A stretch of DNA of 64,000 nucleotides from an uncultured Tateyamaria sp. (GTDB lineage: Bacteria > Pseudomonadota > Alphaproteobacteria > Rhodobacterales > Rhodobacteraceae), in assembly GCF_947503465.1 (NCBI RefSeq), contig NZ_CANNDN010000001.1, positions 806,001-870,000 of the forward strand. Reading direction: 5' to 3'. Within the stretch, counting starts at the first letter, position 1, and the number at the start of each line of letters is the position of its first letter. The notes under the pieces are model-generated. The model saw only the letters and a list, made by a program, of their open reading frames with translations. It searched no databases and had not been told where the DNA came from. Positions 1 through 64,000 of this stretch are shown piece after piece. Made by a program: the position numbers and the translations under genes.

Positions 1-107
1 TTGATGCCGTCGCGCATGGCATAGCCGATCAACACCGTCGACACGGTCAGGGCCACTGCCGCAAGGGCGATGATCTGGATGCGACGCTGCTTTTTCAGGC
101 TCTTCAT
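1..107 (-). CDS. ccmE: CcmE, heme chaperone of cytochrome c maturation (N-terminal fragment, cut by window edge)
   Basis: Only the first 35 codons are inside the window. They read MKSLKKQRRIQIIALAAV and continue through a single hydrophobic segment to a GYAMRDGI stretch. This is the usual CcmE start: a short basic tail, one inner-membrane anchor, then the beginning of the periplasmic beta-barrel. CcmE carries heme covalently on a histidine and passes it to apocytochromes c; that residue would lie outside the window. The gene begins 9 bases after the argC stop on the same strand, so it is probably co-transcribed with argC. The call rests on the N-terminal pattern and the argC neighbourhood known from Rhodobacteraceae. 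Confidence 0.85.
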   Translation of the reverse strand, partial: MKSLKKQRRIQIIALAAVALTVSTVLIGYAMRDGI

Positions 108-116
108 GGGCGCACT

Positions 117-1145
117 CTACGGGAACAGCGGGGCCATCATCAGCCCCTCGACCTCGGAAATACCTAACATCAGATTGGCATTTTGCAACGCCTGCCCCGA
201 CGATCCCTTGGTCAAATTGTCGAGGGCCGCAACCACAACCGTCCGTCCCGGCAACCGATCCGCCGCCACACCGATATGACAGAAGTTCGATCCGCGCACA
301 TGCCGGGTCGACGGCACGTTGCCCATGGGCAACATCTCGATAAACGGCTCGTCCCCATAAGCGGCGACCAGCGTGTCATGCACGACCTGAGCGTCCCCCT
401 TCACATAGGCCGTACCCAGAATGCCCCGGTTCGCAGGGATCAGGTGGGGTTGGAACTGGATGCGCACATCACGCCCGGCGACCTTGGAAAACTCCTGATC
501 GAACTCGCCCAGGTGCCGGTGCGACCCGCCGGTGGCATAGGCGTGGTATCCCTCGGACAATTCCGCATGCAGCAGGTTTTCCTTCAACGCACGCCCCGCG
601 CCCGATACCGCCGCCTTCAGGTCCAGAATGATGTCATCCAGATCAATCACACCCGCCGCGATCAACGGCCGCAGCGCAAACTGCCCCGTCGCCGCATTGC
701 ACCCCGTCCCGGCCACCAACCGTGCGCCCGCAATCTCGTCCCGGTAGAACTCGGTCAGGCCATAGACGGCCTCTTTCTGCATCTCGACCGCTGCGTGCGG
801 GTTGCCGTACCACTTCTGATAGGCATCTGGGTCCTCCAGCCGGAAATCTGCACTCAGATCAATGATCCGCAAATCCTTCGGCAGACCCGAGATCACGTCC
901 TGGCTGGTCTTGTGCGGCAGGGCGCAGAAACACAGATCAATGCCGGACCAGTCGATCTGGTCAAAGGCGACCATCGGCGGCAGGTCCAGGTGGCGCAAAT
1001 GCGGATACACCTGCGCCACCGTCTGTCCAGCTTTGGAAAAAGCGCCCAAAGCCTTGATTTCAATGAAGGAGTGTCCGGAAATCAACCGGATCAGTTCAGC
1101 GCCCGTATAGCCGGAAGCGCCCAGGATAGCGATGTTATAGGTCAT
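117..1145 (-). CDS. argC: N-acetyl-gamma-glutamyl-phosphate reductase
   Basis: This 342-residue protein catalyses the NADPH-dependent third step of arginine synthesis, making N-acetylglutamate semialdehyde from the acyl phosphate. The N-terminal nucleotide-binding motif [11 protein letters not shown] sits at residues 9-19. The catalytic cysteine is residue 149, in AGTGCNAATG. The length fits the longer type 1 ArgC family. It lies in a same-strand run acyltransferase, murI, argC, ccmE with gaps of 30, 27 and 9 bases, which looks like one operon of otherwise unrelated functions. The start is supported by a purine-rich AAGAAG a few bases upstream. Confidence 0.95.
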
Positions 1146-1172
1146 GTTTGTCTTCTTGGATAAAGTGTCAGA

Positions 1173-1982
1173 TCAGGCGGCTTCAAACGTGATCTGTCGT
1201 CGCAAGAACTGCGTGGCGCGCTGGCTGACGGTCTTGGGGTCACCGGTGGTCAGATACGCAGACGCGCCGCTGCCCATCTTGTCCGGATGCCTGTCCAGGT
1301 AATCGGCCAGGCTCTCGCCCACCAAACCGGCCTGCGAATACACGGCCACGTCCGGGCCCAGCGCATCCTGGAACTCGTCCTGCATCAAGGGGTAGTGCGT
1401 ACAGCCCAGAATGGCGGCCTGCGGATGCGGCATCTTGCGCTTCAGCGCGTCCACATGGGACCGCACCAACGCGTCGGCCAGGATCATGTCGCCGTCCTCG
1501 ATCGCATCGACAACACCGCCACAGGCCTGCGCCTCGACATCGACACCGATGGCACGAAACGCCAGCTCACGCTGAAACGCACGGGATGCCACGGTCGCAG
1601 GCGTCGCAAACAGGGCCACATGCTGCACAGCGACTTCACGCGGCGGCGAATTATCGCCCCATTGCCGTTCGGTCAGCGCCTCGATCATCGGCACGAACAC
1701 CCCCAGCACCCGCTTGTCGGTGGGCACCCACGCCTCCTGCATCCGCCGCAGGGCCGCCGCAGAGGCCGTATTGCAAGCAAGGATCACCAGATCGCAGCCC
1801 GCATCGAACAAGCGCTGCACCGCCGCCGTGGTCAGGTCATAGATATTATCGGCGGTCCGCACGCCGTAAGGGGCATTGGCGCTGTCGGCAAGATACACGA
1901 ACTCGACATCCGGCAACCGCTTTTGCGCGGCGTCCAGCACGGTCAGACCACCCAAACCGGAATCGAAAATGCCAACTGCCAT
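1173..1982 (-). CDS. murI: Glutamate racemase
   Basis: The protein of 269 residues interconverts L- and D-glutamate, supplying D-glutamate for peptidoglycan. The family signature [11 protein letters not shown] is at the N-terminus (Asp7, Ser8). The two catalytic cysteines are residue 70 in ACNTASA and residue 194 in GCTHYPL, so the active site is complete. The start has a GGGAGG ribosome binding site upstream. It is sandwiched between the acyltransferase and argC genes on the same strand with short gaps. Confidence 0.95.
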
Positions 1983-2012
1983 GTCATGCGGGCCTCCCTG
2001 GGCCCCGTGCGC

Positions 2013-2900
2013 TCAGGCTCCTGGCCAGCGCGTGTCCTCGAACTCATATCCCAGATCAAAGCGTTTGACCGGGCCTGGTGCCAGCTCATAGGTGCTTTTT
2101 CGGAGGAATTCCATCATGGCTTTGGGGTCTTTGGACATCGGGTCCAAAACGTCACGCGCAATCGGCTTGCCGATGACGACCTTCACAGGCGTATCCACTC
2201 GCTCGCGGAACTCGCGGATCATAAGACCCATGCGCAACGTGTAGTGCATGTGCGACGCGATCTGGAACAACCGGCTCGTGTGCCCCTCAAAGAACACAGG
2301 CACAACAGTGGCATTCGATTTCGCGATCATGCGGGCCGTGAAGCCGCGCCAATTGGGGTCCATGGGCCGCGACAGAGGCTTGGCCGCCGTGCTGACGGTG
2401 CCGCCCGGAAAAATGCCGATGGCTCCGCCCTGCCCCAGGTAATCCAACGACGCCTTGCGTGTCTCGATGTTCAGCTTCACCGCCTCTTTCGTCTCGTCGA
2501 ACGAAATGGGCAGGATGATACGGTTCAAATCCTCGGCCTTGCGAAATATCCGGTGGGCCAGAATGCGAAAGTCACCGCGTACGGTCGACAGGATATGGCC
2601 CATCATAAGCCCATCCAGAATACCGTATGGGTGGTTCGCCATCAGGATCAGCGGCCCGTCTTTCGGGATATTGTCCAGAGTGCCCCCAACGACCTCCAGG
2701 CTCAGCCCATACCGCTCCACCATCACCTGCCAAAAATCCCGGCCCGCCGCGACCTCGTTCTCGTACCCCTCGGCCCGCTTGATCAGGCGCAGCCTGCCGG
2801 TTGAGTTTTCCATCAACCGGATCATTGCGCGGCCCGACTTGGTGGCGGCCGAATGGGCATAGCTTATTTCGCGGGCGATCTGGCGTTGGCTAACAGTCAT
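2013..2900 (-). CDS. PlsC-family lysophospholipid / acyl acceptor acyltransferase
   Basis: The 295-residue protein has a PlsC-type acyltransferase core. NHPYGILDG lies at residues 89-97 (His90, Asp96) and a FPGGTVS acceptor-site block near residue 165. The His-to-Asp spacing is five residues rather than the usual four, as in the hemolysin/OlsA-like branch of the family. It may therefore acylate an unusual acceptor such as a lyso-ornithine lipid instead of glycerol phosphate; this is inference. No clear transmembrane helix is visible. It is the first gene of the run leading into murI and argC. Confidence 0.75.
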   Translation of the reverse strand: MTVSQRQIAREISYAHSAATKSGRAMIRLMENSTGRLRLIKRAEGYENEVAAGRDFWQVMVERYGLSLEVVGGTLDNIPKDGPLILMANHPYGILDGLMMGHILSTVRGDFRILAHRIFRKAEDLNRIILPISFDETKEAVKLNIETRKASLDYLGQGGAIGIFPGGTVSTAAKPLSRPMDPNWRGFTARMIAKSNATVVPVFFEGHTSRLFQIASHMHYTLRMGLMIREFRERVDTPVKVVIGKPIARDVLDPMSKDPKAMMEFLRKSTYELAPGPVKRFDLGYEFEDTRWPGA

Positions 2901-2983
2901 GACGTGTGTGCTCGTTGCGCGTGTGGCGTTTATTTATAGGTGGTAGCGTTGTCTGCCTAGCCTTTGTGACAGAGGTGTGACGT

Positions 2984-5900
2984 TTATTCCGCCGCTTTCG
3001 CCTGCACAGGCCCACCCGCACGGATCACAGACAGCAACTCCTCACGCCGTTTCGCCGCCTTGGCCTCGTTCGCTTGCTTGACCGGGCCAAACCCCCGAAT
3101 GTCCAGCGGCAACGCGGCCAACGCAACAATTGCGTCCCGCGTGACATCCTCCAGTTTGGGCAGCACATCCTTCATATCGGCCTCGTATTGCTTGATCAGC
3201 GCCCGTTCCATCCGCCGTTCCTCGGTCCGGCCGAACACGTCCAGTGGCGTGCCGCGCAGCCCCTTCAGCTTGGCCAGCAGGCGGAAGTTGCGCATCATCC
3301 CGGGTCCGTATTCCTTTTTCACGGGCCGCCCATCGGGCCCGTTCTTGGACAGCATCGGCGGGGCCAGGTGGAATTTCATGGTGAAATCGCCATCAAACTG
3401 TTCCCGTGCCTTGGCCTCCGTCTCCAGATGCAGACGGGCGACTTCGTATTCGTCCTTGTAGGCCAGCAGCTTGTGATAGCCTTTCGCCACGGCCTCTTTC
3501 ACAGCTGCGTCGTCAATCCCGTCCACCAGCTTGCGATAGCGTTTCGCCAACCGCTTGGACTGGTATTTGACCAGATGATCGGCACGAAACGCGATCTTGT
3601 CCTCCAGCGACTTCGGCAGTTGGATCACCTTGGGCTCGGCCACCCGCGCGGCGTCCTCGGCATGCAGCACCGCCCAGCGCCCGATATCAAAGGCGCGCGT
3701 ATTGCGGTCCACCGCCGCCCCGTTCAGGTCAATCGCCGCCATGATCGCATCGTAACTCAGTGGCACCAGCCCCCGCTGCCACGCCGCGCCAAAGATCATC
3801 ATGTTGGAAAAGATGCTGTCGCCCATCGTGGCCTTTGCCAGATCAGAGGCATCAAACATATCCACCCGGTCCCGCATCCGCGCCTCAAGCGCAAGGGCCA
3901 GCCGGTCCGATGGCAACGCAAACTCGGTATCGCGGGTGAAATCGCCGGTGATGATTTCGTGGCTGTTGACCACTGCCCCGGTACGCCCCGCACTGGTCAG
4001 TCCCAGTGTCTTCGCCCCCGCGCTCACCACCAGATCGCCGCCGATCAGCGAATCGCACTCTCCGGTCGCCACCCGAATGGCACTGATATCGTGCGGGTCA
4101 TTGGCGATACGGCAATGGATGTGTACCGCCCCGCCCTTCTGGGCCAGCCCCGCCATCTCCATCATCCCGGCACCCTTGCCGTCGATATGCGCGGCCTGCG
4201 CCATCACGGCACCGATGGTGACAACGCCGGTGCCCCCCACCCCGGTGATGACCACGTTCCAGGTCCCCTTGATCTCGGGCAATTCCGGCATCGGCAGGTC
4301 GGGCAAATGCAATTCAGTCGTCGCCGCCTTCTTCACCTGCGCGCCTTCCAGCGTCACGAAGCTGGGGCAGAACCCTTTCACACAGGAAAAATCCTTGTTG
4401 CACGAGGATTGATCAATCGCCCGCTTGCGGCCCAGCTCGGTCTCTTTCGGCACAATGGACACACAGTTCGACTGCACCCCGCAATCGCCGCAGCCCTCGC
4501 AGACATCCGTATTGATGAACACCCGCTTGTCGATATCGGGAAACGTGCCCCGCTTGCGCCGACGGCGTTTTTCGGCGGCGCAGGTCTGGATGTAGACGAT
4601 GACACTGACGCCTTGCGTCTTCGACATCCTGTCCTGCACAAGCTGCAACTCGGCCCGCTCGTGCACCGGCACACCGGTCGGAAAGCGCGACATGTCCACG
4701 TCTTCCTTGTCATCATAGACCACGGCCACGGTCTGGCAGCCCATGGCGCGGACCTCATTCACGATGCGGTACGGATCAAGGCCGCCCTCATTCCCTTGCC
4801 CGCCGGTCATCGCGACGGCGTCGTTGTAAAGGATCTTGTAGGTGATGTTCGTGCCCGCTGCCAAAGCGGCCCGAATGGCCTGCACGCCCGAATGGTTGTA
4901 CGTGCCATCGCCCAGGTTCTGGAACACGTGGTCGCGCGTCGAAAACGGCGCCTCACCGATCCAGTTCGCCCCCTCGGCGCCCATGTGGGTAAAGCCCAGC
5001 GTCTCGCGATCCATCCATTGCGCCATGAAGTGACAGCCGATGCCGGCATAGGCGCGGCTCCCCTCGGGCACCTTGGTCGATGAATTGTGCGGACAGCCGG
5101 AACAGAAATACGGCAACCGCGCGGCAATCTCTTCGGCATTGTCGGACCGGCGCGCCTCGTCCAGCTTGGCCAGCCCTGCCTGAATGCCGTCGGTATTGCG
5201 CCCCTCGTCCACCAGGACCTGGCCCAGCTTCGTGGCAATCTCGACCGGGTCCAGCGCCCACTTCGCGCTGAAGAACTCCTTGCCCTCGCGGGTGCCACCA
5301 TAGACGCGACGCCCCTGACGGTTGTCGAAAATGGCTTCCTTGATCTGCACCTCGATCAGCTTGCGCTTTTCTTCCACGACAATGATCAGGTCCAGCCCCT
5401 CGGCCCAATCGTTGAAACCACGCATGTCCAGCGGCCAGGTCTGGCCCACCTTGTACGTGGTGATGCCCAGACGCTCGGCTTCGTCCGCATCAATGTTCAG
5501 CAAGGACAACGCGTGGACCACATCCAGCCAGTTCTTGCCCGCAGCCACCAATCCGATCTTGGCGCCCGGCTTGCCCCAGACACGCCTGTCCATCTTGTTG
5601 GCGTTGGCAAAGGCTTCGGCCGCATAGCGCTTGTGATCGATCAGCCGCGCTTCCTGTTCGATCCGGTCATCGACCAGACGAATGTTCAACCCGCCTTCGG
5701 GCATTGCATAGTCCGGCGTGACAAAGGACAAACGATGCGGGTCGCCATCCACGACGCTCGTGGCCTCCACCGTGTCCTTCATGGTCTTCAGACCCACCCA
5801 GACACCGGCAAACCGGCTCAGCGCGATGCCATACAGACCGTAATCCATGATCTCCTGCACACCCGCAGGCGACACGACGGGCATGTAGGCATCGACCATC

Positions 5901-6385
5901 GCAAATTCGGACTGGTGCAACACGGTCGAGGATTCGCCCGTGTGGTCGTCGCCCATCGCCATCAGCACGCCACCATGTCTGGACGACCCGGCCATATTGG
6001 CATGGCGCATCACATCGCCGGACCGGTCCACCCCGGGGCCCTTGCCGTACCACAGGCCAAAGACACCGTCATACCTGCCCTCACCGCGCAACTCTGCCTG
6101 CTGCGATCCCCAAAGGGCGGTGGCCGCCAGATCCTCGTTCAGACCGGGCTCGAACTTGATATCAGCGGCAGACAGTTGCTTGAGCGCGCGGGTCATCTGC
6201 ATGTCGACCGCGCCCAGCGGCGATCCGCGATATCCGGTCACATACCCGGCGGTGTTCAGCCCGGCGGCCACATCCCGCGCCTTCTGCATCAGCATCAGGC
6301 GCACCAACGCCTGTGTGCCGTTCAAAAGAACGGGGCTCTTTTCGAGATCATACCGGTCGTTCAAGGATATCTTTTGCGTGCTCAT
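2984..6385 (-). CDS. Indolepyruvate ferredoxin oxidoreductase, fused alpha/beta type
   Basis: This is a single chain of 1133 residues that oxidatively decarboxylates indolepyruvate or related aryl/branched-chain 2-oxoacids to acyl-CoA. The N-terminal half has the pyruvate-oxidoreductase type thiamine diphosphate domains (GDGTYNHSG near residue 493). A cysteine cluster VCEGCGDCGVQSNC lies near residue 630, followed by two more cysteine pairs. The gamma-type domain starts with NVVITGVGGTGVV near residue 717. The frame is open further upstream, to a TTG at 6568, but the ATG at 6385 has a GGGAGG site six bases before it, and the upstream extension would overlap the divergent LysR gene. It is divergent from that regulator, which probably controls it. 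Confidence 0.9.
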   Translation of the reverse strand: MSTQKISLNDRYDLEKSPVLLNGTQALVRLMLMQKARDVAAGLNTAGYVTGYRGSPLGAVDMQMTRALKQLSAADIKFEPGLNEDLAATALWGSQQAELRGEGRYDGVFGLWYGKGPGVDRSGDVMRHANMAGSSRHGGVLMAMGDDHTGESSTVLHQSEFAMVDAYMPVVSPAGVQEIMDYGLYGIALSRFAGVWVGLKTMKDTVEATSVVDGDPHRLSFVTPDYAMPEGGLNIRLVDDRIEQEARLIDHKRYAAEAFANANKMDRRVWGKPGAKIGLVAAGKNWLDVVHALSLLNIDADEAERLGITTYKVGQTWPLDMRGFNDWAEGLDLIIVVEEKRKLIEVQIKEAIFDNRQGRRVYGGTREGKEFFSAKWALDPVEIATKLGQVLVDEGRNTDGIQAGLAKLDEARRSDNAEEIAARLPYFCSGCPHNSSTKVPEGSRAYAGIGCHFMAQWMDRETLGFTHMGAEGANWIGEAPFSTRDHVFQNLGDGTYNHSGVQAIRAALAAGTNITYKILYNDAVAMTGGQGNEGGLDPYRIVNEVRAMGCQTVAVVYDDKEDVDMSRFPTGVPVHERAELQLVQDRMSKTQGVSVIVYIQTCAAEKRRRRKRGTFPDIDKRVFINTDVCEGCGDCGVQSNCVSIVPKETELGRKRAIDQSSCNKDFSCVKGFCPSFVTLEGAQVKKAATTELHLPDLPMPELPEIKGTWNVVITGVGGTGVVTIGAVMAQAAHIDGKGAGMMEMAGLAQKGGAVHIHCRIANDPHDISAIRVATGECDSLIGGDLVVSAGAKTLGLTSAGRTGAVVNSHEIITGDFTRDTEFALPSDRLALALEARMRDRVDMFDASDLAKATMGDSIFSNMMIFGAAWQRGLVPLSYDAIMAAIDLNGAAVDRNTRAFDIGRWAVLHAEDAARVAEPKVIQLPKSLEDKIAFRADHLVKYQSKRLAKRYRKLVDGIDDAAVKEAVAKGYHKLLAYKDEYEVARLHLETEAKAREQFDGDFTMKFHLAPPMLSKNGPDGRPVKKEYGPGMMRNFRLLAKLKGLRGTPLDVFGRTEERRMERALIKQYEADMKDVLPKLEDVTRDAIVALAALPLDIRGFGPVKQANEAKAAKRREELLSVIRAGGPVQAKAAE

Positions 6386-6434
6386 CGCTGGCCTCCCTGC
6401 CGTGATCAGTCTTGCATATCTTTTGTACGATAAT

Positions 6435-6453
6435 AGGTCACAAATGCTGACCT
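6435..6453. promoter_or_regulatory. Inverted repeat AGGTCA-N7-TGACCT, candidate LysR operator
   Basis: A perfect 6-bp inverted repeat with a 7-bp spacer lies in the 169-bp divergent spacer between the oxidoreductase (start 6385) and the LysR gene (start 6555). It also contains the T-N11-A pattern typical of LysR-type binding sites, running from T6438 to A6450. Its position 50-68 bp before the oxidoreductase start suits transcriptional control of that gene. That the neighbouring LysR protein binds here is inference. Confidence 0.45.
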
Positions 6454-6554
6454 GCCCACAAAAAATTTTGTCATCCCAAGGTTCCGGTGCAGGTGGGCAT
6501 GTGAAATACGAAGATTTCGGATAGGGTGACGTCGACGTTAAGGAAGTGGTGCAG

Positions 6555-7460
6555 ATGGACTGGGACAAGTTGCGAATATTTCACGCGGTGGCCGACGCGG
6601 GCAGCCTCACCCATGCCGGTGACAAGCTGAACCTCAGCCAATCCGCCGTCTCGCGCCAGATCCGCGGGCTCGAAGAATCACTGAACGCCACCCTGTTCCA
6701 CCGCCATGCGCGCGGCCTGATCCTCACCGAACAGGGCGAGCTTCTGTTTGACGCCACCACGGCCATGAACAAACGTCTCGATACCGCCAGCGCCCGCATC
6801 CGCGACAGCGAGGAAGAAGTGTTTGGCGACCTGCGCGTGACCACCACCATCGGCTTCGGGACGCTCTGGCTCGCCCCCCGCCTGGTCAAGCTCTATGAAC
6901 AGTACCCCGACCTGCGGGTGGACCTGATGCTCGAAGAACGCGTGCTCGACCTGCCCATGCGCGAGGCCGACGTGGCCATCCGCATGAAGGAACCCAGCCA
7001 GGCCGACCTGATCCGCAAACGGCTGATGACGGTCAAGATGCAGGTCTTTGCCACACAGGCCTACCTGGACGCCAACGGCGCGCCCGACACGCTGGAGGAC
7101 CTGATCCAGCACCGCCTGATCTGCCAAAACGTCAATTCGGCCCAGGTGGGGGCAGGCAGCAGCCTCGTGCAACATCTTTTGACATACGAGGTGCGGTCGC
7201 TTTTGACGGTCAACAACTACTTCGGCGTGTTGCAGGGGGTGCTACAGGACCTGGGTCTGGGCATCCTGCCGGACTACGTGTCGCTGGACGATCCGCGACT
7301 CATTCGGGTGCTGCCGGAAATCGAGTCCGCAGATGTGCCTGTATTTTTGGCATATCCCGAAGAATTACGGCAATCCAAGCGGATCGCCGCCTTCCGCGAC
7401 TTCGTGCAGGAAGAGATCATCGCATATCGTAAGATGCTGAGAGAAAAAGAAAATCACTAA
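6555..7460 (+). CDS. LysR-family transcriptional regulator
   Basis: This 301-residue regulator has an N-terminal winged helix-turn-helix (residues about 5-62, with the NLSQSAVSRQIRGLE recognition region). A substrate-binding domain with a VTTTIGFGTLWLAPRL start follows. The ATG at 6555 is preferred over an in-frame GTG at 6546 because AGGAAG lies eight bases before it. The divergent arrangement with the fused 2-oxoacid oxidoreductase suggests it senses an aromatic amino-acid degradation intermediate and controls that gene; the ligand is unknown. Confidence 0.9.
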   Translation: MDWDKLRIFHAVADAGSLTHAGDKLNLSQSAVSRQIRGLEESLNATLFHRHARGLILTEQGELLFDATTAMNKRLDTASARIRDSEEEVFGDLRVTTTIGFGTLWLAPRLVKLYEQYPDLRVDLMLEERVLDLPMREADVAIRMKEPSQADLIRKRLMTVKMQVFATQAYLDANGAPDTLEDLIQHRLICQNVNSAQVGAGSSLVQHLLTYEVRSLLTVNNYFGVLQGVLQDLGLGILPDYVSLDDPRLIRVLPEIESADVPVFLAYPEELRQSKRIAAFRDFVQEEIIAYRKMLREKENH

Positions 7461-7515
7461 GGTATGCGCTTGGTGCATATCTGCATTGCCTTCGCACGTG
7501 CAGAAAACGCCTTGA

Positions 7516-7537
7516 TTAGGGGCAATCGTAACCCTAA
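7516..7537. promoter_or_regulatory. Inverted repeat TTAGGG-N10-CCCTAA in a gene-free spacer
   Basis: A perfect 6-bp inverted repeat with a 10-bp spacer lies between the LysR gene and the MscS gene. It sits about 60 bases before a strong terminator, so the two could bracket a short transcription unit. A TTGATT resembling a -35 hexamer overlaps its left arm, but no convincing -10 element follows. Function unknown. Confidence 0.3.
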
Positions 7538-7596
7538 CTCGCCTATTGAAGAGACACGGTGCCTATGCACCATCTTCATACCTCCCTGTTGGACTT

Positions 7597-7626
7597 GGCC
7601 GAGCTTCGCGCTCGGCCTTTTTTTTT
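7597..7626 (+). terminator. Rho-independent terminator
   Basis: GGCCGAGC, a 5-base loop and GCTCGGCC form a perfect 8-bp stem followed by nine T residues. It stands 137 bases after the LysR stop. It either ends that gene or ends a short independent RNA that would begin after about 7540. A tiny frame starting ATG at 7566 (MHHLHTSLLDLAELRARPF) runs through the terminator; I do not treat it as a gene. Confidence 0.8.
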
Positions 7627-7738
7627 GGCGCTCTCGGGGACAGCCACATACCTTCCATGACGTAGTGCCGCTTGCATGACGGCCCGCCCTTCCGCAATGT
7701 AAGAAAAAACACAGTGCATTTCCCGGGGGGGGGACAGG

Positions 7739-10048
7739 ATGCCAATGTCGTTTATCACCGTGCTGGCGCGCGTCCTTTTGCCTGCCCTGGTCATTGCACA
7801 GCTGTCCTTCGGCGCGGCTCAGGCGCAGTCCATTGTCACCCCCGGATCAGGCGACAGCGAAACCGCGGTGCCGGATCTGCCCGACCCCCTGACCGAGGAT
7901 ACCGCAAACGCGCTGATCTCCCGGCTCAGCGACAGCGAAGTGCGGGCCTTGCTGCTGGATCAGTTGAACGCACAGGCCGTCGACCCAAGCGGCGAAGACG
8001 CCGCCGAGATCGAGGACTTTGTCTATCACTTCACCTTTGGTGCCTTTGAACAGATCACCATCGCGATCCAGCGCCTGCCGCTTCTGTTCACGGAACAGGC
8101 CCGCGCCTTCACCACCTTTGGCAACTTTGTGGGCGCAAACGGGCTTCTGGCCATCGCGGGCTATTTCGTGATGGTGCTGATCGCGGCCTTTGCCATCGAA
8201 TTTGCCTTTCGCCGCCTGTTCCGCAGTTGGCTGGTGCTGCCGCCCCGCACGAACGAAGCGCAAAGCATCCGGGCCGCCGTCGTGCCCTTGGGCAAACGCC
8301 TGACCAGTGAAGTCGTGTCCGTGATCGTGTTTATGGTCGCGGCCTCGCAGATCACGCGCTACGCGGTGCCCCCCTACTTTCACCCGTTCTTCATGCTGGT
8401 CGGGCCCTGGCTGATCGGCCTGCCCCGGCTCACGGCGGCCGTCGGGCGCTTCTTCATGGCACCCAATGCGCCGGACTACCGGATCGTGACGGCCTCGGAT
8501 GCAACTGCCCGCGCGATGGTGTTTCACATGTTCTGGCTGGGCATGGTCATCGGCATCGGCCAGGTCATCGTGCCGTTCAACGCGTTCAACGGTGTGCCCG
8601 TGGGCGAAACCCGCATCGGGGCCTGGATCAATTTCGCCGTCCATTTCTATGTGGCGCTCCTGTTCTGGCGCTACTGGTCCGAAAGCGTCGACATGATGCG
8701 CGGCGGCTACGATGACCTCAGCCCGGCCGAGGACTGGATTGCACGGGCCTACCCCGCCTTTGGCATCATCGTGGCAGTGGCCACCTGGTGGGTCGTCAAC
8801 ATCGTGGTCAGCTACGGCAACTTCGCCCTGCTGGACAGCGTGCCGCAATACACCACCATGGCGCTGTTGACCTTTGCCCCGGCCATGGACACGGCCATCC
8901 GCGGACTGGTCCGGCATCTCGCCCCACCCATGACGGGCGAAGGGCCCGTGGCCGAACGGGCCTATGTGTCCACGCGCCGCTCCTATGTGCGTATCGGCCG
9001 GGTCGTCGTCTTCGGCATTGTCCTGCTGACCGTGGCCGCGATCTGGGGGATGACCCCCACGACACTGGCAAGCGCAGGGGTTGGCGAACGCGTCGCGGCC
9101 CATCTGATCGAATTCCTGATGATCCTCGCCATCGGCTACCTGGTGTACGAGGTCGTATCGCTCATCATCAACCGCAAGCTGGCCGCCGAAATGACGGCAT
9201 CCGGCTATGACCCCGAGAATGAGGAAATGGGCGGCGGTGACGGCGGCGGCGCAGGCGGATCGCGCCTGTCGACCGTACTGCCCCTGATCCTTGGCGTCAG
9301 CCGTGCCGCGATTGTCGTGGTGTTTCTGCTTCTGGGTCTCAGCAATATCGGGGTCGACACCACGCCCCTGCTGGCCGGTGCCGGTATCGTTGGCCTGGCC
9401 ATCGGCTTTGGCGCGCAAAAACTGGTGACAGACGTGGTATCCGGCATCTTCTTCCTGATCGATGACGCCTTCCGCACCGGCGAATATGTCGAGGTGGACG
9501 GCACCATGGGCACGGTCGAGAAAATCTCGATCCGCTCCATGCAACTGCGCCACCACCGTGGCCCGGTCCACACGCTGCCCTATGGCGAGATCCCCAAGAT
9601 CACCAATTATTCGCGCGACTGGGTGATCATGAAACTGCGCTTTACCGTCCCCTTCGGCACCGACCCCAACAAGGTGAAGAAGATCTTCAAGACCATCGGC
9701 GCCGAGATGATGGAAGACCCGCTCTTCAACGAAGACTTCCTTCAACCGTTCAAATCCCAGGGCGTGCTGGAATTCGACGATGTGGGCATCGTGATGCGGG
9801 GCAAGTTCATGGCCAAGCCGGGCACGCAGTTCACCATCCGCAAGGAACTGCTGACCCGGGTGAACAAAAAGTTCGAAGAGGCCGGGATCGACTTTGCCCG
9901 ACGCGAGGTGCGCGTGGCGATCCCCGGCCTTGACGACCACGACAAGCTGACGGACGAGGACAAGGCCAGCATCGCCGCCGCCGCGTCCGAAGCCGCGCAG
10001 GACATGGCCGACACAGCAGCCGTAGGACCCGGCAAACCGGGCGACTAG
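7739..10048 (+). CDS. MscS-family mechanosensitive ion channel with large membrane N-terminus
   Basis: The 769-residue protein starts with a signal peptide ending near AAQAQS (residue 30). A periplasmic region and many transmembrane helices follow (about residues 135-500). The conserved MscS pore and beta domain covers about residues 525-690, with the glycine/alanine-rich pore helix AGAGIVGLAIGFGAQKLV and the LPYGEI beta block. The C-terminus is acidic. Such enlarged MscS paralogs (YbdG/MscK-like architecture) release ions on hypo-osmotic shock. Two starts are possible, 7739 and 7745; GGACAGG precedes the second at good spacing. A run of nine G residues lies just upstream. Confidence 0.9.
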   Translation: MPMSFITVLARVLLPALVIAQLSFGAAQAQSIVTPGSGDSETAVPDLPDPLTEDTANALISRLSDSEVRALLLDQLNAQAVDPSGEDAAEIEDFVYHFTFGAFEQITIAIQRLPLLFTEQARAFTTFGNFVGANGLLAIAGYFVMVLIAAFAIEFAFRRLFRSWLVLPPRTNEAQSIRAAVVPLGKRLTSEVVSVIVFMVAASQITRYAVPPYFHPFFMLVGPWLIGLPRLTAAVGRFFMAPNAPDYRIVTASDATARAMVFHMFWLGMVIGIGQVIVPFNAFNGVPVGETRIGAWINFAVHFYVALLFWRYWSESVDMMRGGYDDLSPAEDWIARAYPAFGIIVAVATWWVVNIVVSYGNFALLDSVPQYTTMALLTFAPAMDTAIRGLVRHLAPPMTGEGPVAERAYVSTRRSYVRIGRVVVFGIVLLTVAAIWGMTPTTLASAGVGERVAAHLIEFLMILAIGYLVYEVVSLIINRKLAAEMTASGYDPENEEMGGGDGGGAGGSRLSTVLPLILGVSRAAIVVVFLLLGLSNIGVDTTPLLAGAGIVGLAIGFGAQKLVTDVVSGIFFLIDDAFRTGEYVEVDGTMGTVEKISIRSMQLRHHRGPVHTLPYGEIPKITNYSRDWVIMKLRFTVPFGTDPNKVKKIFKTIGAEMMEDPLFNEDFLQPFKSQGVLEFDDVGIVMRGKFMAKPGTQFTIRKELLTRVNKKFEEAGIDFARREVRVAIPGLDDHDKLTDEDKASIAAAASEAAQDMADTAAVGPGKPGD

Positions 10049-10132
10049 ACACCACACAATGGCGTGACAGGCTTTGCCTTTGGGCGGCGCCGCGCCACCT
10101 TTTGCAGCGATCACTGCACGAGGGAGCGTACC

Positions 10133-10525
10133 ATGACACTTGCACACCGGGCAGCCGCGCTGCTGACCGCCACCGCCATGACCCTGCCTGCAACGGGCTG
10201 GGCCGACCTGTCTTCCGCCGATATCTCGGCCCTGTCAAACGGTCCGAAGGGGCGTGTCCTTGCATCGGACGGCGCGGTTCTGGGCACGATTGACGGGTTC
10301 AGCGTCTCGGGCGACCGGGCCAAGCTGTTTGTCCTGACCCGGGGCGGCAACATCTTTCGACGGACAGGCGGCAAGGACATCGTGGTGACCACACGCACGG
10401 AAAATCTGACACGGCAGGGCAATGACCTTGTGATGGACGCAGATGCGCAACGGGTGCGGATCAAGGCCAACAAATCCTTTACCGACGACAGCTCGCCCAT
10501 CACCATCTTGCTACTGGATCGTTAA
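10133..10525 (+). CDS. Small secreted PRC-barrel-like protein, paralog 1 of a five-gene array
   Basis: This 130-residue protein has a signal peptide (cleavage near GWADLS). Its mature core shares a pattern with the next genes: SDGAVLGTIDG, then VSGDRAKLFVL, an RRTGGKDI block and QGNDLVMDADAQRVRIK. The ATG at 10133 follows AGGGAG by six bases. The fold cannot be proved by eye, but the SDG-x-xLG-x-I start resembles PRC-barrel proteins. A role in the periplasm or at the cell surface is likely; no specific function is known to me. Confidence 0.75.
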   Translation: MTLAHRAAALLTATAMTLPATGWADLSSADISALSNGPKGRVLASDGAVLGTIDGFSVSGDRAKLFVLTRGGNIFRRTGGKDIVVTTRTENLTRQGNDLVMDADAQRVRIKANKSFTDDSSPITILLLDR

Positions 10526-10592
10526 CGTCCGGCCTGAATAATTTCGGGTGCCCAGGCGTTATCTCGTCAGAGAGCAATCGAAAGGAACAGAT

Positions 10593-10985
10593 ATGACCGC
10601 CCTCCCCAAACTGGTCCAACTGACCATCGCCACCATTGCCCTGGGTCTCAGCACAATCGCTGCCCAGGCGGATCTGACCGTATCCGAGGCCGCACAGGTC
10701 GAAAAGCTGCGCTACACGCCCGTGCTGTCCTCGGACGGCGCACTTGTGGGCCTGATCGAAGGCGCCTCCATCAGCGGCGACAAGGCCTCGCTTTTCCTCA
10801 AGCCGGCCAGCAGTGACATCCTGCGCCGCAACGGCAAGGATATCATCATCCGCACAAACACCACCGAACTGACGTTGCAGGGCAACCGGATCATCCTGAA
10901 CGCCAACGCACAGCGCGTGCGAACCAAGGCCAAGGTGCTGAAGGACTATGATGACCAGATCATCGTGACCCTGCCCCGCATCTGA
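10593..10985 (+). CDS. Small secreted PRC-barrel-like protein, paralog 2
   Basis: Also 130 residues, this protein has a signal peptide ending AAQADL. Its core repeats the family pattern (SSDGALVGLIEG, ISGDKASLFL, LRRNGKDIIIR, LQGNRIILNANAQRVR). AAAGGA precedes the ATG. It is separated from paralog 1 by 67 bases and is followed by a strong terminator. The lower identity to its neighbours in the N-terminal half of the mature chain suggests an old duplication. Function unknown. Confidence 0.75.
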   Translation: MTALPKLVQLTIATIALGLSTIAAQADLTVSEAAQVEKLRYTPVLSSDGALVGLIEGASISGDKASLFLKPASSDILRRNGKDIIIRTNTTELTLQGNRIILNANAQRVRTKAKVLKDYDDQIIVTLPRI

Positions 10986-11010
10986 CACCGACACGACCAC
11001 AGTGCGCAGA

Positions 11011-11045
11011 AGCCCTCCGGCATCGTTCCGGGGGGCTTTTTCCTT
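11011..11045 (+). terminator. Rho-independent terminator after paralog 2
   Basis: AGCCCTCCGG and CCGGGGGGCT form a 10-bp stem (one G-T pair) with a 7-base loop, followed by a T-rich tail. It begins 25 bases after the stop codon, so the first two paralogs end here as a unit. Confidence 0.85.
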
Positions 11046-11212
11046 TTTGCGGGCCGATGCGGACACGGCCCCGTCGGGGCGACTCGCCCCAACGCGCAAG
11101 AGACGCTGTGGTTCCGTTGATTTTTAATGCTTTTTTTCTTCATTTCTTGGAACGGTTCGGGCCCGGACGCCGTTGTGTTTTCGAAGTCAGACAAACGAAA
11201 AGGAGACTGACA

Positions 11213-11617
11213 ATGACACGTAAGATGACACTGATCGCGACAACCGCACTGGCCCTGGCCGCAGCACCGCTGCTGGCAGACGTCACATTCGACCCGACCA
11301 ACACCCTCGCCGGTAAAGAAGACCGCGTGAGCACCGTATCCGCCATCCAAGGTGGTGACGTGGTGACATCCGACGGCGTCCTGCTGGGCCAGATCGAGGA
11401 ATTCACCATCAACAGCGACGACCGTGCCGTCATCCAGATCGATGTCGAAGCCGGCCTGCGCTATGATGGTGACACCATGATGCTGATGATCGACCCCAAG
11501 CACGTGACCGTCGCTGACGGCAGCGTTGCCGTGGAACCGACCAACGACGAGCTCTTCGCAGCGATCGGTCTGGGTGGTCAGAACACCGCAGGCGCAGTCG
11601 AGATCGACTATAAATAA
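11213..11617 (+). CDS. Secreted PRC-barrel-like protein, divergent member of the array
   Basis: This 134-residue protein has a signal peptide (cleavage near PLLADV). The mature part contains VVTSDGVLLGQIEEF and a later MLMIDPKHVTV strand, which fit a PRC-barrel-like domain better than do its four neighbours. An AGGAG site precedes the ATG, and a 200-base leader with T-rich runs and a terminator on each side make it a separate transcription unit. It is more acidic than its neighbours. Exact role unknown. Confidence 0.75.
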   Translation: MTRKMTLIATTALALAAAPLLADVTFDPTNTLAGKEDRVSTVSAIQGGDVVTSDGVLLGQIEEFTINSDDRAVIQIDVEAGLRYDGDTMMLMIDPKHVTVADGSVAVEPTNDELFAAIGLGGQNTAGAVEIDYK

Positions 11618-11650
11618 GCCTGTTTCAGCCTGATGGGCTGAGCATTCAAG

Positions 11651-11684
11651 GGGCCGTCCTGCATATGCAGGGCGGCCCTTTTTC
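11651..11684 (+). terminator. Rho-independent terminator, near-perfect palindrome
   Basis: GGGCCG, one mismatch position, CCTGCAT and its complement form a 28-base near-perfect palindrome followed by five T residues. It lies 34 bases after the stop of the divergent paralog. Confidence 0.85.
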
Positions 11685-11817
11685 GTGCGCGGATGCACCA
11701 ACCACCTCGCGCCCCTGCGAGGCCAAATGTTGCAATCAACACGTCGACGTGACGCCGACTTACATCGGCACGCCCCCTCCCCCACCTCATGGTCAACGCA
11801 AACGAAAGGACTTGACC

Positions 11818-12210
11818 ATGACAGGTTTCAAAACTGCGCTGGCGTCCATTGCAACCGCCGCAATGCTCAGCGTGCCCGCCACCGTGACGCACGCTGACCT
11901 CAGCCCGTCCGACATCCAGGCCATCAACGGCCAAAGCGGCATCCGCGTGTTTTCCGCCGATGGTGACTTTGTCGGCCTGACCAATGGCCTGCGCGTCAGC
12001 GGTGAACGCACCCGCCTGTTTCTGCTGCCCCGCTCGGGGTCGATCTTCCGCCTGCGCGGACGGGACGTGATCATCACGACCAAGACCGATTTTCTGACCC
12101 TGCGCGGCAATGATCTGGTGCTGGACGCGTCCACGCAGCGGCTCAGGATCAAGGTGCAAACGCCCGCCTCCGATGAAGACGGCGCACTGACAATCCTGCT
12201 GCTCACCTAA
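11818..12210 (+). CDS. Small secreted PRC-barrel-like protein, paralog 4
   Basis: The product is 130 residues with a signal peptide ending near VTHADL. The core closely matches paralog 5: GQSGIRVFSADGDFVG, then VSGERTRLFLLPRSGSIF, RGRDVIITTKTD and LRGNDLVLDASTQRLRIK. AAAGGA precedes the ATG. It is followed 92 bases later by paralog 5 with no clear terminator between, so the two may be co-transcribed. Confidence 0.75.
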   Translation: MTGFKTALASIATAAMLSVPATVTHADLSPSDIQAINGQSGIRVFSADGDFVGLTNGLRVSGERTRLFLLPRSGSIFRLRGRDVIITTKTDFLTLRGNDLVLDASTQRLRIKVQTPASDEDGALTILLLT

Positions 12211-12302
12211 CGACACCAACCCATCCCAAACGCGCTGCTCCTGCGTGCCGTGTCCGGTACGCACCCGAAAGGCGCGCCCACACATCCCGAAAGGAGACCG
12301 CC

Positions 12303-12698
12303 ATGACCCGCGTCTCGACCACAGTCAAAGCCATCGCCACCGCCCTCGTGCTCAGCCTGCCCGCCACACTGGCCCAGGCCAACCTCAGCCCGGCCGAGGT
12401 TTCGGCCATCAATGGCAAAAGCGGCATCCGCGTCTATTCCTCGGACGGCGAATTTGTCGGCCAGACATTCGGCCTGCGCATCTCGGGCGACCGGACACGG
12501 CTGTTCCTGCTCTCGCGGTCCGGCTCCACCTTCAACTTGCGCGGGGGCCGCGACGTGGTGATCACCACGTTCACCGACAATCTGTCGCTCCAGGGCAACC
12601 GGCTGGTGATCAATGCCACCGAACGGCGGCTCAAGGTCAAATCCCACACCTCGGGCGGCAGCGACAACCCGGTGACGATCCACCTGCTGCACCGCTGA
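12303..12698 (+). CDS. Small secreted PRC-barrel-like protein, paralog 5
   Basis: This 131-residue protein is the closest relative of the preceding gene. It shares the NLSPAEVSAINGKSGIRVYS start, the ISGDRTRLFLLSRSGSTF block and the LQGNRLVINATERRLKVK block. The signal peptide ends near LAQANL. A GAAAGGAG site precedes the ATG. It ends the array; the next gene is convergent. Confidence 0.75.
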   Translation: MTRVSTTVKAIATALVLSLPATLAQANLSPAEVSAINGKSGIRVYSSDGEFVGQTFGLRISGDRTRLFLLSRSGSTFNLRGGRDVVITTFTDNLSLQGNRLVINATERRLKVKSHTSGGSDNPVTIHLLHR

Positions 12699-12708
12699 GC
12701 GGCAGAAC

Positions 12709-12732
12709 AGGTGCCCGTACTGCCGGGCACCT
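12709..12732. terminator. Hairpin between convergent genes
   Basis: AGGTGCCCG, a 6-base loop and CGGGCACCT form a perfect 9-bp stem in the 39-base spacer between paralog 5 (plus) and the DUF1826 gene (minus). There is no T run, so it would be a weak terminator or an RNA 3'-end stabiliser for both strands. Confidence 0.5.
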
Positions 12733-12737
12733 CCCGC

Positions 12738-13373
12738 TCACATTCCGTGCATGTCGTCCTCGGGGCCCTCCATCGGGTCCAGAACCAGAACAAGCCGCGT
12801 CTCGCCCGTTCCCTCGATGGGCGGCGACCGGTGCAACAGCCCCGATGCGGGCGGTTCCGGCCACCTCGTGCCGCGCAGCACAATGGGCGCGCCCGTGGCG
12901 ACGGTGAACACACGCGCCGGGTCGTTCCCATCGGTGGATATGCCGTATTGCGTCCCCGTTCCGCGATAGGTGCAGACAAGCCGCGCCGTAATGGCATCAA
13001 CGTGGAACCTGCGGCAGGCATTGGTCGTGATCGCATCCAGACGCATCCGCAGGAATGGCGCCGACATCAGATCGGCGAATGTCCCCGCCAACGCCGCGAT
13101 ATCCGCCTCAAGCCAACTGCGTTCGCCTCCGGCAGGCAACGCCGCCGCGTCGCAGATGCGCCGCACCATGTCCGCCACACCGGCAGGCCGCAGGACCACC
13201 CGCGCGCGCGGCAGCGCATCGGGGGCCAGATCGTCCAGCCACGCCTGCACATCGGGCGGCGTGTGCCTGCGCCACAGGGCCGCGGCGCACCCCGGTCGCA
13301 GAAACGCGTTCAGTCCACCGGGATCGTCGGCCACGGCAACCCCCACGGCGGCATCCGTCACGGCGGCGCGCAT
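12738..13373 (-). CDS. DUF1826 family protein, zinc-response partner
   Basis: This 211-residue protein is DUF1826-like, with a conserved FHVDAITARLVCTYRG block near residue 124 and an FTVATGAPIVLRG block. It starts 5 bases after the stop of the COG0523 GTPase and is clearly the second gene of that operon. In other Rhodobacteraceae DUF1826 genes travel with Zur-regulated COG0523 proteins (family knowledge). The molecular function is not established. His125, Asp127 and Cys134 are possible metal ligands, which is inference. Confidence 0.75.
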   Translation of the reverse strand: MRAAVTDAAVGVAVADDPGGLNAFLRPGCAAALWRRHTPPDVQAWLDDLAPDALPRARVVLRPAGVADMVRRICDAAALPAGGERSWLEADIAALAGTFADLMSAPFLRMRLDAITTNACRRFHVDAITARLVCTYRGTGTQYGISTDGNDPARVFTVATGAPIVLRGTRWPEPPASGLLHRSPPIEGTGETRLVLVLDPMEGPEDDMHGM

Positions 13374-13378
13374 CAGGC

Positions 13379-14590
13379 TCACGCCGCGTCCTCCACGCGC
13401 CGCCAGACGGGGAACGGATTGGGGTAATCGGGCAAGGCATCCGGCCCCGTGGCCGCCACGGCCGGCACCAGGCAGGCATCCAGTCGCGCCTTGAGTGTGG
13501 GCCAATCGATGCCCACCCCGATGAATACGATCTCCTGCCGCCGGTCGCCCCACGGCGCCTGCCAATGCGCCTGCAAATAGGCTTGCGCGCTCTCATGGGT
13601 CGGACGCCGGTCTTCCGGGACCGATGCCCACCAGGTGCCCAGCGGCTTGACGCTCGACAACGCACCCGCCAGCGAAAACTCGGCCACCCAGTCGGGGCGC
13701 GTCGCGATCCAGAAATGCCCCTTGGCCCGGATCACGCCGGGCAGGTCGCCGTTCAGAACTTCAAGCACGCGCTCGGGCACAAACGGCAACCGCGCGCGGT
13801 AGACAAAGGACGCAACGCCGTATTCCTCTGTTTCGGGCACATGATCGGCAAAACCGTATAGCTCCTTGGCCCACATCGGATGTTCATGCGCCTTTTCGAA
13901 ATCGAAAAGTCCGGTGTCCAGGATCTTCTCCGCCGCAACCGCGGAATGGTTCGTCTCGATGATCTCGGCATCGGCGTTCAGGCTGCGGATGATCTTGCGG
14001 GCGGCATCGACCTTTTCCGGTCCCGCATCCGCAACCTTGTTCAGGATCACGACATCGGCGAACTCGATCTGGTCGGTCAGCAGATGCACCAGTGTGCGCG
14101 CGTCCTCCTCGCCCAGTGTTTCGCCCCGGTCGCGCAGGAAATCATGGCTGGCAAAATCGTTCAGCAGGTTCGCGGCATCCACCACCGTGACCATCGTGTC
14201 CAGCCGCGCCACATCCGCAAGGCTGTCACCGAATTCATCCCGGAAATCGAACGTGGCGGCCACGGGCAAGGGTTCGGAAATGCCGGTGCTTTCGATCAGC
14301 AGGTAGTCGAACCGCCCTTCGCCAGCCAGGCGGCGCACCTCGTCCAGCAGATCATCGCGCAACGTGCAGCAGATACAGCCGTTCGACATCTCGACCAGCG
14401 TTTCGTCGGTGCGGCTCAGCTCCGTGTCGGCCCGCACCAGGTCGGCGTCGATGTTCACCTCGGACATGTCGTTCACGATCACGGCGACCCGCCGCCCCTC
14501 GCGATTGTTGAGCACACGGTTCAGAAGCGTGGTCTTTCCGGCCCCCAGAAAGCCGGACAGAACGGTGACGGGAAGGCGGGTGTTTGACAT
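13379..14590 (-). CDS. COG0523 GTPase, putative zinc metallochaperone (ZNG/ZigA type)
   Basis: The product has 403 residues. The Walker A motif [15 protein letters not shown] (residues about 13-27) and the metal-binding CICC motif ([14 protein letters not shown], near residue 74) define the COG0523 family. A LNKVAD guanine-recognition block follows, and the C-terminal domain starts near residue 260. Members move zinc, cobalt or other metals into target enzymes using GTP. The Zur-like box 65 bases upstream and the DUF1826 partner point to zinc starvation. AAGGA precedes the ATG at good spacing. Confidence 0.85.
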
Positions 14591-14654
14591 CGGCGGTGTC
14601 CTTTTTCGTAAGCTGGCGCGGTGTGGCCGGGTGGTGTCGTGGTCGAACTGCCGT

Positions 14655-14680
14655 TTATGTTATGATATAACTTTACATAA
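14655..14680. promoter_or_regulatory. Zur-like operator
   Basis: TTATGT and ACATAA flank an inner palindrome GTTAT-N3-ATAAC (14659-14671). Nested AT-rich palindromes of this type resemble the Zur box (GTTATNNTATAAC core). It lies 65-90 bases before the COG0523 GTPase start, in the right place to block its promoter when zinc is sufficient. Recognition by Zur is inferred from the pattern and the zinc-type genes it precedes. Confidence 0.7.
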
Positions 14681-14941
14681 GGAAAGAGATCGGCTGTCAC
14701 GGCCCGCCGAAATGGCGCGGCAACGGGGGCGTTGCGCCGGTCCGGGGTTATGCCCGCGCGGCCTGCGCGCCCGCCGGTTCTTCATGCAAATCCGCACCGG
14801 ACCCCGCGACCGCACCGGATCGTGCGTCAGCTTGACTTTTCCTGGTTAAGATCCGGCAAATGGAGCGTGCGCAGGCCCAAGCCACTGATGTCACGGCAGG
14901 ACCACAGAGGCATTGATATCCCCTAAACCCATCGAACAGGC

Positions 14942-14957
14942 TGTCCCCGCGGGGACA
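14942..14957. promoter_or_regulatory. Perfect 16-bp palindrome upstream of purL
   Basis: TGTCCCCGCGGGGACA is a perfect uninterrupted palindrome 61 bases before the purL start. With no loop it is unlikely to act as an RNA hairpin and looks more like a protein-binding site. The rest of the 427-base spacer between the COG0523 GTPase and purL holds the Zur-like box; I see no gene and no known riboswitch there. Confidence 0.35.
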
Positions 14958-15017
14958 AACCCTTTCCCCCCGCCCGTCCCTGCTCTAAAGAGCGGTCCAA
15001 AGCCGCGGGGGACGCAC

Positions 15018-17177
15018 ATGCAAGAGCCGAAAATCACCGACGATCTGATCGCAAGTCACGGGCTGAAGCCCGACGAATACGACCGCATTCTCGAGATCAT
15101 CGGACGCGAGCCCAGCTTCACGGAACTGGGCATCTTTTCGGCCATGTGGAACGAACATTGTTCCTACAAATCCTCCAAGATCCACCTCAAGAAACTGCCC
15201 ACCACCGGCCCCCAGGTGATCTGCGGCCCCGGTGAGAACGCGGGCGTGGTGGACATCGGCGATGGCCAGGCGGTCGTCTTCAAAATGGAAAGCCACAACC
15301 ACCCCAGCTATATCGAACCCTACCAGGGTGCCGCGACAGGTGTGGGTGGCATCCTGCGCGACGTCTTCACCATGGGCGCCCGCCCCATCGCCTCCATGAA
15401 CGCGCTGTCCTTCGGCGAACCGTCGCACCCCAAGACCCGCCAGCTGGTGCACGGCGTGGTCGAGGGCATCGGCGGCTACGGCAACGCCTTCGGCGTACCT
15501 TGCGCGGGTGGCGAGGTTCGGTTTGACCCGGCCTATAACGGCAACTGCCTTGTGAACGCCTTCGCCGCCGGCCTCGCGGATGCGGACAAGATCTTCTACT
15601 CCGCCGCTTCGGGCCTCGGCATGCCGGTGGTGTATCTCGGCGCCAAAACGGGCCGCGACGGTGTCGGCGGTGCAACCATGGCGTCCGCCGAATTCGACGA
15701 CACGATCGAAGAAAAACGCCCCACCGTGCAGGTCGGCGACCCCTTCACCGAAAAGCGCCTGATGGAAGCGACGCTGGAGTTGATGCAGACGGGTGCCGTC
15801 ATCTCGATCCAGGACATGGGGGCCGCGGGCCTGACCTGCTCCGCCGTGGAAATGGGCGACAAGGGTGGCCTGGGCGTCAGGCTGAACTTGAACGCCGTAC
15901 CCGTGCGCGAAGAGAACATGACCGCCTACGAAATGATGCTGAGCGAGAGCCAGGAACGCATGCTCATGGTGCTGAACCCCGAGCTTGAGGCCGAGGCGAA
16001 GGCCGTGTTCGACAAATGGGACCTCGACTTCGCCATCGTCGGCGAAACCATTGCCGAAGACCGCTTCGTGATCGAGCACAATGGCGAAGTCAAAGCCGAC
16101 CTGCCGCTGTCGAAACTCGCCTCCGAAGCGCCCGAATACGACCGCCCCTGGGTGCCCACGCCCGCGGCCGGTCCCCTCGGGGACGTCCCCCAGATCGACC
16201 CCATCGACGGGCTCAAGGCCCTGCTCGCCAGCCCCAATTACACGGCCAAGCACTGGGTCTATGAACAATACGACACCATGGTGATGGCCGACAGCGCCCG
16301 CACCCCGGGCGCAGGCGCGGGCATCATCCGGGTGCACGGCACCAACAAGGCGCTGGCCTTCACCTCGGACGTCACCCCGCGCTATGTCAAGGCCAACCCG
16401 GTCGAGGGTGGCAAACAGGCGGTGGCGGAAGCGTATCGCAATCTCACCGCGGTGGGCGCGAAGCCCTTGGCCACAACGGACAACCTGAACTTCGGCAACC
16501 CCGAAAAGCCCGAGATCATGGGCCAGTTTGTGGGCGCGCTCGACGGCATCGGTCAGGCCTGCGCGGCGCTCGACATGCCCATCGTGTCGGGCAACGTATC
16601 ACTGTACAACGAGACGGACGGGACAGGCATCCTGCCCACCCCGACCATCGGCGCGGTGGGGCTGATCGACCACCCAGATGACATCATCGGCGGCGAGGTG
16701 CGCGACGGTCACGTGGCGCTGCTGGTCGGGGAATGCGGTGGGCATCTCGGCCAATCCGCGCTGCTGGCCGAAGTGTTCGGGCGCAACGATGGCGACGCAC
16801 CGCATGTGGACCTGGACGCCGAACGGCGGAACGGGGAATTCATACGTAACAACAGACACTTGATCAATGCCTGCACGGATCTCAGCGACGGTGGGCTTGC
16901 CCTTGCGGCCTTTGAATTGGCCGAAGCGGCAGACGTGGGCGTATGGATCGATGCCAACGAGATGGGCAGCTTCTTTGGCGAGGATCAGGCCCGCTATCTG
17001 GTGGCCTGTTCCTTCGACAAGGCCGAGGCGCTCATGATCGCTGCGGGCCGCGCGGGCGTGCCCATCGTGTCGGTTGGCAAGTTCATGGGCGACACCGTAT
17101 GGATGGGCAATGCGTCCGCTCCTCTGTCCGAACTGCGCGACATCTATCGCAACGCTTTCGCCGATACCTTCGCCTGA
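15018..17177 (+). CDS. purL: Phosphoribosylformylglycinamidine synthase subunit II
   Basis: This 719-residue enzyme is the small-type PurL, which acts with PurQ and PurS to convert FGAR to FGAM using ATP and ammonia. Visible family blocks are [12 protein letters not shown] near residue 44, the ATP-binding [10 protein letters not shown] near residue 90, and [17 protein letters not shown]. The ATG at 15018 (MQEPKITDD) is preferred over an upstream in-frame ATG because it matches the family start and has GGGGGA before it. Neither PurQ nor PurS is in the window. Confidence 0.95.
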
Positions 17178-17248
17178 AGCCTGCAAGCACCCAGCAGATC
17201 AACGGGGGGGCGCCGCAGGTTTTGCACGCAACGTCGCTTTCCGCCACT

Positions 17249-17272
17249 GCGACAGGCATAGTGGCCTGTCGC
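17249..17272. terminator. Hairpin downstream of purL
   Basis: GCGACAGGC, a 6-base loop and GCCTGTCGC form a perfect 9-bp stem 71 bases after the purL stop. Only a short T run (CTTTG) follows, so it is an imperfect terminator. It sits immediately before the larger palindrome at 17279-17452. Confidence 0.45.
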
Positions 17273-17278
17273 GCTTTG

Positions 17279-17452
17279 GGCTGGAGCCGTCCTTGCTTGA
17301 TCAGCAACGGACAGGGGATGGGCGCACGATTCAGCTGAAATGCGGAGGGCCAGCTGAAATGCGGAGGGTCCCTGCAAGTGGAAACCGTATTTCTGCTTGA
17401 GCGGGTGACCATCCCCTGTCAGGCGGCGGATCGGGCATGGACGGCTCCAGCC
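17279..17452. repeat. Long imperfect palindrome between convergent genes, with internal 19-bp tandem duplication
   Basis: The outer arms are a perfect 14-bp inverted repeat (GGCTGGAGCCGTCC at 17279-17292 and its complement at 17439-17452). Further inside is a perfect 11-bp pair (ACAGGGGATGG at 17311-17321 with 17409-17419). Near the centre GAAATGCGG (17337-17345) pairs with CCGTATTTC (17385-17393). The unit CAGCTGAAATGCGGAGGG occurs twice, at 17332-17349 and 17351-17368. The whole can fold as one hairpin of about 174 bases. The 338-base spacer between purL and the VWA gene holds nothing else obvious. Confidence 0.7.
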
Positions 17453-17515
17453 TTTTGGGATGGTGAGTCCGCAGCGCCAAATCCATAATGGAATGCGCGC
17501 GCAGCGCGCTCCGCT

Positions 17516-18763
17516 TTACAACATGCCCATCAAGCGGTCGCGGTCGCCCACGTCATCGCGGCGCGAAATGACCTGTGCCAGGTCCTCGATCGAGGCGATG
17601 GAATGCCCGGCACGAAAGCTGTCAACATGCGGCAGCATGGCCGCGATACCCCGCGCGCGGGGCGCGAAATCCTCCCACCTCAACAGGGGGTTGATCCAGA
17701 TCAGACGGTTGGCGGACAGATGCAGCCGTTCCATCTGCCGCGCCAGCGCATCGGGGTCATCCCGGTCCAGCCCGTCCGTGATCAGCAGGACCACCGCGCC
17801 CTGCCCCAGCACCCGGCGCGACCATTGCTTGTTGAATGCCTCAAGACACGACCCGATCCGTGTGCCGCCTTCCCAATCCTGCGCTTCGGCGCCGGCCGCC
17901 TTCAGCGCCGCATCCACGTCACGGTGATCCAGGTGGCGGGTGATGTTGGTAAGCCGCGTGCCGAAGGTGAAGGCGTGCACCCTGGCCCAACCTGCCCCCT
18001 TGGCATTCGCAACCGCATGGAGGAAATGCAGCACAACCCGGGAATACTGGCTCATCGAGCCGGAGATGTCGCAGAGCGCCACCAGGTTCGGATAGCGGAC
18101 CCTGGGCGTTTTCCATTTCAGGTCGCGCATGTCGCCCCCCTGGCGCATGGCCGCGCGCAGGGTGCGCGCCGCATCGATCCGGCCCCGGCCTGCGGCCTGC
18201 ATGCGCCGGGTGGGCATGGGGTCCACGGGCAAGGTCATACGGGCCAGCATCGCCTTGGCCTGCGCCATTTCATGCGTGCTCATCTGTTCGAAATCCAGGG
18301 TCTTGAGCTGTTCTTCGGCACTCATGGTGAGCGCGGCGTCGATCTCGATCTCGGTGCCGCCCTCCTCCCCCTCGGGCAGGTCGATATCGTCGCCTGCCCC
18401 GTCCAGCAACGCCTCGGCCGCGCGCTTTTCGGCGGCTTGGGCGCCGCGGTCTTCCTGCACGCCGCGCACCGCCGGAAGCATCGCGGCCATCATGTGTTCA
18501 AGGTATCGCGGGTCGCGCCAGTAGAGCCGAAAGATCTGGGCAAAGACCGCCCGGTGTTCCGGTTTCGAGACAAAGCAGGCGTGCAGGGTCCAGTAGAAGT
18601 CGCGTTTTTCCGTGAAGCCCGCCTTGGTCACGGCGGTGATGGCATCCATCACGCGCCCCGTGCCGATGGGCAGGCCCGCACGGCGCAGGGCGCGGGCAAA
18701 ATGGGTGATGTTGCCTGCAAGCCTGGGCGTTTCGGGCAGGTCCAGGGGGGCGTATTCAGGCAT
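17516..18763 (-). CDS. CoxE-like VWA domain protein
   Basis: This 415-residue protein belongs to the CoxE/VWA group. The C-terminal half has the metal-ion-dependent adhesion site DISGSM (near residue 234), the GGTRIG threonine block and LLITDGLDRDD. The N-terminal half is helical and acidic in its linker. CoxE works with a MoxR-type ATPase (CoxD) in maturation of molybdenum-copper enzymes such as CO dehydrogenase. The same pair without cox structural genes is common in roseobacters, where its client is unknown. The ATPase gene lies directly upstream, separated by a repeat element. Confidence 0.85.
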   Translation of the reverse strand: MPEYAPLDLPETPRLAGNITHFARALRRAGLPIGTGRVMDAITAVTKAGFTEKRDFYWTLHACFVSKPEHRAVFAQIFRLYWRDPRYLEHMMAAMLPAVRGVQEDRGAQAAEKRAAEALLDGAGDDIDLPEGEEGGTEIEIDAALTMSAEEQLKTLDFEQMSTHEMAQAKAMLARMTLPVDPMPTRRMQAAGRGRIDAARTLRAAMRQGGDMRDLKWKTPRVRYPNLVALCDISGSMSQYSRVVLHFLHAVANAKGAGWARVHAFTFGTRLTNITRHLDHRDVDAALKAAGAEAQDWEGGTRIGSCLEAFNKQWSRRVLGQGAVVLLITDGLDRDDPDALARQMERLHLSANRLIWINPLLRWEDFAPRARGIAAMLPHVDSFRAGHSIASIEDLAQVISRRDDVGDRDRLMGML

Positions 18764-18771
18764 GGGACATG

Positions 18772-18823
18772 CCGGGGGGCCAGCCCCCCGGACCCCCCGG
18801 GATATTTCCGGCCGAAAGAAGGA
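18772..18823 (+). repeat. Roseobacter-type intergenic repeat, copy a
   Basis: A GC hairpin (CCGGGGGGC-CA-GCCCCCCGG) is followed by CCCCCCGGGATATTT and a GGCCGAAAGAAGG tail. It fills the spacer between the MoxR ATPase stop and the VWA gene start. The same layout occurs at 30427, 33995 and, on the other strand, at 27806. Confidence 0.65.
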
Positions 18824-19735
18824 TCATGCGGGTTCCAGCGACGCCTTGGCCTCGTCCAGAAGGCGTTTGGCTTCGGATCCTTGCAGCTTCTGGATGTCGT
18901 CCTGGTATTTGAGGATCGCGCCCAGCGTGTCGGCGATGACCTCCGGGCTGAGCGTGAGCACATCCAGCGCCAGCAGGCATTTGGCCCAGTCGATGGTTTC
19001 CGCGACGCCGGGTTTCTTGAACAGGTCCTCGGTCCTGAGCCGTTGGACAAACGCCACCACTTCGCGGCTGAGCTCTGCGGCCGCTTCGGGCGCGCGCGCT
19101 TCCAGGATCTCCATTTCGCGGTCGAAATTGGGATAGTCGACCCAATGGTAGAGGCAGCGGCGCTTGAGCGCATCGTGCACCTCGCGCGTCCGGTTGGAGG
19201 TCAGGATCACGATGGGCGGTTCGGGGGCCTTTATGGTGCCGAGTTCGGGGATGGTGACCTGAAAGTCGCTGAGGGCTTCGAGCAGGAACGCCTCGAACGG
19301 TTCGTCCGTGCGGTCCAGTTCGTCGATCAGCAGGACCGGCGCGCCGTTGGCATCGGGCCGCATCGCGTCCAGCAGGGGCCGTTCGATCAGGTAGTTGTCC
19401 GAGAACAGTTCGGTTTGCAGCGCCTTGCGGTCGGCATTGCCTGCCGCCTCGGCCGTGCGGATCGCCACCATCTGGGCCGGGAAGTTCCATTCGTAGACCG
19501 CGGTCGAGGCATCGAGCCCTTCGTAGCATTGCAGGCGGATCAGCCGGCGCCCCAGAGCGGCGGCCAGCGCCTTGGCGATTTCGGTCTTGCCGACGCCTGC
19601 CTCGCCCTCGAGAAACAGGGGGCGTCCCAGCGACAGGCTGAGAAACACCACTGTGCCGAGCGACCGGTCGCAGACATATCCCTGGTCACCCAGCATGGAT
19701 TGAACGGCGTCGATGGAGGTGGGCTGGGACATCAT
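18824..19735 (-). CDS. MoxR-family AAA+ ATPase (CoxD-like)
   Basis: The protein of 303 residues has a Walker A motif GEAGVGKT at residues 44-51, a Walker B VLLIDELDR near residue 127, and the sensor 1 block VILTSNRTREVHD. MoxR ATPases act as chaperones with VWA partners, which fits the next gene. The start at 19735 has AAGAAGGAAAC just before it; an upstream ATG at 19762 is also open but lacks a ribosome binding site. Confidence 0.85.
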   Translation of the reverse strand: MMSQPTSIDAVQSMLGDQGYVCDRSLGTVVFLSLSLGRPLFLEGEAGVGKTEIAKALAAALGRRLIRLQCYEGLDASTAVYEWNFPAQMVAIRTAEAAGNADRKALQTELFSDNYLIERPLLDAMRPDANGAPVLLIDELDRTDEPFEAFLLEALSDFQVTIPELGTIKAPEPPIVILTSNRTREVHDALKRRCLYHWVDYPNFDREMEILEARAPEAAAELSREVVAFVQRLRTEDLFKKPGVAETIDWAKCLLALDVLTLSPEVIADTLGAILKYQDDIQKLQGSEAKRLLDEAKASLEPA

Positions 19736-19925
19736 GTTTCCTTCTTTGCGTCCAACCTGCATCGCTGGGCGGTGCCGTCAAGGCCTTCTAAGGTCGTGTG
19801 CGTTGACGCGATTCGTGCGAAATGGCATGATGTTAACGGGTTGAAAAAGAGGTTTGCGGCATAACGCACGCGGACCCGGAACAGAGGCGGCGGAGAATGA
19901 TCCCATCATGGAAGGCGGGCATGTG

Positions 19926-20954
19926 ATGCGCATCACGGCAGTCACCTGCGTGAAGAACGAGGGCCCGTTCCTGTTGGAGTGGATTGCCTTCAACCGTCTG
20001 ATCGGGGTGACAGACCACCTGTTTTATTCCAATGACTGCACCGATGGGACCGATGCGCTGTTGGATGCGCTGGCGGATCGCGGTCTGTGCCAGCATCTGC
20101 CGAACCCTGCCGAGGGGCGCAATTACCAGATGGAGGCGCTGAAGGACGCGCGTCATCAGGACATCGTGACCGAGGCCGATTGGGTCTGGATTGCGGATGT
20201 GGACGAGTTCCTGAACATCCATGTCGGCGATCATACGATCCCGGCCCTGATCGAGGCGTGTGGCGATCCGCAGGCTGTGTCGGTGACCTTTCAGTTCTTT
20301 GCCAATGACGGGGTGGACACGTTTGTGGATGCGCCCGTGATTGGCCAGTTTCACCGCTCGCACAATCCCGACCTGTGGTGCGGGGAGGCCGCGATTGAGG
20401 TCAAGTCGCTGGTGCGCCACGATTTTCCCCTGCAGTACTATGGTGCGCACCGCCCGTTTCAGAAGGGCAAGGCGAAGCCCGCGTGGACGGACGGGTCGGG
20501 CCGGGACGTGCCGCACCGGTTCCTTGTGGCGGCCAATCCGCGCCGCATCCGACGCTTTCCGGCGCAGGGCGCGCGGGAATTTGCGACGCTGAACCACTAT
20601 GCCCTGCGGTCGCTGGACAGCTATCTGGTCAAGAATGACCGGGGCGATGTGAACCGCGAAAACCGGGCCTTTGACGACACCTACTGGCGCGAGCGGAACG
20701 ATCCGGCGTGGGAGGATCGGAGCATCGCGCGGTATCTGCCGGACGTGAACGATGCGCTGACGGACCTGAAGAAAGACCCGGAGATCAAGGCGCTGCACGA
20801 CGAATGCGTGCGCCTGCACATCGCCAAGCGGGATGAGCTGCTGCAAAAGCCGGAATATCAGGCGATGCAGGCGCAGTTGCATGCGGCATCGACCCTGCCA
20901 CCACAGGAAGAGGCGATGCTGATCGAGCTGGGTCTCATGGGGTCCGCGGCATGA
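19926..20954 (+). CDS. Glycosyltransferase family 2 protein (Glyco_tranf_2_4 type)
   Basis: This protein of about 342 residues starts MRITAVTCVKNEGPFLLEW, the usual entry of this GT-A group. A SNDCTDGTD block and the metal-binding IADVDEF motif (near residue 93) follow, then LNHYALRS in the C-terminal half. It heads a run of five genes that overlap or nearly abut, so it is probably translated coupled with them. The start is chosen by family pattern and GGAAGG upstream; an ATG at 19908 is possible. The sugar donor and acceptor cannot be told from sequence. Confidence 0.8.
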   Translation: MRITAVTCVKNEGPFLLEWIAFNRLIGVTDHLFYSNDCTDGTDALLDALADRGLCQHLPNPAEGRNYQMEALKDARHQDIVTEADWVWIADVDEFLNIHVGDHTIPALIEACGDPQAVSVTFQFFANDGVDTFVDAPVIGQFHRSHNPDLWCGEAAIEVKSLVRHDFPLQYYGAHRPFQKGKAKPAWTDGSGRDVPHRFLVAANPRRIRRFPAQGAREFATLNHYALRSLDSYLVKNDRGDVNRENRAFDDTYWRERNDPAWEDRSIARYLPDVNDALTDLKKDPEIKALHDECVRLHIAKRDELLQKPEYQAMQAQLHAASTLPPQEEAMLIELGLMGSAA

Positions 20955-21577
20955 CGCTGGCGGTGGTGAACCTGGGCCTGCCCAAGACGGGCACCACCAC
21001 GCTGGCGCGCGCCCTGCGCCGGGCGGGTCTGCATGTGGCCGATCACCGGGTGCGCCCGCGCCAGACCAAGAACACGCAGTTGCACAATAAATTTGTCGCG
21101 GACCTGCTTTATCGCGGGTATTTCGAAACGGGCGATCCCGGTTTCTACTTTGACGACTTTGCCGCCATTTCCGAGATGAGCGTGCTGCGCGAGGGCCGGT
21201 CGCTGTGGCCGCAGATGGATTTCGGCCTGATCATGGCGATCCGCAAGCACAATCCCGGCGTCAAGTTCCTGGCCTCGAACCGCGACCCGTTCGAGATGTC
21301 GCAAAGCATGCTGGCCTGGTCCGATCTGGGCACCGCCCGCCTGCCTGCGGGCAACATCCCCGGCCTGCCCGAAGGGTTTGGCACCACCAGCGTGGAACGG
21401 ATGCAGTGGATCGAGGCGCATTACGCCCATTTGCGCGCGATCTTTCGCGACGACGATGATTTTCTGGAATATGACGTGGCCGACCCCATGGCCCGGGACC
21501 TGATCAGCGGCTTTATCGAACGGCCGGTGAACTGGTGGGGCCGGACCAATGTGAACAAGTTGAATGAGGTTGCGTGA
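20951..21577 (+). CDS. Sulfotransferase-like protein
   Basis: The 208-residue protein begins VVNLGLPKTGTTTLARAL, the 5'-phosphosulfate binding loop of PAPS-dependent sulfotransferases. A later NRDPFEMSQSM block resembles the second PAPS-contact region (RDP-type). Its ATG overlaps the stop of the upstream glycosyltransferase by four bases. It probably sulfates the sugar or lipid made by the neighbouring transferases, although the catalytic base is not assigned by eye. Confidence 0.75.
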   Translation: MTLAVVNLGLPKTGTTTLARALRRAGLHVADHRVRPRQTKNTQLHNKFVADLLYRGYFETGDPGFYFDDFAAISEMSVLREGRSLWPQMDFGLIMAIRKHNPGVKFLASNRDPFEMSQSMLAWSDLGTARLPAGNIPGLPEGFGTTSVERMQWIEAHYAHLRAIFRDDDDFLEYDVADPMARDLISGFIERPVNWWGRTNVNKLNEVA

Positions 21578-23952
21578 TGCAGATCCACCTGCATATCGGT
21601 CTGGAACAGGTGGGCGCGCATCGTCTGCAAAACGTGCTGGCAGCCAAGCGGGATCAGTTGATCACCAAGGGTGTGCTTTTTGCCCGCAGCCCCGGCAACA
21701 AGAACCATACCCGGCTGTACATGGCGGTCACGGACGCGGCCCATATTGACCCGCTGCGTTACAATCGCGGGTACATTACCGGTGACAAGCAGAAGGTGCT
21801 GCATGACACGGTGGCCGCCGATCTGACCAAGGAAGTGGCACAGTTTTCGCCGGATCACCTGATCCTGTCAGCCTCGCAACTGGGCGTCAGCCTTGTCTCA
21901 AAATCCGAGTTGGAGCGGGTGAAGGCGCTGTTGGCCCCGCTGTCGGATGACATTCGCATCATTGCCCATATCGACGAGCCTGCCCGCCTGCTGGCGCGGC
22001 ATTACGGCGAACAGGTTCTGGAAGGGCGTGGCGCGCCCCTGACGCAGGAACTGGACCTGGCGGGCACGCGGACATGGTGGGCCGATGCGCTGTCGCTGGC
22101 CCCCCGGATCAACCCGCAGGCGGGCGTGTTCATTGAAACGCAGGCCCCACCTTGCTGGCTGGATTATGCAGCGCTTGAACGCCATTGGAATGCCGTTTTT
22201 GGCGAGGGTGCGCTGAGGTTCCGCGCCTATGATGCCGAGGCCTTTGCGGCAGAGACCGTCACGGACGAACTGCGCGCGGCGTTCGAGATAGAGCCAACCA
22301 TCGGCAAGGCGGCAAAAGGCAAGGTGTTCCCCGAACCGTCCGCTGCCGGTCTGGCCCGCGGGCGGCAGTTGAATGCGTTGCTGTTGAAGGTGCTGGCAGG
22401 GGAAAAGCGCATTCTGCCCCGGCAGTTGTGGCGGTCTTTCGTGTCAGAGGTGCAGGTGCCCGGCAACCCGATTGATCCCGGCAGCCTGTCAGCGATTTCC
22501 AAGGGGTTTGCGGCGCAGAACAAGGCGATTGCCAAGGCGCATGGGCTGCCTGCATCGCTGTTCAAGGCCCCGAAGGCGGCAGAAGACTGGACCGAGGCGG
22601 ATCCGACACTGGGCTTTCGCGCGTCGCAATATCTGCTGGGGTTCATGTGGCGCATCGACAAGGCCACGCACGAAGAACGCAAGACCAAGGCCGCCGACCT
22701 GGCGCGCCTGAACGGGTCCGCGGCCCCTGCCCCCGCGTCGGTGGCTGACCCCGTGCCCGAAGACGGGCTGACCGACAGCGCGCGTGCGTTGATGCCACCG
22801 CTGGCGAAACAGAATTTTGAAAAGCTGCGCGCGTCATCCTTTGCCCCGCACAACAAGCTGGGGGCCGTGAACGAGGAAGAACTGGCCGCCGCCTATACCC
22901 CCATCGAAAAGCGCAAGTTGCCCAAGGGATCAACCGGCAATGTCATCGTCGGCTGCATGAAGAACGAGGCGCCCTATATCGTGGAATGGGTCGCCTATCA
23001 CCGCGCCATGGGTGTCGACAATTTCCTGATCTATACCAATGGGTGCGAGGACGGCACGTCCGAAATCCTTGACCGCCTGCAAGAGATGGGCGTGGTCCAG
23101 CATCGCAACAACGACGACTGGAAGGGCAATTCGCCCCAGCAATATGCGTTGAACCAGTCATTGAAGGAGCCGCTGATCAAGAACGCCGACTGGATCATCC
23201 ATATCGACGTGGACGAGTTCATGAATGTGCGCACAGGCAACGGGACCTTGCAGGATTTCTTTGACGCGGTGCCGGATGCCACCAATGTTGCCATGACCTG
23301 GCGGCTGTTCGGCCATAATGGCGTGACCGACCTGAAGGACGATTTCGTCATTGACCAGTTTGATCGCTGCGCCCCGAAATTCTGCCCGAAACCGCACACG
23401 GTCTGGGGTTTCAAGACGATGTTCAAGAACATCGGCGCCTATGAAAAGATCAGTTGCCACCGCCCGAACAAGCTGAAGCCCGGCCAGAAGTCGAATGTGC
23501 GCTGGGTGAATGGTTCTGGCAAGGACATGACCAAGGAAGCGGCCGAAAACGGCTGGAGAAGTTCGAAAAAGTCAATTGGCTATGACCTGCTTCAGCTGAA
23601 TCACTATGCGTTGCGCAGTGCGGAATCGTTTTTGATCAAGCGTCAGAGGGGCCGCGCGTTGCATGTGGACCGGTCCATCGGGATCAACTACTGGATTCGC
23701 ATGGATTGGTCCGATTTCCGCGACATCACCATCAAGCGCAACCTGCCCCGCCTGCGCACCGAATATGATGCGCTGTTGCAGGATGCCGAACTGCGCAAAT
23801 GGCACGAATACGGTCTGACATGGCATCGGACCAAGGCGGATGAGCTTCACGCCAATCCGGAGTTCCGGGACCTGTATGATCAGGCCCTCAAGGTCAAACT
23901 GACCGAGACCGAGCGGGTGGCCTATGCCCTCGCTCTTGACATGGAGAGTTAG
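21577..23952 (+). CDS. Two-domain protein: N-terminal sulfotransferase-like region plus C-terminal GT2 domain
   Basis: At 791 residues this is the largest gene of the cluster. The first about 290 residues (IHLHIGLEQVGAHRLQN start, HYGEQV and SFVSEVQ blocks) resemble P-loop sulfotransferase-type proteins, although no clear GTGTT-type loop is seen. A proline/alanine-rich linker follows. From about residue 455 there is a complete GT2 domain (VIVGCMKNEAPYIVEW, IHIDVDEF near 545, LQLNHYALRSAESFL). Its ATG shares one base with the stop of the preceding gene. The fusion suggests that transfer of the sugar and its modification are coupled. Confidence 0.7.
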   Translation: MQIHLHIGLEQVGAHRLQNVLAAKRDQLITKGVLFARSPGNKNHTRLYMAVTDAAHIDPLRYNRGYITGDKQKVLHDTVAADLTKEVAQFSPDHLILSASQLGVSLVSKSELERVKALLAPLSDDIRIIAHIDEPARLLARHYGEQVLEGRGAPLTQELDLAGTRTWWADALSLAPRINPQAGVFIETQAPPCWLDYAALERHWNAVFGEGALRFRAYDAEAFAAETVTDELRAAFEIEPTIGKAAKGKVFPEPSAAGLARGRQLNALLLKVLAGEKRILPRQLWRSFVSEVQVPGNPIDPGSLSAISKGFAAQNKAIAKAHGLPASLFKAPKAAEDWTEADPTLGFRASQYLLGFMWRIDKATHEERKTKAADLARLNGSAAPAPASVADPVPEDGLTDSARALMPPLAKQNFEKLRASSFAPHNKLGAVNEEELAAAYTPIEKRKLPKGSTGNVIVGCMKNEAPYIVEWVAYHRAMGVDNFLIYTNGCEDGTSEILDRLQEMGVVQHRNNDDWKGNSPQQYALNQSLKEPLIKNADWIIHIDVDEFMNVRTGNGTLQDFFDAVPDATNVAMTWRLFGHNGVTDLKDDFVIDQFDRCAPKFCPKPHTVWGFKTMFKNIGAYEKISCHRPNKLKPGQKSNVRWVNGSGKDMTKEAAENGWRSSKKSIGYDLLQLNHYALRSAESFLIKRQRGRALHVDRSIGINYWIRMDWSDFRDITIKRNLPRLRTEYDALLQDAELRKWHEYGLTWHRTKADELHANPEFRDLYDQALKVKLTETERVAYALALDMES

Positions 23953-23953
23953 G

Positions 23954-24655
23954 ATGGATGGATCGCCGGTTGAAACACCCATGATCAAGACCCCGCGGGG
24001 CCTTCTGTTTCCAAGGGACACCGACGTGGTCAAGCCGCGCATCGCAAGTGCGCTGCGGCAAGGCATGTACGAGGCCAAGGAGGGCAACGCGGTGCTGCGC
24101 GTCATTCAGCCCGGCGACGTGGTGATGGAACTGGGCGGCGGCATCGGCTTCATCTCGACCCTGGTGGCCAAGAAAAGCCCCGCCGCAGAGGTGCATGTGT
24201 TCGAGGCCAACAGTGCGCTGGCGGCCTATATCGGTCGGGTGCACGAGGTCAACGAGGTCGAGAACGTGACCGTGCACCACGCCCTTCTGGGCAAGCGCAA
24301 GGGCACGGCGGAATTTCACGTGCGCGGCAATTTCCTGGCGTCGTCCGTGAATGCCGACAATGCCGATGGCGTGACCCGGACCGAAACCGTGGAGGTGGTG
24401 AATGCCAATCAGCAGACCAAGGCGATCAAGCCGACGGTGCTGGTCTGCGACATCGAGGGGAACGAGGCCGAGCTTTTGCCCGAGATGGACCTGAGCAGCC
24501 TGCGCGCCGCGGTGATCGAGTTGCATCCACAGTGGATTGGCCCCGAGGGCGTGAACGCCGTCTTTGGTGCCCTGATGGGGGCGGGCCTTGCCTATTACCC
24601 CAAGCTGTCGACGCAGAAGGTCGTGACATTCCGCAGGGCCTGGCCGCTGAAGTGA
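23954..24655 (+). CDS. FkbM-family methyltransferase
   Basis: This 233-residue protein has a SAM-binding start VVMELGGGIGFISTLVA (near residue 55) and the FkbM block VCDIEGNEAELLPEMDLS with AAVIELHPQW. FkbM enzymes O-methylate sugars or other small acceptors. The ATG at 23954 is one base after the stop of the upstream fused protein. Methylation of the glycan is the likely role; inference from the cluster. Confidence 0.8.
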   Translation: MDGSPVETPMIKTPRGLLFPRDTDVVKPRIASALRQGMYEAKEGNAVLRVIQPGDVVMELGGGIGFISTLVAKKSPAAEVHVFEANSALAAYIGRVHEVNEVENVTVHHALLGKRKGTAEFHVRGNFLASSVNADNADGVTRTETVEVVNANQQTKAIKPTVLVCDIEGNEAELLPEMDLSSLRAAVIELHPQWIGPEGVNAVFGALMGAGLAYYPKLSTQKVVTFRRAWPLK

Positions 24656-25698
24656 CCCATCTTGCCCTGCTGACGGTCCGGAACGAGGCGGCGTTCCTGC
24701 TGGAATGGCTGGCCCATCACCGGGCCGTCGGCTTTGACGATTTCCTTGTCTTTTCAAATGATTGCGACGATGGCACCGACGTCATGCTGGACCATCTGGC
24801 CGGGCTGGGCTGGCTGACCCATGTGCGCAATGACGGCCCCTATGACAAGGGTGGTATCCAGTTCACGGCGCTGAAGGCGGCCGCCAGGATGGATCAGGTC
24901 AAGCGGGCCGACTGGATCCTGCCCGTCGATATCGACGAGTTCGTGAACATCCATGTGGGCGACGGCACGCTAGCGGACCTGCACAGCGCCCTGCCCGACG
25001 CCACCGCCATCACGCTGACGTGGCGGCTGTTCGGGAACAACGGGCAGGTGCGATATGCGGACCGGCCGGTGACGGACACGTTCCCGATGGCCGCGCCCAA
25101 GGTGCTGCACTGGCCCTGGCGGGCATCGATGTTCAAGACGCTGTACGCCAATGACGGGACATACCGCAAACCCGGCGTGCACCGGCCCCGTGACGTGGAC
25201 GAGGCCAAGCTGGAACAGGCCCGCTGGTTCGACAGTCACGGGCGGGAACTGGAGGATCAGTTCAAGACACGCCGCATCTTTTCGACCTATGGCCGCGAAA
25301 ACTTCGGGTTGGCGCAGCTCAATCACTATCCGCTTGGGGCCATGGAAAGCTATATTCTGAAGACGGACCGTGGGCGCGCGGTTCACGCCGACGACGCCTT
25401 GGGTATGGATTATTGGGTCGAGCGGAACTTCTGCACGGACGAAGACCGCACGATCCAGCGTTACGCCGTGCGGCGGGACACCATTCTGGCCGAGTTGAAG
25501 GCCGATGAAACACTTGCCGCGCTGCATGATCAGGCCGTCGCATGGCGCAAGGCCCGCTTTGACGCGCTGATGGAACAAGAGCCGTTTCGCGCCCTGTTTG
25601 GCCGTCTGCTGATGACGCCGCCCACGCGGCCCGTGCCGCCCAAAGCCGCGCAATTCATGATCCGATACGCCAATCGCGCGCGCCAATCGGCGCAATAG
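24652..25698 (+). CDS. Glycosyltransferase family 2 protein
   Basis: The 348-residue GT2 protein starts at a GTG that overlaps the stop of the methyltransferase gene (GTGA). This gives THLALLTVRNEAAFLLEW as its first residues. It has SNDCDDGTD, a PVDIDEF metal motif near residue 92, and LNHYPLGAMESYI. It is clearly homologous to the first gene and to the C-terminal part of the fused protein of the cluster, indicating duplication within the locus. Confidence 0.8.
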   Translation: MTHLALLTVRNEAAFLLEWLAHHRAVGFDDFLVFSNDCDDGTDVMLDHLAGLGWLTHVRNDGPYDKGGIQFTALKAAARMDQVKRADWILPVDIDEFVNIHVGDGTLADLHSALPDATAITLTWRLFGNNGQVRYADRPVTDTFPMAAPKVLHWPWRASMFKTLYANDGTYRKPGVHRPRDVDEAKLEQARWFDSHGRELEDQFKTRRIFSTYGRENFGLAQLNHYPLGAMESYILKTDRGRAVHADDALGMDYWVERNFCTDEDRTIQRYAVRRDTILAELKADETLAALHDQAVAWRKARFDALMEQEPFRALFGRLLMTPPTRPVPPKAAQFMIRYANRARQSAQ

Positions 25699-25786
25699 TC
25701 GCTCAAATTTTCCGCAATTCTGCCCCAATGCAGCGGTACTTCAGTCGCAACCCGCGCGTTCAAATGCGGGATGTGAGGATAGAGTG

Positions 25787-26740
25787 ATGCAGGACCAAGT
25801 GACCCCGTTCGAGCCGGACATGGCAGACCTGCCGAAAGGCGAATGGCTGACGCGGCTGGCACAAACCGCTGAAACGCATGGGTTTTTCCAACCCCTGGGG
25901 CGCAAGCATTTTGCCGCCCATATCCGTCGCGGTGACACGTTGGTGGTGACCTTCGAATCGGTGCAGGGCATGCGGGCGCTGACCGAAGGGGCCGAACCGC
26001 TGGGCTGGTCCATGGTGCGCGACAATGACTGGTCGCATCTGTGTATCGCGTCGGACGGCGACACCTGGTTCCGGGATCGCCATGTCATCGGCCTGTTTGA
26101 CCAGATGGTGGATGACGGGTTTTTCGACGATTTCGAAACGGTGCTGTTCTATGGTGCGGGGCCCTGTGGCTATGCCGCGGCCGCCTATTCCGTCGCCGCA
26201 CCCGGCGCCCAGGTGCTGGTGATCCAGCCCCAGGCCACGCTGGACCCGCGCGTCACCGAATGGGATGACCGGTTTGTCGAGATGCGGCGCACCGATTTCA
26301 CTTCGCGCTATGGGTACGCGCCCGACATGCTGGATGCCTGCAACCAGGCCTATGTGCTCTATGATCCGGTCGAGACGCTGGACGCCATGCACGCGGCGCT
26401 GTTCACCCGCGCAGGGGTGACCCAATACCGGATGCGCAACATGGGCGATGCGCTTCAAAGCGATCTGATGAACATGAACGTGCTGCCCGACCTGATGGAG
26501 ATGGCGGCAGAAGGCACATTGGATGACCTGCAATTCGCCAAAGTCTACCGCGCCCGCCGCACCTATCCCGGCTATCTGCGCCGGGTGATGGCCGCGCTGG
26601 ATCGCGATGACCGCACCGAACTGACCTACATCATGGCGCGCAATGTCGTGGCGCGCATGAAAAAGGCCCCCCGGTTCCAGCGTCGTCTGGCCGAATTGGA
26701 CGGCTTGCGCAAAGCGGCAGACGCACCAGACGAGGGCTAG
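25787..26740 (+). CDS. Conserved protein of unknown function
   Basis: I do not recognise this 317-residue protein with confidence. The central part (VLFYGAGPCGYAAAAYSV, then VLVIQPQATLDPR) looks like a nucleotide-binding or Rossmann-like unit with a small-residue loop. The C-terminal third is basic with repeated arginines. It starts 88 bases after the glycosyltransferase cluster, with GAGGATAGAG before its ATG. It may belong to the glycan cluster, but the gap makes that unsure. Confidence 0.7.
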   Translation: MQDQVTPFEPDMADLPKGEWLTRLAQTAETHGFFQPLGRKHFAAHIRRGDTLVVTFESVQGMRALTEGAEPLGWSMVRDNDWSHLCIASDGDTWFRDRHVIGLFDQMVDDGFFDDFETVLFYGAGPCGYAAAAYSVAAPGAQVLVIQPQATLDPRVTEWDDRFVEMRRTDFTSRYGYAPDMLDACNQAYVLYDPVETLDAMHAALFTRAGVTQYRMRNMGDALQSDLMNMNVLPDLMEMAAEGTLDDLQFAKVYRARRTYPGYLRRVMAALDRDDRTELTYIMARNVVARMKKAPRFQRRLAELDGLRKAADAPDEG

Positions 26741-26773
26741 CAACCCGTGCCCGGCCCATGCTAACGCCGGGCC

Positions 26774-27805
26774 ATGACGACGCTGACCATTGCCCGCCCC
26801 GACGACTGGCATCTGCATCTGCGCGATGGCGCGATGATGCGGGCCGTTCTGCCCTGGACCGCCCGCGATTTTGCCCGCGCGATCATCATGCCCAACCTCG
26901 TGCCACCGGTTGTGACGGGTGCACAGGCCGCCGCCTATCGCGACCGTATCCTGGCCGCCCTGCCGGACGGCATGGCGTTCGAGCCGCTGATGACGCTGTA
27001 CCTGACCGAAGACACCGATGCCGATGACGTGGCCGCCGCCCATGCCAGCGGGCTGGTGAAGGCGGTCAAGCTGTACCCCGCCGGGGCCACCACCAATTCT
27101 GCCTCCGGTGTCGCAAATTTCGACAACGTTCGCCCGGTGCTGGAGCGGATGGCAGAGGTCGGACTGCCGCTTTGTGTGCATGGCGAGGTCACGGACCATG
27201 ACATCGACATCTTTGACCGCGAGGCGGTGTTCATCGACCGTGTACTGGACCCGACCCGCCGCGCCACGCCCGGGTTGCGCGTGGTGATGGAACATATCAC
27301 CACCGCCAACGCCGTTGACTATGCCCGCGCTCAGGATGACAGCCTGGGTGCCACGATCACGACGCACCACCTGGTGATCAACCGCAACCATATCCTGGCA
27401 GGCGGGATCAAGCCGCATTACTACTGCCTGCCCGTCGCCAAGCGCGAAGAGCACCGTCTGGCCTTGCGTGCAGCCGCCACCAGTGGCGAAGAACGTTTCT
27501 TTCTGGGCACTGACAGCGCGCCGCACACCGATGCCAACAAGCTTTTGCCCTGCGGGTGTGCGGGTTGCTTCACCGCCCCCAACACGCTGCCCATCCTTGC
27601 CCAGGTGTTCGAGCAGGACGGCGCGCTGCATCACCTGGAACGGTTCACGTCCCGGAACGGGCCCGCCTTTTACGGCCTGCCCGTGAACACCGACACCGTC
27701 ACCCTGACCAGATCCCCCCCTGACCTGCCCGGCCATGTCGATACGGACGAGGGTCCTGTCACGGTCTTCGACCCCGGCTTTGACCTGCTCTGGGCGGTGA
27801 CCTGA
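26774..27805 (+). CDS. pyrC: Dihydroorotase
   Basis: This 343-residue class II dihydroorotase catalyses the third step of pyrimidine synthesis. Metal ligands are visible in [10 protein letters not shown] (His-x-His near residue 14), the lysine to be carboxylated in [15 protein letters not shown], and later histidines in CVHGEV and ITTHHL. The active-site aspartate is in GTDSAPHT. It lies next to pyrE, with a repeat element between the two. Confidence 0.95.
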
Positions 27806-27851
27806 TCCTCCTTCACTTTGCAAGATAAACTCCCGCCGGAGGCTCCCGCCC
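27806..27851 (-). repeat. Roseobacter-type intergenic repeat, copy d (reverse orientation)
   Basis: Read on the minus strand: GGGAGCCTCCGGCGGGAG, then TTTATCTTGC and an AAAGTGAAGG tail. This is a variant of the layout at 18772, 30427 and 33995. It sits between pyrC and pyrE. Confidence 0.5.
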
Positions 27852-27886
27852 TCTGCACAAGCGCAACATCTGAAAGCAACAGCACC

Positions 27887-28561
27887 ATGATCCCGACCAG
27901 CTACCCCACATCCGAAGACATGGCGCGCCTGACGGCCCGTATGCTGCTGGAAATCAAGGCCGTGCATTTCAACGCGGCCGAACCGTTCATTCTGTCGTCC
28001 GGCCTGCCATCGCCAACCTATATCGACTGTCGCAAGTTGATCTCGTTCCCGCGCATCCGCGCCACGTTGATGGATTTCCTGACCGTCACCGTCATGCGCG
28101 ACGCGGGCTTTGAGGCGTTTGACAACATCGCGGGCGGAGAGACCGCTGGCATGCCCTTTGCCGCGCTTGTGGCGGAACGCATGGGGCTTCCGATGACATA
28201 TGTGCGCAAGAAGCCGAAGGGATACGGGAAAAACGCCCGCATCGAGGGCGTGATGACCGAGGGCGAGCGTGTCTTGCTTGTCGAGGATCTGACGACGGAT
28301 GGCGGCTCAAAGCTCAGCTTTGTGGATGCGATCCGTGACACCGGGGCGACCTGCGCGCACACGGCCGTGATCTTTTATTATGGCATCTTCCCGGAGACGG
28401 AGAAGACACTGGGCGATCATGGTGTGACGCTGCATTCCTTGTGCACATGGTGGGATGTGTTGGCCGAGGCGAAGGCCTCCGGTGCCTTTGACGATGCAAC
28501 CCTGAGCGGTGTCGACGCGTTCCTGAATGACCCGCGCGGCTGGCAGGCGGCGCGCAGCTGA
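27887..28561 (+). CDS. pyrE: Orotate phosphoribosyltransferase
   Basis: The 224-residue enzyme makes OMP from orotate and PRPP. The PRPP-binding loop [14 protein letters not shown] is near residue 122, and the catalytic lysine loop [15 protein letters not shown] near residue 105. The length fits the longer alphaproteobacterial type. The ATG at 27887 gives the expected family start ([19 protein letters not shown]). A purine-rich GAAAGCAAC precedes it. Confidence 0.95.
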
Positions 28562-28643
28562 GACATCTTTGTCACGTCGGGCCCGTATGGTGTAAACGCC
28601 CGCTGACACATCGGGAGGAAATTGGGGACAAATCCCAGTTTTC

Positions 28644-28807
28644 TGTGGATAGCGTGATGTGGACGCCATGTGCATAAAACGATTCGTCCGGCCCGCCCCG
28701 TCGCGGCGTCGCCGCGCGCCCTCATCATCTCGTGACATTTGCGCAGGAATACACTAGATATGGATAGGCCCATTTCCGGCGCCGCGATATGCACAGGCTT
28801 ATCCCCG
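28644..28807. promoter_or_regulatory. dnaB upstream region: candidate promoter and DnaA-box-like sites
   Basis: The 332-base spacer before dnaB holds no gene. It contains TGTGGATAG (28644-28652) and TTATCCCCG (28799-28807), each one or two mismatches from the DnaA box TTATCCACA on one strand or the other. A promoter-like pair GTGACA (28732-28737) and TAGATA (28755-28760) with a 17-base spacer lies about 134 bases before the dnaB start. These are pattern matches only. Confidence 0.35.
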
Positions 28808-28893
28808 CATATTTCCAGATCGCCACTGTGACCGGGCTGTGACATCCCCCACCCTCACGGGGACAGACAGAACAACGAGCAGAGAGTGGGGCA

Positions 28894-30393
28894 ATGAACG
28901 AGATTGCGGCAATCAATCCGACGGGTGTGGCGGTTCAGGACGCCGAGACCATGCCCCACTCGATCGAGGCCGAGCAGCAATTGCTGGGCGCGATCCTGAC
29001 CAACAATGACATCTACGACCGGGTCGCGGCGATCATCAGTCCCGATCATTTCTATGACCCGGTGCATGCGCGCATCTTCGAGATTTCCGCCGCCCGGATC
29101 GCCAAGAACAACCTGGCCTCGCCCGTGACGCTCAAGGCGTTCATGGAGGATGACGAGGGCCTGAAGGAGCTGGGTGGCCCGGCCTATCTCGCGCGGCTTG
29201 CGGGGGCCGCGATCAGCGCCTTTGCCGTGCGTGACTATGCCCAGATGATCTATGATCTTGCAGTGCGCCGCGACCTGATCCAGCTGGGGCGCGACATCAG
29301 CGCCAAGGCGGCCAAGGTCGATGTCGCCTCGGAACCGAGGGAACAGATTGTCGAGGCCGAACAGGCGCTTTACAAGCTGGCCGAACAGGGCACGTCCGAG
29401 GGTGGTTTTCAAAGCTTTCTCAAGGCTGTAACCGACGCGGTTAATGTGGCCAACGCCGCCTATCAGCGCGAAGGGGGCCTTGCCGGCATCTCGACCGGGC
29501 TGATTGACATGGACAAGAAGCTGGGCGGGTTGCACCCGTCTGACCTGTTGATCCTTGCGGGCCGACCGTCGATGGGGAAAACCTCGCTTGCCACGAACAT
29601 CGCCTTCAACATCGCCAAGGCCTACAAGAAGGGCCTGAAGCCCGACGGGTCTGAGGGGGCCATCGAAGGCGGTGTCGTCGGCTTTTATTCGCTTGAGATG
29701 AGCGCGGAGCAGTTGGCTGCACGGATCCTGTCCGAGGCGGCCGAAGTGCCGTCCGAGAACATCCGGCGCGGCGACATGACCGAGGCCGAGTTCCGCCGGT
29801 TCGTGGACGCGGCCAAGCAGCTTGAGGCCTGCCCGCTTTATATCGATGACACCCCCGCCATCCCGATTGCCCAGCTTGCGGCGCGGGCACGGCGGTTGAA
29901 GCGCACCCATGGTCTGGACGTGTTGATTGTCGACTATTTGCAGCTGGTGCGCGGCGGGGCCGACAACCGGGTGCAGGAGATCGCGGAGATTTCCATGGGC
30001 CTGAAGGCCATCGCGAAAGAGCTGAACATTCCCGTCATTGCCCTGTCCCAGCTGTCGCGCCAGGTCGAAAGCCGGGATGACAAACGGCCGCAATTGTCGG
30101 ACCTGCGGGAATCGGGGTCCATCGAACAGGATGCGGACGTGGTGATGTTCGTGTTCCGCGAGGAATATTACAAGGAGCGCGAAAAGCCGGGCGATCACGA
30201 TCTGGAAGCCATGGCGAAATGGCAGGAAGAGATGGAGCGGCTGCATGGCCGCGCCGAAGTGATCATCGGCAAACAGCGTCACGGCCCCATCGGCACGGTC
30301 GACCTGTCCTTCGAAGGGCGGTTCACGCGCTTTGGCAACCTGGTCCAGCCCTGGCAGCAGGGCAATGGCGGCGGCACCGACGTCGGGTTCTGA
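28894..30393 (+). CDS. dnaB: Replicative DNA helicase
   Basis: The product of 499 residues is a full-length DnaB. The N-terminal primase-interacting domain starts at MPHSIEAEQQLLGAIL, and the RecA-like helicase domain follows with Walker A GRPSMGKTS near residue 228. The LIVDYLQLV block and GKQRHGPIGTV are near the end. It unwinds DNA ahead of the replication fork. Neighbouring genes (alr, radA) are the usual roseobacter order. Confidence 0.97.
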   Translation: MNEIAAINPTGVAVQDAETMPHSIEAEQQLLGAILTNNDIYDRVAAIISPDHFYDPVHARIFEISAARIAKNNLASPVTLKAFMEDDEGLKELGGPAYLARLAGAAISAFAVRDYAQMIYDLAVRRDLIQLGRDISAKAAKVDVASEPREQIVEAEQALYKLAEQGTSEGGFQSFLKAVTDAVNVANAAYQREGGLAGISTGLIDMDKKLGGLHPSDLLILAGRPSMGKTSLATNIAFNIAKAYKKGLKPDGSEGAIEGGVVGFYSLEMSAEQLAARILSEAAEVPSENIRRGDMTEAEFRRFVDAAKQLEACPLYIDDTPAIPIAQLAARARRLKRTHGLDVLIVDYLQLVRGGADNRVQEIAEISMGLKAIAKELNIPVIALSQLSRQVESRDDKRPQLSDLRESGSIEQDADVVMFVFREEYYKEREKPGDHDLEAMAKWQEEMERLHGRAEVIIGKQRHGPIGTVDLSFEGRFTRFGNLVQPWQQGNGGGTDVGF

Positions 30394-30426
30394 TCCGGAG
30401 GACCGCATGCGCGGACGCCATGTTTC

Positions 30427-30485
30427 AGGGGGCTCTGCCCCCGGCCTGCGGCCTCCCCCGTCGTATTTTCAGTCGGAAGAAGGGC
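30427..30485 (+). repeat. Roseobacter-type intergenic repeat, copy b
   Basis: GGGGGCTCTGCCCCC hairpin, a GC-rich block ending in CCCCCG, TCGTATTTTCAGTCGG and an AAGAAGGG tail. It fills most of the spacer between dnaB and the DUF1194 gene. Confidence 0.65.
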
Positions 30486-30537
30486 GCATTCCAGCTTTTG
30501 ATTGGACAGGTGCGGCGTTGTCTTGCACGCTGCGGTC

Positions 30538-31338
30538 ATGCGGTTTCTGTGTGTCTGGCTTTTCCTGGTGGCATCATCCCTGCATGCGCAGGACGGTGTT
30601 GAGGTTGACGTCGAGTTGTTTCTTGCCGTCGATGTCAGCCGGTCGATGCAACCCTATGAACTGGAAATCCAGCGCCGGGGCTATGCCGCGGCCCTTGTGT
30701 CGCCCGAGGTGCAGGCGGCCATCGCCGGCGGATTTCTGGGCCGTATCGCCATCACCTATGTAGAATGGGCCGGCGCCGATCATCAACGCGAGATCGTGCC
30801 GTGGACCGTGCTGGCCACGCCCCGGGATGCGGCCCGCGTCGCCGCGCAGATCACGGCGCATTTTGACGAGGGGATGCGCCGCACCTCGATCTCGGGCGCG
30901 TTGACCCATGCCGCCGACAGTATCTATGCCAATGGGTTCGATGGCTTGCGCCGGGTGATCGACGTGTCGGGCGACGGGCCGAACAACATGGGCGATCCCG
31001 TCACGCAGGCCCGTGACGCCGTTCTGGCACGTGGTATCACCATCAACGGCTTGCCCCTGATGACGCAGGATGAGGGCCTCATGGCCCGGTGGAACATTCC
31101 CGATCTGGACGTCTACTATACCGCGTGTGTGATCGGGGGCACCGGTGCATTCGTGGTGCCGGTTCTGGACTGGTCCGAGTTCGAGGACGCGGTGCGGCGC
31201 AAACTGGTCCTGGAGATTGCTGGTCAGCCTGTCCGCCTGTGGCGGGCCCAGGCCCGGGCCGAGGCGCAAGCACCCTACAATTGCATGATCGGCGAGGAAA
31301 TCTGGCTGCGCAATCGCGACATCTTTGCCCTGCCCTGA
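30538..31338 (+). CDS. DUF1194 secreted VWA-like protein
   Basis: This 266-residue protein has a signal peptide ([18 protein letters not shown]) followed by a VWA-like fold starting [15 protein letters not shown], whose DVSRSM matches a metal-ion-dependent adhesion site. [15 protein letters not shown] is a second conserved block. DUF1194 proteins are predicted periplasmic or exported factors of unknown function in alphaproteobacteria. The ATG at 30538 gives a clean signal peptide. It stands between dnaB and alr, a typical order in the group. Confidence 0.85.
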
Positions 31339-31394
31339 CGCAGGCGCGCTTTTTCCCCTTCACCAATCCGCGCGCTCCTGCCAAACAGGCGCGC

Positions 31395-32429
31395 ATGACG
31401 TCCGCGACACTCTCGATCGACCTTGGCGCATTGGTGCGCAACTGGCAGGCTCTGGACGCCCTGAGCGAGGGCGAGACGGGGGCCGTGGTGAAGGCCAATG
31501 GCTATGGGCTTGGTGCCCCGGTTGTCGGTCGGGCCTTGATGCGTGCGGGGGTCCGCAGCTTTTTCGTGGCCACCGCGGAGGAAGGCAACATTTTGCGCGC
31601 CGCCATCGGGCAAGGGCCCGACATCTATGTCTTTTCCGGACATATGGCGGGGGACACCAAGCCCATGCGCGAGGCGGCCCTGACCCCCTTGCTGAATTCC
31701 GTCGATCAGATGCTGCGCCATGTCGAGGCGCTGCCCGGTCACCCCTTTGGCATACAGCTGGACAGCGGCATGAACCGGCTGGGCATGGAGCCGGGCGAGT
31801 GGTCCGCCGTGCGCGACATCGCAGTGGCCCAGGGCCCGACCCTGATTATGTCGCACCTGGCCTGCGCAGATGAGCCGGACCACGCGATGAACGCGCACCA
31901 GCTGGCCGAGTTTCGCGCGATGACAGACGGGCTGGAGGCCCGCAGGTCGCTGGCGGCCACGGGTGGCACGCTTTTGGGCCGCCCCTATCATTTCGACATG
32001 ACCCGGCCGGGCATCGGTCTTTATGGCGGGCTGCCCTTTGTGGACGCCGTGCCTGTTGTCACGCTGGATCTGCCGGTCATTCAGGTGCGCGACGTGATGC
32101 AGGGCGAAACGGTGGGCTATGGCAATACCTGGACCGCGCCGCGCGATGCGCGGATTGCCACCGTATCGGGGGGCTATGCCGATGGGCTGATCCGCGCGAT
32201 GGGTTCCAAGGCCACCCTGTTTGCAGGGGATGTCCCCTGTCCCGTTGTGGGCCGCGTGTCCATGGACCTGATGACGGTCGATGTGACCGAACTGGACCAC
32301 GATCCAGCGGAACTGCAATTGATGGGGCGTCACCAGTCGGTGGATACCGTGGCCGAGGCCGCAGGCACGATCGGGTACGAGATTTTGACCTCGCTTGGCC
32401 TGCGCTATGCCCGGAACCTGATGACATGA
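31395..32429 (+). CDS. alr: Alanine racemase
   Basis: The 344-residue enzyme supplies D-alanine for peptidoglycan. The PLP lysine is residue 33 in [11 protein letters not shown]; the second catalytic base is the tyrosine in GYGNTW near residue 239. A C-terminal beta domain with [11 protein letters not shown] completes the family pattern. Its stop overlaps the mlaE start by four bases, so the two are translationally linked. Confidence 0.95.
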
Positions 32430-33199
32430 AGCTGCTGGCCGGGATCGGTGCGGTGACCCTTGGCCTGTTGGCGGCCATTGGTCGCGTCGCCATGTTCTTC
32501 GGCGCGGCGGTCAGCCATCTGGTGCGGCCCCCGTTCTATCCGCGCGAATTCGCGCTGGCCCTGTTGAACATCGGGTGGCTGTCCTTGCCGGTTGTGGGCC
32601 TGACGGCCATTTTCACGGGGGGCGCGTTGGCCCTGCAGATCTATGCCGGGGGCGCGCGGTTCAATGCCGAAGCCGTGGTGCCGCAGATCGTGGCCATCGG
32701 CATGGTGCGCGAATTGGGCCCGGTGCTGGTGGGCCTGATGATCGCGGCGCGCGTGACCTCGTCCATCGCGGCCGAGATTGCGACGATGAAGGTCACCGAA
32801 CAGATCGATGCGCTGGTGACCCTATCGACGCATCCGATGAAATACCTGACCGTGCCGCGTGTGCTGGCCGCGACGCTGGCGGTGCCCCTTCTGGTTGCCG
32901 TAGGCGACATCATCGGCATCTTTGGCGGATACGCGGTGGCAACCGGCACGCTGGGCTTCAATGCGGCGGCCTACATTCAGAACACCGTCGATTTCCTGGA
33001 GCTGCGCGACATCACCTCGTCCCTTGCGAAGGGGGCTGTGTTTGGGTGTCTGGCCGCCTTGATGGGCTGCTATTTCGGGATGAATTCGGGCCGGGGCGCG
33101 CAGGGTGTGGGCCGTGCGACAAAAGGATCGGTCGAGGCCGCCGCCGTCCTGATCCTTGCCGCCAACTTCGTTCTGACAGGGGTGTTCTTTTCGCTATGA
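32426..33199 (+). CDS. mlaE: MlaE-type ABC transporter permease
   Basis: This 257-residue membrane protein has the MlaE family pattern: an [13 protein letters not shown] start, the [17 protein letters not shown] loop and a final hydrophobic helix. It forms the channel of the Mla system, moving phospholipids between inner and outer membrane. It overlaps both alr and mlaF by ATGA. No MlaD gene follows in this window; in this group it is often encoded elsewhere. Confidence 0.9.
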
Positions 33200-33945
33200 T
33201 CACGCTGTCGGACGTTCACAAATCCTTTGGTGCCAACCATGTGTTGCGCGGCGTCGACCTGCAGGTGGACAAGGGCACGTCGATGGTCATCATCGGCGGA
33301 TCGGGCACCGGCAAGTCGATCACGATCAAGACCATTCTGGGCCTTGTCACGCCTGACCGGGGCACCATTACGGTGGACGGTCAGGATGTGACGCAGACCG
33401 GGGATCGGGACGCGTTCCTGGCGCGGTTCGGCATGCTGTTCCAGGGGGCTGCGCTGTTTGATTCGCTGCCCGTGTGGCAAAACGTGGCGTTTCGCCTGTT
33501 GCGCGGCAGTCTGGCCCGCCCGAAGGACGAGGCGCGCGAGATTGCCATCGAAAAGCTGCGCCGCGTGGGTCTGACCCCTGACGTGGCGGACCGTCTGCCG
33601 GCCGAGTTGTCGGGCGGCATGCAGAAACGCGTGGGTCTGGCCCGCGCCATCGCGGCCGAACCCGAGATCATCTTTTTCGATGAACCCACCACCGGGCTTG
33701 ATCCGATCATGGCGGGGGTCATCAACGATCTGATCCGGGAGATCGTGACCGAGATGGGGGCCACGACCATGACCATCACCCATGACATGACCTCGGTCCG
33801 GACAATCGCCGACACCGTCGCCATGCTGCATGGCGGCAAGATCCGATGGACGGGGCCCGTCGCAGATATTGATGCCGCCGGTGATCCTTATGTGGATCAG
33901 TTCATCCATGGGCGCGCCGAAGGTCCGATTGAAACGGTGCGCTGA
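33196..33945 (+). CDS. mlaF: MlaF-type ABC transporter ATP-binding protein
   Basis: The ATPase has 249 residues, with Walker A GGSGTGKS near residue 36, the LSGGMQKRVGLARA signature, and Walker B IIFFDEPTTGLDP. It pairs with the upstream permease for outer-membrane phospholipid transport. The start overlaps the mlaE stop. Confidence 0.92.
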   Translation: MITLSDVHKSFGANHVLRGVDLQVDKGTSMVIIGGSGTGKSITIKTILGLVTPDRGTITVDGQDVTQTGDRDAFLARFGMLFQGAALFDSLPVWQNVAFRLLRGSLARPKDEAREIAIEKLRRVGLTPDVADRLPAELSGGMQKRVGLARAIAAEPEIIFFDEPTTGLDPIMAGVINDLIREIVTEMGATTMTITHDMTSVRTIADTVAMLHGGKIRWTGPVADIDAAGDPYVDQFIHGRAEGPIETVR

Positions 33946-33994
33946 GCCGCAAACGTGATCCAAAGGCCGCTTGTCAGCGACGCCATGTGTTTGA

Positions 33995-34042
33995 TTGGGG
34001 CGCTGCCCCAAACCCCGAAGTATTTTTCGCCAGAAGAAAGGG
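33995..34042 (+). repeat. Roseobacter-type intergenic repeat, copy c
   Basis: TTGGGGC-GCT-GCCCCAA hairpin, ACCCCGAAGTATTTTTCGCC and an AGAAGAAAGG tail. The tail provides a purine-rich site shortly before the PqiA-like start at 34051. Confidence 0.65.
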
Positions 34043-34050
34043 TCAAGGGG

Positions 34051-34533
34051 ATGAACGACAATGATGGGCAGGTGTCGCGGGTGCACCCGGTTCTTGTGTG
34101 GCTGAACCTGTCCCTGCTTGTGCTTTTTCCGGTGGCGTGGGCTGCGCCATTGATGCGGGCGGGGCTGTTGCCCCTGTTCAAGCTCAAGGAGATTTCGATC
34201 CTCAGCGGCGTGCAGTCTTTGTGGGGCACGGATGTCTTTCTGGCACTGGTTGTGACCGTTTTTGCCCTTGTGGCCCCGATGGCCAAGACGGTTGGCCTGG
34301 CCCTGCTGCATTGGAACCTTTTGCGCCCGCGCCTGGCGCCTGTGCTGCGTGTGTTGGGGAAACTGGCCATGGCCGACATCTTTCTGATCGCCATTTACAT
34401 CACGGTTGCCAAAGGTGTAGGCGTCGGACGCCTGGAAGTGGCGTGGGGCCTGTACCTGTTCACGGCCTGCATTCTGGTGTCGTTCTGGGTCAGCATTCAA
34501 ACGGAACGAAACCAGCGTCACGCCCCGGATTGA
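34051..34533 (+). CDS. PqiA-like integral membrane protein
   Basis: This 160-residue protein has four predicted transmembrane segments and a paraquat-inducible protein A pattern (PLFKLKEISILSGVQSLW; the KLAMADIFLIAI helix). PqiA proteins are linked to Mla-like lipid transport, which fits its place after mlaEF. It is much shorter than two-domain PqiA, a single repeat unit. The ATG at 34051 is used because the repeat tail GAAAGGG gives it a ribosome binding site. Confidence 0.8.
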   Translation: MNDNDGQVSRVHPVLVWLNLSLLVLFPVAWAAPLMRAGLLPLFKLKEISILSGVQSLWGTDVFLALVVTVFALVAPMAKTVGLALLHWNLLRPRLAPVLRVLGKLAMADIFLIAIYITVAKGVGVGRLEVAWGLYLFTACILVSFWVSIQTERNQRHAPD

Positions 34534-34650
34534 GCAGCGATTGGAAACAATCGTCGGCTGAAGCACCCGGCAGTCACCACTTTTTGACTGTATTTTCCGA
34601 AGCTTAAAGGTATGATCCTGCATCTTTTGTGTCTTCTGGGGGGAAGGCTG

Positions 34651-35400
34651 GTGAACCATATTGTTTTTGCTGCCCGGGTTTTTGCGGCAACCATGCGCCG
34701 CCTGGCGCTTTTTCTTTTTGCGGGTCTGGCCCTTCTTCTGGTGGGGGCGACGGGGATGGCAACGGCCGGACTCTGGCCGTGGATCGATGTCCCGATCATG
34801 TGGGACGGCACCCATGTGGTGCAGGCGGGCATGTTTGCGCAGATCGGTCTGACGATCTTTGCCGTGGCCTTGTGTTTCTTCCTGCCCACGAACATCCGCA
34901 TCATGCAGTTGGAGACCTCGCACCGGCAATTCAATGTCGGCGTGGATGACATCACCCGCGCCTATCACGCCGCCCACCACGGCGACCGCGACGGTGCGTT
35001 TACCCTGGGCGACGCGTTCGAAAGCACGCGCGACCGGTTGGCCTTTTTGCGTGATCATCCCGACCTTGGCATGCTTGAGCCCGAGCTTTTGGAACTGGCT
35101 GCCAAGATGTCCCATATCAGCCGCGATCTGGCCGAGGCCTATTCCACCGACAAGGTCGAGCGCGCGCGGTCCTTTCTGCAGCAGCGCCAGTTCGAGATCG
35201 AGCAGTTCAACGACCGGCTGGAACAGGCCAAGGCCATCCATGGTGAGTTTTCGACGTGGATCAACCGACTGGACCTTGAGGAAAACGTGGCCCGTGCGCA
35301 GCTTGAACGCCTGCTGGACGAGATGGAGCGCCTGCTGCCCGAACTGAACCAGCCCGCACAGCCCGCGAAGGTCACCCAACTGCCCATGCGCGTCGAATAG
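34651..35400 (+). CDS. Membrane-anchored coiled-coil protein of unknown function
   Basis: The protein has about 249 residues, with two transmembrane segments in the first 85 and then a long helical, charged region (heptad-like EQFNDRLEQAKAI, ENVARAQLERLLDEMERLL). Homologs in roseobacters are sometimes called DNA repair proteins without clear evidence; I see no nuclease or DNA-binding motif. The start is uncertain: a GTG at 34651 with GGGGGGAAGG before it, or an ATG at 34612 with poor spacing. It precedes radA. Confidence 0.65.
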   Translation: MNHIVFAARVFAATMRRLALFLFAGLALLLVGATGMATAGLWPWIDVPIMWDGTHVVQAGMFAQIGLTIFAVALCFFLPTNIRIMQLETSHRQFNVGVDDITRAYHAAHHGDRDGAFTLGDAFESTRDRLAFLRDHPDLGMLEPELLELAAKMSHISRDLAEAYSTDKVERARSFLQQRQFEIEQFNDRLEQAKAIHGEFSTWINRLDLEENVARAQLERLLDEMERLLPELNQPAQPAKVTQLPMRVE

Positions 35401-35439
35401 GGCTTGCCCGCCCCTGCACCCGCTGGCAGACCAAACGCC

Positions 35440-36807
35440 ATGGCTAAATCCGCGCCCACCTATTCCTGTTCGTCCTGCGGGGCCACGTTCTCGAAATGGT
35501 CGGGACGCTGCGACAGCTGTGGCGAATGGAACACCATCACCGAAGACACCGGCCTGTCGGCAGGCCCCTCGGGCAAGGGGTTGGGCGCGCAGCGCGGCAG
35601 AACGGTTGCCCTGACCGACCTGAGCACGGAAGAGGCCCCGCCGCCACGCACGCAAAGCAAGGTCGCGGAATTGGACCGTGTGCTGGGGGGGGGCCTTGTG
35701 CCCGCCTCTGCCATTCTGGTGGGCGGTGATCCGGGCATCGGGAAATCGACCCTGCTGTTGCAGGCTGCGGCGCGTTTTGCCCGCAAGGGATTGAAGACGA
35801 TCTATGTCAGCGGGGAAGAAGCCAGCGCGCAGGTGCGCATGCGCGCCCAGCGCCTTGGGCTGGCGGATGCGCCGGTGCAACTGGCCGCCGACACCAACCT
35901 GCGCAACATCCTGACCACACTCGAGGCCGAGGCCCCCGGCCTTGCGATCATCGATTCCATTCAGACCATGTGGCTTGATACCGTGGACAGTGCGCCCGGC
36001 TCCGTCTCTCAGGTGCGCGCGGCGGCGCATGAGTTGACCACATTTGCCAAGCGCAAGGGCATCAGCGTCATTCTGGTGGGGCACGTCACCAAGGAAGGTC
36101 AGATCGCAGGCCCCCGCGTGGTTGAACATATGGTCGACACGGTTCTGTATTTCGAGGGGGAACGCGGCCACCAGTTCCGCATCCTGCGCGCGGTCAAGAA
36201 CCGGTTTGGCCCGGCGGACGAGATTGGCGTGTTCGAGATGACGGGCAAGGGGCTGGCCGAGGTGACCAACCCGTCGGCCCTGTTCCTGTCCGAACGGGGT
36301 GCGCCATCGCCCGGATCGGTCGTGTTCGCGGGTATCGAGGGCACACGGCCCGTGTTGTGCGAGATGCAGGCGCTTGTTGCGCCGTCGCCCCATTCCCAGG
36401 CCCGCCGCACGGTCGTGGGTTGGGATGGCGGACGGCTTGCCATGATCCTGGCCGTGCTCGAAGCGCGCTGTGGCATCCCCTTTGCGGGGCTGGACGTCTA
36501 TCTGAACGTCGCGGGCGGCATGAAGATCAGTGAACCCGCCGCCGATCTGGCGGTCGCGGCAGCACTCTTGTCTGCGCGCGAAGACAGCGCTTTGCCTGCT
36601 GACACGGTGCTTTTTGGCGAAATAAGTCTCTCTGGCGCGCTGAGACCCGCCCCCCAGACGGAAAACAGGTTGAAAGAAGCCCAAAAACTTGGTTTTTCCT
36701 CAGCCATCGCACCCAAGGGCGGCAAAACCCAAAGTGCGCCCGGAATGACGCTGAAGCGCTTCAGCGACCTGACCGGATTTGTTGGGGACGTGTTCGGCGC
36801 AGGGTAA
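35440..36807 (+). CDS. radA: DNA repair protein RadA (Sms)
   Basis: The 455-residue protein shows the full RadA layout: a zinc finger CSSCGATFSKWSGRCDSC near residue 8, the Walker A GDPGIGKSTLLLQ near 97, the RadA-specific KNRFGP motif near 253, and a Lon-like C-terminal domain. It promotes branch migration in recombination repair. Upstream TTG starts are possible, but the ATG at 35440 fits the family. Confidence 0.95.
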   Translation: MAKSAPTYSCSSCGATFSKWSGRCDSCGEWNTITEDTGLSAGPSGKGLGAQRGRTVALTDLSTEEAPPPRTQSKVAELDRVLGGGLVPASAILVGGDPGIGKSTLLLQAAARFARKGLKTIYVSGEEASAQVRMRAQRLGLADAPVQLAADTNLRNILTTLEAEAPGLAIIDSIQTMWLDTVDSAPGSVSQVRAAAHELTTFAKRKGISVILVGHVTKEGQIAGPRVVEHMVDTVLYFEGERGHQFRILRAVKNRFGPADEIGVFEMTGKGLAEVTNPSALFLSERGAPSPGSVVFAGIEGTRPVLCEMQALVAPSPHSQARRTVVGWDGGRLAMILAVLEARCGIPFAGLDVYLNVAGGMKISEPAADLAVAAALLSAREDSALPADTVLFGEISLSGALRPAPQTENRLKEAQKLGFSSAIAPKGGKTQSAPGMTLKRFSDLTGFVGDVFGAG

Positions 36808-36839
36808 GCGCCCTCGGGGCAGAATAAAGGGGCAGGACC

Positions 36840-37394
36840 ATGGAAGGGTTCACCATCATTGACGGCGTCGTTGCCGTGGTCATCATCCTGTCGGCCCTTC
36901 TGGCCTATGGGCGCGGGTTCGTGCGCGAAGCCATGGCAATTGCGGGCTGGATCGCGGCCGCGATCCTGGCATTCCTGTTCGCCCCTCGGGTCGAGCCGCT
37001 GGTGCGCGAGATCCCCGTTGTCGGCGAGTTCATCGCCGACAGTTGCGAATTGAGTATCATCGGGGCCTTTGCCCTCGTCTTTACCATCGCGCTGATCGTG
37101 GTGTCGTTGTTCACGCCGCTGTTTTCATCGCTGGTGCAACGGTCGGCCCTCGGGGGCTTGGATCAGGGGCTGGGCTTTCTCTTTGGCGTGGCCCGGGGCG
37201 TGTTGCTGGTGGCCATCGCGTTCTTTGTCTATGACACCGTGATCACCGGACAGGAATTCACCATCGTGGATGAAAGCCGGTCGGCCGCCGTCTTTGGCCG
37301 CTTTACCGGACAGATCGAAGAGCAGAACCCCGAACAGGCGCTTGGGTGGATCACCCGACAGTACGAGAGCCTTGTGGGGGCCTGCAGCGAATAA
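36840..37394 (+). CDS. cvpA: CvpA family membrane protein
   Basis: This 184-residue protein has four transmembrane helices and the CvpA start FTIIDGVVAVVIILSALLAY followed by GRGFVREAM. CvpA genes commonly precede purF. Here a Hint-domain gene is placed between them, as a separate unit with its own leader. Confidence 0.88.
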   Translation: MEGFTIIDGVVAVVIILSALLAYGRGFVREAMAIAGWIAAAILAFLFAPRVEPLVREIPVVGEFIADSCELSIIGAFALVFTIALIVVSLFTPLFSSLVQRSALGGLDQGLGFLFGVARGVLLVAIAFFVYDTVITGQEFTIVDESRSAAVFGRFTGQIEEQNPEQALGWITRQYESLVGACSE

Positions 37395-37466
37395 GCTCCT
37401 TTGGGCCGCAGGGAATCAGACAATTCAGAGGCAGTGTCGCCGCACGCGGCACGCGGTCGTGGTTAA

Positions 37467-37608
37467 CCAGTGGTGAATTGCGTCGCCCGCAAGCGGAGAG
37501 TGCACGCCCTGCACCCCCCACTGGTGACTGTGGCGAAACAGCGCCCGGCTTTGGCCGTGGTTGTGACGAAAAAGCGGCAGATTTGTGGAGCGTTCTGGTC
37601 GCCAGAAC
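37467..37608 (+). promoter_or_regulatory. Structured leader with nested inverted repeats before a Hint gene
   Basis: CCAGTGG (37467-37473) can pair with CCACTGG (37518-37524) and encloses a GTGCA-CGCCC-TGCAC hairpin (37500-37514). Nearer the gene is a perfect GTTCTGG-TCG-CCAGAAC palindrome (37592-37608), 35 bases before the start. These may be operators or leader RNA structure. The rest of the 249-base spacer shows nothing clear. Confidence 0.35.
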
Positions 37609-37643
37609 ACATCACACACAGACCTGCCCCGGAGGACACAATC

Positions 37644-38213
37644 ATGTTTCTGAACCACGACACAGCATTCGCAGAGATCACCCCTGTTGCCAGCCCCATG
37701 ACGCCGCGCATTTCGGCAACGATGACGGCCCACACGATGCTTGAAACCGAAGCCGGGTGGACCACCGTCGATGGCCTGCAAGCCGGGGACGCGGTGGCGA
37801 CCCTGGACGGCGGGTTTGCCCCGATCACGGCCATCACCCGGTCAGATCGCGCCGCCCCCCTCGTGCACATTCCGGGTGGCGTCCTGTCCACCTGTTCCGA
37901 TATCACCCTGCCTGCCGATGCCTATGTGGCGCTGCATACCCCGGCCGGCTGGATCGACGCCCCGGTTGTCGCGATCCCGGTCAAGGCGCTGAGCGGGTGG
38001 CGCGGTGTGCGACCGACCCTGTTTCACGGGCCTGATCTGGCGCAACTGCACTTTGACACCGAAGAGATGATCTTTGCCCAGACGGGCCTGTTGATCCACG
38101 CGGCCCCGGCCACGGAAGAGACCTTTTTTCCCCGCCTCGACTATGGCAATGCGCGTGCGATGCTGGCTGCGACCGCCGGCAAGTTTGGCCAACCGGACAC
38201 TGTCGCTGCGTAA
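37644..38213 (+). CDS. Hint-domain-like protein with degenerate catalytic sites
   Basis: This 189-residue protein matches the Hint_2 pattern from residue 33: a WTTVDGLQAGDAVATLDGG core and a later LHFDTEEMIFAQTG block. The position of the nucleophilic cysteine is a threonine (ATMTAHT) and the histidine of the FDTH block is glutamate. It is therefore unlikely to self-splice. A GGAGG site precedes the ATG by eight bases. It lies between cvpA and purF. Other Hint proteins are at 44975 and 55499. Confidence 0.7.
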   Translation: MFLNHDTAFAEITPVASPMTPRISATMTAHTMLETEAGWTTVDGLQAGDAVATLDGGFAPITAITRSDRAAPLVHIPGGVLSTCSDITLPADAYVALHTPAGWIDAPVVAIPVKALSGWRGVRPTLFHGPDLAQLHFDTEEMIFAQTGLLIHAAPATEETFFPRLDYGNARAMLAATAGKFGQPDTVAA

Positions 38214-38302
38214 AGGGTCGCAGTTTGTGATCCTTTCGTGACAGGAACAGCGGGGCTTGGTACACCGCGCCCATATCCCCTTCACGGATTCGGAGCCGCC
38301 CC

Positions 38303-39784
38303 TTGTCCGATTTTGCCGCCGCCCCGCACATGCCGCCAGCACACCCGTTTGACGACGACAAGCTGAAGGAAGAGTGCGGGATTTTCGGGGTCCTCGGGAC
38401 CATGGACGCGGCCAATTTCGTGGCCCTGGGCCTGCACGCGCTGCAACACCGGGGGCAAGAGGCGGGCGGCATCGTCGCCTTCCACCCTGACCACGGCTTC
38501 AACTCCGCCCGCCGCTTTGGGTACGTCCGCGACAACTTTACCAGCCAGGACGTGATGGAAACGCTGCCGGGGTCGCTGTCCATCGGACATGTCCGATACT
38601 CGACCGCTGGATCCAAAGGACAGACCGCGATCCGCGACGTGCAGCCCTTCTTTGGTGAATTTGCCATGGGGGGCGCCGCCATCGCCCATAACGGCAACAT
38701 CACAAATGCCGACGCTCTGCGGCGCGAGTTGATCGAACGCGGCTCGATCTTCCAAAGCTCGTCCGACAGCGAATGCATCATCCACCTGATGGCGCGCAGC
38801 CTGCAACGCAATATCCCCGAACGGATGGAAGACGCGCTGCGCCGGGTTGAAGGCGCGTTTTCGGTCGTCGCCATGACCCGGACCAAGCTGATCGGCGTGC
38901 GCGACGCGCTTGGGGTGCGCCCGCTGGTGCTGGGCAAGCTGGACACCGGTTATGTTCTGAGTTCCGAAACCTGCGCGCTCGATATCATCGGCGCCGAGTT
39001 TGTACGCGAGATCGAACCCGGCGAGATGGTGGTGATCACCGATCAAGGGATCGAAAGCCGGCACCCGTTCCGCCCCAAGGCGTCCCGTTTCTGTATCTTC
39101 GAACACGTGTATTTCAGCCGTCCCGACAGTATCCTCGGGGGCCGGTCCGTCTATGAGACGCGCGAGAATATCGGCCGCGAACTGGCCAAGGAAGCGCCGG
39201 TGGAGGCAGACCTTGTCTGCCCTGTCCCTGACAGCGGCACGCCTGCGGCCATCGGTTTTTCGCTGGAGTCGGGCATTCCTTATGCCATGGGGATTATCCG
39301 CAACCAGTATATGGGCCGCACCTTTATCGAGCCGACCGAGCAGATCCGCAACATGGGCGTGCGCCTGAAGCTGAACGTGAACCGCGCCCTGATCCGCGGC
39401 AAGCGCGTGATCCTGGTGGATGACAGCGTCGTGCGCGGCACGACGTCGCGCAAGATCAAGGAGATGATCCTGGATGCGGGCGCGGCAGAGGTCCATTTCC
39501 GCATCGCCTCGCCCCCCACGGCGTGGCCTTGTTTCTACGGCGTCGACACGCCGCAACGCGAAAAGCTGCTTGCGGCCACCATGAGCGAAGAAGAGATGAC
39601 AGAACATCTGGGCGTCGACAGCCTCAAGTTCATCTCGCTTGATGGTCTTTACCGCGCCGTGGGCGAGGCCAAGGGGCGCGATGCGTCCAGCCCGCAATAT
39701 TGCGACGCCTGTTTCTCGGGTGAATACCCGGTCGAGCCTGCCGACATGATCGAAAAAGGGTTCGAGATGAAGGCGGCTGAGTAA
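38303..39784 (+). CDS. purF: Amidophosphoribosyltransferase
   Basis: The enzyme of 493 residues catalyses the first committed step of purine synthesis. A propeptide precedes the glutaminase nucleophile Cys25 in KEECGIFGV. The PRPP-binding motif VILVDDSVVRGTTS is near residue 370. The start is either a TTG at 38303 (GGAG seven bases before) or ATG at 38330; the longer form is listed because of the ribosome binding site. A set of cysteines near the C-terminus (PQYCDACFSGEYP) suggests an iron-sulfur type PurF. Confidence 0.95.
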   Translation: MSDFAAAPHMPPAHPFDDDKLKEECGIFGVLGTMDAANFVALGLHALQHRGQEAGGIVAFHPDHGFNSARRFGYVRDNFTSQDVMETLPGSLSIGHVRYSTAGSKGQTAIRDVQPFFGEFAMGGAAIAHNGNITNADALRRELIERGSIFQSSSDSECIIHLMARSLQRNIPERMEDALRRVEGAFSVVAMTRTKLIGVRDALGVRPLVLGKLDTGYVLSSETCALDIIGAEFVREIEPGEMVVITDQGIESRHPFRPKASRFCIFEHVYFSRPDSILGGRSVYETRENIGRELAKEAPVEADLVCPVPDSGTPAAIGFSLESGIPYAMGIIRNQYMGRTFIEPTEQIRNMGVRLKLNVNRALIRGKRVILVDDSVVRGTTSRKIKEMILDAGAAEVHFRIASPPTAWPCFYGVDTPQREKLLAATMSEEEMTEHLGVDSLKFISLDGLYRAVGEAKGRDASSPQYCDACFSGEYPVEPADMIEKGFEMKAAE

Positions 39785-39825
39785 TCCTGCTGACAAAATC
39801 TGCCATGTGCCGGTCGTATGCTGGC

Positions 39826-40239
39826 ATGATGAACATGACCCCACCCGACTTTCTTGCCCGGATCGAGACCTGGCCCCAGCCCGCACAAACGCAGTTCGTG
39901 AAGCTGCGGCAGATCGTCCATGATGTCGCCACATCCGCCGAGATCGGCCCGCTGGACGAAAGCCTGAAATGGGGCCAACCGTCCTGGCGACCCAAGCGCG
40001 CGCGCGTAGGATCGACCTTGCGCGTGGACTGGTCCCCCTCCACACCCGATCGCCTGCTGGCGTTTGTCGATTGCAAGACCAACCTCGCCGCACAGATGGA
40101 CACCCGCTTTCCCGGGCAGTTCCACAATGACGGGCGGCGGGCGTTGGGCTTTGACCTGGACAAGCCGCTGGATGAAGATGCGGTTTGGCAGCTGGTTCAC
40201 CTGACCCTGACCTACCACCGGGCCAAGCGCGCCGCCTGA
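39826..40239 (+). CDS. DUF1801 domain protein
   Basis: This small protein of 137 residues has the DUF1801 pattern (LRQIVHDVATSAEIGPLDESLKWGQPS). The function of this fold, related to YdhG-like domains, is not established. The start is uncertain between ATGs at 39826, 39829 and 39835. It follows purF with a 41-base gap. Confidence 0.75.
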   Translation: MMNMTPPDFLARIETWPQPAQTQFVKLRQIVHDVATSAEIGPLDESLKWGQPSWRPKRARVGSTLRVDWSPSTPDRLLAFVDCKTNLAAQMDTRFPGQFHNDGRRALGFDLDKPLDEDAVWQLVHLTLTYHRAKRAA

Positions 40240-40365
40240 TCAGCGCGCCTTTGCCACCTGCCCGCACGTCAATGGGCAAGGGGCCGCGCATGGCCCTACG
40301 CCCCCGTTCACCCTGCCCAGCCTCCATGTTAGCGGCGCGCTCCGAAAGGAGGGTTCACCCCTATC

Positions 40366-40638
40366 ATGACTGACCCCACAAATGACATCACCGCCAATCT
40401 GGCGACCCAGCGCGGAGCGTTGCCACTGCGCAACCTGCAACTGATCGGCATTGCGGGCACCCAAGAGCACCCCCGCGCCCTGCTGCGCACGGCAGGCGGG
40501 CAAACCCGACTGGTTCGCGTTGGCGACACCCTGCGCCAGGGCGCCGTCATCGCAATTGGCGCGGACAGGATCGTGCTGAACGGCGGCATGGGCCAACGTA
40601 CGCTCACCCTGCCCGACCAACCCCGCGCCGCTGCTTGA
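40366..40638 (+). CDS. Small PilP/GspC-like protein
   Basis: The protein has 90 residues; its second half (RLVRVGDTLRQGAVIAIGAD followed by a V-x-L-x-G-G-x-G strand) resembles the small beta domain of type IV pilus PilP and GspC proteins. No signal peptide or membrane segment is visible, so it is either cytoplasmic or a detached domain. AAGGAGG lies about 14 bases before the ATG. Confidence 0.6.
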   Translation: MTDPTNDITANLATQRGALPLRNLQLIGIAGTQEHPRALLRTAGGQTRLVRVGDTLRQGAVIAIGADRIVLNGGMGQRTLTLPDQPRAAA

Positions 40639-40669
40639 CCTGAGCGCGCGCACGGGGCACACCGCCGCC

Positions 40670-41311
40670 ATGACACAGACCGCCCTGATCACCGGAGCGT
40701 CCCGCGGCCTTGGCGCTGCGCTTGCGCTGGCCCTCGCACCGACCCATCACATCATCGCCGTCGCCAAGACCACCGGCGCCCTGGAAGACCTGGATGACCA
40801 GATCAAGGCCCGCGGCGGCAGTGCCACGCTGGCGCCCATGGACATCGGCAACGATGCGGCCATGCAGACCCTATGCCGTGGTATTTTTGACCGCTGGAAC
40901 AGCCTGGACATGTGGGTGCACTGCGCCGTGCACGCGGCACCGCTGTCCCCGGCCAACATGATCAATGACAAGGACATGGCCAAATCCATCGCGGGCAATG
41001 TCACGGCCACATCGACCTTGATCACCTATATCGCCCCGCTTCTGGGCGAGGCCGGGCGCGCCGTTTTCTTTGACGATCCGGTGGCCGGGCAACCGTTCTA
41101 CGGAGCCTACGGGGCCACAAAGGCCGCTCAGATCGCCCTGGCCCGCAGCTGGCAGGCCGAAACGGCGCGCACCGGGCCACGGGTGCATATCGTGACGCCT
41201 ACGCCGATGCCCACGGCCACGCGTGCCCGGTTTCACCCTGGCGAAGACCGGTCGGCGCTGAATGACCCGGCAGGCGAAGCGGCGCGCATCCTCTCTGAAA
41301 TCAACGGTTGA
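40670..41311 (+). CDS. Short-chain dehydrogenase/reductase
   Basis: This 213-residue protein has the classical SDR features: a TGASRGLG cofactor loop at residues 8-15 and a YGATK (YxxxK) catalytic motif near residue 147. The usual NAG block is replaced by HCAVHAAP. Substrate unknown. It slightly overlaps the open frame of the next gene. Confidence 0.8.
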   Translation: MTQTALITGASRGLGAALALALAPTHHIIAVAKTTGALEDLDDQIKARGGSATLAPMDIGNDAAMQTLCRGIFDRWNSLDMWVHCAVHAAPLSPANMINDKDMAKSIAGNVTATSTLITYIAPLLGEAGRAVFFDDPVAGQPFYGAYGATKAAQIALARSWQAETARTGPRVHIVTPTPMPTATRARFHPGEDRSALNDPAGEAARILSEING

Positions 41312-41342
41312 ACGCGCGGTCCGGTCGTGGCCCAATGCGGCC

Positions 41343-41987
41343 ATGCTGTCCCGTCTCACCAGGTTTGATCGCCCCCGCCCTGCCGCGCAGGCAGGCGCAT
41401 TGCAGGCCATCTATGATGCGGCGGCAACGGGCTGGCAGGACGGCATCTCGAAACTCGGGTTCGTCACCGCCTATGCAGAGCTGATGCAAGCCACCGCGCA
41501 CCGTCCCGCGCGGCACGTACTGGATGTTGGGACAGGTACAGGCGCCTTTGCCAATGCGTGGGTTGCGGCCCGCGGCCATCCGGACGCGCTGACACTCACC
41601 GACATTTCCCCTGCCATGCTGGGCGCCGCCACCAAACGCCTGCCTACCGCCAGCACGCGCGTCGCGGCGATCGGCGATCCGCTGGAAGGCCTGCCACCGC
41701 AAGACGTCGTCCTTTGCGCGCACGTGGTCGAACATCTTGAAAACCCGGCCTCGGCCCTGCGATGGCTGCATGATCGGCTGGCGCCGGGCGGGATGCTCGT
41801 CCTGGCCCTGTCGCGCCCACACTGGTGCACCGCGCTGGTCCGCTGGCGCTGGGGCAACGCGGCCTATGCACCCACGGAGGCGCGCACCATGCTGGCACAG
41901 GCCGGGTTCACCGATATCGCATTGCACCCCTTCACCAAGGGGCCGCCGTCCCGCGTATCGCACGGCTACATCGCGCACCGCCCTTGA
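41343..41987 (+). CDS. Class I SAM-dependent methyltransferase
   Basis: The 214-residue protein has the SAM loop VLDVGTGTGAFANAW near residue 60, then LTDISPAML and a CAHVVEHLENP block. It may act on a small molecule, as in UbiE-like methyltransferases. The start is uncertain; an in-frame ATG at 41262 lies inside the upstream SDR gene. No clear ribosome binding site is seen. Confidence 0.75.
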   Translation: MLSRLTRFDRPRPAAQAGALQAIYDAAATGWQDGISKLGFVTAYAELMQATAHRPARHVLDVGTGTGAFANAWVAARGHPDALTLTDISPAMLGAATKRLPTASTRVAAIGDPLEGLPPQDVVLCAHVVEHLENPASALRWLHDRLAPGGMLVLALSRPHWCTALVRWRWGNAAYAPTEARTMLAQAGFTDIALHPFTKGPPSRVSHGYIAHRP

Positions 41988-42029
41988 AAGGCCCACGGCA
42001 CTGCGGCCCTTGCGAGACGGTCCTTGTGC

Positions 42030-42071
42030 CCTGTTTCAAAAAAGTCGCCGCCGGAGGCTCCGACAGTTGCC
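42030..42071 (-). repeat. Possible degenerate intergenic repeat, copy e (reverse orientation)
   Basis: On the minus strand a GGAGCCTCCGGCGG core is followed by CGACTTTTTTGAAAC, resembling copy d at 27806. Similarity is limited to the core, so the assignment is tentative. Confidence 0.35.
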
Positions 42072-42113
42072 CCAAGGGGCGCACATCCATAGTAAGGCCC
42101 AAAGGGGCAACAC

Positions 42114-42896
42114 ATGCGCATTCTCATCACCAATGACGACGGTATCTCGGCCCCCGGCCTGACGGTGCTGGAACGGATCGCCGCAGATGTGGCCGGGCCG
42201 GATGGGCATGTCACGACAGTGGCCCCGGCCTTCGAACAATCCGGTGTGGGACATTGCATCAACTATGCCCGCCCCTTCATGTTCCAGCAGATCGGTCCGC
42301 ACCGCTACACGGTCGAAGGATCGCCGGCCGATTGCGTGCTGGCCGCCCTGCACCAGGTGCTGGACGGCCCGCCGGACCTGATCCTGTCCGGGGTGAACCG
42401 GGGCAACAATTCGGCAGAAAACGCGCTGTACTCGGGAACGCTGGGTGCAGCGATCGAAGGGGCGCTTCAGGGCGTGCTTTCCATAGCCCTGTCGCAGTAT
42501 TTCGGGCCCGAGAACCGCGCGCTTGATGATCCGTTCGAGGCGTCGGCGACCCACCTCAAGGATGTAGTTGAGCGGATTGTCGCCGCCACGCCGGAGGTGC
42601 AGCCGGGCTACCAGCTGTTTTACAACGTCAATGTCCCGCCGGTTGCGGCCGCATCCGTGCAGGGCACCAAACTGGTCCCGCAAGGCCTCCGACCCGGTGT
42701 CGGCTTTCACACCGAACAGACGCAATCACCCAATGGACGCAACTTCCTCTGGATCAAGGGCGGCAATCAGCAGGTGCCGACGGCGCCGGGCACGGATGCT
42801 GCCGTAAACCTTGACGGCTACATCTCGGTCACCCCCATGCGCGCCGATTACACCGCCCATGACATGCTGGGGCAGTTGGGGTCCATCGCCACATGA
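42114..42896 (+). CDS. surE: 5'/3'-nucleotidase SurE
   Basis: This 260-residue protein starts [16 protein letters not shown], with the metal-binding NDD, and has [18 protein letters not shown] in the middle. SurE is a survival protein acting on nucleoside monophosphates. It overlaps pcm by four bases and precedes an NlpD-like gene, a conserved order in proteobacteria. Confidence 0.95.
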
Positions 42897-43546
42897 GTGA
42901 CGACGCCGCCGACCTCGCCACACGCAAGATGCAGTTTCTTTACGCCCTGCGCTCAAAGGGCGTGACGGACAAGCGCGTGCTGCAGGCCATGGAGGAAATC
43001 GACCGTGGGCCCTTTGTCCGTGGGCTTTTTGCCGAACGCGCCTACGAAGACATGCCCTTGCCCATCGCCTGTGGGCAAACAATCAGCCAGCCGTCGGTCG
43101 TGGGCCTGATGACCCAGGCGTTGCAGGTCAGCCCCCGTGACAAGGTGCTCGAGATCGGCACCGGCTCCGGCTATCAGGCGGCGATCCTGGCCAAGCTGGC
43201 GCGCCGTGTCTACACGATTGACCGCCATCGCCGTCTGGTGCGCGAGGCGCGCGACATCTTCGAAGAGCTGAATCTGCACACCATCACCGCAATCACCGGG
43301 GACGGATCATACGGGCTGCCGGATCAGGCCCCCTTTGACCGTATCATCGTGACCGCCGCTGCCGAGGACCCGCCGGGCCCGTTGCTGGGGCAGTTGAAGG
43401 AGGGCGGGATCATGGTGCTGCCCGTCGGACAGTCCGATACGGTGCAAAGCCTGATCCGTGTGCACAAGACGGCGCAGGGCCTTGAATACGACGAATTGCG
43501 CGACGTGCGCTTTGTTCCCTTGCTCGAGGGCTTGGGCAAAGAGTGA
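42893..43546 (+). CDS. pcm: Protein-L-isoaspartate O-methyltransferase
   Basis: The 217-residue repair enzyme methylates isoaspartyl residues. SAM motif [15 protein letters not shown] is near residue 83, with the GDGSYG and [14 protein letters not shown] blocks. Its start overlaps the surE stop (ATGA), so translation is coupled. Confidence 0.95.
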
Positions 43547-43609
43547 AACTGGTGTAAAACAGTGCGCAACCGACAAGGCCCCCACCCACGAGGGGCCCGG
43601 CAGAGGACG

Positions 43610-44806
43610 ATGCAGATGATCCCGATGCAAAAGCGCAGCCGCGCGCCCCTGATGATGGCAACCTGTGGCCTGCTGGTACTGGCCGCCTGTGACGAGCCGC
43701 TGGATTTCGACCTGCGCGGTCTGGGTGGCGGGTTCTCGACCGCACCCGCGGCACAGAACGCCACCGCTGACCGGCCCCGGCCCGACAATCGCGGCGTCAT
43801 CTCCTATCCCAACTATCAGGTCGCCGTCGCCAACCGGGGCGACACGCTTGCGGATGTGGCCGCCCGTGTGGGCCTGCCCGCCGACGATCTGGCAAGCTTT
43901 AACGGTGTCGCCGCCGATGTGCCCCTGCGCAGCGGCGAGATCATCGCCCTGCCCCGGCGCGTGGCCGAACCGTCGCCGGCCACCGGGGCCATCGGCACCG
44001 GACCGATCCAGCCGGGCGCGGTGGACGTGACCACGCTGGCTGGCAATGCCATCGACAATGCTGCGCCGACGCCTGTCGCAGACACCCCGCGCACCGCCTT
44101 GCCGCAGACTGGTCAGGAACCGATCCGCCACCGTGTGGAACGGGGCGAGACGGCCTTTACCATTGCGCGGCTCTATCAGGTGCCCGCCAAGTCACTGGCG
44201 GAATGGAACGGTCTGGGCGCCGATTTCGCGATCCGCGAGGGGCAGTTCCTGTTGATCCCCGTTGCACGCGTGGCCGCCCCGGACCGCGCAGACACGACCA
44301 CAACAACGGCCCCCGGCGCCGGTTCACCCACCCCGCTGCCGCCCAGTTCGGCCCAGCCGTTGCCGGAGGACGACACCGCCACCCCACCTGCCGCGGCCCC
44401 GGCCCCCGGGACACCGGTTGCAGATGTCGGTGAGACCAGCGCACCCGCGCAGACAGCCGCCATGTCGCTGCCGGTGCAGGGCGCGATCATCCGCGACTAT
44501 TCCAAAGGCCGGAACGAAGGCATCGACATCCAGGCGGCCCCCGGCACAGCCGTGAAGGCCGCTGCCGCAGGAACCGTCGCGGCCATCACCAAAAGCGCCG
44601 AAGGCGTGCCGATCATCGTTGTGCGCCATCCAGACAACCTGCTGACCGTTTACGCAAACGTCACCGATGTGTCCGTGACCAAGGACCAGAGCGTATCCCG
44701 GGGCCAGTCCATCGCGAAACTGCGGGACACCGCGGACACCGCCTATGTGCATTTCGAAGTGCGTGACGGTTTCGACAGCGTGAACCCCAATCCGTTCTTT
44801 GAATAG
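43610..44806 (+). CDS. nlpD: NlpD-like lipoprotein, LysM x2 plus degenerate M23 domain
   Basis: This protein of about 398 residues has a lipobox LVLAAC with Cys27. Two LysM domains follow (VANRGDTLADVAARVGLPAD near residue 70; HRVERGETAFTIARLY near 170), then a proline-rich linker and a C-terminal M23-type domain. The first metal-binding histidine of M23 peptidases is lost (RNEGIDIQA), so it probably activates an amidase, as E. coli NlpD does. A GAGG site precedes the ATG. It follows surE-pcm. Confidence 0.85.
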   Translation: MQMIPMQKRSRAPLMMATCGLLVLAACDEPLDFDLRGLGGGFSTAPAAQNATADRPRPDNRGVISYPNYQVAVANRGDTLADVAARVGLPADDLASFNGVAADVPLRSGEIIALPRRVAEPSPATGAIGTGPIQPGAVDVTTLAGNAIDNAAPTPVADTPRTALPQTGQEPIRHRVERGETAFTIARLYQVPAKSLAEWNGLGADFAIREGQFLLIPVARVAAPDRADTTTTTAPGAGSPTPLPPSSAQPLPEDDTATPPAAAPAPGTPVADVGETSAPAQTAAMSLPVQGAIIRDYSKGRNEGIDIQAAPGTAVKAAAAGTVAAITKSAEGVPIIVVRHPDNLLTVYANVTDVSVTKDQSVSRGQSIAKLRDTADTAYVHFEVRDGFDSVNPNPFFE

Positions 44807-44939
44807 CAGCCAACGGGCCTAAAATGTGGCGCAGCGCCCGCAATGCGGGTGATTGCGCCATGTTTGCCGCAAACTTTCCCTCAATTTTCCTAAAACGCCC
44901 GTGTTTGGCCCTAAGACCGCCCGGTTGCGGGATCAGAAA

Positions 44940-44964
44940 CAATCCAACGAAACGAATTGGATTG
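44940..44964 (+). promoter_or_regulatory. Inverted repeat just before a Hint gene
   Basis: CAATCCAA, a 9-base spacer and TTGGATTG form a perfect 8-bp inverted repeat, ending 10 bases before the start at 44975. It may be an operator or a leader hairpin that affects translation. Confidence 0.4.
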
Positions 44965-44974
44965 GTTCAGGCCC

Positions 44975-46018
44975 ATGCCTGTCTTTTACGGATACAGCTT
45001 TGCCCTGCGCGGCATCCAAACCACGGTCAACGGGGCCGCCAACAACTATGCTTTCGCCCCGACAGGGACATGGAGCTATACGGGCGACACCACCTATTTC
45101 GTCGTCAACGAGAATGATGGCGCGACCGTCTTCAACGGCGACGGCAACAACAACGAAACGGTACAGGCCCAGGAACGGTTAGACGGGGCGTTTCCCCAGA
45201 CCGTGTTCATCGAAGGGACCGAGCGCCAGATCATCTGGGACTATACCTTTACCGTGACGGACGGCACGACGACCTGGCAGGTCGCGGTGATCGATGTCGA
45301 CCTGAACAATGACAACGACCTGAATGACGGCGCGGATGCCACGGCGACGGACGAAGACGGCTATTTCCTTGTGTTTCCGGACGGGTTGCCCCCGCCCAAC
45401 ACGGATCTGACCATTGGCGGCATTGTCGAGAATGACGAATTTGTCCCTCACGGCGATCTGGGCGGTGCGATCGTGTGTTTCGCATCGGGCACCTTGATTG
45501 AAACCCCCTATGGCCCCCGCGCCATCGAAACGCTGCAGGATGGCGATCTGGTCATAACAGATCGCAGCGGCCCGCAACCCATCCTGTGGTGCGGTCAAAC
45601 CACGGTTGTCGCAAATGGCGAACTGGCGCCCATCGTGATCTCTGCCGGAACGCTTGGCAATGACCGTGACCTGGTTGTGTCACCGCAACATGCCATCCTC
45701 CTGAACGATTGGCGTGCCGAATTGCTGTTTGGCCAAGACGAGGTGCTGGTGCGGGCCAAGGATCTGTCATGCCTTGACGGCGTGTATCGCAAGCCCGGCG
45801 GGCGCGTGACCTATCACCATATCCTTCTGAGCAGTCACCAGGTGGTGCAATCACACGGGATCTGGAGCGAAACCCTGTATCCCGGTGCCATCGCCATGGG
45901 CGCTGTCGGTGATGCCGCACAGGCCGAGATTGCGCGCCTTTTTCCCGATCTCGACGCCTACGGCCCGATGTGTGCCCCTTGCCTGAGAGGGTTTGAGGCG
46001 CAGGTGCTGGCGGCCTAG
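44975..46018 (+). CDS. Hint-domain protein with intact catalytic residues
   Basis: The 347-residue protein has an acidic N-terminal region rich in Asp/Asn (INDNDLND-like stretches, possibly calcium binding). A Hint domain follows: VCFASGTLIETPYG with the nucleophile Cys near residue 168, VSPQHAILL and LLSSHQVVQSHG. All three expected catalytic positions are present. In roseobacters such Hint proteins are often secreted; no signal peptide is evident. The stop shares a CTAG with the convergent gene, a 4-base overlap. The start is ATG 44975 or TTG 44957. Confidence 0.8.
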   Translation: MPVFYGYSFALRGIQTTVNGAANNYAFAPTGTWSYTGDTTYFVVNENDGATVFNGDGNNNETVQAQERLDGAFPQTVFIEGTERQIIWDYTFTVTDGTTTWQVAVIDVDLNNDNDLNDGADATATDEDGYFLVFPDGLPPPNTDLTIGGIVENDEFVPHGDLGGAIVCFASGTLIETPYGPRAIETLQDGDLVITDRSGPQPILWCGQTTVVANGELAPIVISAGTLGNDRDLVVSPQHAILLNDWRAELLFGQDEVLVRAKDLSCLDGVYRKPGGRVTYHHILLSSHQVVQSHGIWSETLYPGAIAMGAVGDAAQAEIARLFPDLDAYGPMCAPCLRGFEAQVLAA

Positions 46019-46857
46019 ATCGCCACGCCCCGCCGCCCGGCCAGATCGCAGAAAAACTGCCACGCGACACGCCCGGACCGGGACCCGCGCGTGGCCTGCC
46101 ATTCGATCGCCTCGGCCCTCAATGTGTCCGCGTCCATCTCGACCCCGTAGGCCGCGCAATAGCCCCGGATCATCGCCAGATACTGATCCTGATCGCAGGC
46201 ATGAAAGCCAAGCCACAGGCCAAACCGGTCCGAGAGCGACACCTTTTCCTCAACCGCCTCGGACGGGTTGATCGCACTGCCCCGCTCGTTCTCGATCATG
46301 TCACGCGGCATCAGGTGGCGGCGGTTTGACGTGGCATACAGGATCACGTTATCCGGCCGCCCTTCGATGCCCCCATCCAGAACCGCCTTGAGCGATTTGT
46401 AATGCTGGTCATCATGGCTAAAGCTCAGATCGTCACAGAACAGAAGAAAGCGCGCATCGGGCGCCTCGCGCAGCACGTTCAGCAACCGGCCCACCGACGG
46501 CAAGTCCTCGCGGTGCAGCTCCACGATCTTCAGCTGCGCATATTCAGCCTCAAGATCACCATGTATCGCCTTGACAAGGCTTGACTTTCCCATACCCCGC
46601 GCGCCCCAGAGCAGTGCGTTGTTGGCTGGCAGTCCCTGCGCAAACTGGCGCGTATTGGCCAACAAGGTGTCGCGCGACCGGTCAACGCCCAAAAGCAGAT
46701 CAAGGGGCACGCGGCTGACGTGGGACACAGGCTCCAACCGGTCAGGTCCGGTCTGCCAGACAAAGGCTGCGGCCGCATTGAAATCGGGCGCTTGCAGCGG
46801 GGCCGGCGCCATCCGTTCCAGCGCCGCCGCGATGCGGTCCATCGGATCATCGATCAC
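46015..46857 (-). CDS. DUF815-family AAA+ ATPase
   Basis: This 280-residue protein has a P-loop WGARGMGKSSLVKAI near residue 84, a Walker B-like FLLFCDDLSF, and a sensor block YATSNRRHLMPRD. DUF815 ATPases are common in alphaproteobacteria; their client is unknown. It overlaps tatC by four bases, so it is translated with the tat genes. Confidence 0.85.
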   Translation of the reverse strand: MIDDPMDRIAAALERMAPAPLQAPDFNAAAAFVWQTGPDRLEPVSHVSRVPLDLLLGVDRSRDTLLANTRQFAQGLPANNALLWGARGMGKSSLVKAIHGDLEAEYAQLKIVELHREDLPSVGRLLNVLREAPDARFLLFCDDLSFSHDDQHYKSLKAVLDGGIEGRPDNVILYATSNRRHLMPRDMIENERGSAINPSEAVEEKVSLSDRFGLWLGFHACDQDQYLAMIRGYCAAYGVEMDADTLRAEAIEWQATRGSRSGRVAWQFFCDLAGRRGVAI

Positions 46858-47756
46858 TTGGCGTCTTCCTCGGGCAGATCACCAAGGTCTTCCTCGTCGT
46901 CGAAATACCCTTCTTCGCGCAGCCTGGCGTCGCGCTTGGTCTCGACCCGGGCCACCAACCAGATGGAAATTTCGTACAAGCCATACACCACGGTAAACAG
47001 GATCAACTGCGTGATCACATCCGGCGGCGTCACAACCGCGGCCAGCACAAGGATGCCAACCATGGCGTATTTGCGCACGTTGCCAAGGCCCTCGGAACTG
47101 ACCAGCCCCGCCTTGCCCATCAGCGTCAACAGCACCGGCAATTGAAAGCACAAGCCAAAGGCCATGATGAATTTCAGCGTGATATCAAGGCTTTCATTGA
47201 CCTTACCGTTGAACACGATCGTCGGTCCATCACCTGCTTCCGGCGTGGCCCCACCCCCCAGAATGCTCGTGAACATGGACGACGCATCGGCAAATCCCAG
47301 AAGGAACCGCATGGCCAGCGGCGTCACCACGAACTGGGCAAAGCTGGCCCCCAGAATGAACATCAACGGCGAGGCGACAAGAAATGGCAGAAACGCAGTC
47401 TTTTCCTGGCGGTACAGGCCCGGGGCCACAAAGCGCCACATCTGGAAGCCAATCACCGGAAAGGCGATGCCGAAGCCAAAGACCATCGACACCCGAAACA
47501 GTGTAAACAGGTATTCCTGCGGGCTGGTATACTGGAAGGTGGGCGACGGATCACCCAGCGCCCGCAACGTGTTTTCGATCGGGTCCAGCAGGAATTCCAG
47601 CACGTGGGCCGCGATGAATTCGCCCTGGATCGGGATGAAGAAGATGGTGATGGCAATGATGAACGCGATCACGGACCGGATCAGGCGGGTGCGCAACTCG
47701 GCCAGATGCTCGATCAGCGGCGCCGTGCTGTCATCAATGTTCTCTGACTGGCTCAT
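46854..47756 (-). CDS. tatC: Twin-arginine translocase TatC
   Basis: The 300-residue protein has six transmembrane helices, starting with the EHLAELRTRLIRS helix-1 block and the conserved FRVSMVFGFGIAFPVIGFQ. It recognises twin-arginine signal peptides together with TatB. The stop of tatB directly precedes its ATG. An acidic C-terminal tail extends beyond the usual family end. Confidence 0.95.
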   Translation of the reverse strand: MSQSENIDDSTAPLIEHLAELRTRLIRSVIAFIIAITIFFIPIQGEFIAAHVLEFLLDPIENTLRALGDPSPTFQYTSPQEYLFTLFRVSMVFGFGIAFPVIGFQMWRFVAPGLYRQEKTAFLPFLVASPLMFILGASFAQFVVTPLAMRFLLGFADASSMFTSILGGGATPEAGDGPTIVFNGKVNESLDITLKFIMAFGLCFQLPVLLTLMGKAGLVSSEGLGNVRKYAMVGILVLAAVVTPPDVITQLILFTVVYGLYEISIWLVARVETKRDARLREEGYFDDEEDLGDLPEEDAK

Positions 47757-48212
47757 TTAGCTCTCTTTCGGGGCCTGTGCTTCCAGCTCTTCGGCCTTGG
47801 CCAGGGCGTCAGCGGCTTCCTTTGCCTTGCGCTCGGCCTGGGCACGGGCGGTCGCGGCCTGGATCTTGCGCGCGTTTTCCGCACGTTCGGCCTGTTCGGC
47901 GGCCATCTTGCCAGTCTCGCTTTCAGGGTCGAGGTCCGTCAGGGACGATGTCATGTCCCGCGTCGCATCCTTGACCCCATCCATGGCGCTTTTGACCGGA
48001 TTGGTGGCTGACTTGATCGTACGTTGGATATCCTTGACACCCGCCTCGTCCGCGGCCTCGTTCATCGCGGTCGAAAACTCGCGTGCCATGCCACGGGCCT
48101 TGCCCACGAAACGCCCGACATTGCGAAACACGACGGGCAGTTCCTTGGGGCCGATGACAATCAGTGCCACGATCCCGATGATCAGCAGCTCGGCCAGCCC
48201 GAGGTCAAACAT
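47757..48212 (-). CDS. tatB: Sec-independent translocase TatB
   Basis: This 151-residue protein has one N-terminal membrane helix ([19 protein letters not shown]), the IGPKELP turn and a long charged helical tail rich in Ala, Glu and Lys. That is the TatB layout. It sits between tatA and tatC with no gap to tatC. Confidence 0.93.
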
Positions 48213-48217
48213 GCGCC

Positions 48218-48436
48218 TTACACCTTGTCTTTATCGGTCTCGGGCGTGATGTCCTTGGCGTCGTCGGCCTTGGCCGCTTCCAGCTCTTCCTTGCCTTCGC
48301 TGATGCCCTTCTTGAAGCTGGTGATGCCCTTTCCGACCTCACCCATCAGGCTCGAAATCTTGCCGCGTCCAAACAGCACCAGCACCACAACCGCGATCAG
48401 CAGCAGGCCCGGAAGTCCGATGTTTCCAATTCCCAT
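48218..48436 (-). CDS. tatA: Sec-independent translocase TatA
   Basis: The 72-residue protein starts [20 protein letters not shown], a single helix, followed by the [16 protein letters not shown] amphipathic helix that defines TatA. It forms the pore of the Tat exporter. It is the first gene of the tat operon; GAGAGA precedes its ATG. Confidence 0.95.
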
Positions 48437-48582
48437 GGTGTCTCTCCCATCTCTCGGGGCGCAGAGTGCGCCCGCTGTCGGACCCTGTTCTATGGTCTTG
48501 CCGCACCTGCGAAAAGGCTCAGGGCCGCCCGCCCGGTCACAGACGTGACAAAATTCGGCGAAATTTGCAGTGGCCCGCACGC

Positions 48583-48604
48583 AACTGACAGGTTAATGTC
48601 AGTT
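48583..48604. promoter_or_regulatory. Operator palindrome AACTGACA-N6-TGTCAGTT
   Basis: Two perfect 8-bp half-sites with a 6-bp spacer lie 50-71 bases before the ABM gene start. The spacer between tatA and this gene holds no other gene. Its place directly before an ABM/YafY operon suggests it is the binding site of that YafY regulator (inference). Confidence 0.65.
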
Positions 48605-48653
48605 GGACCCCGCTAACACAGGCGCATCACCGCTCGAACAACAGGAGATATCG

Positions 48654-49028
48654 ATGCGCACCATGATGACCACCCTTTTTGCCGTCACCCTTGCCCACGC
48701 GGCAGCCGGCGAAGGTACCCGGACGTCCGGCCCCGTGGCCGAAATCGTGACGTTCCGCCTGGCCGAAGGCACCGACCCCACCGCATTCATCGCTGCCGCC
48801 GACGACATGGGGCCCTTCCTGCGCAGCACAGGTGCCATGATCCAACGCACGCTGTCATCCGACGACACGGGCCTGTGGACCGATCATATCACCTGGACCT
48901 CGCTCGAAGCCGCCAAATCCGCCGCCGCACAGATGTTTGAACGGCCCGAGGCGCAACCCTTCATGGCCATGATCAACCCCGAAGGCATGGACATGCGCCA
49001 CGCGCCGATCCAGCTGCAACAGGAGTAG
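48654..49028 (+). CDS. Secreted ABM-like (dimeric alpha/beta barrel) protein
   Basis: This 124-residue protein has a signal peptide (cleavage near HAAAGE) and a single ABM-type domain (VAEIVTFRLAEGTDPTAF, then WTDHITWTSLEAAKSAA). Such folds are found in antibiotic-biosynthesis monooxygenases and stress proteins. It is followed one base later by a YafY-type regulator gene. CAGGAG precedes its ATG. Confidence 0.75.
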   Translation: MRTMMTTLFAVTLAHAAAGEGTRTSGPVAEIVTFRLAEGTDPTAFIAAADDMGPFLRSTGAMIQRTLSSDDTGLWTDHITWTSLEAAKSAAAQMFERPEAQPFMAMINPEGMDMRHAPIQLQQE

Positions 49029-49029
49029 C

Positions 49030-49701
49030 ATGCGCCGCACCGACCGCCTGTTTGACATCATCCAGATCCTGCGCGACGGACAGTTGCACACAGCGCAGGA
49101 CATGGCGGATATCTGCGAAGTGTCGGTGCGCACCATCTACCGCGACATGGACACGCTGGTGGCCTCCGGCGTGCCCGTGCAGGGCGAACGCGGCGTGGGC
49201 TACATGATCACCGAAGCGATCAGCCTGCCGCCCCTGACGCTCACCACCGAAGAACTCGAGGCGCTGAACCTGGGCATGGCCATCGTGGCGGAAGCCGCCG
49301 ATGACACGCTCAAATCCGCGGCCCGCACATTGGCGGACAAGATCGACGCGGTTCTGCCGGAACGCACGGTGGCCGAGGCCGACAAGTGGAAATTCGCGGT
49401 CTACCCCTTTGCGGATGCCGTGCGCGGCTTTGCCCAGATGCCCACCTTGCGCGCCGCGATCCGGGCCCGGCAGAAACTCCGGCTCACCTACCATTCCAAG
49501 GGCGACCGCATCACCACGCGCACCATCCGCCCCTTGCACATGGAATATTGGGGCCGGGTCTGGACGCTCACAAGCTGGTGCGAAATGCGCAATGACTTCC
49601 GCGTCTTCCGGGTGGACCTGATCCAAAGCGCCGAGGCACTGCCGGAAATGTTCGTGGACGAACCGGGCAAACGGCTTGCCGACTACGACCCGAACCTGTG
49701 A
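49030..49701 (+). CDS. YafY-family (HTH-WYL) transcriptional regulator
   Basis: The 223-residue regulator has an N-terminal winged helix (RRTDRLFDIIQILRDGQLHT, VSVRTIYRDMDTL) and a C-terminal WYL domain (near residues 135-215; LTYHSKGDRITTR). It probably controls its own operon through the perfect palindrome at 48583-48604. The start is one base after the stop of the ABM gene. WYL domains often bind small ligands or nucleic acids; the ligand is unknown here. Confidence 0.85.
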   Translation: MRRTDRLFDIIQILRDGQLHTAQDMADICEVSVRTIYRDMDTLVASGVPVQGERGVGYMITEAISLPPLTLTTEELEALNLGMAIVAEAADDTLKSAARTLADKIDAVLPERTVAEADKWKFAVYPFADAVRGFAQMPTLRAAIRARQKLRLTYHSKGDRITTRTIRPLHMEYWGRVWTLTSWCEMRNDFRVFRVDLIQSAEALPEMFVDEPGKRLADYDPNL

Positions 49702-49705
49702 CCCT

Positions 49706-49942
49706 GGTTTCGGAGCCGCCCTCGCTGCATCGTCGGACGACAGGCCGTTGGCAGCTTGCCAAGAGAAATCGCCGAGGGGCCCCGCAAGCGGGGATACGGT
49801 CTATTTCTCTTGGGAAGATGGCAGCGACCTGTCAGACGAAAGATCAAGCGAGGGTGGCTCCGAAACCCTGGGTTTGGTGAGCCCGAAGCGAAAAGGCCCC
49901 GGGCTGGCGGGTGGGCGAATTTGCGCAGCAAAGAGTGCACCC
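49706..49942. repeat. Multi-hairpin palindromic repeat element, copy 1
   Basis: Outer arms (49706-49726 with 49847-49867) match at 20 of 21 positions. A middle stem and an 11-bp perfect inner stem CCAAGAGAAAT/ATTTCTCTTGG (49759-49769 with 49803-49813) continue the hairpin up to a CCCCG-CAAG-CGGGG tip, about 160 bases in all. Next come a second hairpin (AGCCCG with CGGGCT) and a third, TTTGC-GCA-GCAAA (49920-49932). It fills the spacer between the convergent YafY and Lin0512 genes and ends two bases before a stop codon. Copy 2 is at 53201. Confidence 0.85.
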
Positions 49943-49944
49943 CG

Positions 49945-50280
49945 TCAGCGCACCGGCAAGAACACTTCAATCGCCGCCACCGCCATCACGGCCACATCAC
50001 CCGCGACCGGCACGTCCAGCCCGCCCCGCTCGGCCACAACCTCGACCGTCCCATAGGGCAACACCCCGGCAATCATCTGCACATCCACCGCCTCGGGCCG
50101 TGGCACGCCAATGTGCACGACCACGCGCATGCTGTCCCGGTCCACACCCAGCGTGCCAAAGATCGGCAAGGATGCCCCCTGCAAGGCCTGCTCCACCGCG
50201 CGCCGCGCCGCCTTGGTATCGTCGCGCCCGTGCAGGTCCACACCCTGCGCCATCTCGATGATCAACCGCTGCTCAGCCAC
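49945..50280 (-). CDS. Lin0512-family protein, second copy
   Basis: This 111-residue protein belongs to the Lin0512 family of small conserved proteins (RLIIEMAQGVDLHGRDDTKAA, VVVHIGVPRPEAVD). It starts at a GTG that overlaps the stop of the first Lin0512 copy. The two copies in tandem suggest a heteromeric assembly. Function unknown. Confidence 0.75.
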   Translation of the reverse strand: MAEQRLIIEMAQGVDLHGRDDTKAARRAVEQALQGASLPIFGTLGVDRDSMRVVVHIGVPRPEAVDVQMIAGVLPYGTVEVVAERGGLDVPVAGDVAVMAVAAIEVFLPVR

Positions 50281-50620
50281 CCTGCATCTCCACCGACACA
50301 ACCAGTGCGGCCTGCGCCATCACGGTCGGATTGCCCACGCCTTCGGGACGGGCCACATCAAGCCCCCCATGCCCCACGACAAAGGACGTCGCGCCATAGG
50401 GAAACACCTCGGCCAGAACGCTGGTATCCACCAGCTCAGGCCGTGCACAGCCGATATGCACTTCGATGCGCATATCCTCTTTGCCCACGCCCATATATTC
50501 GGCCAGATTGATCGAGTTGCGCCACAACGCCGCCCGGATCGCCCGCGCCGCGGCCTCGGTATAACTGCCCCGGCGCAGCGAGGTGCCCAGGCCAAACTCC
50601 ACAATCATCGGATCCTTCAT
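50273..50620 (-). CDS. Lin0512-family protein, first copy
   Basis: The 115-residue protein (PMIVEFGLGTSLRRGSYTEAA, EVHIGCARPELVD) is homologous to the next gene. Its ATG overlaps the stop of the ABC ATPase gene, so translation is coupled. A GGAGG site precedes it. Function unknown; the family is linked to transport genes here. Confidence 0.75.
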   Translation of the reverse strand: MKDPMIVEFGLGTSLRRGSYTEAAARAIRAALWRNSINLAEYMGVGKEDMRIEVHIGCARPELVDTSVLAEVFPYGATSFVVGHGGLDVARPEGVGNPTVMAQAALVVSVEMQGG

Positions 50621-51705
50621 TCCGCCGCCTCCGCGCTGGGAAATACATAGCACTTGTCGCGGCGCACCCGCAGCCACATGACGGTGTCCGGCTGGGGCAG
50701 GAACACGCCGGGGACAGTCGCCTTGATGACGGCCAAACCGTCATCCAGCCGAAATTCGACCAGGCTTTCGTTGCCCATGAACCGCGCCCGCACCACATGG
50801 GCGCGCGCCGCGGTGCCCTCGGCCGCTGTCGGCCCCGGCCCCACCCCGGCCCGGTCAAAGTCGATCTTCACATGCTGCGGGCGAAACACGATATCGACCT
50901 GCGTTCCATCGGCCACGCCGGGGGCCAGGAAGCGGCCAAAGGGTGTCATGGCCAAGGCCCCCTCCACCACCGCGTGCAACCGGTTCGCATCACTGAAAAA
51001 CGCAACCGATGCCCGGTCCACGGGCCGGGTATAGACGTTATAGGGTGCGCCCTGCTGCACGATCTGCCCGTCGCGCATCAGTGCAATCTCGTCGGCCATG
51101 CGCATGGCTTCCTCGGGCTCGTGGGTCACCAGCAGCACACCTGTGTCCTCTTCCTTGAGGATCGCGAGCGTCTCGTCCCGGATGCCGTCGCGCAACCGGT
51201 TGTCGAGGCCCGAAAACGGCTCGTCCATCAGCATGATGCGCGGCCGCGGGGCCAGGGCACGGGCCAGCGCAATGCGCTGTTGTTCGCCGCCCGACAACTG
51301 GTGCGGATACATGTCGATGAACCGCTCCATCCGTACTCGGGCAAGCATCTCTTCGACCCGTGCGCGCTTTTCAGCGCGGCCGCCGCTCAACCCATAGGCG
51401 ACATTGCCTTCGACGCTCAGATGCGGAAACAGGGCAAAGTCCTGAAACATCAGGCCAATTTCGCGCCGTTCCGGTGGCACGCGGAACCGCGTATCACAGA
51501 TCAGCTTGCCATCGACATAGATCTCGCCGGTGTCCTGCATCTCGACACCCGCGATCATGCGCAAGGTGGTGGACTTGCCACAGCCCGACGGCCCCAACAG
51601 GCACGTCACCTGCCCCGGTTGGATCGACAGGCTGACCCCATCCACCACGCGCCGCCCGCCAAAGCTGCGCACCAGATTGCGAATTTCCAGCCGAGGCGCT
51701 GTCAC
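50617..51705 (-). CDS. ABC transporter ATP-binding protein (FbpC/PotA-like) without permease
   Basis: This ATPase of about 362 residues has Walker A LGPSGCGKST, the LSGGEQQRIALARAL signature, Walker B LMDEPFSGLD and a C-terminal TOBE-type domain (DTVMWLRVRRDKCYVF). It resembles ATPases of iron or polyamine importers, but no permease or binding protein lies near it. It sits between a sodium/solute symporter gene and two Lin0512 genes. The GTG at 51705 is the likelier start; TTG at 51726 is possible. Confidence 0.85.
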   Translation of the reverse strand: MTAPRLEIRNLVRSFGGRRVVDGVSLSIQPGQVTCLLGPSGCGKSTTLRMIAGVEMQDTGEIYVDGKLICDTRFRVPPERREIGLMFQDFALFPHLSVEGNVAYGLSGGRAEKRARVEEMLARVRMERFIDMYPHQLSGGEQQRIALARALAPRPRIMLMDEPFSGLDNRLRDGIRDETLAILKEEDTGVLLVTHEPEEAMRMADEIALMRDGQIVQQGAPYNVYTRPVDRASVAFFSDANRLHAVVEGALAMTPFGRFLAPGVADGTQVDIVFRPQHVKIDFDRAGVGPGPTAAEGTAARAHVVRARFMGNESLVEFRLDDGLAVIKATVPGVFLPQPDTVMWLRVRRDKCYVFPSAEAAE

Positions 51706-51741
51706 GGCATCCCCATTCCCGATCAAAACAGTCGGGGAGTA

Positions 51742-53103
51742 TCAGGCCCGCCGCGCGCCCGCAAGCACCGCCGCAAATCCAACGCCCAGGACAAGGACAC
51801 AGATCACCAGCAACTGCTCGTATTTGTGCCCCTCCGGCAGCACGGCGGCAACGCTGGGCCAGGCCCGTCCGAAATAGGCCAGCGCGCCCAGCATCGCCGC
51901 AGCAAAGGCCGCCAGATACGACCAGACCGGCACCCTCCGCCCCATCACCAGACCAACGATCAGGACCGGTGTCAGGAACATGGACGCCGTGCCGCTGACA
52001 GCCACCGCATCAAACAGCGTCGCATTGCCCCAAAGCGTCAGCGCCACGCCCAGCACCATGAAGACCAGCATCACCGTGCGCCCGCCCAGCAACGTACGCG
52101 GTGCCAGGGCCAGTTCCTCGACCACCAGGCGCGCGGATGATGACAGGGCCGAATCCAGTGTGGACAGGGCCGACACCAGCAGCGACAGCATCAGCAGGGC
52201 AAAAACCCACATCGGGAACATCGCGCCCCAGGTCCCGATCAATTCGCCCTCATATGCCGCGCCCACAAGGCTTGCCTGAATGCCAAAGAACCCGAACCCG
52301 ATGATGCAGATCACCGACAGCCAGAACGCATGCAGGAACGACCGGCGCGTCGTGGCGTCATCCGCGATGAACCCGCGGTCCATCATGACGGGGTCATGTG
52401 CCGGATAGGAAAACACCTGCAACGCCGCCACGGCCAGCAGCACCCAACCATTCCACGCGCCCGCCGTCCCCGGCGCCGTCAGAACCGCACCGATCGAAAA
52501 ACCGGGGCTCAGCACCAGGTACAGGAACGCAATGCCGAACACGGCCAGAAACACAACCATCTGCACCACATCCGTGCGCAGCGCCGCACTCAGCCCGCCC
52601 CACGCCGAATAGGCAAGGCCAACCGCCGCCACCACCAGAATGGCAACCGTTCCGCTGCCGTCGATCACCGCCCCGGCGATCAGGCCCACAACCAGCAGAT
52701 TCGCGAACACTTCCGACAAAAGCCGCAGTGCAATCACCAGGTTATAGGCCCCGGTGCCAGCCGCCCCGAAATGATCTTCCAACCAATCCTGCACCGATCC
52801 GGCCCCCTGGGCACGCAGGCGGGCCACGATGAAGCCACCGGTCAGAAAGCTGCCGTAGTAGGCCGCATAGGCCAGCGTGCCCGCAATGCCGTAAAAGTAG
52901 CCTAGGATGGCGGCGTTCATCAGGGACCTTGCAAATATCCAGGTGGTGACCTGGCTCAGCACAAGAACCCAGAGACCCGGTGCCCGTCCGCCCATCCGGC
53001 CCGAGAAAAACCCGTCCACCGACGCCCGGCGGGGGGCCGCCAAAACGCTCGTCCCGATCAAGACGACAAAAAGTGCGATCAAGGCGATGGGGGTCATGAA
53101 CAT
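51742..53103 (-). CDS. Sodium/solute symporter (SSS) family protein
   Basis: This 453-residue membrane protein has about 13 transmembrane helices and SSS family patterns (SQVTTWIFARSLMNAA, AYSAWGGLSAALRTDVVQ, SALSTLDSALSSSARL). Its substrate is unknown. It is the first gene of the operon with the ABC ATPase and Lin0512 genes; gap to the ATPase start 36 bases. Confidence 0.85.
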   Translation of the reverse strand: MFMTPIALIALFVVLIGTSVLAAPRRASVDGFFSGRMGGRAPGLWVLVLSQVTTWIFARSLMNAAILGYFYGIAGTLAYAAYYGSFLTGGFIVARLRAQGAGSVQDWLEDHFGAAGTGAYNLVIALRLLSEVFANLLVVGLIAGAVIDGSGTVAILVVAAVGLAYSAWGGLSAALRTDVVQMVVFLAVFGIAFLYLVLSPGFSIGAVLTAPGTAGAWNGWVLLAVAALQVFSYPAHDPVMMDRGFIADDATTRRSFLHAFWLSVICIIGFGFFGIQASLVGAAYEGELIGTWGAMFPMWVFALLMLSLLVSALSTLDSALSSSARLVVEELALAPRTLLGGRTVMLVFMVLGVALTLWGNATLFDAVAVSGTASMFLTPVLIVGLVMGRRVPVWSYLAAFAAAMLGALAYFGRAWPSVAAVLPEGHKYEQLLVICVLVLGVGFAAVLAGARRA

Positions 53104-53200
53104 GTCTTTCGTACTGTGGTTTCAACCCGTTAGCAGCCCACAACACCCCACACCACCGACCTGACAGCTTTGTGAAAGGCGCGCCGCACATCGTGACCGC

Positions 53201-53449
53201 CTTTGTCTCGGAGCCACCCTCGCTTGATCGACGTGGGACGGAAAGACGGCGGATTTGCAAGAGAAATCGCCGAGGGGCCCCGCCCCGCGGGGAGACGGTC
53301 TATTTCTCTTGGAAAGGCGGCGGCTTTCTGTCACGCCAAAGATCATGCGCAGGGCAGGTCCGCAGACACAGGCTTTGTCTTGGTGGGCCCGAAGCGAAAC
53401 CTCCACAGGGTCGGCGGGTGGGCGAATTGGCACAGCCAAGAGAGCACCC
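53201..53449. repeat. Multi-hairpin palindromic repeat element, copy 2
   Basis: The layout is as in copy 1. The inner stem CAAGAGAAAT/ATTTCTCTTG is at 53258-53267 and 53302-53311, with the same GAGGGGCCCCGC apex. The middle stem (53233-53257 with its partner at about 53312-53336) has a different sequence from copy 1 but still pairs. The last hairpin is TTGGC-ACA-GCCAA (53427-53439). Its end is 7 bases from the stop of the minus-strand AlkD-like gene. The rest of the 353-base spacer shows nothing else. Confidence 0.85.
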
Positions 53450-53456
53450 ACCGACC

Positions 53457-54584
53457 CTACACGATCTCGAACGTGCCCTCCGCCCGGTCCACGCCATTTA
53501 CCTGAACAACCAGCCCGTGCGCCCCCGGATGCAATTCGAATGTCGTCGCATTGGCCTTCAGCTTGTGCACTTTCTTCAAGACCGATGGTGTGCCCGGCGT
53601 CACCTCGACCACCCTGAGCTTGAACACTTTGTCGCCGTGCTTGCCGTTTGGCCGCGCAAACCGGATACGGTAGTCGACAAGGGCGGGCACCGGTTCGTTC
53701 GCAGTCAAGGTCACCGCAAATTCCAGCGCATCACCAAGCGCGGCCCTTGGCGTTTCCACGTCCAGGGCCACCGTAACCGGTGCGTCCCCACGATATCCCA
53801 GCATCGCCATGGCCCCCGGATGCCCGTCCTTGATCAGCGTGCGAAGCGCATGGCGCCGCATCCAGTCACGCTCCTTCGGGGCCTGGTCGCCGCCCGCCTC
53901 CCACGCGCCCAACCGGTCCAACACCGCATCCGGGTCGGTCTTGGCCACGTCGTTCAGGTGATTGGCAACAGAGCGGGTGACAAACCGTGTCGGGTCCGCT
54001 TGCAGCCGATCAAGCAGGGGCAAGGTCTGCCCCAGCGTCAGCTCCACCTTCCGCGCCCATGGCAGCCTGGGCCGTGTGCCCTCGCTCACGAGACGCCGCA
54101 CATGGTAATTGTCGTCCGCCACCCACGACGCGAGCCGCGCCAGCGTCTCGTCCGGCCAGCGGTTCAGAAAGGGACGGATGTAGAATTCCATCGAAAACCG
54201 CTGCGTGGCTGCATGAAGCAGGTCCAGGGCCCGCTCCCGATGCCCCTCAAGCCCATGCCGCACGGCCAGAACGCCCGGCACCGCATGAATGAACCGCCCG
54301 AAATCATCATCGCGCCGCGACGGGTCCAGCCGGGGCGGCATCGCCGCCTCCAACTGATCCGCCATGGTCGGAAAATCGGGTGCCAGATGCGGCTCAAGGC
54401 ACTCCGCAAACCAATCAAGGCACTCCATCAGGGACCGTTCTGCAATGCCGGACAGGGCCGCCGCGTGAAAGGCGTCCCGGTCAAACCCCGGCACGCCGGC
54501 GGCGAACTCATCCGCCAGATCACCCAGACTGTCGGCGTTGAACAGCTGATCCTTCAGCGAAAAGGTGGCAGCGGCCCTGGCCAT
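53457..54584 (-). CDS. AlkD-like HEAT-repeat DNA alkylation repair protein
   Basis: This 375-residue protein has repeated helical blocks (NRWPDETLARLASWVADDNYHVRRLVSEG; RFVTRSVANHLND) typical of the HEAT-like AlkD DNA glycosylase fold. AlkD removes positively charged alkylated bases without flipping them. The C-terminal part is a separate beta-type region. Its ATG shares one base with the stop of the upstream SDR gene. Confidence 0.75.
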   Translation of the reverse strand: MARAAATFSLKDQLFNADSLGDLADEFAAGVPGFDRDAFHAAALSGIAERSLMECLDWFAECLEPHLAPDFPTMADQLEAAMPPRLDPSRRDDDFGRFIHAVPGVLAVRHGLEGHRERALDLLHAATQRFSMEFYIRPFLNRWPDETLARLASWVADDNYHVRRLVSEGTRPRLPWARKVELTLGQTLPLLDRLQADPTRFVTRSVANHLNDVAKTDPDAVLDRLGAWEAGGDQAPKERDWMRRHALRTLIKDGHPGAMAMLGYRGDAPVTVALDVETPRAALGDALEFAVTLTANEPVPALVDYRIRFARPNGKHGDKVFKLRVVEVTPGTPSVLKKVHKLKANATTFELHPGAHGLVVQVNGVDRAEGTFEIV

Positions 54585-55363
54585 CAGATCGTGGCCACCG
54601 TCGCCCCACCGTCCAGCAGCAGGTTCTGCCCCACGATAAAGCCCGCATGCTGCGAACACAGGAACGCACAGGCCGCGCCAAACTCTTCGCGCGTGCCATA
54701 GCGGCCCGCCGGAATGGTTGCGGCACGTTCGGCCCGCGCCTCCTCCAGCGTGATGCCCTTGGCCTTCACGACACCGCCATCCAGCGCATCGGCGCGATCG
54801 GTGGCGTGAATGCCAGGCAAAAGGTTGTTGATGGTCACGCCCTTGCCGGCCACCTGGCGCGAGGTGCCGGCCACATAACCGGTCAGGCCCGCACGGGCCG
54901 AATTGGACAGACCCAGCACGGGAATGGGCGCCTTCACCGATTGCGAGGTGATGTTGACCACGCGGCCCCAGCCGCGATCCATCATGCCCGGCACCAGCGC
55001 CTTGATCAGCGCGATGGGGGCCAGCATGTTGGCATCCAGTGCGGCGATGAAATCATCGCGGTCCCAGTCGTGCCACATGCCCGGGGGCGGCCCACCGGCG
55101 TTGTTGACCAGAATGTCGGCATCCCCCGCCGCCGCGATCAGTGCGGCCTGCCCGTCTGCGGTGGTCACGTCGGCGGCAACGGTCTGCACCTCGACCCCGT
55201 AGGCGGCCCTGATGGCGCTGGCGGATGCCTCAAGCGCCTCCGCCCCACGTGCGTTCATCACCAAATGCACACCGGCGGCGGCCAGTGCCTCGGCACAGCC
55301 CAGGCCCAACCCCTTGGACGACGCGCATACGACCGCCCGCTTGCCTGCAAGTCCCAGATCCAT
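54584..55363 (-). CDS. Atypical short-chain dehydrogenase/reductase without YxxxK
   Basis: The 259-residue protein has the SDR cofactor loop CASSKGLG near residue 14 and the NNAGG block, followed by NITSQSVKAPI, but the tyrosine-x3-lysine motif is replaced by GLSNSARAG. A subgroup of SDRs shares this replacement, so it may use another mechanism or only bind cofactor. GGGAG precedes the ATG at 55363. It is translationally coupled with the AlkD-like gene. Confidence 0.8.
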   Translation of the reverse strand: MDLGLAGKRAVVCASSKGLGLGCAEALAAAGVHLVMNARGAEALEASASAIRAAYGVEVQTVAADVTTADGQAALIAAAGDADILVNNAGGPPPGMWHDWDRDDFIAALDANMLAPIALIKALVPGMMDRGWGRVVNITSQSVKAPIPVLGLSNSARAGLTGYVAGTSRQVAGKGVTINNLLPGIHATDRADALDGGVVKAKGITLEEARAERAATIPAGRYGTREEFGAACAFLCSQHAGFIVGQNLLLDGGATVATI

Positions 55364-55498
55364 CTTCGTTCTCCCTGTCATGGCATTGTCCAACTGGTAA
55401 CGGCCCGATCACCAATGTGCCAGCAAAAGGCCGAACCGTTGACCGACACGCGCCACAATTCTACGCTAGGCCGTTGCCAAACAGAGCCGAGCAGCCGC

Positions 55499-56500
55499 AT
55501 GACCGACACCGCCCAAGCCCACGCCCAAAGCATGCCCGTCTACCGGGCGGACCGCTTTGTCGTGAGCGAAGGGGCAAATCTGGGCGATGCGCTGTCCCAT
55601 GCCGATGACATGATGCTGGACGACGTCTACAGCCTGATGCCGGGGGCACAGCCCGAACGCCTGTCGCTGGGCGCAGGGCCCGCCGATCGCCTGACCGTCG
55701 CCATGGGCAGCGCCTGCGGCGTGCCGGGTGCGGACATCCACCTTGATTGTGCGCTGACGCTGATGTCGCCGGACGGGCAAATCACCGACGCCATCGTCCT
55801 GGTCGAAGTCGACGGCGACGGCCATATCGCGGATATCTACCTTTTGCCCATGGCCGCCCTCACGCCGCGCACGCCCTATGCGCTGGTCGGCATCGACCGG
55901 GACGAGGCGCGCACCAAATTCGCCCACCTGGCCTGCGCCCGCTTTACGCGGGGCACCCATATCACGCTTGCATCCGGCGCCCAGAAACCGATCGAAGCGC
56001 TTGAGGCCGGAGACAGGGTCCTGACCCGCAATGACGGCGTACAGGAGGTGCGCTGGGTCGGTCAGTCCACGGTGCGGGCAACGGGCGATTTCGCCCCGAT
56101 CCGCATCCGTGCCGGCACGCTCAACAACGATCGGGACCTGATCGTATCGCCCGATCACCGGCTCTTCATCTATCAGCGCCAGGACCGCCTTGGCGCTGGC
56201 CGGTCCGAATTGCTGGTCAAGGCGCGGCACCTTGTGAACGGCGACAGCGTCACGGTGCAGGATGGCGGGTTCGTCGACTATTTCGAACTGCTGTTTGACA
56301 CCCACCAGATCATCTATGCCGAAGGGATCGCCGCGGAATCCATGCGGATCGATACGCGCACCAAACCGGTGGTGCCGGACGAGGTGTCGGCGCGCCTGAC
56401 GGAACATACCGATGCGGGCCTGTCGGGGCTTGATGTCACGGAAACCCTTCTGGACCGGCCCGATGCGGCGGAACTGCTGCGCCGCGCCTCGACGCGTTGA
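55499..56500 (+). CDS. Hint-domain protein, nucleophile cysteine replaced
   Basis: This 333-residue protein has an N-terminal region of unknown type and a Hint domain (RFTRGTHITLASG, then VSPDHRLFI and FDTHQIIYAEG). The nucleophile position is Arg instead of Cys, although both histidine blocks are intact. No signal peptide is seen. No clear ribosome binding site lies before the ATG; the spacer is only 135 bases. Confidence 0.75.
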   Translation: MTDTAQAHAQSMPVYRADRFVVSEGANLGDALSHADDMMLDDVYSLMPGAQPERLSLGAGPADRLTVAMGSACGVPGADIHLDCALTLMSPDGQITDAIVLVEVDGDGHIADIYLLPMAALTPRTPYALVGIDRDEARTKFAHLACARFTRGTHITLASGAQKPIEALEAGDRVLTRNDGVQEVRWVGQSTVRATGDFAPIRIRAGTLNNDRDLIVSPDHRLFIYQRQDRLGAGRSELLVKARHLVNGDSVTVQDGGFVDYFELLFDTHQIIYAEGIAAESMRIDTRTKPVVPDEVSARLTEHTDAGLSGLDVTETLLDRPDAAELLRRASTR

Positions 56501-56512
56501 CCCCGACCGCAC

Positions 56513-56526
56513 TTGACGCAGGTCAA
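56513..56526. promoter_or_regulatory. FNR-type binding site
   Basis: TTGAC-GCAG-GTCAA is a perfect FNR/CRP-family palindrome (consensus TTGAT-N4-ATCAA, with FnrL in this group tolerating C/G). It lies between the Hint gene stop and the universal stress gene, 58-72 bases before the latter's start. It predicts induction under low oxygen. Confidence 0.65.
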
Positions 56527-56584
56527 GGCGCGGCATCGCCACTGTCTCCATACCGGATGCGACCATCCGAAACGGGAGATTTCG

Positions 56585-57424
56585 ATGACCACGCTGACCT
56601 CTGTCCTTGTCGCAACCGACCTGTCCGCCCGGTCTGACCGGGCCGTGCGCCGCGCCGCCCAGATCGCGCGGGACCATGGCGCCCGCTTGCGGGTGATGAC
56701 CGTGCTGGACGATGCCATGCCTGCGGACCTGATCGCCATGGTGCATGACAGGACGCAATCGACCATCGCACATTTCGTGGCGTCAGCCTGCGATGGGGTG
56801 GATGTCACCGTGGATGTGCAGCCCGGCGATCCGACAACCGCCATCGTGCAGGCCTGCACGGCGGATGTGGATCTGCTGGTGATGGGCACCCACAGGGCAC
56901 GCGCGATCCTGGATGCGATCCGGGAAACGACGATGCAGCGGATCGCAAGACTGACCGCCACACCCGTCCTGCTGGTCACGGATCGGGCGGATCATCCCTA
57001 CGCCAAGGTGGTCGCCGCCTGTGATTTCTCTCCGGCCAGCAGCGCAGCATTGCGCCTGGCCCATCTGATCGCGCCTGCGGCCCACATCACGCCTGTGCAT
57101 ACGCTGCACATCCCCTATGCCGGGCGGCTGTCGCACAGCACCGCCGCGGCCGACGCGATCGAGGCCAGCTTTCGCCACGAGGCCGAAAGCGCCGCACGAA
57201 CATGGTTGGAGCGGGAGACGTTGCCGACGCAGCACATGGCCGACCTCGAAATCATACCCGGATCGCCCATGCAGATCCTCCATGGAAAGGTCGATCATGC
57301 CGGCGTCGACCTGATCACGGTCGGCGCCCATGGTCGTGTGGGCGCCGCTCGCAGCCTGTTGGGATCACTTGCCACGGACCTGATGCGCGATCCGCCCTGT
57401 GACGTGCTGATCGCGCGGCCCTGA
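56585..57424 (+). CDS. Tandem universal stress protein
   Basis: The 279-residue protein has two UspA domains (start LTSVLVATDLSARSDRAVRRA; second near residue 140). The second carries the nucleotide-binding GAHGRVGAARSLLGS; the first has a less complete loop (MGTHRARAI). GGGAG precedes the ATG. The upstream FNR-type site suggests induction at low oxygen. Confidence 0.85.
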   Translation: MTTLTSVLVATDLSARSDRAVRRAAQIARDHGARLRVMTVLDDAMPADLIAMVHDRTQSTIAHFVASACDGVDVTVDVQPGDPTTAIVQACTADVDLLVMGTHRARAILDAIRETTMQRIARLTATPVLLVTDRADHPYAKVVAACDFSPASSAALRLAHLIAPAAHITPVHTLHIPYAGRLSHSTAAADAIEASFRHEAESAARTWLERETLPTQHMADLEIIPGSPMQILHGKVDHAGVDLITVGAHGRVGAARSLLGSLATDLMRDPPCDVLIARP

Positions 57425-57435
57425 CCGGTCAGTGA

Positions 57436-57801
57436 TCACAGCGGATAGAAGAATTCTTCCCGCACGATCTTGCCACCTGCAACGGTGTACAGCGCCACTT
57501 CCTTCATGTCGGTGACCTCGCCGGTTTCCTTGTTCTTCGCCTTCAGTTCAAAAATCACGGCGAACCGGTCGTCGGGGTGCATCATCGGGTCAGAGATTGA
57601 CCCATCCAGCATTTCGAATGTGGACTCCCACCACTCATGCTTGCCACGAATGGCGGGAATGCCCTGCGCTTCGCGCCCCATGCCATTGTCCATGGCTTCG
57701 ACGGAAACGGCATCTGCCGCGTACAGTGTCTCCAGGTTGCCGACGGCAGTGTTCGTACGGCAGCCGTCGACCAGCTTGTCGGCGATCTCTTGCAATGTCA
57801 T
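57436..57801 (-). CDS. SnoaL-like / NTF2-fold protein
   Basis: This 121-residue protein has a typical NTF2-like sequence (LQEIADKLVDGCRTNT, NLETLYAADAVSVEAMD, DDRFAVIFELKAKN). These folds include ketosteroid isomerases, polyketide cyclases and small binding proteins; the substrate is unknown. GAGGAGG precedes the ATG. It is convergent with the universal stress gene. Confidence 0.8.
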   Translation of the reverse strand: MTLQEIADKLVDGCRTNTAVGNLETLYAADAVSVEAMDNGMGREAQGIPAIRGKHEWWESTFEMLDGSISDPMMHPDDRFAVIFELKAKNKETGEVTDMKEVALYTVAGGKIVREEFFYPL

Positions 57802-57897
57802 GGCGGTGTCCTCCTCAGCCTTGATACGAACCACCCTAGGCGACCCCCCTGACATTTTCTGACAGCAGGCTTGGATGCACCACAGCGGTGTACGGTC

Positions 57898-57927
57898 TGT
57901 GCACACTCTGTGCACAGGATGTGCACA
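57898..57927. promoter_or_regulatory. Three TGTGCACA palindromes at 11-bp spacing
   Basis: Perfect copies of the palindrome TGTGCACA are at 57898-57905, 57909-57916 and 57920-57927, exactly one helical turn apart. A weaker match (GGTGTACG, 5 of 8) sits one more turn upstream at 57887-57894. They lie 52-81 bases before the prfC start, where they could act as a cooperative operator. No known regulator is assigned. Confidence 0.6.
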
Positions 57928-57978
57928 CCCGAATTTGCGGTTCTTGCCCCCTTGGTCTGCCCCCGATATAGGGCACCT

Positions 57979-59589
<1,611 letters not shown>

Positions 59590-59593
59590 CGTT

Positions 59594-60547
59594 ATGGCGC
59601 GCGGGCCAATTCTTTCTGTCCCGCAGCCGGTCCAGACGAACCCGGATCAGTTGCGCTGGGGCATCGTGACCACGGTCAAGGCCCCCTTGCGTAAAGTGGC
59701 CGAATTTGTGGCCTACCACCTTGATCTGGGCGCCGATCGCATCCACGTTCACCTGGACACGCCAAGTCCAACCATCGCACAGCGGCTCGCGCATCCAAAA
59801 GTGCGCTACACGCAATGCGATGATGCGTATTGGCACGGCAAGTCCAACCGCGCGCGCTCCACCCACCAGATGCGCCAGGTCTTCAACGCAACACGCATGT
59901 ATCGCATGATCAAGCTGGATTGGCTGGCGCATATCGACGTAGACGAATTCATCCTGACGCGAGAGCCGTTGCGGAACCTGCTGGCTGGCGTGGATCCAAA
60001 CTGTACGCATGTCGCGATGCAACCCGTTGAAATGATGAAAAGCCCACCCGGATTGCATCACTTCAAACGATACGCCACTGTAGACGAACGTGCGGTGGTG
60101 TACCCGCGGTTCGGCCCCCTGATCCGCGGCGGATTCATCGGCACCGGCAGTCCCAAGGTCATCGCGCGCCGGGGCCTGCCCGACATCCGTTTCGGCATCC
60201 ATGCGCTGCGCTTGCGGGGTGACATCGTGCGCGGGGCCGGCACGTTGCCGGGGGTCGAGTTGGGGCACGCCCATGCCCCGGATTTCGACACCTTTGAACG
60301 GCATATGACCTACCGCCTCGCACACGGCAGCTATCAGGATCGCAAAGGCCAGCCAAACCCCAGGGGTCACCTGATCCGCGCCCTGATAGAGGACCCGGAC
60401 CCCGACGCCCTACGTGCCTTCCATTCCGAGATGTGCGTGCCCACGCCCGCGCGGCTTGACCTTCTGGCCGCCCATGACATGCTGCGAACCGAACGGTTGG
60501 ACCTTGATGCCAAGGTCGCCCGCTATTTCGGCAAATTGGAGGACTGA
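59594..60547 (+). CDS. Glycosyltransferase family 2 protein
   Basis: The 317-residue GT2 protein (Glyco_tranf_2_4 type) has AHIDVDEF near residue 113 and an RFGPLIRGGFIGTGSPKV block. It belongs to the same broad family as the transferases at 19.9-25.7 kb. It starts only 4 bases after the prfC stop and is followed 3 bases later by a second transferase. Confidence 0.8.
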   Translation: MARGPILSVPQPVQTNPDQLRWGIVTTVKAPLRKVAEFVAYHLDLGADRIHVHLDTPSPTIAQRLAHPKVRYTQCDDAYWHGKSNRARSTHQMRQVFNATRMYRMIKLDWLAHIDVDEFILTREPLRNLLAGVDPNCTHVAMQPVEMMKSPPGLHHFKRYATVDERAVVYPRFGPLIRGGFIGTGSPKVIARRGLPDIRFGIHALRLRGDIVRGAGTLPGVELGHAHAPDFDTFERHMTYRLAHGSYQDRKGQPNPRGHLIRALIEDPDPDALRAFHSEMCVPTPARLDLLAAHDMLRTERLDLDAKVARYFGKLED

Positions 60548-60550
60548 ACC

Positions 60551-61486
60551 TTGGCCACCTGGGGACTGTCCACAACCATCCTGGCACCGACACCCGACAT
60601 CCTGCGCTTTGCGGCCCATCACCTCGACCAGGGCGCGCACCGGCTTTACATCTACCTGGACGATGCCAACGACACCGCCTTCAAACTGTTGAAGGCACAT
60701 CCCAAAGTGCGCGTACAGATCTGCGACGATGACCACTGGCGCAAGCTGGGCGGCACGCGCCCGGTCAAGCATCAGGCACGCCAGACCATGAACGCCACCC
60801 ACGCCTACGGGCGCAAAGCCGAGGTGGATTGGCTGATCCACATGGATGTGGACGAATTCCTGGTCCCCGACCGCCCCCTGGCTCAGGTGCTGGCTGATCT
60901 GCCCGCTGCAACCTCTTCGGCGCGCGTGCGTCCGATGGAACTGCTGGGCGGCTCAGACACCGCGTTCAAGGCATTTCTGCCGGCGCGCGGGGACCGCCAG
61001 AAAACCGTCAACGCGATCTACCCGCAGTTCGGCCCATACCTGAAAGGCGGGTTCCTCAGCCATGTTGCGGGCAAGCTGTTCGTGCGCACGGGTCTGCCCG
61101 ACATGGAAGTGCGCATTCACAACGCCTTTCAGAAGGGGCAGATGCTGCCGGACGCGGCCGAATTGACCGACGTGGCGCTGGCCCATTGCCACGCCAAGTC
61201 GTGGGAGGCCTGGCGCAGCGCCTACGCCTACCGCCTTGCCAAGGGGTCATACCGGGCCGATTTGAAGCCAGCCACAAAACCCGAACATGGCGGCCTGTCC
61301 CTGCATGATCTTTTCCGCTGGATCGAGGCCGAACAGGGCGAGGCGGGATTGCGCGCCTTTTATGACGAGGTGATTGGCGACAGCCCGGACATGCGGACCC
61401 GATTGCGCGCGCACAACGCGCTGCGCGAGGTGGATTTTTCATATGACGCCGCGTTGGCACGCCACTTCCCCGACGCCGCTGTTTGA
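60551..61486 (+). CDS. Glycosyltransferase family 2 protein
   Basis: This 311-residue GT2 protein has HMDVDEF near residue 98 and an FGPYLKGGFLSHVAGKLF block, matching the gene before it. It starts at a TTG with GGAGG eight bases upstream. The two genes are a tandem duplication. The acceptor is unknown. Confidence 0.8.
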   Translation: MATWGLSTTILAPTPDILRFAAHHLDQGAHRLYIYLDDANDTAFKLLKAHPKVRVQICDDDHWRKLGGTRPVKHQARQTMNATHAYGRKAEVDWLIHMDVDEFLVPDRPLAQVLADLPAATSSARVRPMELLGGSDTAFKAFLPARGDRQKTVNAIYPQFGPYLKGGFLSHVAGKLFVRTGLPDMEVRIHNAFQKGQMLPDAAELTDVALAHCHAKSWEAWRSAYAYRLAKGSYRADLKPATKPEHGGLSLHDLFRWIEAEQGEAGLRAFYDEVIGDSPDMRTRLRAHNALREVDFSYDAALARHFPDAAV

Positions 61487-61587
61487 CGTGACGCAGCACC
61501 TTTGCTATGCACGCGCAGCATGTCGGGGCACGGTGCCCCCGCTGGGCCGCTCGGGCTGACATCACCAGACGCCGCGGGCCAAGTCAG

Positions 61588-61606
61588 TGTCCGCAACTTA
61601 CGGACA
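61588..61606 (+). promoter_or_regulatory. Hairpin immediately before the helicase start
   Basis: TGTCCG, a 7-base loop and CGGACA form a 6-bp stem ending 3 bases before the ATG at 61610. No ribosome binding site is visible outside the stem. It may limit access of ribosomes, for example until the RNA is melted. Confidence 0.4.
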
Positions 61607-61609
61607 TAC

Positions 61610-63058
61610 ATGACAAAATTCTCTGATCTGAACCTGAATCCCAAGGTCCTGAAAGCCATCGCCGAAGCGGGCTATGAAACACCCACGCCCATTCAGGCGG
61701 GCGCGATTCCAGCGGCCCTTGATGGGCGCGACGTTTTGGGCATCGCCCAGACCGGCACCGGCAAAACAGCCAGCTTCACCCTACCCCTGATCACACAGCT
61801 TGCCCGTGGACGGGCCCGCGCACGTATGCCGCGCAGCCTGGTGCTGTGCCCCACGCGCGAACTGGCCGCACAGGTGGCAGAAAATTTCGACACCTACGCC
61901 AAGCATGTGAAACTGACCAAGGCGCTGCTGATCGGCGGCGTCAGCTTCAAGGAACAGGACATCCTGATCGACAAGGGCGTCGACGTTCTGATCGCCACGC
62001 CCGGCCGCCTTCTGGACCATTTCGAACGCGGCAAGCTGATCCTGAACGACGTGAAAGTCATGGTCGTGGACGAAGCGGACCGGATGCTCGACATGGGGTT
62101 CATCCCCGACATCGAACGCATCTTCGGCCTAACACCCTTCACGCGCCAGACGCTGTTCTTCTCTGCCACCATGGCGCCCGAGATCGAGCGGATCACCAAT
62201 ACGTTCCTGTCGAATCCGGAACGGATCGAAGTTGCCCGTCAGGCCACCGCGTCCGAGACGATCACCCAAGGTGTGGTCATGTTCAAAGGCTCGCGCCGTG
62301 ACCGGGAGGCGTCGGAAAAGCGCAAGGTTCTGCGCGGCCTGATCGATGCCGAGGGCGAAAAGCTGACCAACGCGATCATCTTCTGCAACCGCAAGACGGA
62401 TGTGGACATCGTCGCCAAGTCTTTGAAAAAGTACAAATATGATGCGGCTCCGATCCACGGCGACCTGGACCAGTCGCAACGCACACGCACGCTTGATGGG
62501 TTTCGCAATGGCGAGTTGCGGATCCTTGTCGCCTCTGACGTGGCCGCCCGCGGGCTGGACGTGCCGTCGGTCAGCCACGTGTTCAACTTCGACGTTCCAG
62601 GCCACCCCGAGGACTATGTGCACCGCATCGGCCGGACGGGCCGCGCGGGCCGCGAGGGCAAGGCGATCACCATCTGTATCCCACGCGATGAAAAGCAGTT
62701 GGACGCGGTAGAGAAACTGATCCAGAGGGAAATCTCGCGCCTCGATAACCCGGTTGCAGCATCGACGCCCGAGGCAACGGATAAGCCCGAGGCAGAAGAA
62801 AAACCCAAGTCCACGCGCAGCCGCTCGACCCGGTCCAAATCGGAACCAAAGTCCGACGCGCCGGCGGAGAAGGTAACCGAGGCCAAATCCGAAGCACCAC
62901 GTGAAGAGGCAGCGCCCAAGTCGCGCAGCCGCTCGTCCTCCTCCAGCCGCAGCCGCTCGTCGTCCCGCGATGATCGCGGCGGCAACAAGGTGGTCGGGCT
63001 GGGCGATCACACGCCCAGCTTCATCGGTCTGAGTTTCGAAGAGCGTATGGCGAGCTGA
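61610..63058 (+). CDS. DEAD-box RNA helicase
   Basis: The 482-residue helicase has AQTGTGKTASFTLP (motif I), PTRELAAQ, VDEADRMLD (motif II), FFSATMA and HRIGRTGRAGREG. The C-terminal tail is long, basic and serine/arginine rich (RSTRSKSEPKS, SRSRSSSSS), probably for RNA binding. It resembles RhlE-type helicases of ribosome assembly and cold adaptation. The start is set by the family pattern. Confidence 0.93.
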   Translation: MTKFSDLNLNPKVLKAIAEAGYETPTPIQAGAIPAALDGRDVLGIAQTGTGKTASFTLPLITQLARGRARARMPRSLVLCPTRELAAQVAENFDTYAKHVKLTKALLIGGVSFKEQDILIDKGVDVLIATPGRLLDHFERGKLILNDVKVMVVDEADRMLDMGFIPDIERIFGLTPFTRQTLFFSATMAPEIERITNTFLSNPERIEVARQATASETITQGVVMFKGSRRDREASEKRKVLRGLIDAEGEKLTNAIIFCNRKTDVDIVAKSLKKYKYDAAPIHGDLDQSQRTRTLDGFRNGELRILVASDVAARGLDVPSVSHVFNFDVPGHPEDYVHRIGRTGRAGREGKAITICIPRDEKQLDAVEKLIQREISRLDNPVAASTPEATDKPEAEEKPKSTRSRSTRSKSEPKSDAPAEKVTEAKSEAPREEAAPKSRSRSSSSSRSRSSSRDDRGGNKVVGLGDHTPSFIGLSFEERMAS

Positions 63059-63065
63059 GCCCGTA

Positions 63066-63119
63066 GGGTGCGCCTTTACGGCGCACCATTGCCCCAAGGT
63101 GCGCCGTAAAGGCGCACCC
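63066..63119. repeat. Perfect 22-bp inverted repeat between convergent genes
   Basis: The arm 63066-63087 and its exact complement 63098-63119 are separated by a 10-base loop; the arms are themselves nearly palindromic (GGTGCGCC and GGCGCACC). It lies between the helicase and RNase J genes and resembles REP-type or bidirectional terminator elements. No T run is present. Confidence 0.75.
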
Positions 63120-63125
63120 CACGCC

Positions 63126-64000
63126 CTAGTGCATCCTGCTGATCACCACGGTCACTTCGGGCTTCTTCCCAATCTCGTCCTGCGCTGACTTGCGCACGAT
63201 TCGACGCAAGGCTTCGGTCAGGTTGTCATCATCGCGCAGCGTCTTTGCGTCGGCCCGGCCCAGGAACTGGCTCATGTCCTCTTCCAGCACCTCGACCAGA
63301 GCGGCATTGCTGCGCCCGGTTTCCGACAGCCCCATCAACTCGCACCACGGCTCGCCCAGCGGCTCATCCTCTTCGTCAAGGATCAGCGTCACCGTCACAT
63401 GACCGTTCAATGCCATGCGGATACGGTCCCGCACGACCCCGTCCAAAGCGCCAATCTTGACCGAACCATCCAGGTACGTACGTCCGGTCTCGATGTACTC
63501 GGCCACCTTTGGCGCGTTGCCGCTCAGATCAATCATCATCCCGTTCACGGCCAGAACGCCCATGCGTCCCTTGCCCTCCGTCAACTTCACATGTTCGCGC
63601 AGATGCCGGTGTTCACCGTGCATGGGCACCACGATCTGCGGGTTCACGATGTCCTGCAATTCCTCAAGATCGGGGCGGTTGGCGTGCCCGGACACGTGAT
63701 ACAGGCCAGATAAGTCGTCGACCACGTCCACACCCTTCTCGCTCAACTGGTTCATGATGCGGATCACACCGCGCTCGTTGCCCGGAATGGTCTTGGAGGA
63801 GAACAGGAACAGATCGCCCTCCTTCAACTCAAGCCCCATATACTTGCCATTGGCCAGCTGCGCCGACGCCGCACGGCGTTCACCCTGCGAGCCCGTGACA
63901 AGCAGCATCAGGTTTTCGCGCGGAATGTTCCTGGCATCTTCCGGGCTTACGACCGACGGAAACTCGGTCAACACTCCGGTTTCAATCGCGGCCTCGATCA
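63126..64000 (-). CDS. rnj: Ribonuclease J (3' part, cut by window edge)
   Basis: The C-terminal 291 codons of RNase J lie in the window; the open frame continues past the right edge. Visible parts are LLVTGSQGERRAASAQLANG (beta-CASP region), the YHVSGHANRPDLEEL and VPMHGEHRHL metal-site region, and the C-terminal domain ending VVISRMH. The enzyme degrades and matures RNA, with both endo- and 5'-exonuclease activity. Confidence 0.93.
   Translation of the reverse strand, partial: IEAAIETGVLTEFPSVVSPEDARNIPRENLMLLVTGSQGERRAASAQLANGKYMGLELKEGDLFLFSSKTIPGNERGVIRIMNQLSEKGVDVVDDLSGLYHVSGHANRPDLEELQDIVNPQIVVPMHGEHRHLREHVKLTEGKGRMGVLAVNGMMIDLSGNAPKVAEYIETGRTYLDGSVKIGALDGVVRDRIRMALNGHVTVTLILDEEDEPLGEPWCELMGLSETGRSNAALVEVLEEDMSQFLGRADAKTLRDDDNLTEALRRIVRKSAQDEIGKKPEVTVVISRMH

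Follow-up and report, generated by a model that had tools for sequence, protein, structure and literature searches.

A dispersed family of gene-end hairpins with two alternative foot helices in the Roseobacter group

ERIC sequences (enterobacterial repeat units) and the intergenic mosaic elements of rhizobia are non-coding, imperfect palindromes of 100–200 bp that are located at gene ends and are composite in structure. They are not known to have paired direct repeats that share a common competing strand. Such a competition is characteristic of attenuators, in which two helices exclude one another and one strand pairs with either copy of a segment. It has long been asked if the palindromic repeats between genes are parasitic or serve as functional 3′ ends, and bacteria of the Roseobacter group are abundant in the sea. 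In PMC3733652, REP/BIME and CGTC-tagged repeats are described as palindromic, intergenic and found mostly between convergent or unidirectional genes, with REPs being 20–40 bp long, tagged by GTAG or CGTC, and present in high copy. The HRC-8-4 motif is presented in PMC8632094 as a hairpin with a conserved tip that is restricted to Rhodobacterales and lies mainly between ccoNOQP and ccoGHIS, accompanied by a U-run.

In the window, meaning the whole 64,000-nt stretch of Tateyamaria DNA analyzed here, a sequence-only reading had reported two copies of a multi-hairpin repeat, each beside a minus-strand stop codon. Both copies are present: a blastn query with 49700–49945 matched 53205–53449 (859205–859449 in its own genome) at 76% identity (E = 1.7e-40), and the arms are 84% complementary in copy 1 (49739–49769 with 49803–49833) and 81% in copy 2 (53237–53267 with 53302–53332). 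The paired change in the last hairpin, TTTGC/GCAAA to TTGGC/GCCAA, and the distances of 2 and 7 bases to the minus-strand stop codons are also as described. However, the repeat is not the single unit it was taken for. Each copy consists of two separable modules, a long imperfect hairpin of about 190 nt with basal direct repeats (H) and a smaller hairpin (A), and H, where it lies close to a stop codon, does so at a gene read in its own direction.

H copy 1 spans 49702–49889 on the plus strand (covariance-model match 49735–49842). Its first direct repeat, X1, together with GGAGCC occupies 49703–49717 and begins 1 nt past the stop codon (49699–49701) of a plus-strand WYL/HTH_11 gene (49030–49701). 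The conserved apex (AAATCGCCGAGGGG...GATACGGTCTATTT) lies at 49760–49813 and is followed by X′ (49860–49867), a strand that can pair with X1 or X2, and by the second direct repeat, X2, with its tail (49868–49889; TGGTGAGCCCGAAGC). Module A of this copy, a small hairpin with an internal loop that is assigned to neither strand (49901–49943), adjoins the stop of a minus-strand gene of the Lin0512 family. In copy 2, H spans 53200–53395 on the plus strand (covariance-model match 53233–53341), with X1 and GGAGCC at 53201–53215, X′ at 53363–53370 and X2 with its tail at 53373–53395; its nearest left gene is on the minus strand. Module A, again without assigned strand, extends here from 53408 to 53457 and into the stop codon of an AlkD-like minus-strand gene. 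The proximity of the repeat to minus-strand stops is a property of module A. A third, divergent plus-strand H with a variant apex and an internal 18-nt duplication is found at 17274–17475, between purL and a VWA_CoxE gene (covariance-model match 17306–17429). A short GC-rich plus-strand hairpin, B, partly judged by eye, lies 3′ of it at 17480–17517.

Over its own genome as a whole, the covariance model located H at four places, and blastn placed H in 12 of the 20 same-genus genomes, with A but no H in five further ones. The apex pattern matched at least 118 stretches, mostly in Roseobacter-group records among the matches listed; 115 of these 118 were kept after removal of duplicates, Ns and short ends. 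Among the candidate copies, L010 and L058 (two places) were discarded by hand as chance matches and two others on fold energy. The X1-to-tail length ranged from 160 to 207 nt with a median of 190 nt (n = 89 copies). In agreement with the earlier statement that no described family could be named, no Rfam 15 family matched the H/A region at its gathering score; at E up to 10 only unrelated models appeared, mostly microRNAs, each under its gathering score. Among these, a MIR918 match (E = 7.9e-5; 36 bits where the gathering score is 268) was dismissed as a chance effect of the long hairpin. HEARO/omega RNA was considered because of a GTGA before both copies and rejected, as the TGA of copy 1 is a stop codon and cmscan gave no match. 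A 16-mer of module A recurs in three other genomes of the family, where, by eye, it looks like coding sequence. No description of H was found in the literature searched. We take H for a gene-end hairpin family that has apparently gone undescribed and that seems to spread by mosaic exchange.

Compared with the REP/BIME elements as given in PMC3733652, H is likewise palindromic, intergenic, plausibly transcribed and mosaic with other repeats, and it too lies 3′ of genes, between convergent or unidirectional ones. Unlike them, its unit is far longer than 20–40 bp, its four places contrast with the high copy number of REPs (PMC3733652), and no Y1 (RAYT) transposase is found in its genome. With ERIC and the rhizobial elements, among which repeat units of 103–168 bp are listed, H shares a non-coding, palindromic and composite nature, a size of 100–200 bp and a position at gene ends, but it is of other sequence and clade. 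HRC-8-4 is a Rhodobacterales hairpin with a conserved tip as well; by its description in PMC8632094, it is set apart from H, which is multi-copy, found between many gene pairs and without a U-run.

The stems of H are strong and their pairing is preserved. Fold z-scores were −10.4 for copy 1 and −4.8 for copy 2, both beating 200 of 200 shuffles, and 29 aligned copies carried 47–61 Watson-Crick pairs each. Across 42 core pairs in this alignment, 91.0% of cells were standard pairs, compared to 75.7% in shuffled and at most 53.1% in slid controls, and 26 of the 42 had changed on both sides (9–17 in slid controls). This supports the proposal that structure is under selection. Alternatively, pairing could be kept by mutation, with template switching in quasi-palindromes copying one arm onto the other and likening X1 to X2. 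The concerted change of arms and direct repeats at orthologous sites and the duplication within copy 3 would fit such a process. We nevertheless regard it as unlikely, since the stems are not perfect palindromes and stay unpaired at set places (column pair 21–170 in 20 of 29 copies, 18–173 in 11 of 29), and since GGAGCC is invariant in all 29 aligned copies while its pairing partner varies. Furthermore, an apex mismatch is C.T in 96 and T.C in 16 of 114 tallied copies, with one C.C and one T.T, where the search pattern limited the 3′ base to C or T and the 5′ base was limited only by the tally. Apex loops of the GNRA (1) or UNCG (0) type, which would favor RNA, are uncommon among these 114 of the 115 copies (CUUG, 20).

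At the foot of H, X1:X′ and X′:X2 can form mutually exclusive helices that have alignment columns 174–182 in common. With helix registers chosen by us on the tested sequences themselves, 81.8% of cells were paired in X1:X′ (covariation score 0.225 versus 0.130 shuffled) and 92.6% in X′:X2 (0.335 versus 0.185). Both scores were reached by none of 500 shuffles and exceeded all slid versions, and the level of changed cells was likewise reached by none of 500. The numbers of pairs changed on both sides were matched by 38 (X1:X′) and 2 (X′:X2) of 500 shuffles, and further pair types were as high in 484 and 172 of 500. Within a copy, the 8-mers taken from X1 and X2 match at 6.99 of 8 positions, compared to 4.12 between copies (maximum of 1000 shuffles 4.45; 104 of 115 copies usable). 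An ungapped complement test of X′ was weakly above shuffling (X1, 6.02 versus 5.48; X2, 5.98 versus 5.37, of 8), and the aligned covariation test was preferred. Of note, between the own genome and a sister at the site of copy 2 (L002 and L025), one foot position differs in all three strands, by eye: X1 T to C, X′ A to G and X2 T to C (alignment A4 columns 10, 182 and 189). As in attenuators, X′ can pair with X1 or X2 and both exclusive pairings covary, pair counts and pair types being less clear; unlike attenuators, H is situated downstream of genes instead of in a leader, lacks a U-run and recurs at many unrelated places.

Placement relative to genes is also non-random. H occupied convergent gaps in 55 of 94 copies, compared to 46 of 284 other gaps at the same loci, and at 34 of 74 distinct sites (P = 2.6e-7). 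Divergent gaps were under-used: they held 5 of 94 copies (11 of 95 with H masked) and 10 of 74 distinct sites (P = 0.007), while making up 82 of the 284 other gaps. The masked count used 95 and the stop-distance count 89 of the 118 copies. Of the 58 copies whose left-hand gene is on the plus strand, 33 had a stop codon −6 to 12 nt from X1; minus-strand stops were equally close at the other end of H in 0 of 70. In 31 of 89 copies, the nearest left gene was off the plus strand, as it is for copy 2. Genes were called with a purpose-made codon-score caller, which replaced a longest-ORF caller because of the latter's errors beside the GC-rich H, such as its failure to call the left-hand neighbor of copy 1. 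Copies fetched from two collections (e.g., L026/L174 and L031/L074) are counted twice in places, so that the 12 loci at each of two shared sites amount to 10 and 7 distinct ones.

The preference for convergent gene ends and the strong folding might simply reflect an ordinary intrinsic terminator that is long by chance. This we consider highly improbable. In the three window copies, no T-run follows the stem, and terminator-like sites numbered 0, 1 (weak) and 0, compared to 0.4–0.5 by chance; in many Tateyamaria copies, separate hairpins A or B lie 3′ of H (by eye). Moreover, terminators require neither apex conservation nor a pair of mutually exclusive helices that covary.

With moderate confidence, we instead interpret H as a mosaic structural element that is dispersed over gene 3′ ends of the Roseobacter group and probably acts as RNA. 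This retains part of the earlier suggestion of a 3′-end RNA element, with which placement and covariation fit. Most probably, the read-through RNA of the upstream gene, carrying the plus strand of H, would fold into a long, imperfect hairpin whose purine-rich apex is conserved. X′ could either join X1, often directly behind the stop codon, and so close the long stem, or pair with X2 in a small separate hairpin, and the choice of basal helix would alter the 3′ structure. The probable role of H would be to structure or protect the 3′ ends of mRNAs and to separate convergent transcripts. A bolder and decidedly unlikely version makes H a 3′ switch that the ribosome reads as it terminates, a portable module behind unrelated genes. 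As X1 starts about 12 nt or less from the stop in those 33 of 58 copies, a ribosome on the stop would cover X1 and leave X′ to pair with X2; with no ribosome, X1 would take X′ and the long stem would close. The mRNA 3′ end would then report how frequently its own gene is translated and set processing or the transcript boundary. If H is real as we read it, it is a dispersed, structured element whose two-state foot at stop codons can be tested, and a comparison of sister-strain sites with H, A, B or nothing could decide between the parasitic and the functional view of such palindromic repeats.

The signals that bear on the strand of H are in conflict. The consensus fold is stronger on the plus strand (−47.7 versus −27.4 kcal/mol), and G.T exceeds A.C among stem mismatches (411 versus 168); this wobble argument was withdrawn because G-rich mismatch letters predict the same ratio. 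Pairs common to the folds of both strands comprised 35 GU and 26 AC, and the C.T to T.C apex swap reads as A.G to G.A on the opposite strand. Tandem copies leaned toward L-R- (23 versus 11; background 87 versus 69). No promoter-like sites were found near the three window copies.

Like MITE- or ERIC-like elements, H is multi-copy, dispersed, and variably present at orthologous sites. At the copy 1 site, it is found in 1 of 20 same-genus loci (A without H in 7 of the 15 orthologous loci still convergent), at the copy 2 site in 2 of 19 (absent from 17), and at the purL site in 5 of 19, with 3 of the 14 H-less loci retaining a remnant. H is therefore gained or lost between close relatives, and in our preferred reading of a 3′-end element this would occur amid the accompanying modules A, B, a tandem 94-bp repeat and a short palindrome. 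The same variability would be expected of a purely non-autonomous mobile DNA element, whose folded single strand is recognized by a transposase supplied elsewhere; gene-end placement would then be tolerated insertion, in keeping with the under-used divergent gaps, and X1 and X2 would belong to cutting sites. Three loci (L005, L066 and L222) keep X2 and the tail without H, and they look like products of excision or slippage between X1 and X2.

We hold this reading possible but doubtful. The Y1 transposase (PF01797), the only class searched for, is absent from the own genome and present in 2 of 16 same-genus genomes, own included, which leaves RAYT-type mobilization unsupported. Inspection of the fetched loci brought to notice no larger, transposase-bearing relative, and no target duplication was seen; by eye, X, the flanking direct repeat of H, is missing from H-less alleles at the copy 1 site. 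Viral contigs held no exact apex match, and copy 1 was unmatched by blastn in plasmid and phage records. In addition, H stands at two gene pairs in more than one genus, with X1 and X2 changed together. Tateyamaria and Sulfitobacter carry it at purL|VWA, and a second convergent pair holds it in Tateyamaria, Pseudophaeobacter and an uncultured Roseobacter. The earlier suggestion of a mobile element holds in part, as regards gain or loss between relatives. The tie to minus-strand stops, in turn, does not hold for the whole repeat at the copy 2 site, where H is so rare, but does for module A: an A-like motif with up to one mismatch is present in 18 of the 19 same-genus loci. In one of these 18, L226, the motif lies far from the stop and looks decayed.

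The two repeat copies described by the sequence-only reading are real, sharing 76% identity (blastn, E 1.7e-40) and folding far more stably than shuffled sequence (z -10.4 for copy 1, z -4.8 for copy 2). That reading had treated the repeat as a single unit, but further copies divide each into two modules. The first, H, is an imperfect hairpin of about 190 nt with a conserved apex, found at ~49702-49889 behind a WYL/HTH_11 gene (copy 1) and at ~53200-53395 near an AlkD-like minus-strand gene (copy 2). The second, A, is another hairpin, shorter than H and containing an internal loop, at ~49901-49943 and ~53408-53457, respectively. A third copy of H, missed by blastn with copy 1 as query, lies at 17274-17475 between a VWA_CoxE gene and purL, the latter named by eye from its own sequence and a match to the AIRS_C domain. 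The apex of this third copy belongs to a second type, AAATGCGGAGGG...GGAAACCGTATTT, as in two other loci (L054 and L056), and includes a tandem duplication of 18 nt (17332-17349 and 17351-17368). With a covariance model of the apex, four H places were found in the same genome, namely these three and C1:185868-185975, in five rows of which one was the opposite strand of copy 1. The window also holds a match above gathering score to Rfam SorX (RF02784), a singlet-oxygen-resistance sRNA, at 7568-7623.

Copy 1 was matched by blastn in 18 of 41 genomes (17/20 of the same genus and 1/5 of the same family), with no match among 16 further genomes of the same class. Twelve of the 17 same-genus genomes matched within H and five solely in A or close to it; among the latter five, G394 nonetheless carries H at the purL site. 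The apex pattern occurs in at least 118 stretches of GTDB species genomes; the 80 titles listed are mostly Tateyamaria, Sulfitobacter, Phaeobacter, Pseudophaeobacter, Roseobacter, Oceanicola, Thalassococcus and kin, with some alphaproteobacterial bins among them. Three H-bearing JAFKDC01 contigs (L088, L106, L130) are titled Enemella evansiae, probably a mislabel, and G002 is placed in the window's family. The covariance model matched at least 10 of 120 family genomes (one per genus, our own included) and, in a class sample of 114, our own genome only; with 32-34 candidates scored per genome, both are minimum counts. Genome G020 yielded 23 rows, several being both strands of one place. Viral contigs held no exact apex match, plasmid and phage records no blastn match to copy 1, and Rfam 15 no family matching H. 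In searches of open-access literature, with PMC3733652, PMC2864571 and PMC8632094 consulted besides, no paper was recognisable as describing this repeat, and the main text of PMC3733652 mentions neither Rhodobacter, Roseobacter, Ruegeria nor Silicibacter.

In an alignment of 29 H copies, standard pairs fill 91.0% of cells across the 42 core pairs, compared with 75.7% in shuffles, a contrast that kinship of the sequences inflates, and 40-53% in slid versions, a contrast less affected by it. Both sides have changed in 26 of the 42 pairs, and 191 cells show such changes against 58.9 in shuffles. Conservation in H goes beyond pairing alone: GGAGCC is unchanged in 29/29 copies while its pairing partner varies, and a mismatch in the apex reads C.T in 96, T.C in 16, T.T in 1 and C.C in 1 of 114 tallied copies, using a search pattern that allowed only C or T as the 3' base.

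The best-supported reading is that H is a portable 3'-end element. With genes called by a custom codon-score caller, the 94 gaps containing H were convergent in 55 cases, flanked by two minus-strand genes in 23 and by two plus-strand genes in 11, and divergent in 5; the corresponding counts for 284 further gaps (60-900 nt) from these loci were 46, 87, 69 and 82. Masking H gave 49, 25, 10 and 11 (n=95). When each gene pair was counted once, 34 of 74 sites were convergent (Fisher P 2.6e-7) and 10 of 74 divergent (P 0.007). The left end of H is exactly placed. Among 58 copies with a plus-strand gene on the left, the stop codon falls -6 to 12 nt from X1, the first foot segment of H, in 33 (median 7; 27 of 52 by distinct sites), whereas 0 of 70 tails come within that distance of a stop codon on the minus strand (median 75.5). 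A strict 3'-UTR reading is at odds with 31 of 89 copies, for which the closest gene to the left does not lie on the plus strand.

Occupancy of these gene ends varies among relatives. Of 20 same-genus loci at the site of copy 1, one has H; the 15 that are still convergent carry A in 8 (our own included) and a short AT-rich palindrome in 4. At the site of copy 2, 18 of 19 same-genus loci carry an A-like motif behind the AlkD-like gene and H occurs only in our genome and its sister G403, so H is probably a newcomer beside an older A. The 19 purL loci, assigned by eye, hold H (5), a remnant beginning with X1 (3), A (5), the short palindrome (4), a B-like hairpin alone (1) or none of these (1). These gene ends thus swap a small set of hairpin modules, H among them. 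The purL|VWA pair carries H in 10 distinct loci, those with titles being Tateyamaria and Sulfitobacter, and a second convergent pair (HI0933-like oxidoreductase and murD, named by eye) in 7, from Tateyamaria, Pseudophaeobacter and an uncultured Roseobacter. Module A, GGTCGGYGGGTGGGCG..TTGC..GCAA..AGAGTGCACCC, is a separate gene-end hairpin family present in many relatives. The palindrome (AGATTTTTCGNACGAAAAATCT-like) occurs at L191, L195, L197 and L198 (copy 1 site) and L237-L240 (purL site), at convergent gene ends with H or A in relatives.

In several Tateyamaria copies, inspected by eye, X1 is preceded not by a stop codon but by the last part of a tandem repeat with 94-bp units; in G000 the tandem unit directly precedes H or an H remnant at C1:1037972-1038242 and C1:186014-186254. 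A Y1 transposase is found in 2 of 16 same-genus genomes and is absent from our own. The consensus folds at -47.7 kcal/mol on the plus strand versus -27.4 on the minus, 110 of 115 copies have the lower fold energy on the plus strand, and the exact spacing relates to a plus-strand stop codon. These comparisons suggest that the plus strand acting as RNA is more likely. An excess of G.T over A.C (411 vs 168) was rejected as a strand signal, as G-rich mismatch letters yield as much; pairs found in both strand folds gave 35 GU vs 26 AC, and the apex C.T to T.C swap, seen from the opposite strand, is A.G to G.A.

Near direct repeats flank H: X1, CTTTGCTT-like followed by CGGAGCC, and X2, a similar 8-mer followed by TGGTGAGCC. 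This 8-mer is highly variable from copy to copy; X1 and X2 agree at 6.99 of 8 positions within a copy versus 4.12 across copies (from 104 of 115; highest of 1000 shuffles, 4.45). A further segment between the two repeats, X', is complementary to each of them and can close the long stem with X1 (81.8% of cells standard) or form a small separate hairpin with X2 (92.6%), mutually exclusive helices because both use X'. The covariation score of each is higher than in any of 500 shuffles or any slid version; pairs changed on both sides were equalled by 38/500 shuffles for X1:X' and 2/500 for X':X2, and further pair types by 484/500 and 172/500. By eye, all three segments are altered together between species in orthologous copies at the purL site, and at the second site one foot position distinguishes the sister copy (L025) from copy 2 in all three strands, T-A-T vs C-G-C (alignment columns 10, 182, 189).

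For a portable 3'-end element, H would be transcribed together with the preceding gene, and its long stem and exchangeable foot could give the mRNA its 3' structure where genes converge. Long stems of this kind are natural RNase III type substrates. A ribosome reaches some way beyond the stop codon; given the spacing from X1, a terminating ribosome might conceivably mask X1 and thereby pick the foot helix, an idea we hold to be improbable and for which copies lacking a preceding plus-strand gene would have to act in another way. The chief rival, that H is a purely mobile DNA hairpin, we consider possible though rather unlikely. X2 and the tail occur without H at three loci (L005, L066, L222), and L065 is a shortened H. 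In Oceanicola sp. isolate m2 (L092, L099, L111), another palindromic sequence replaces the 5' end of H including X1, and X2 is kept.
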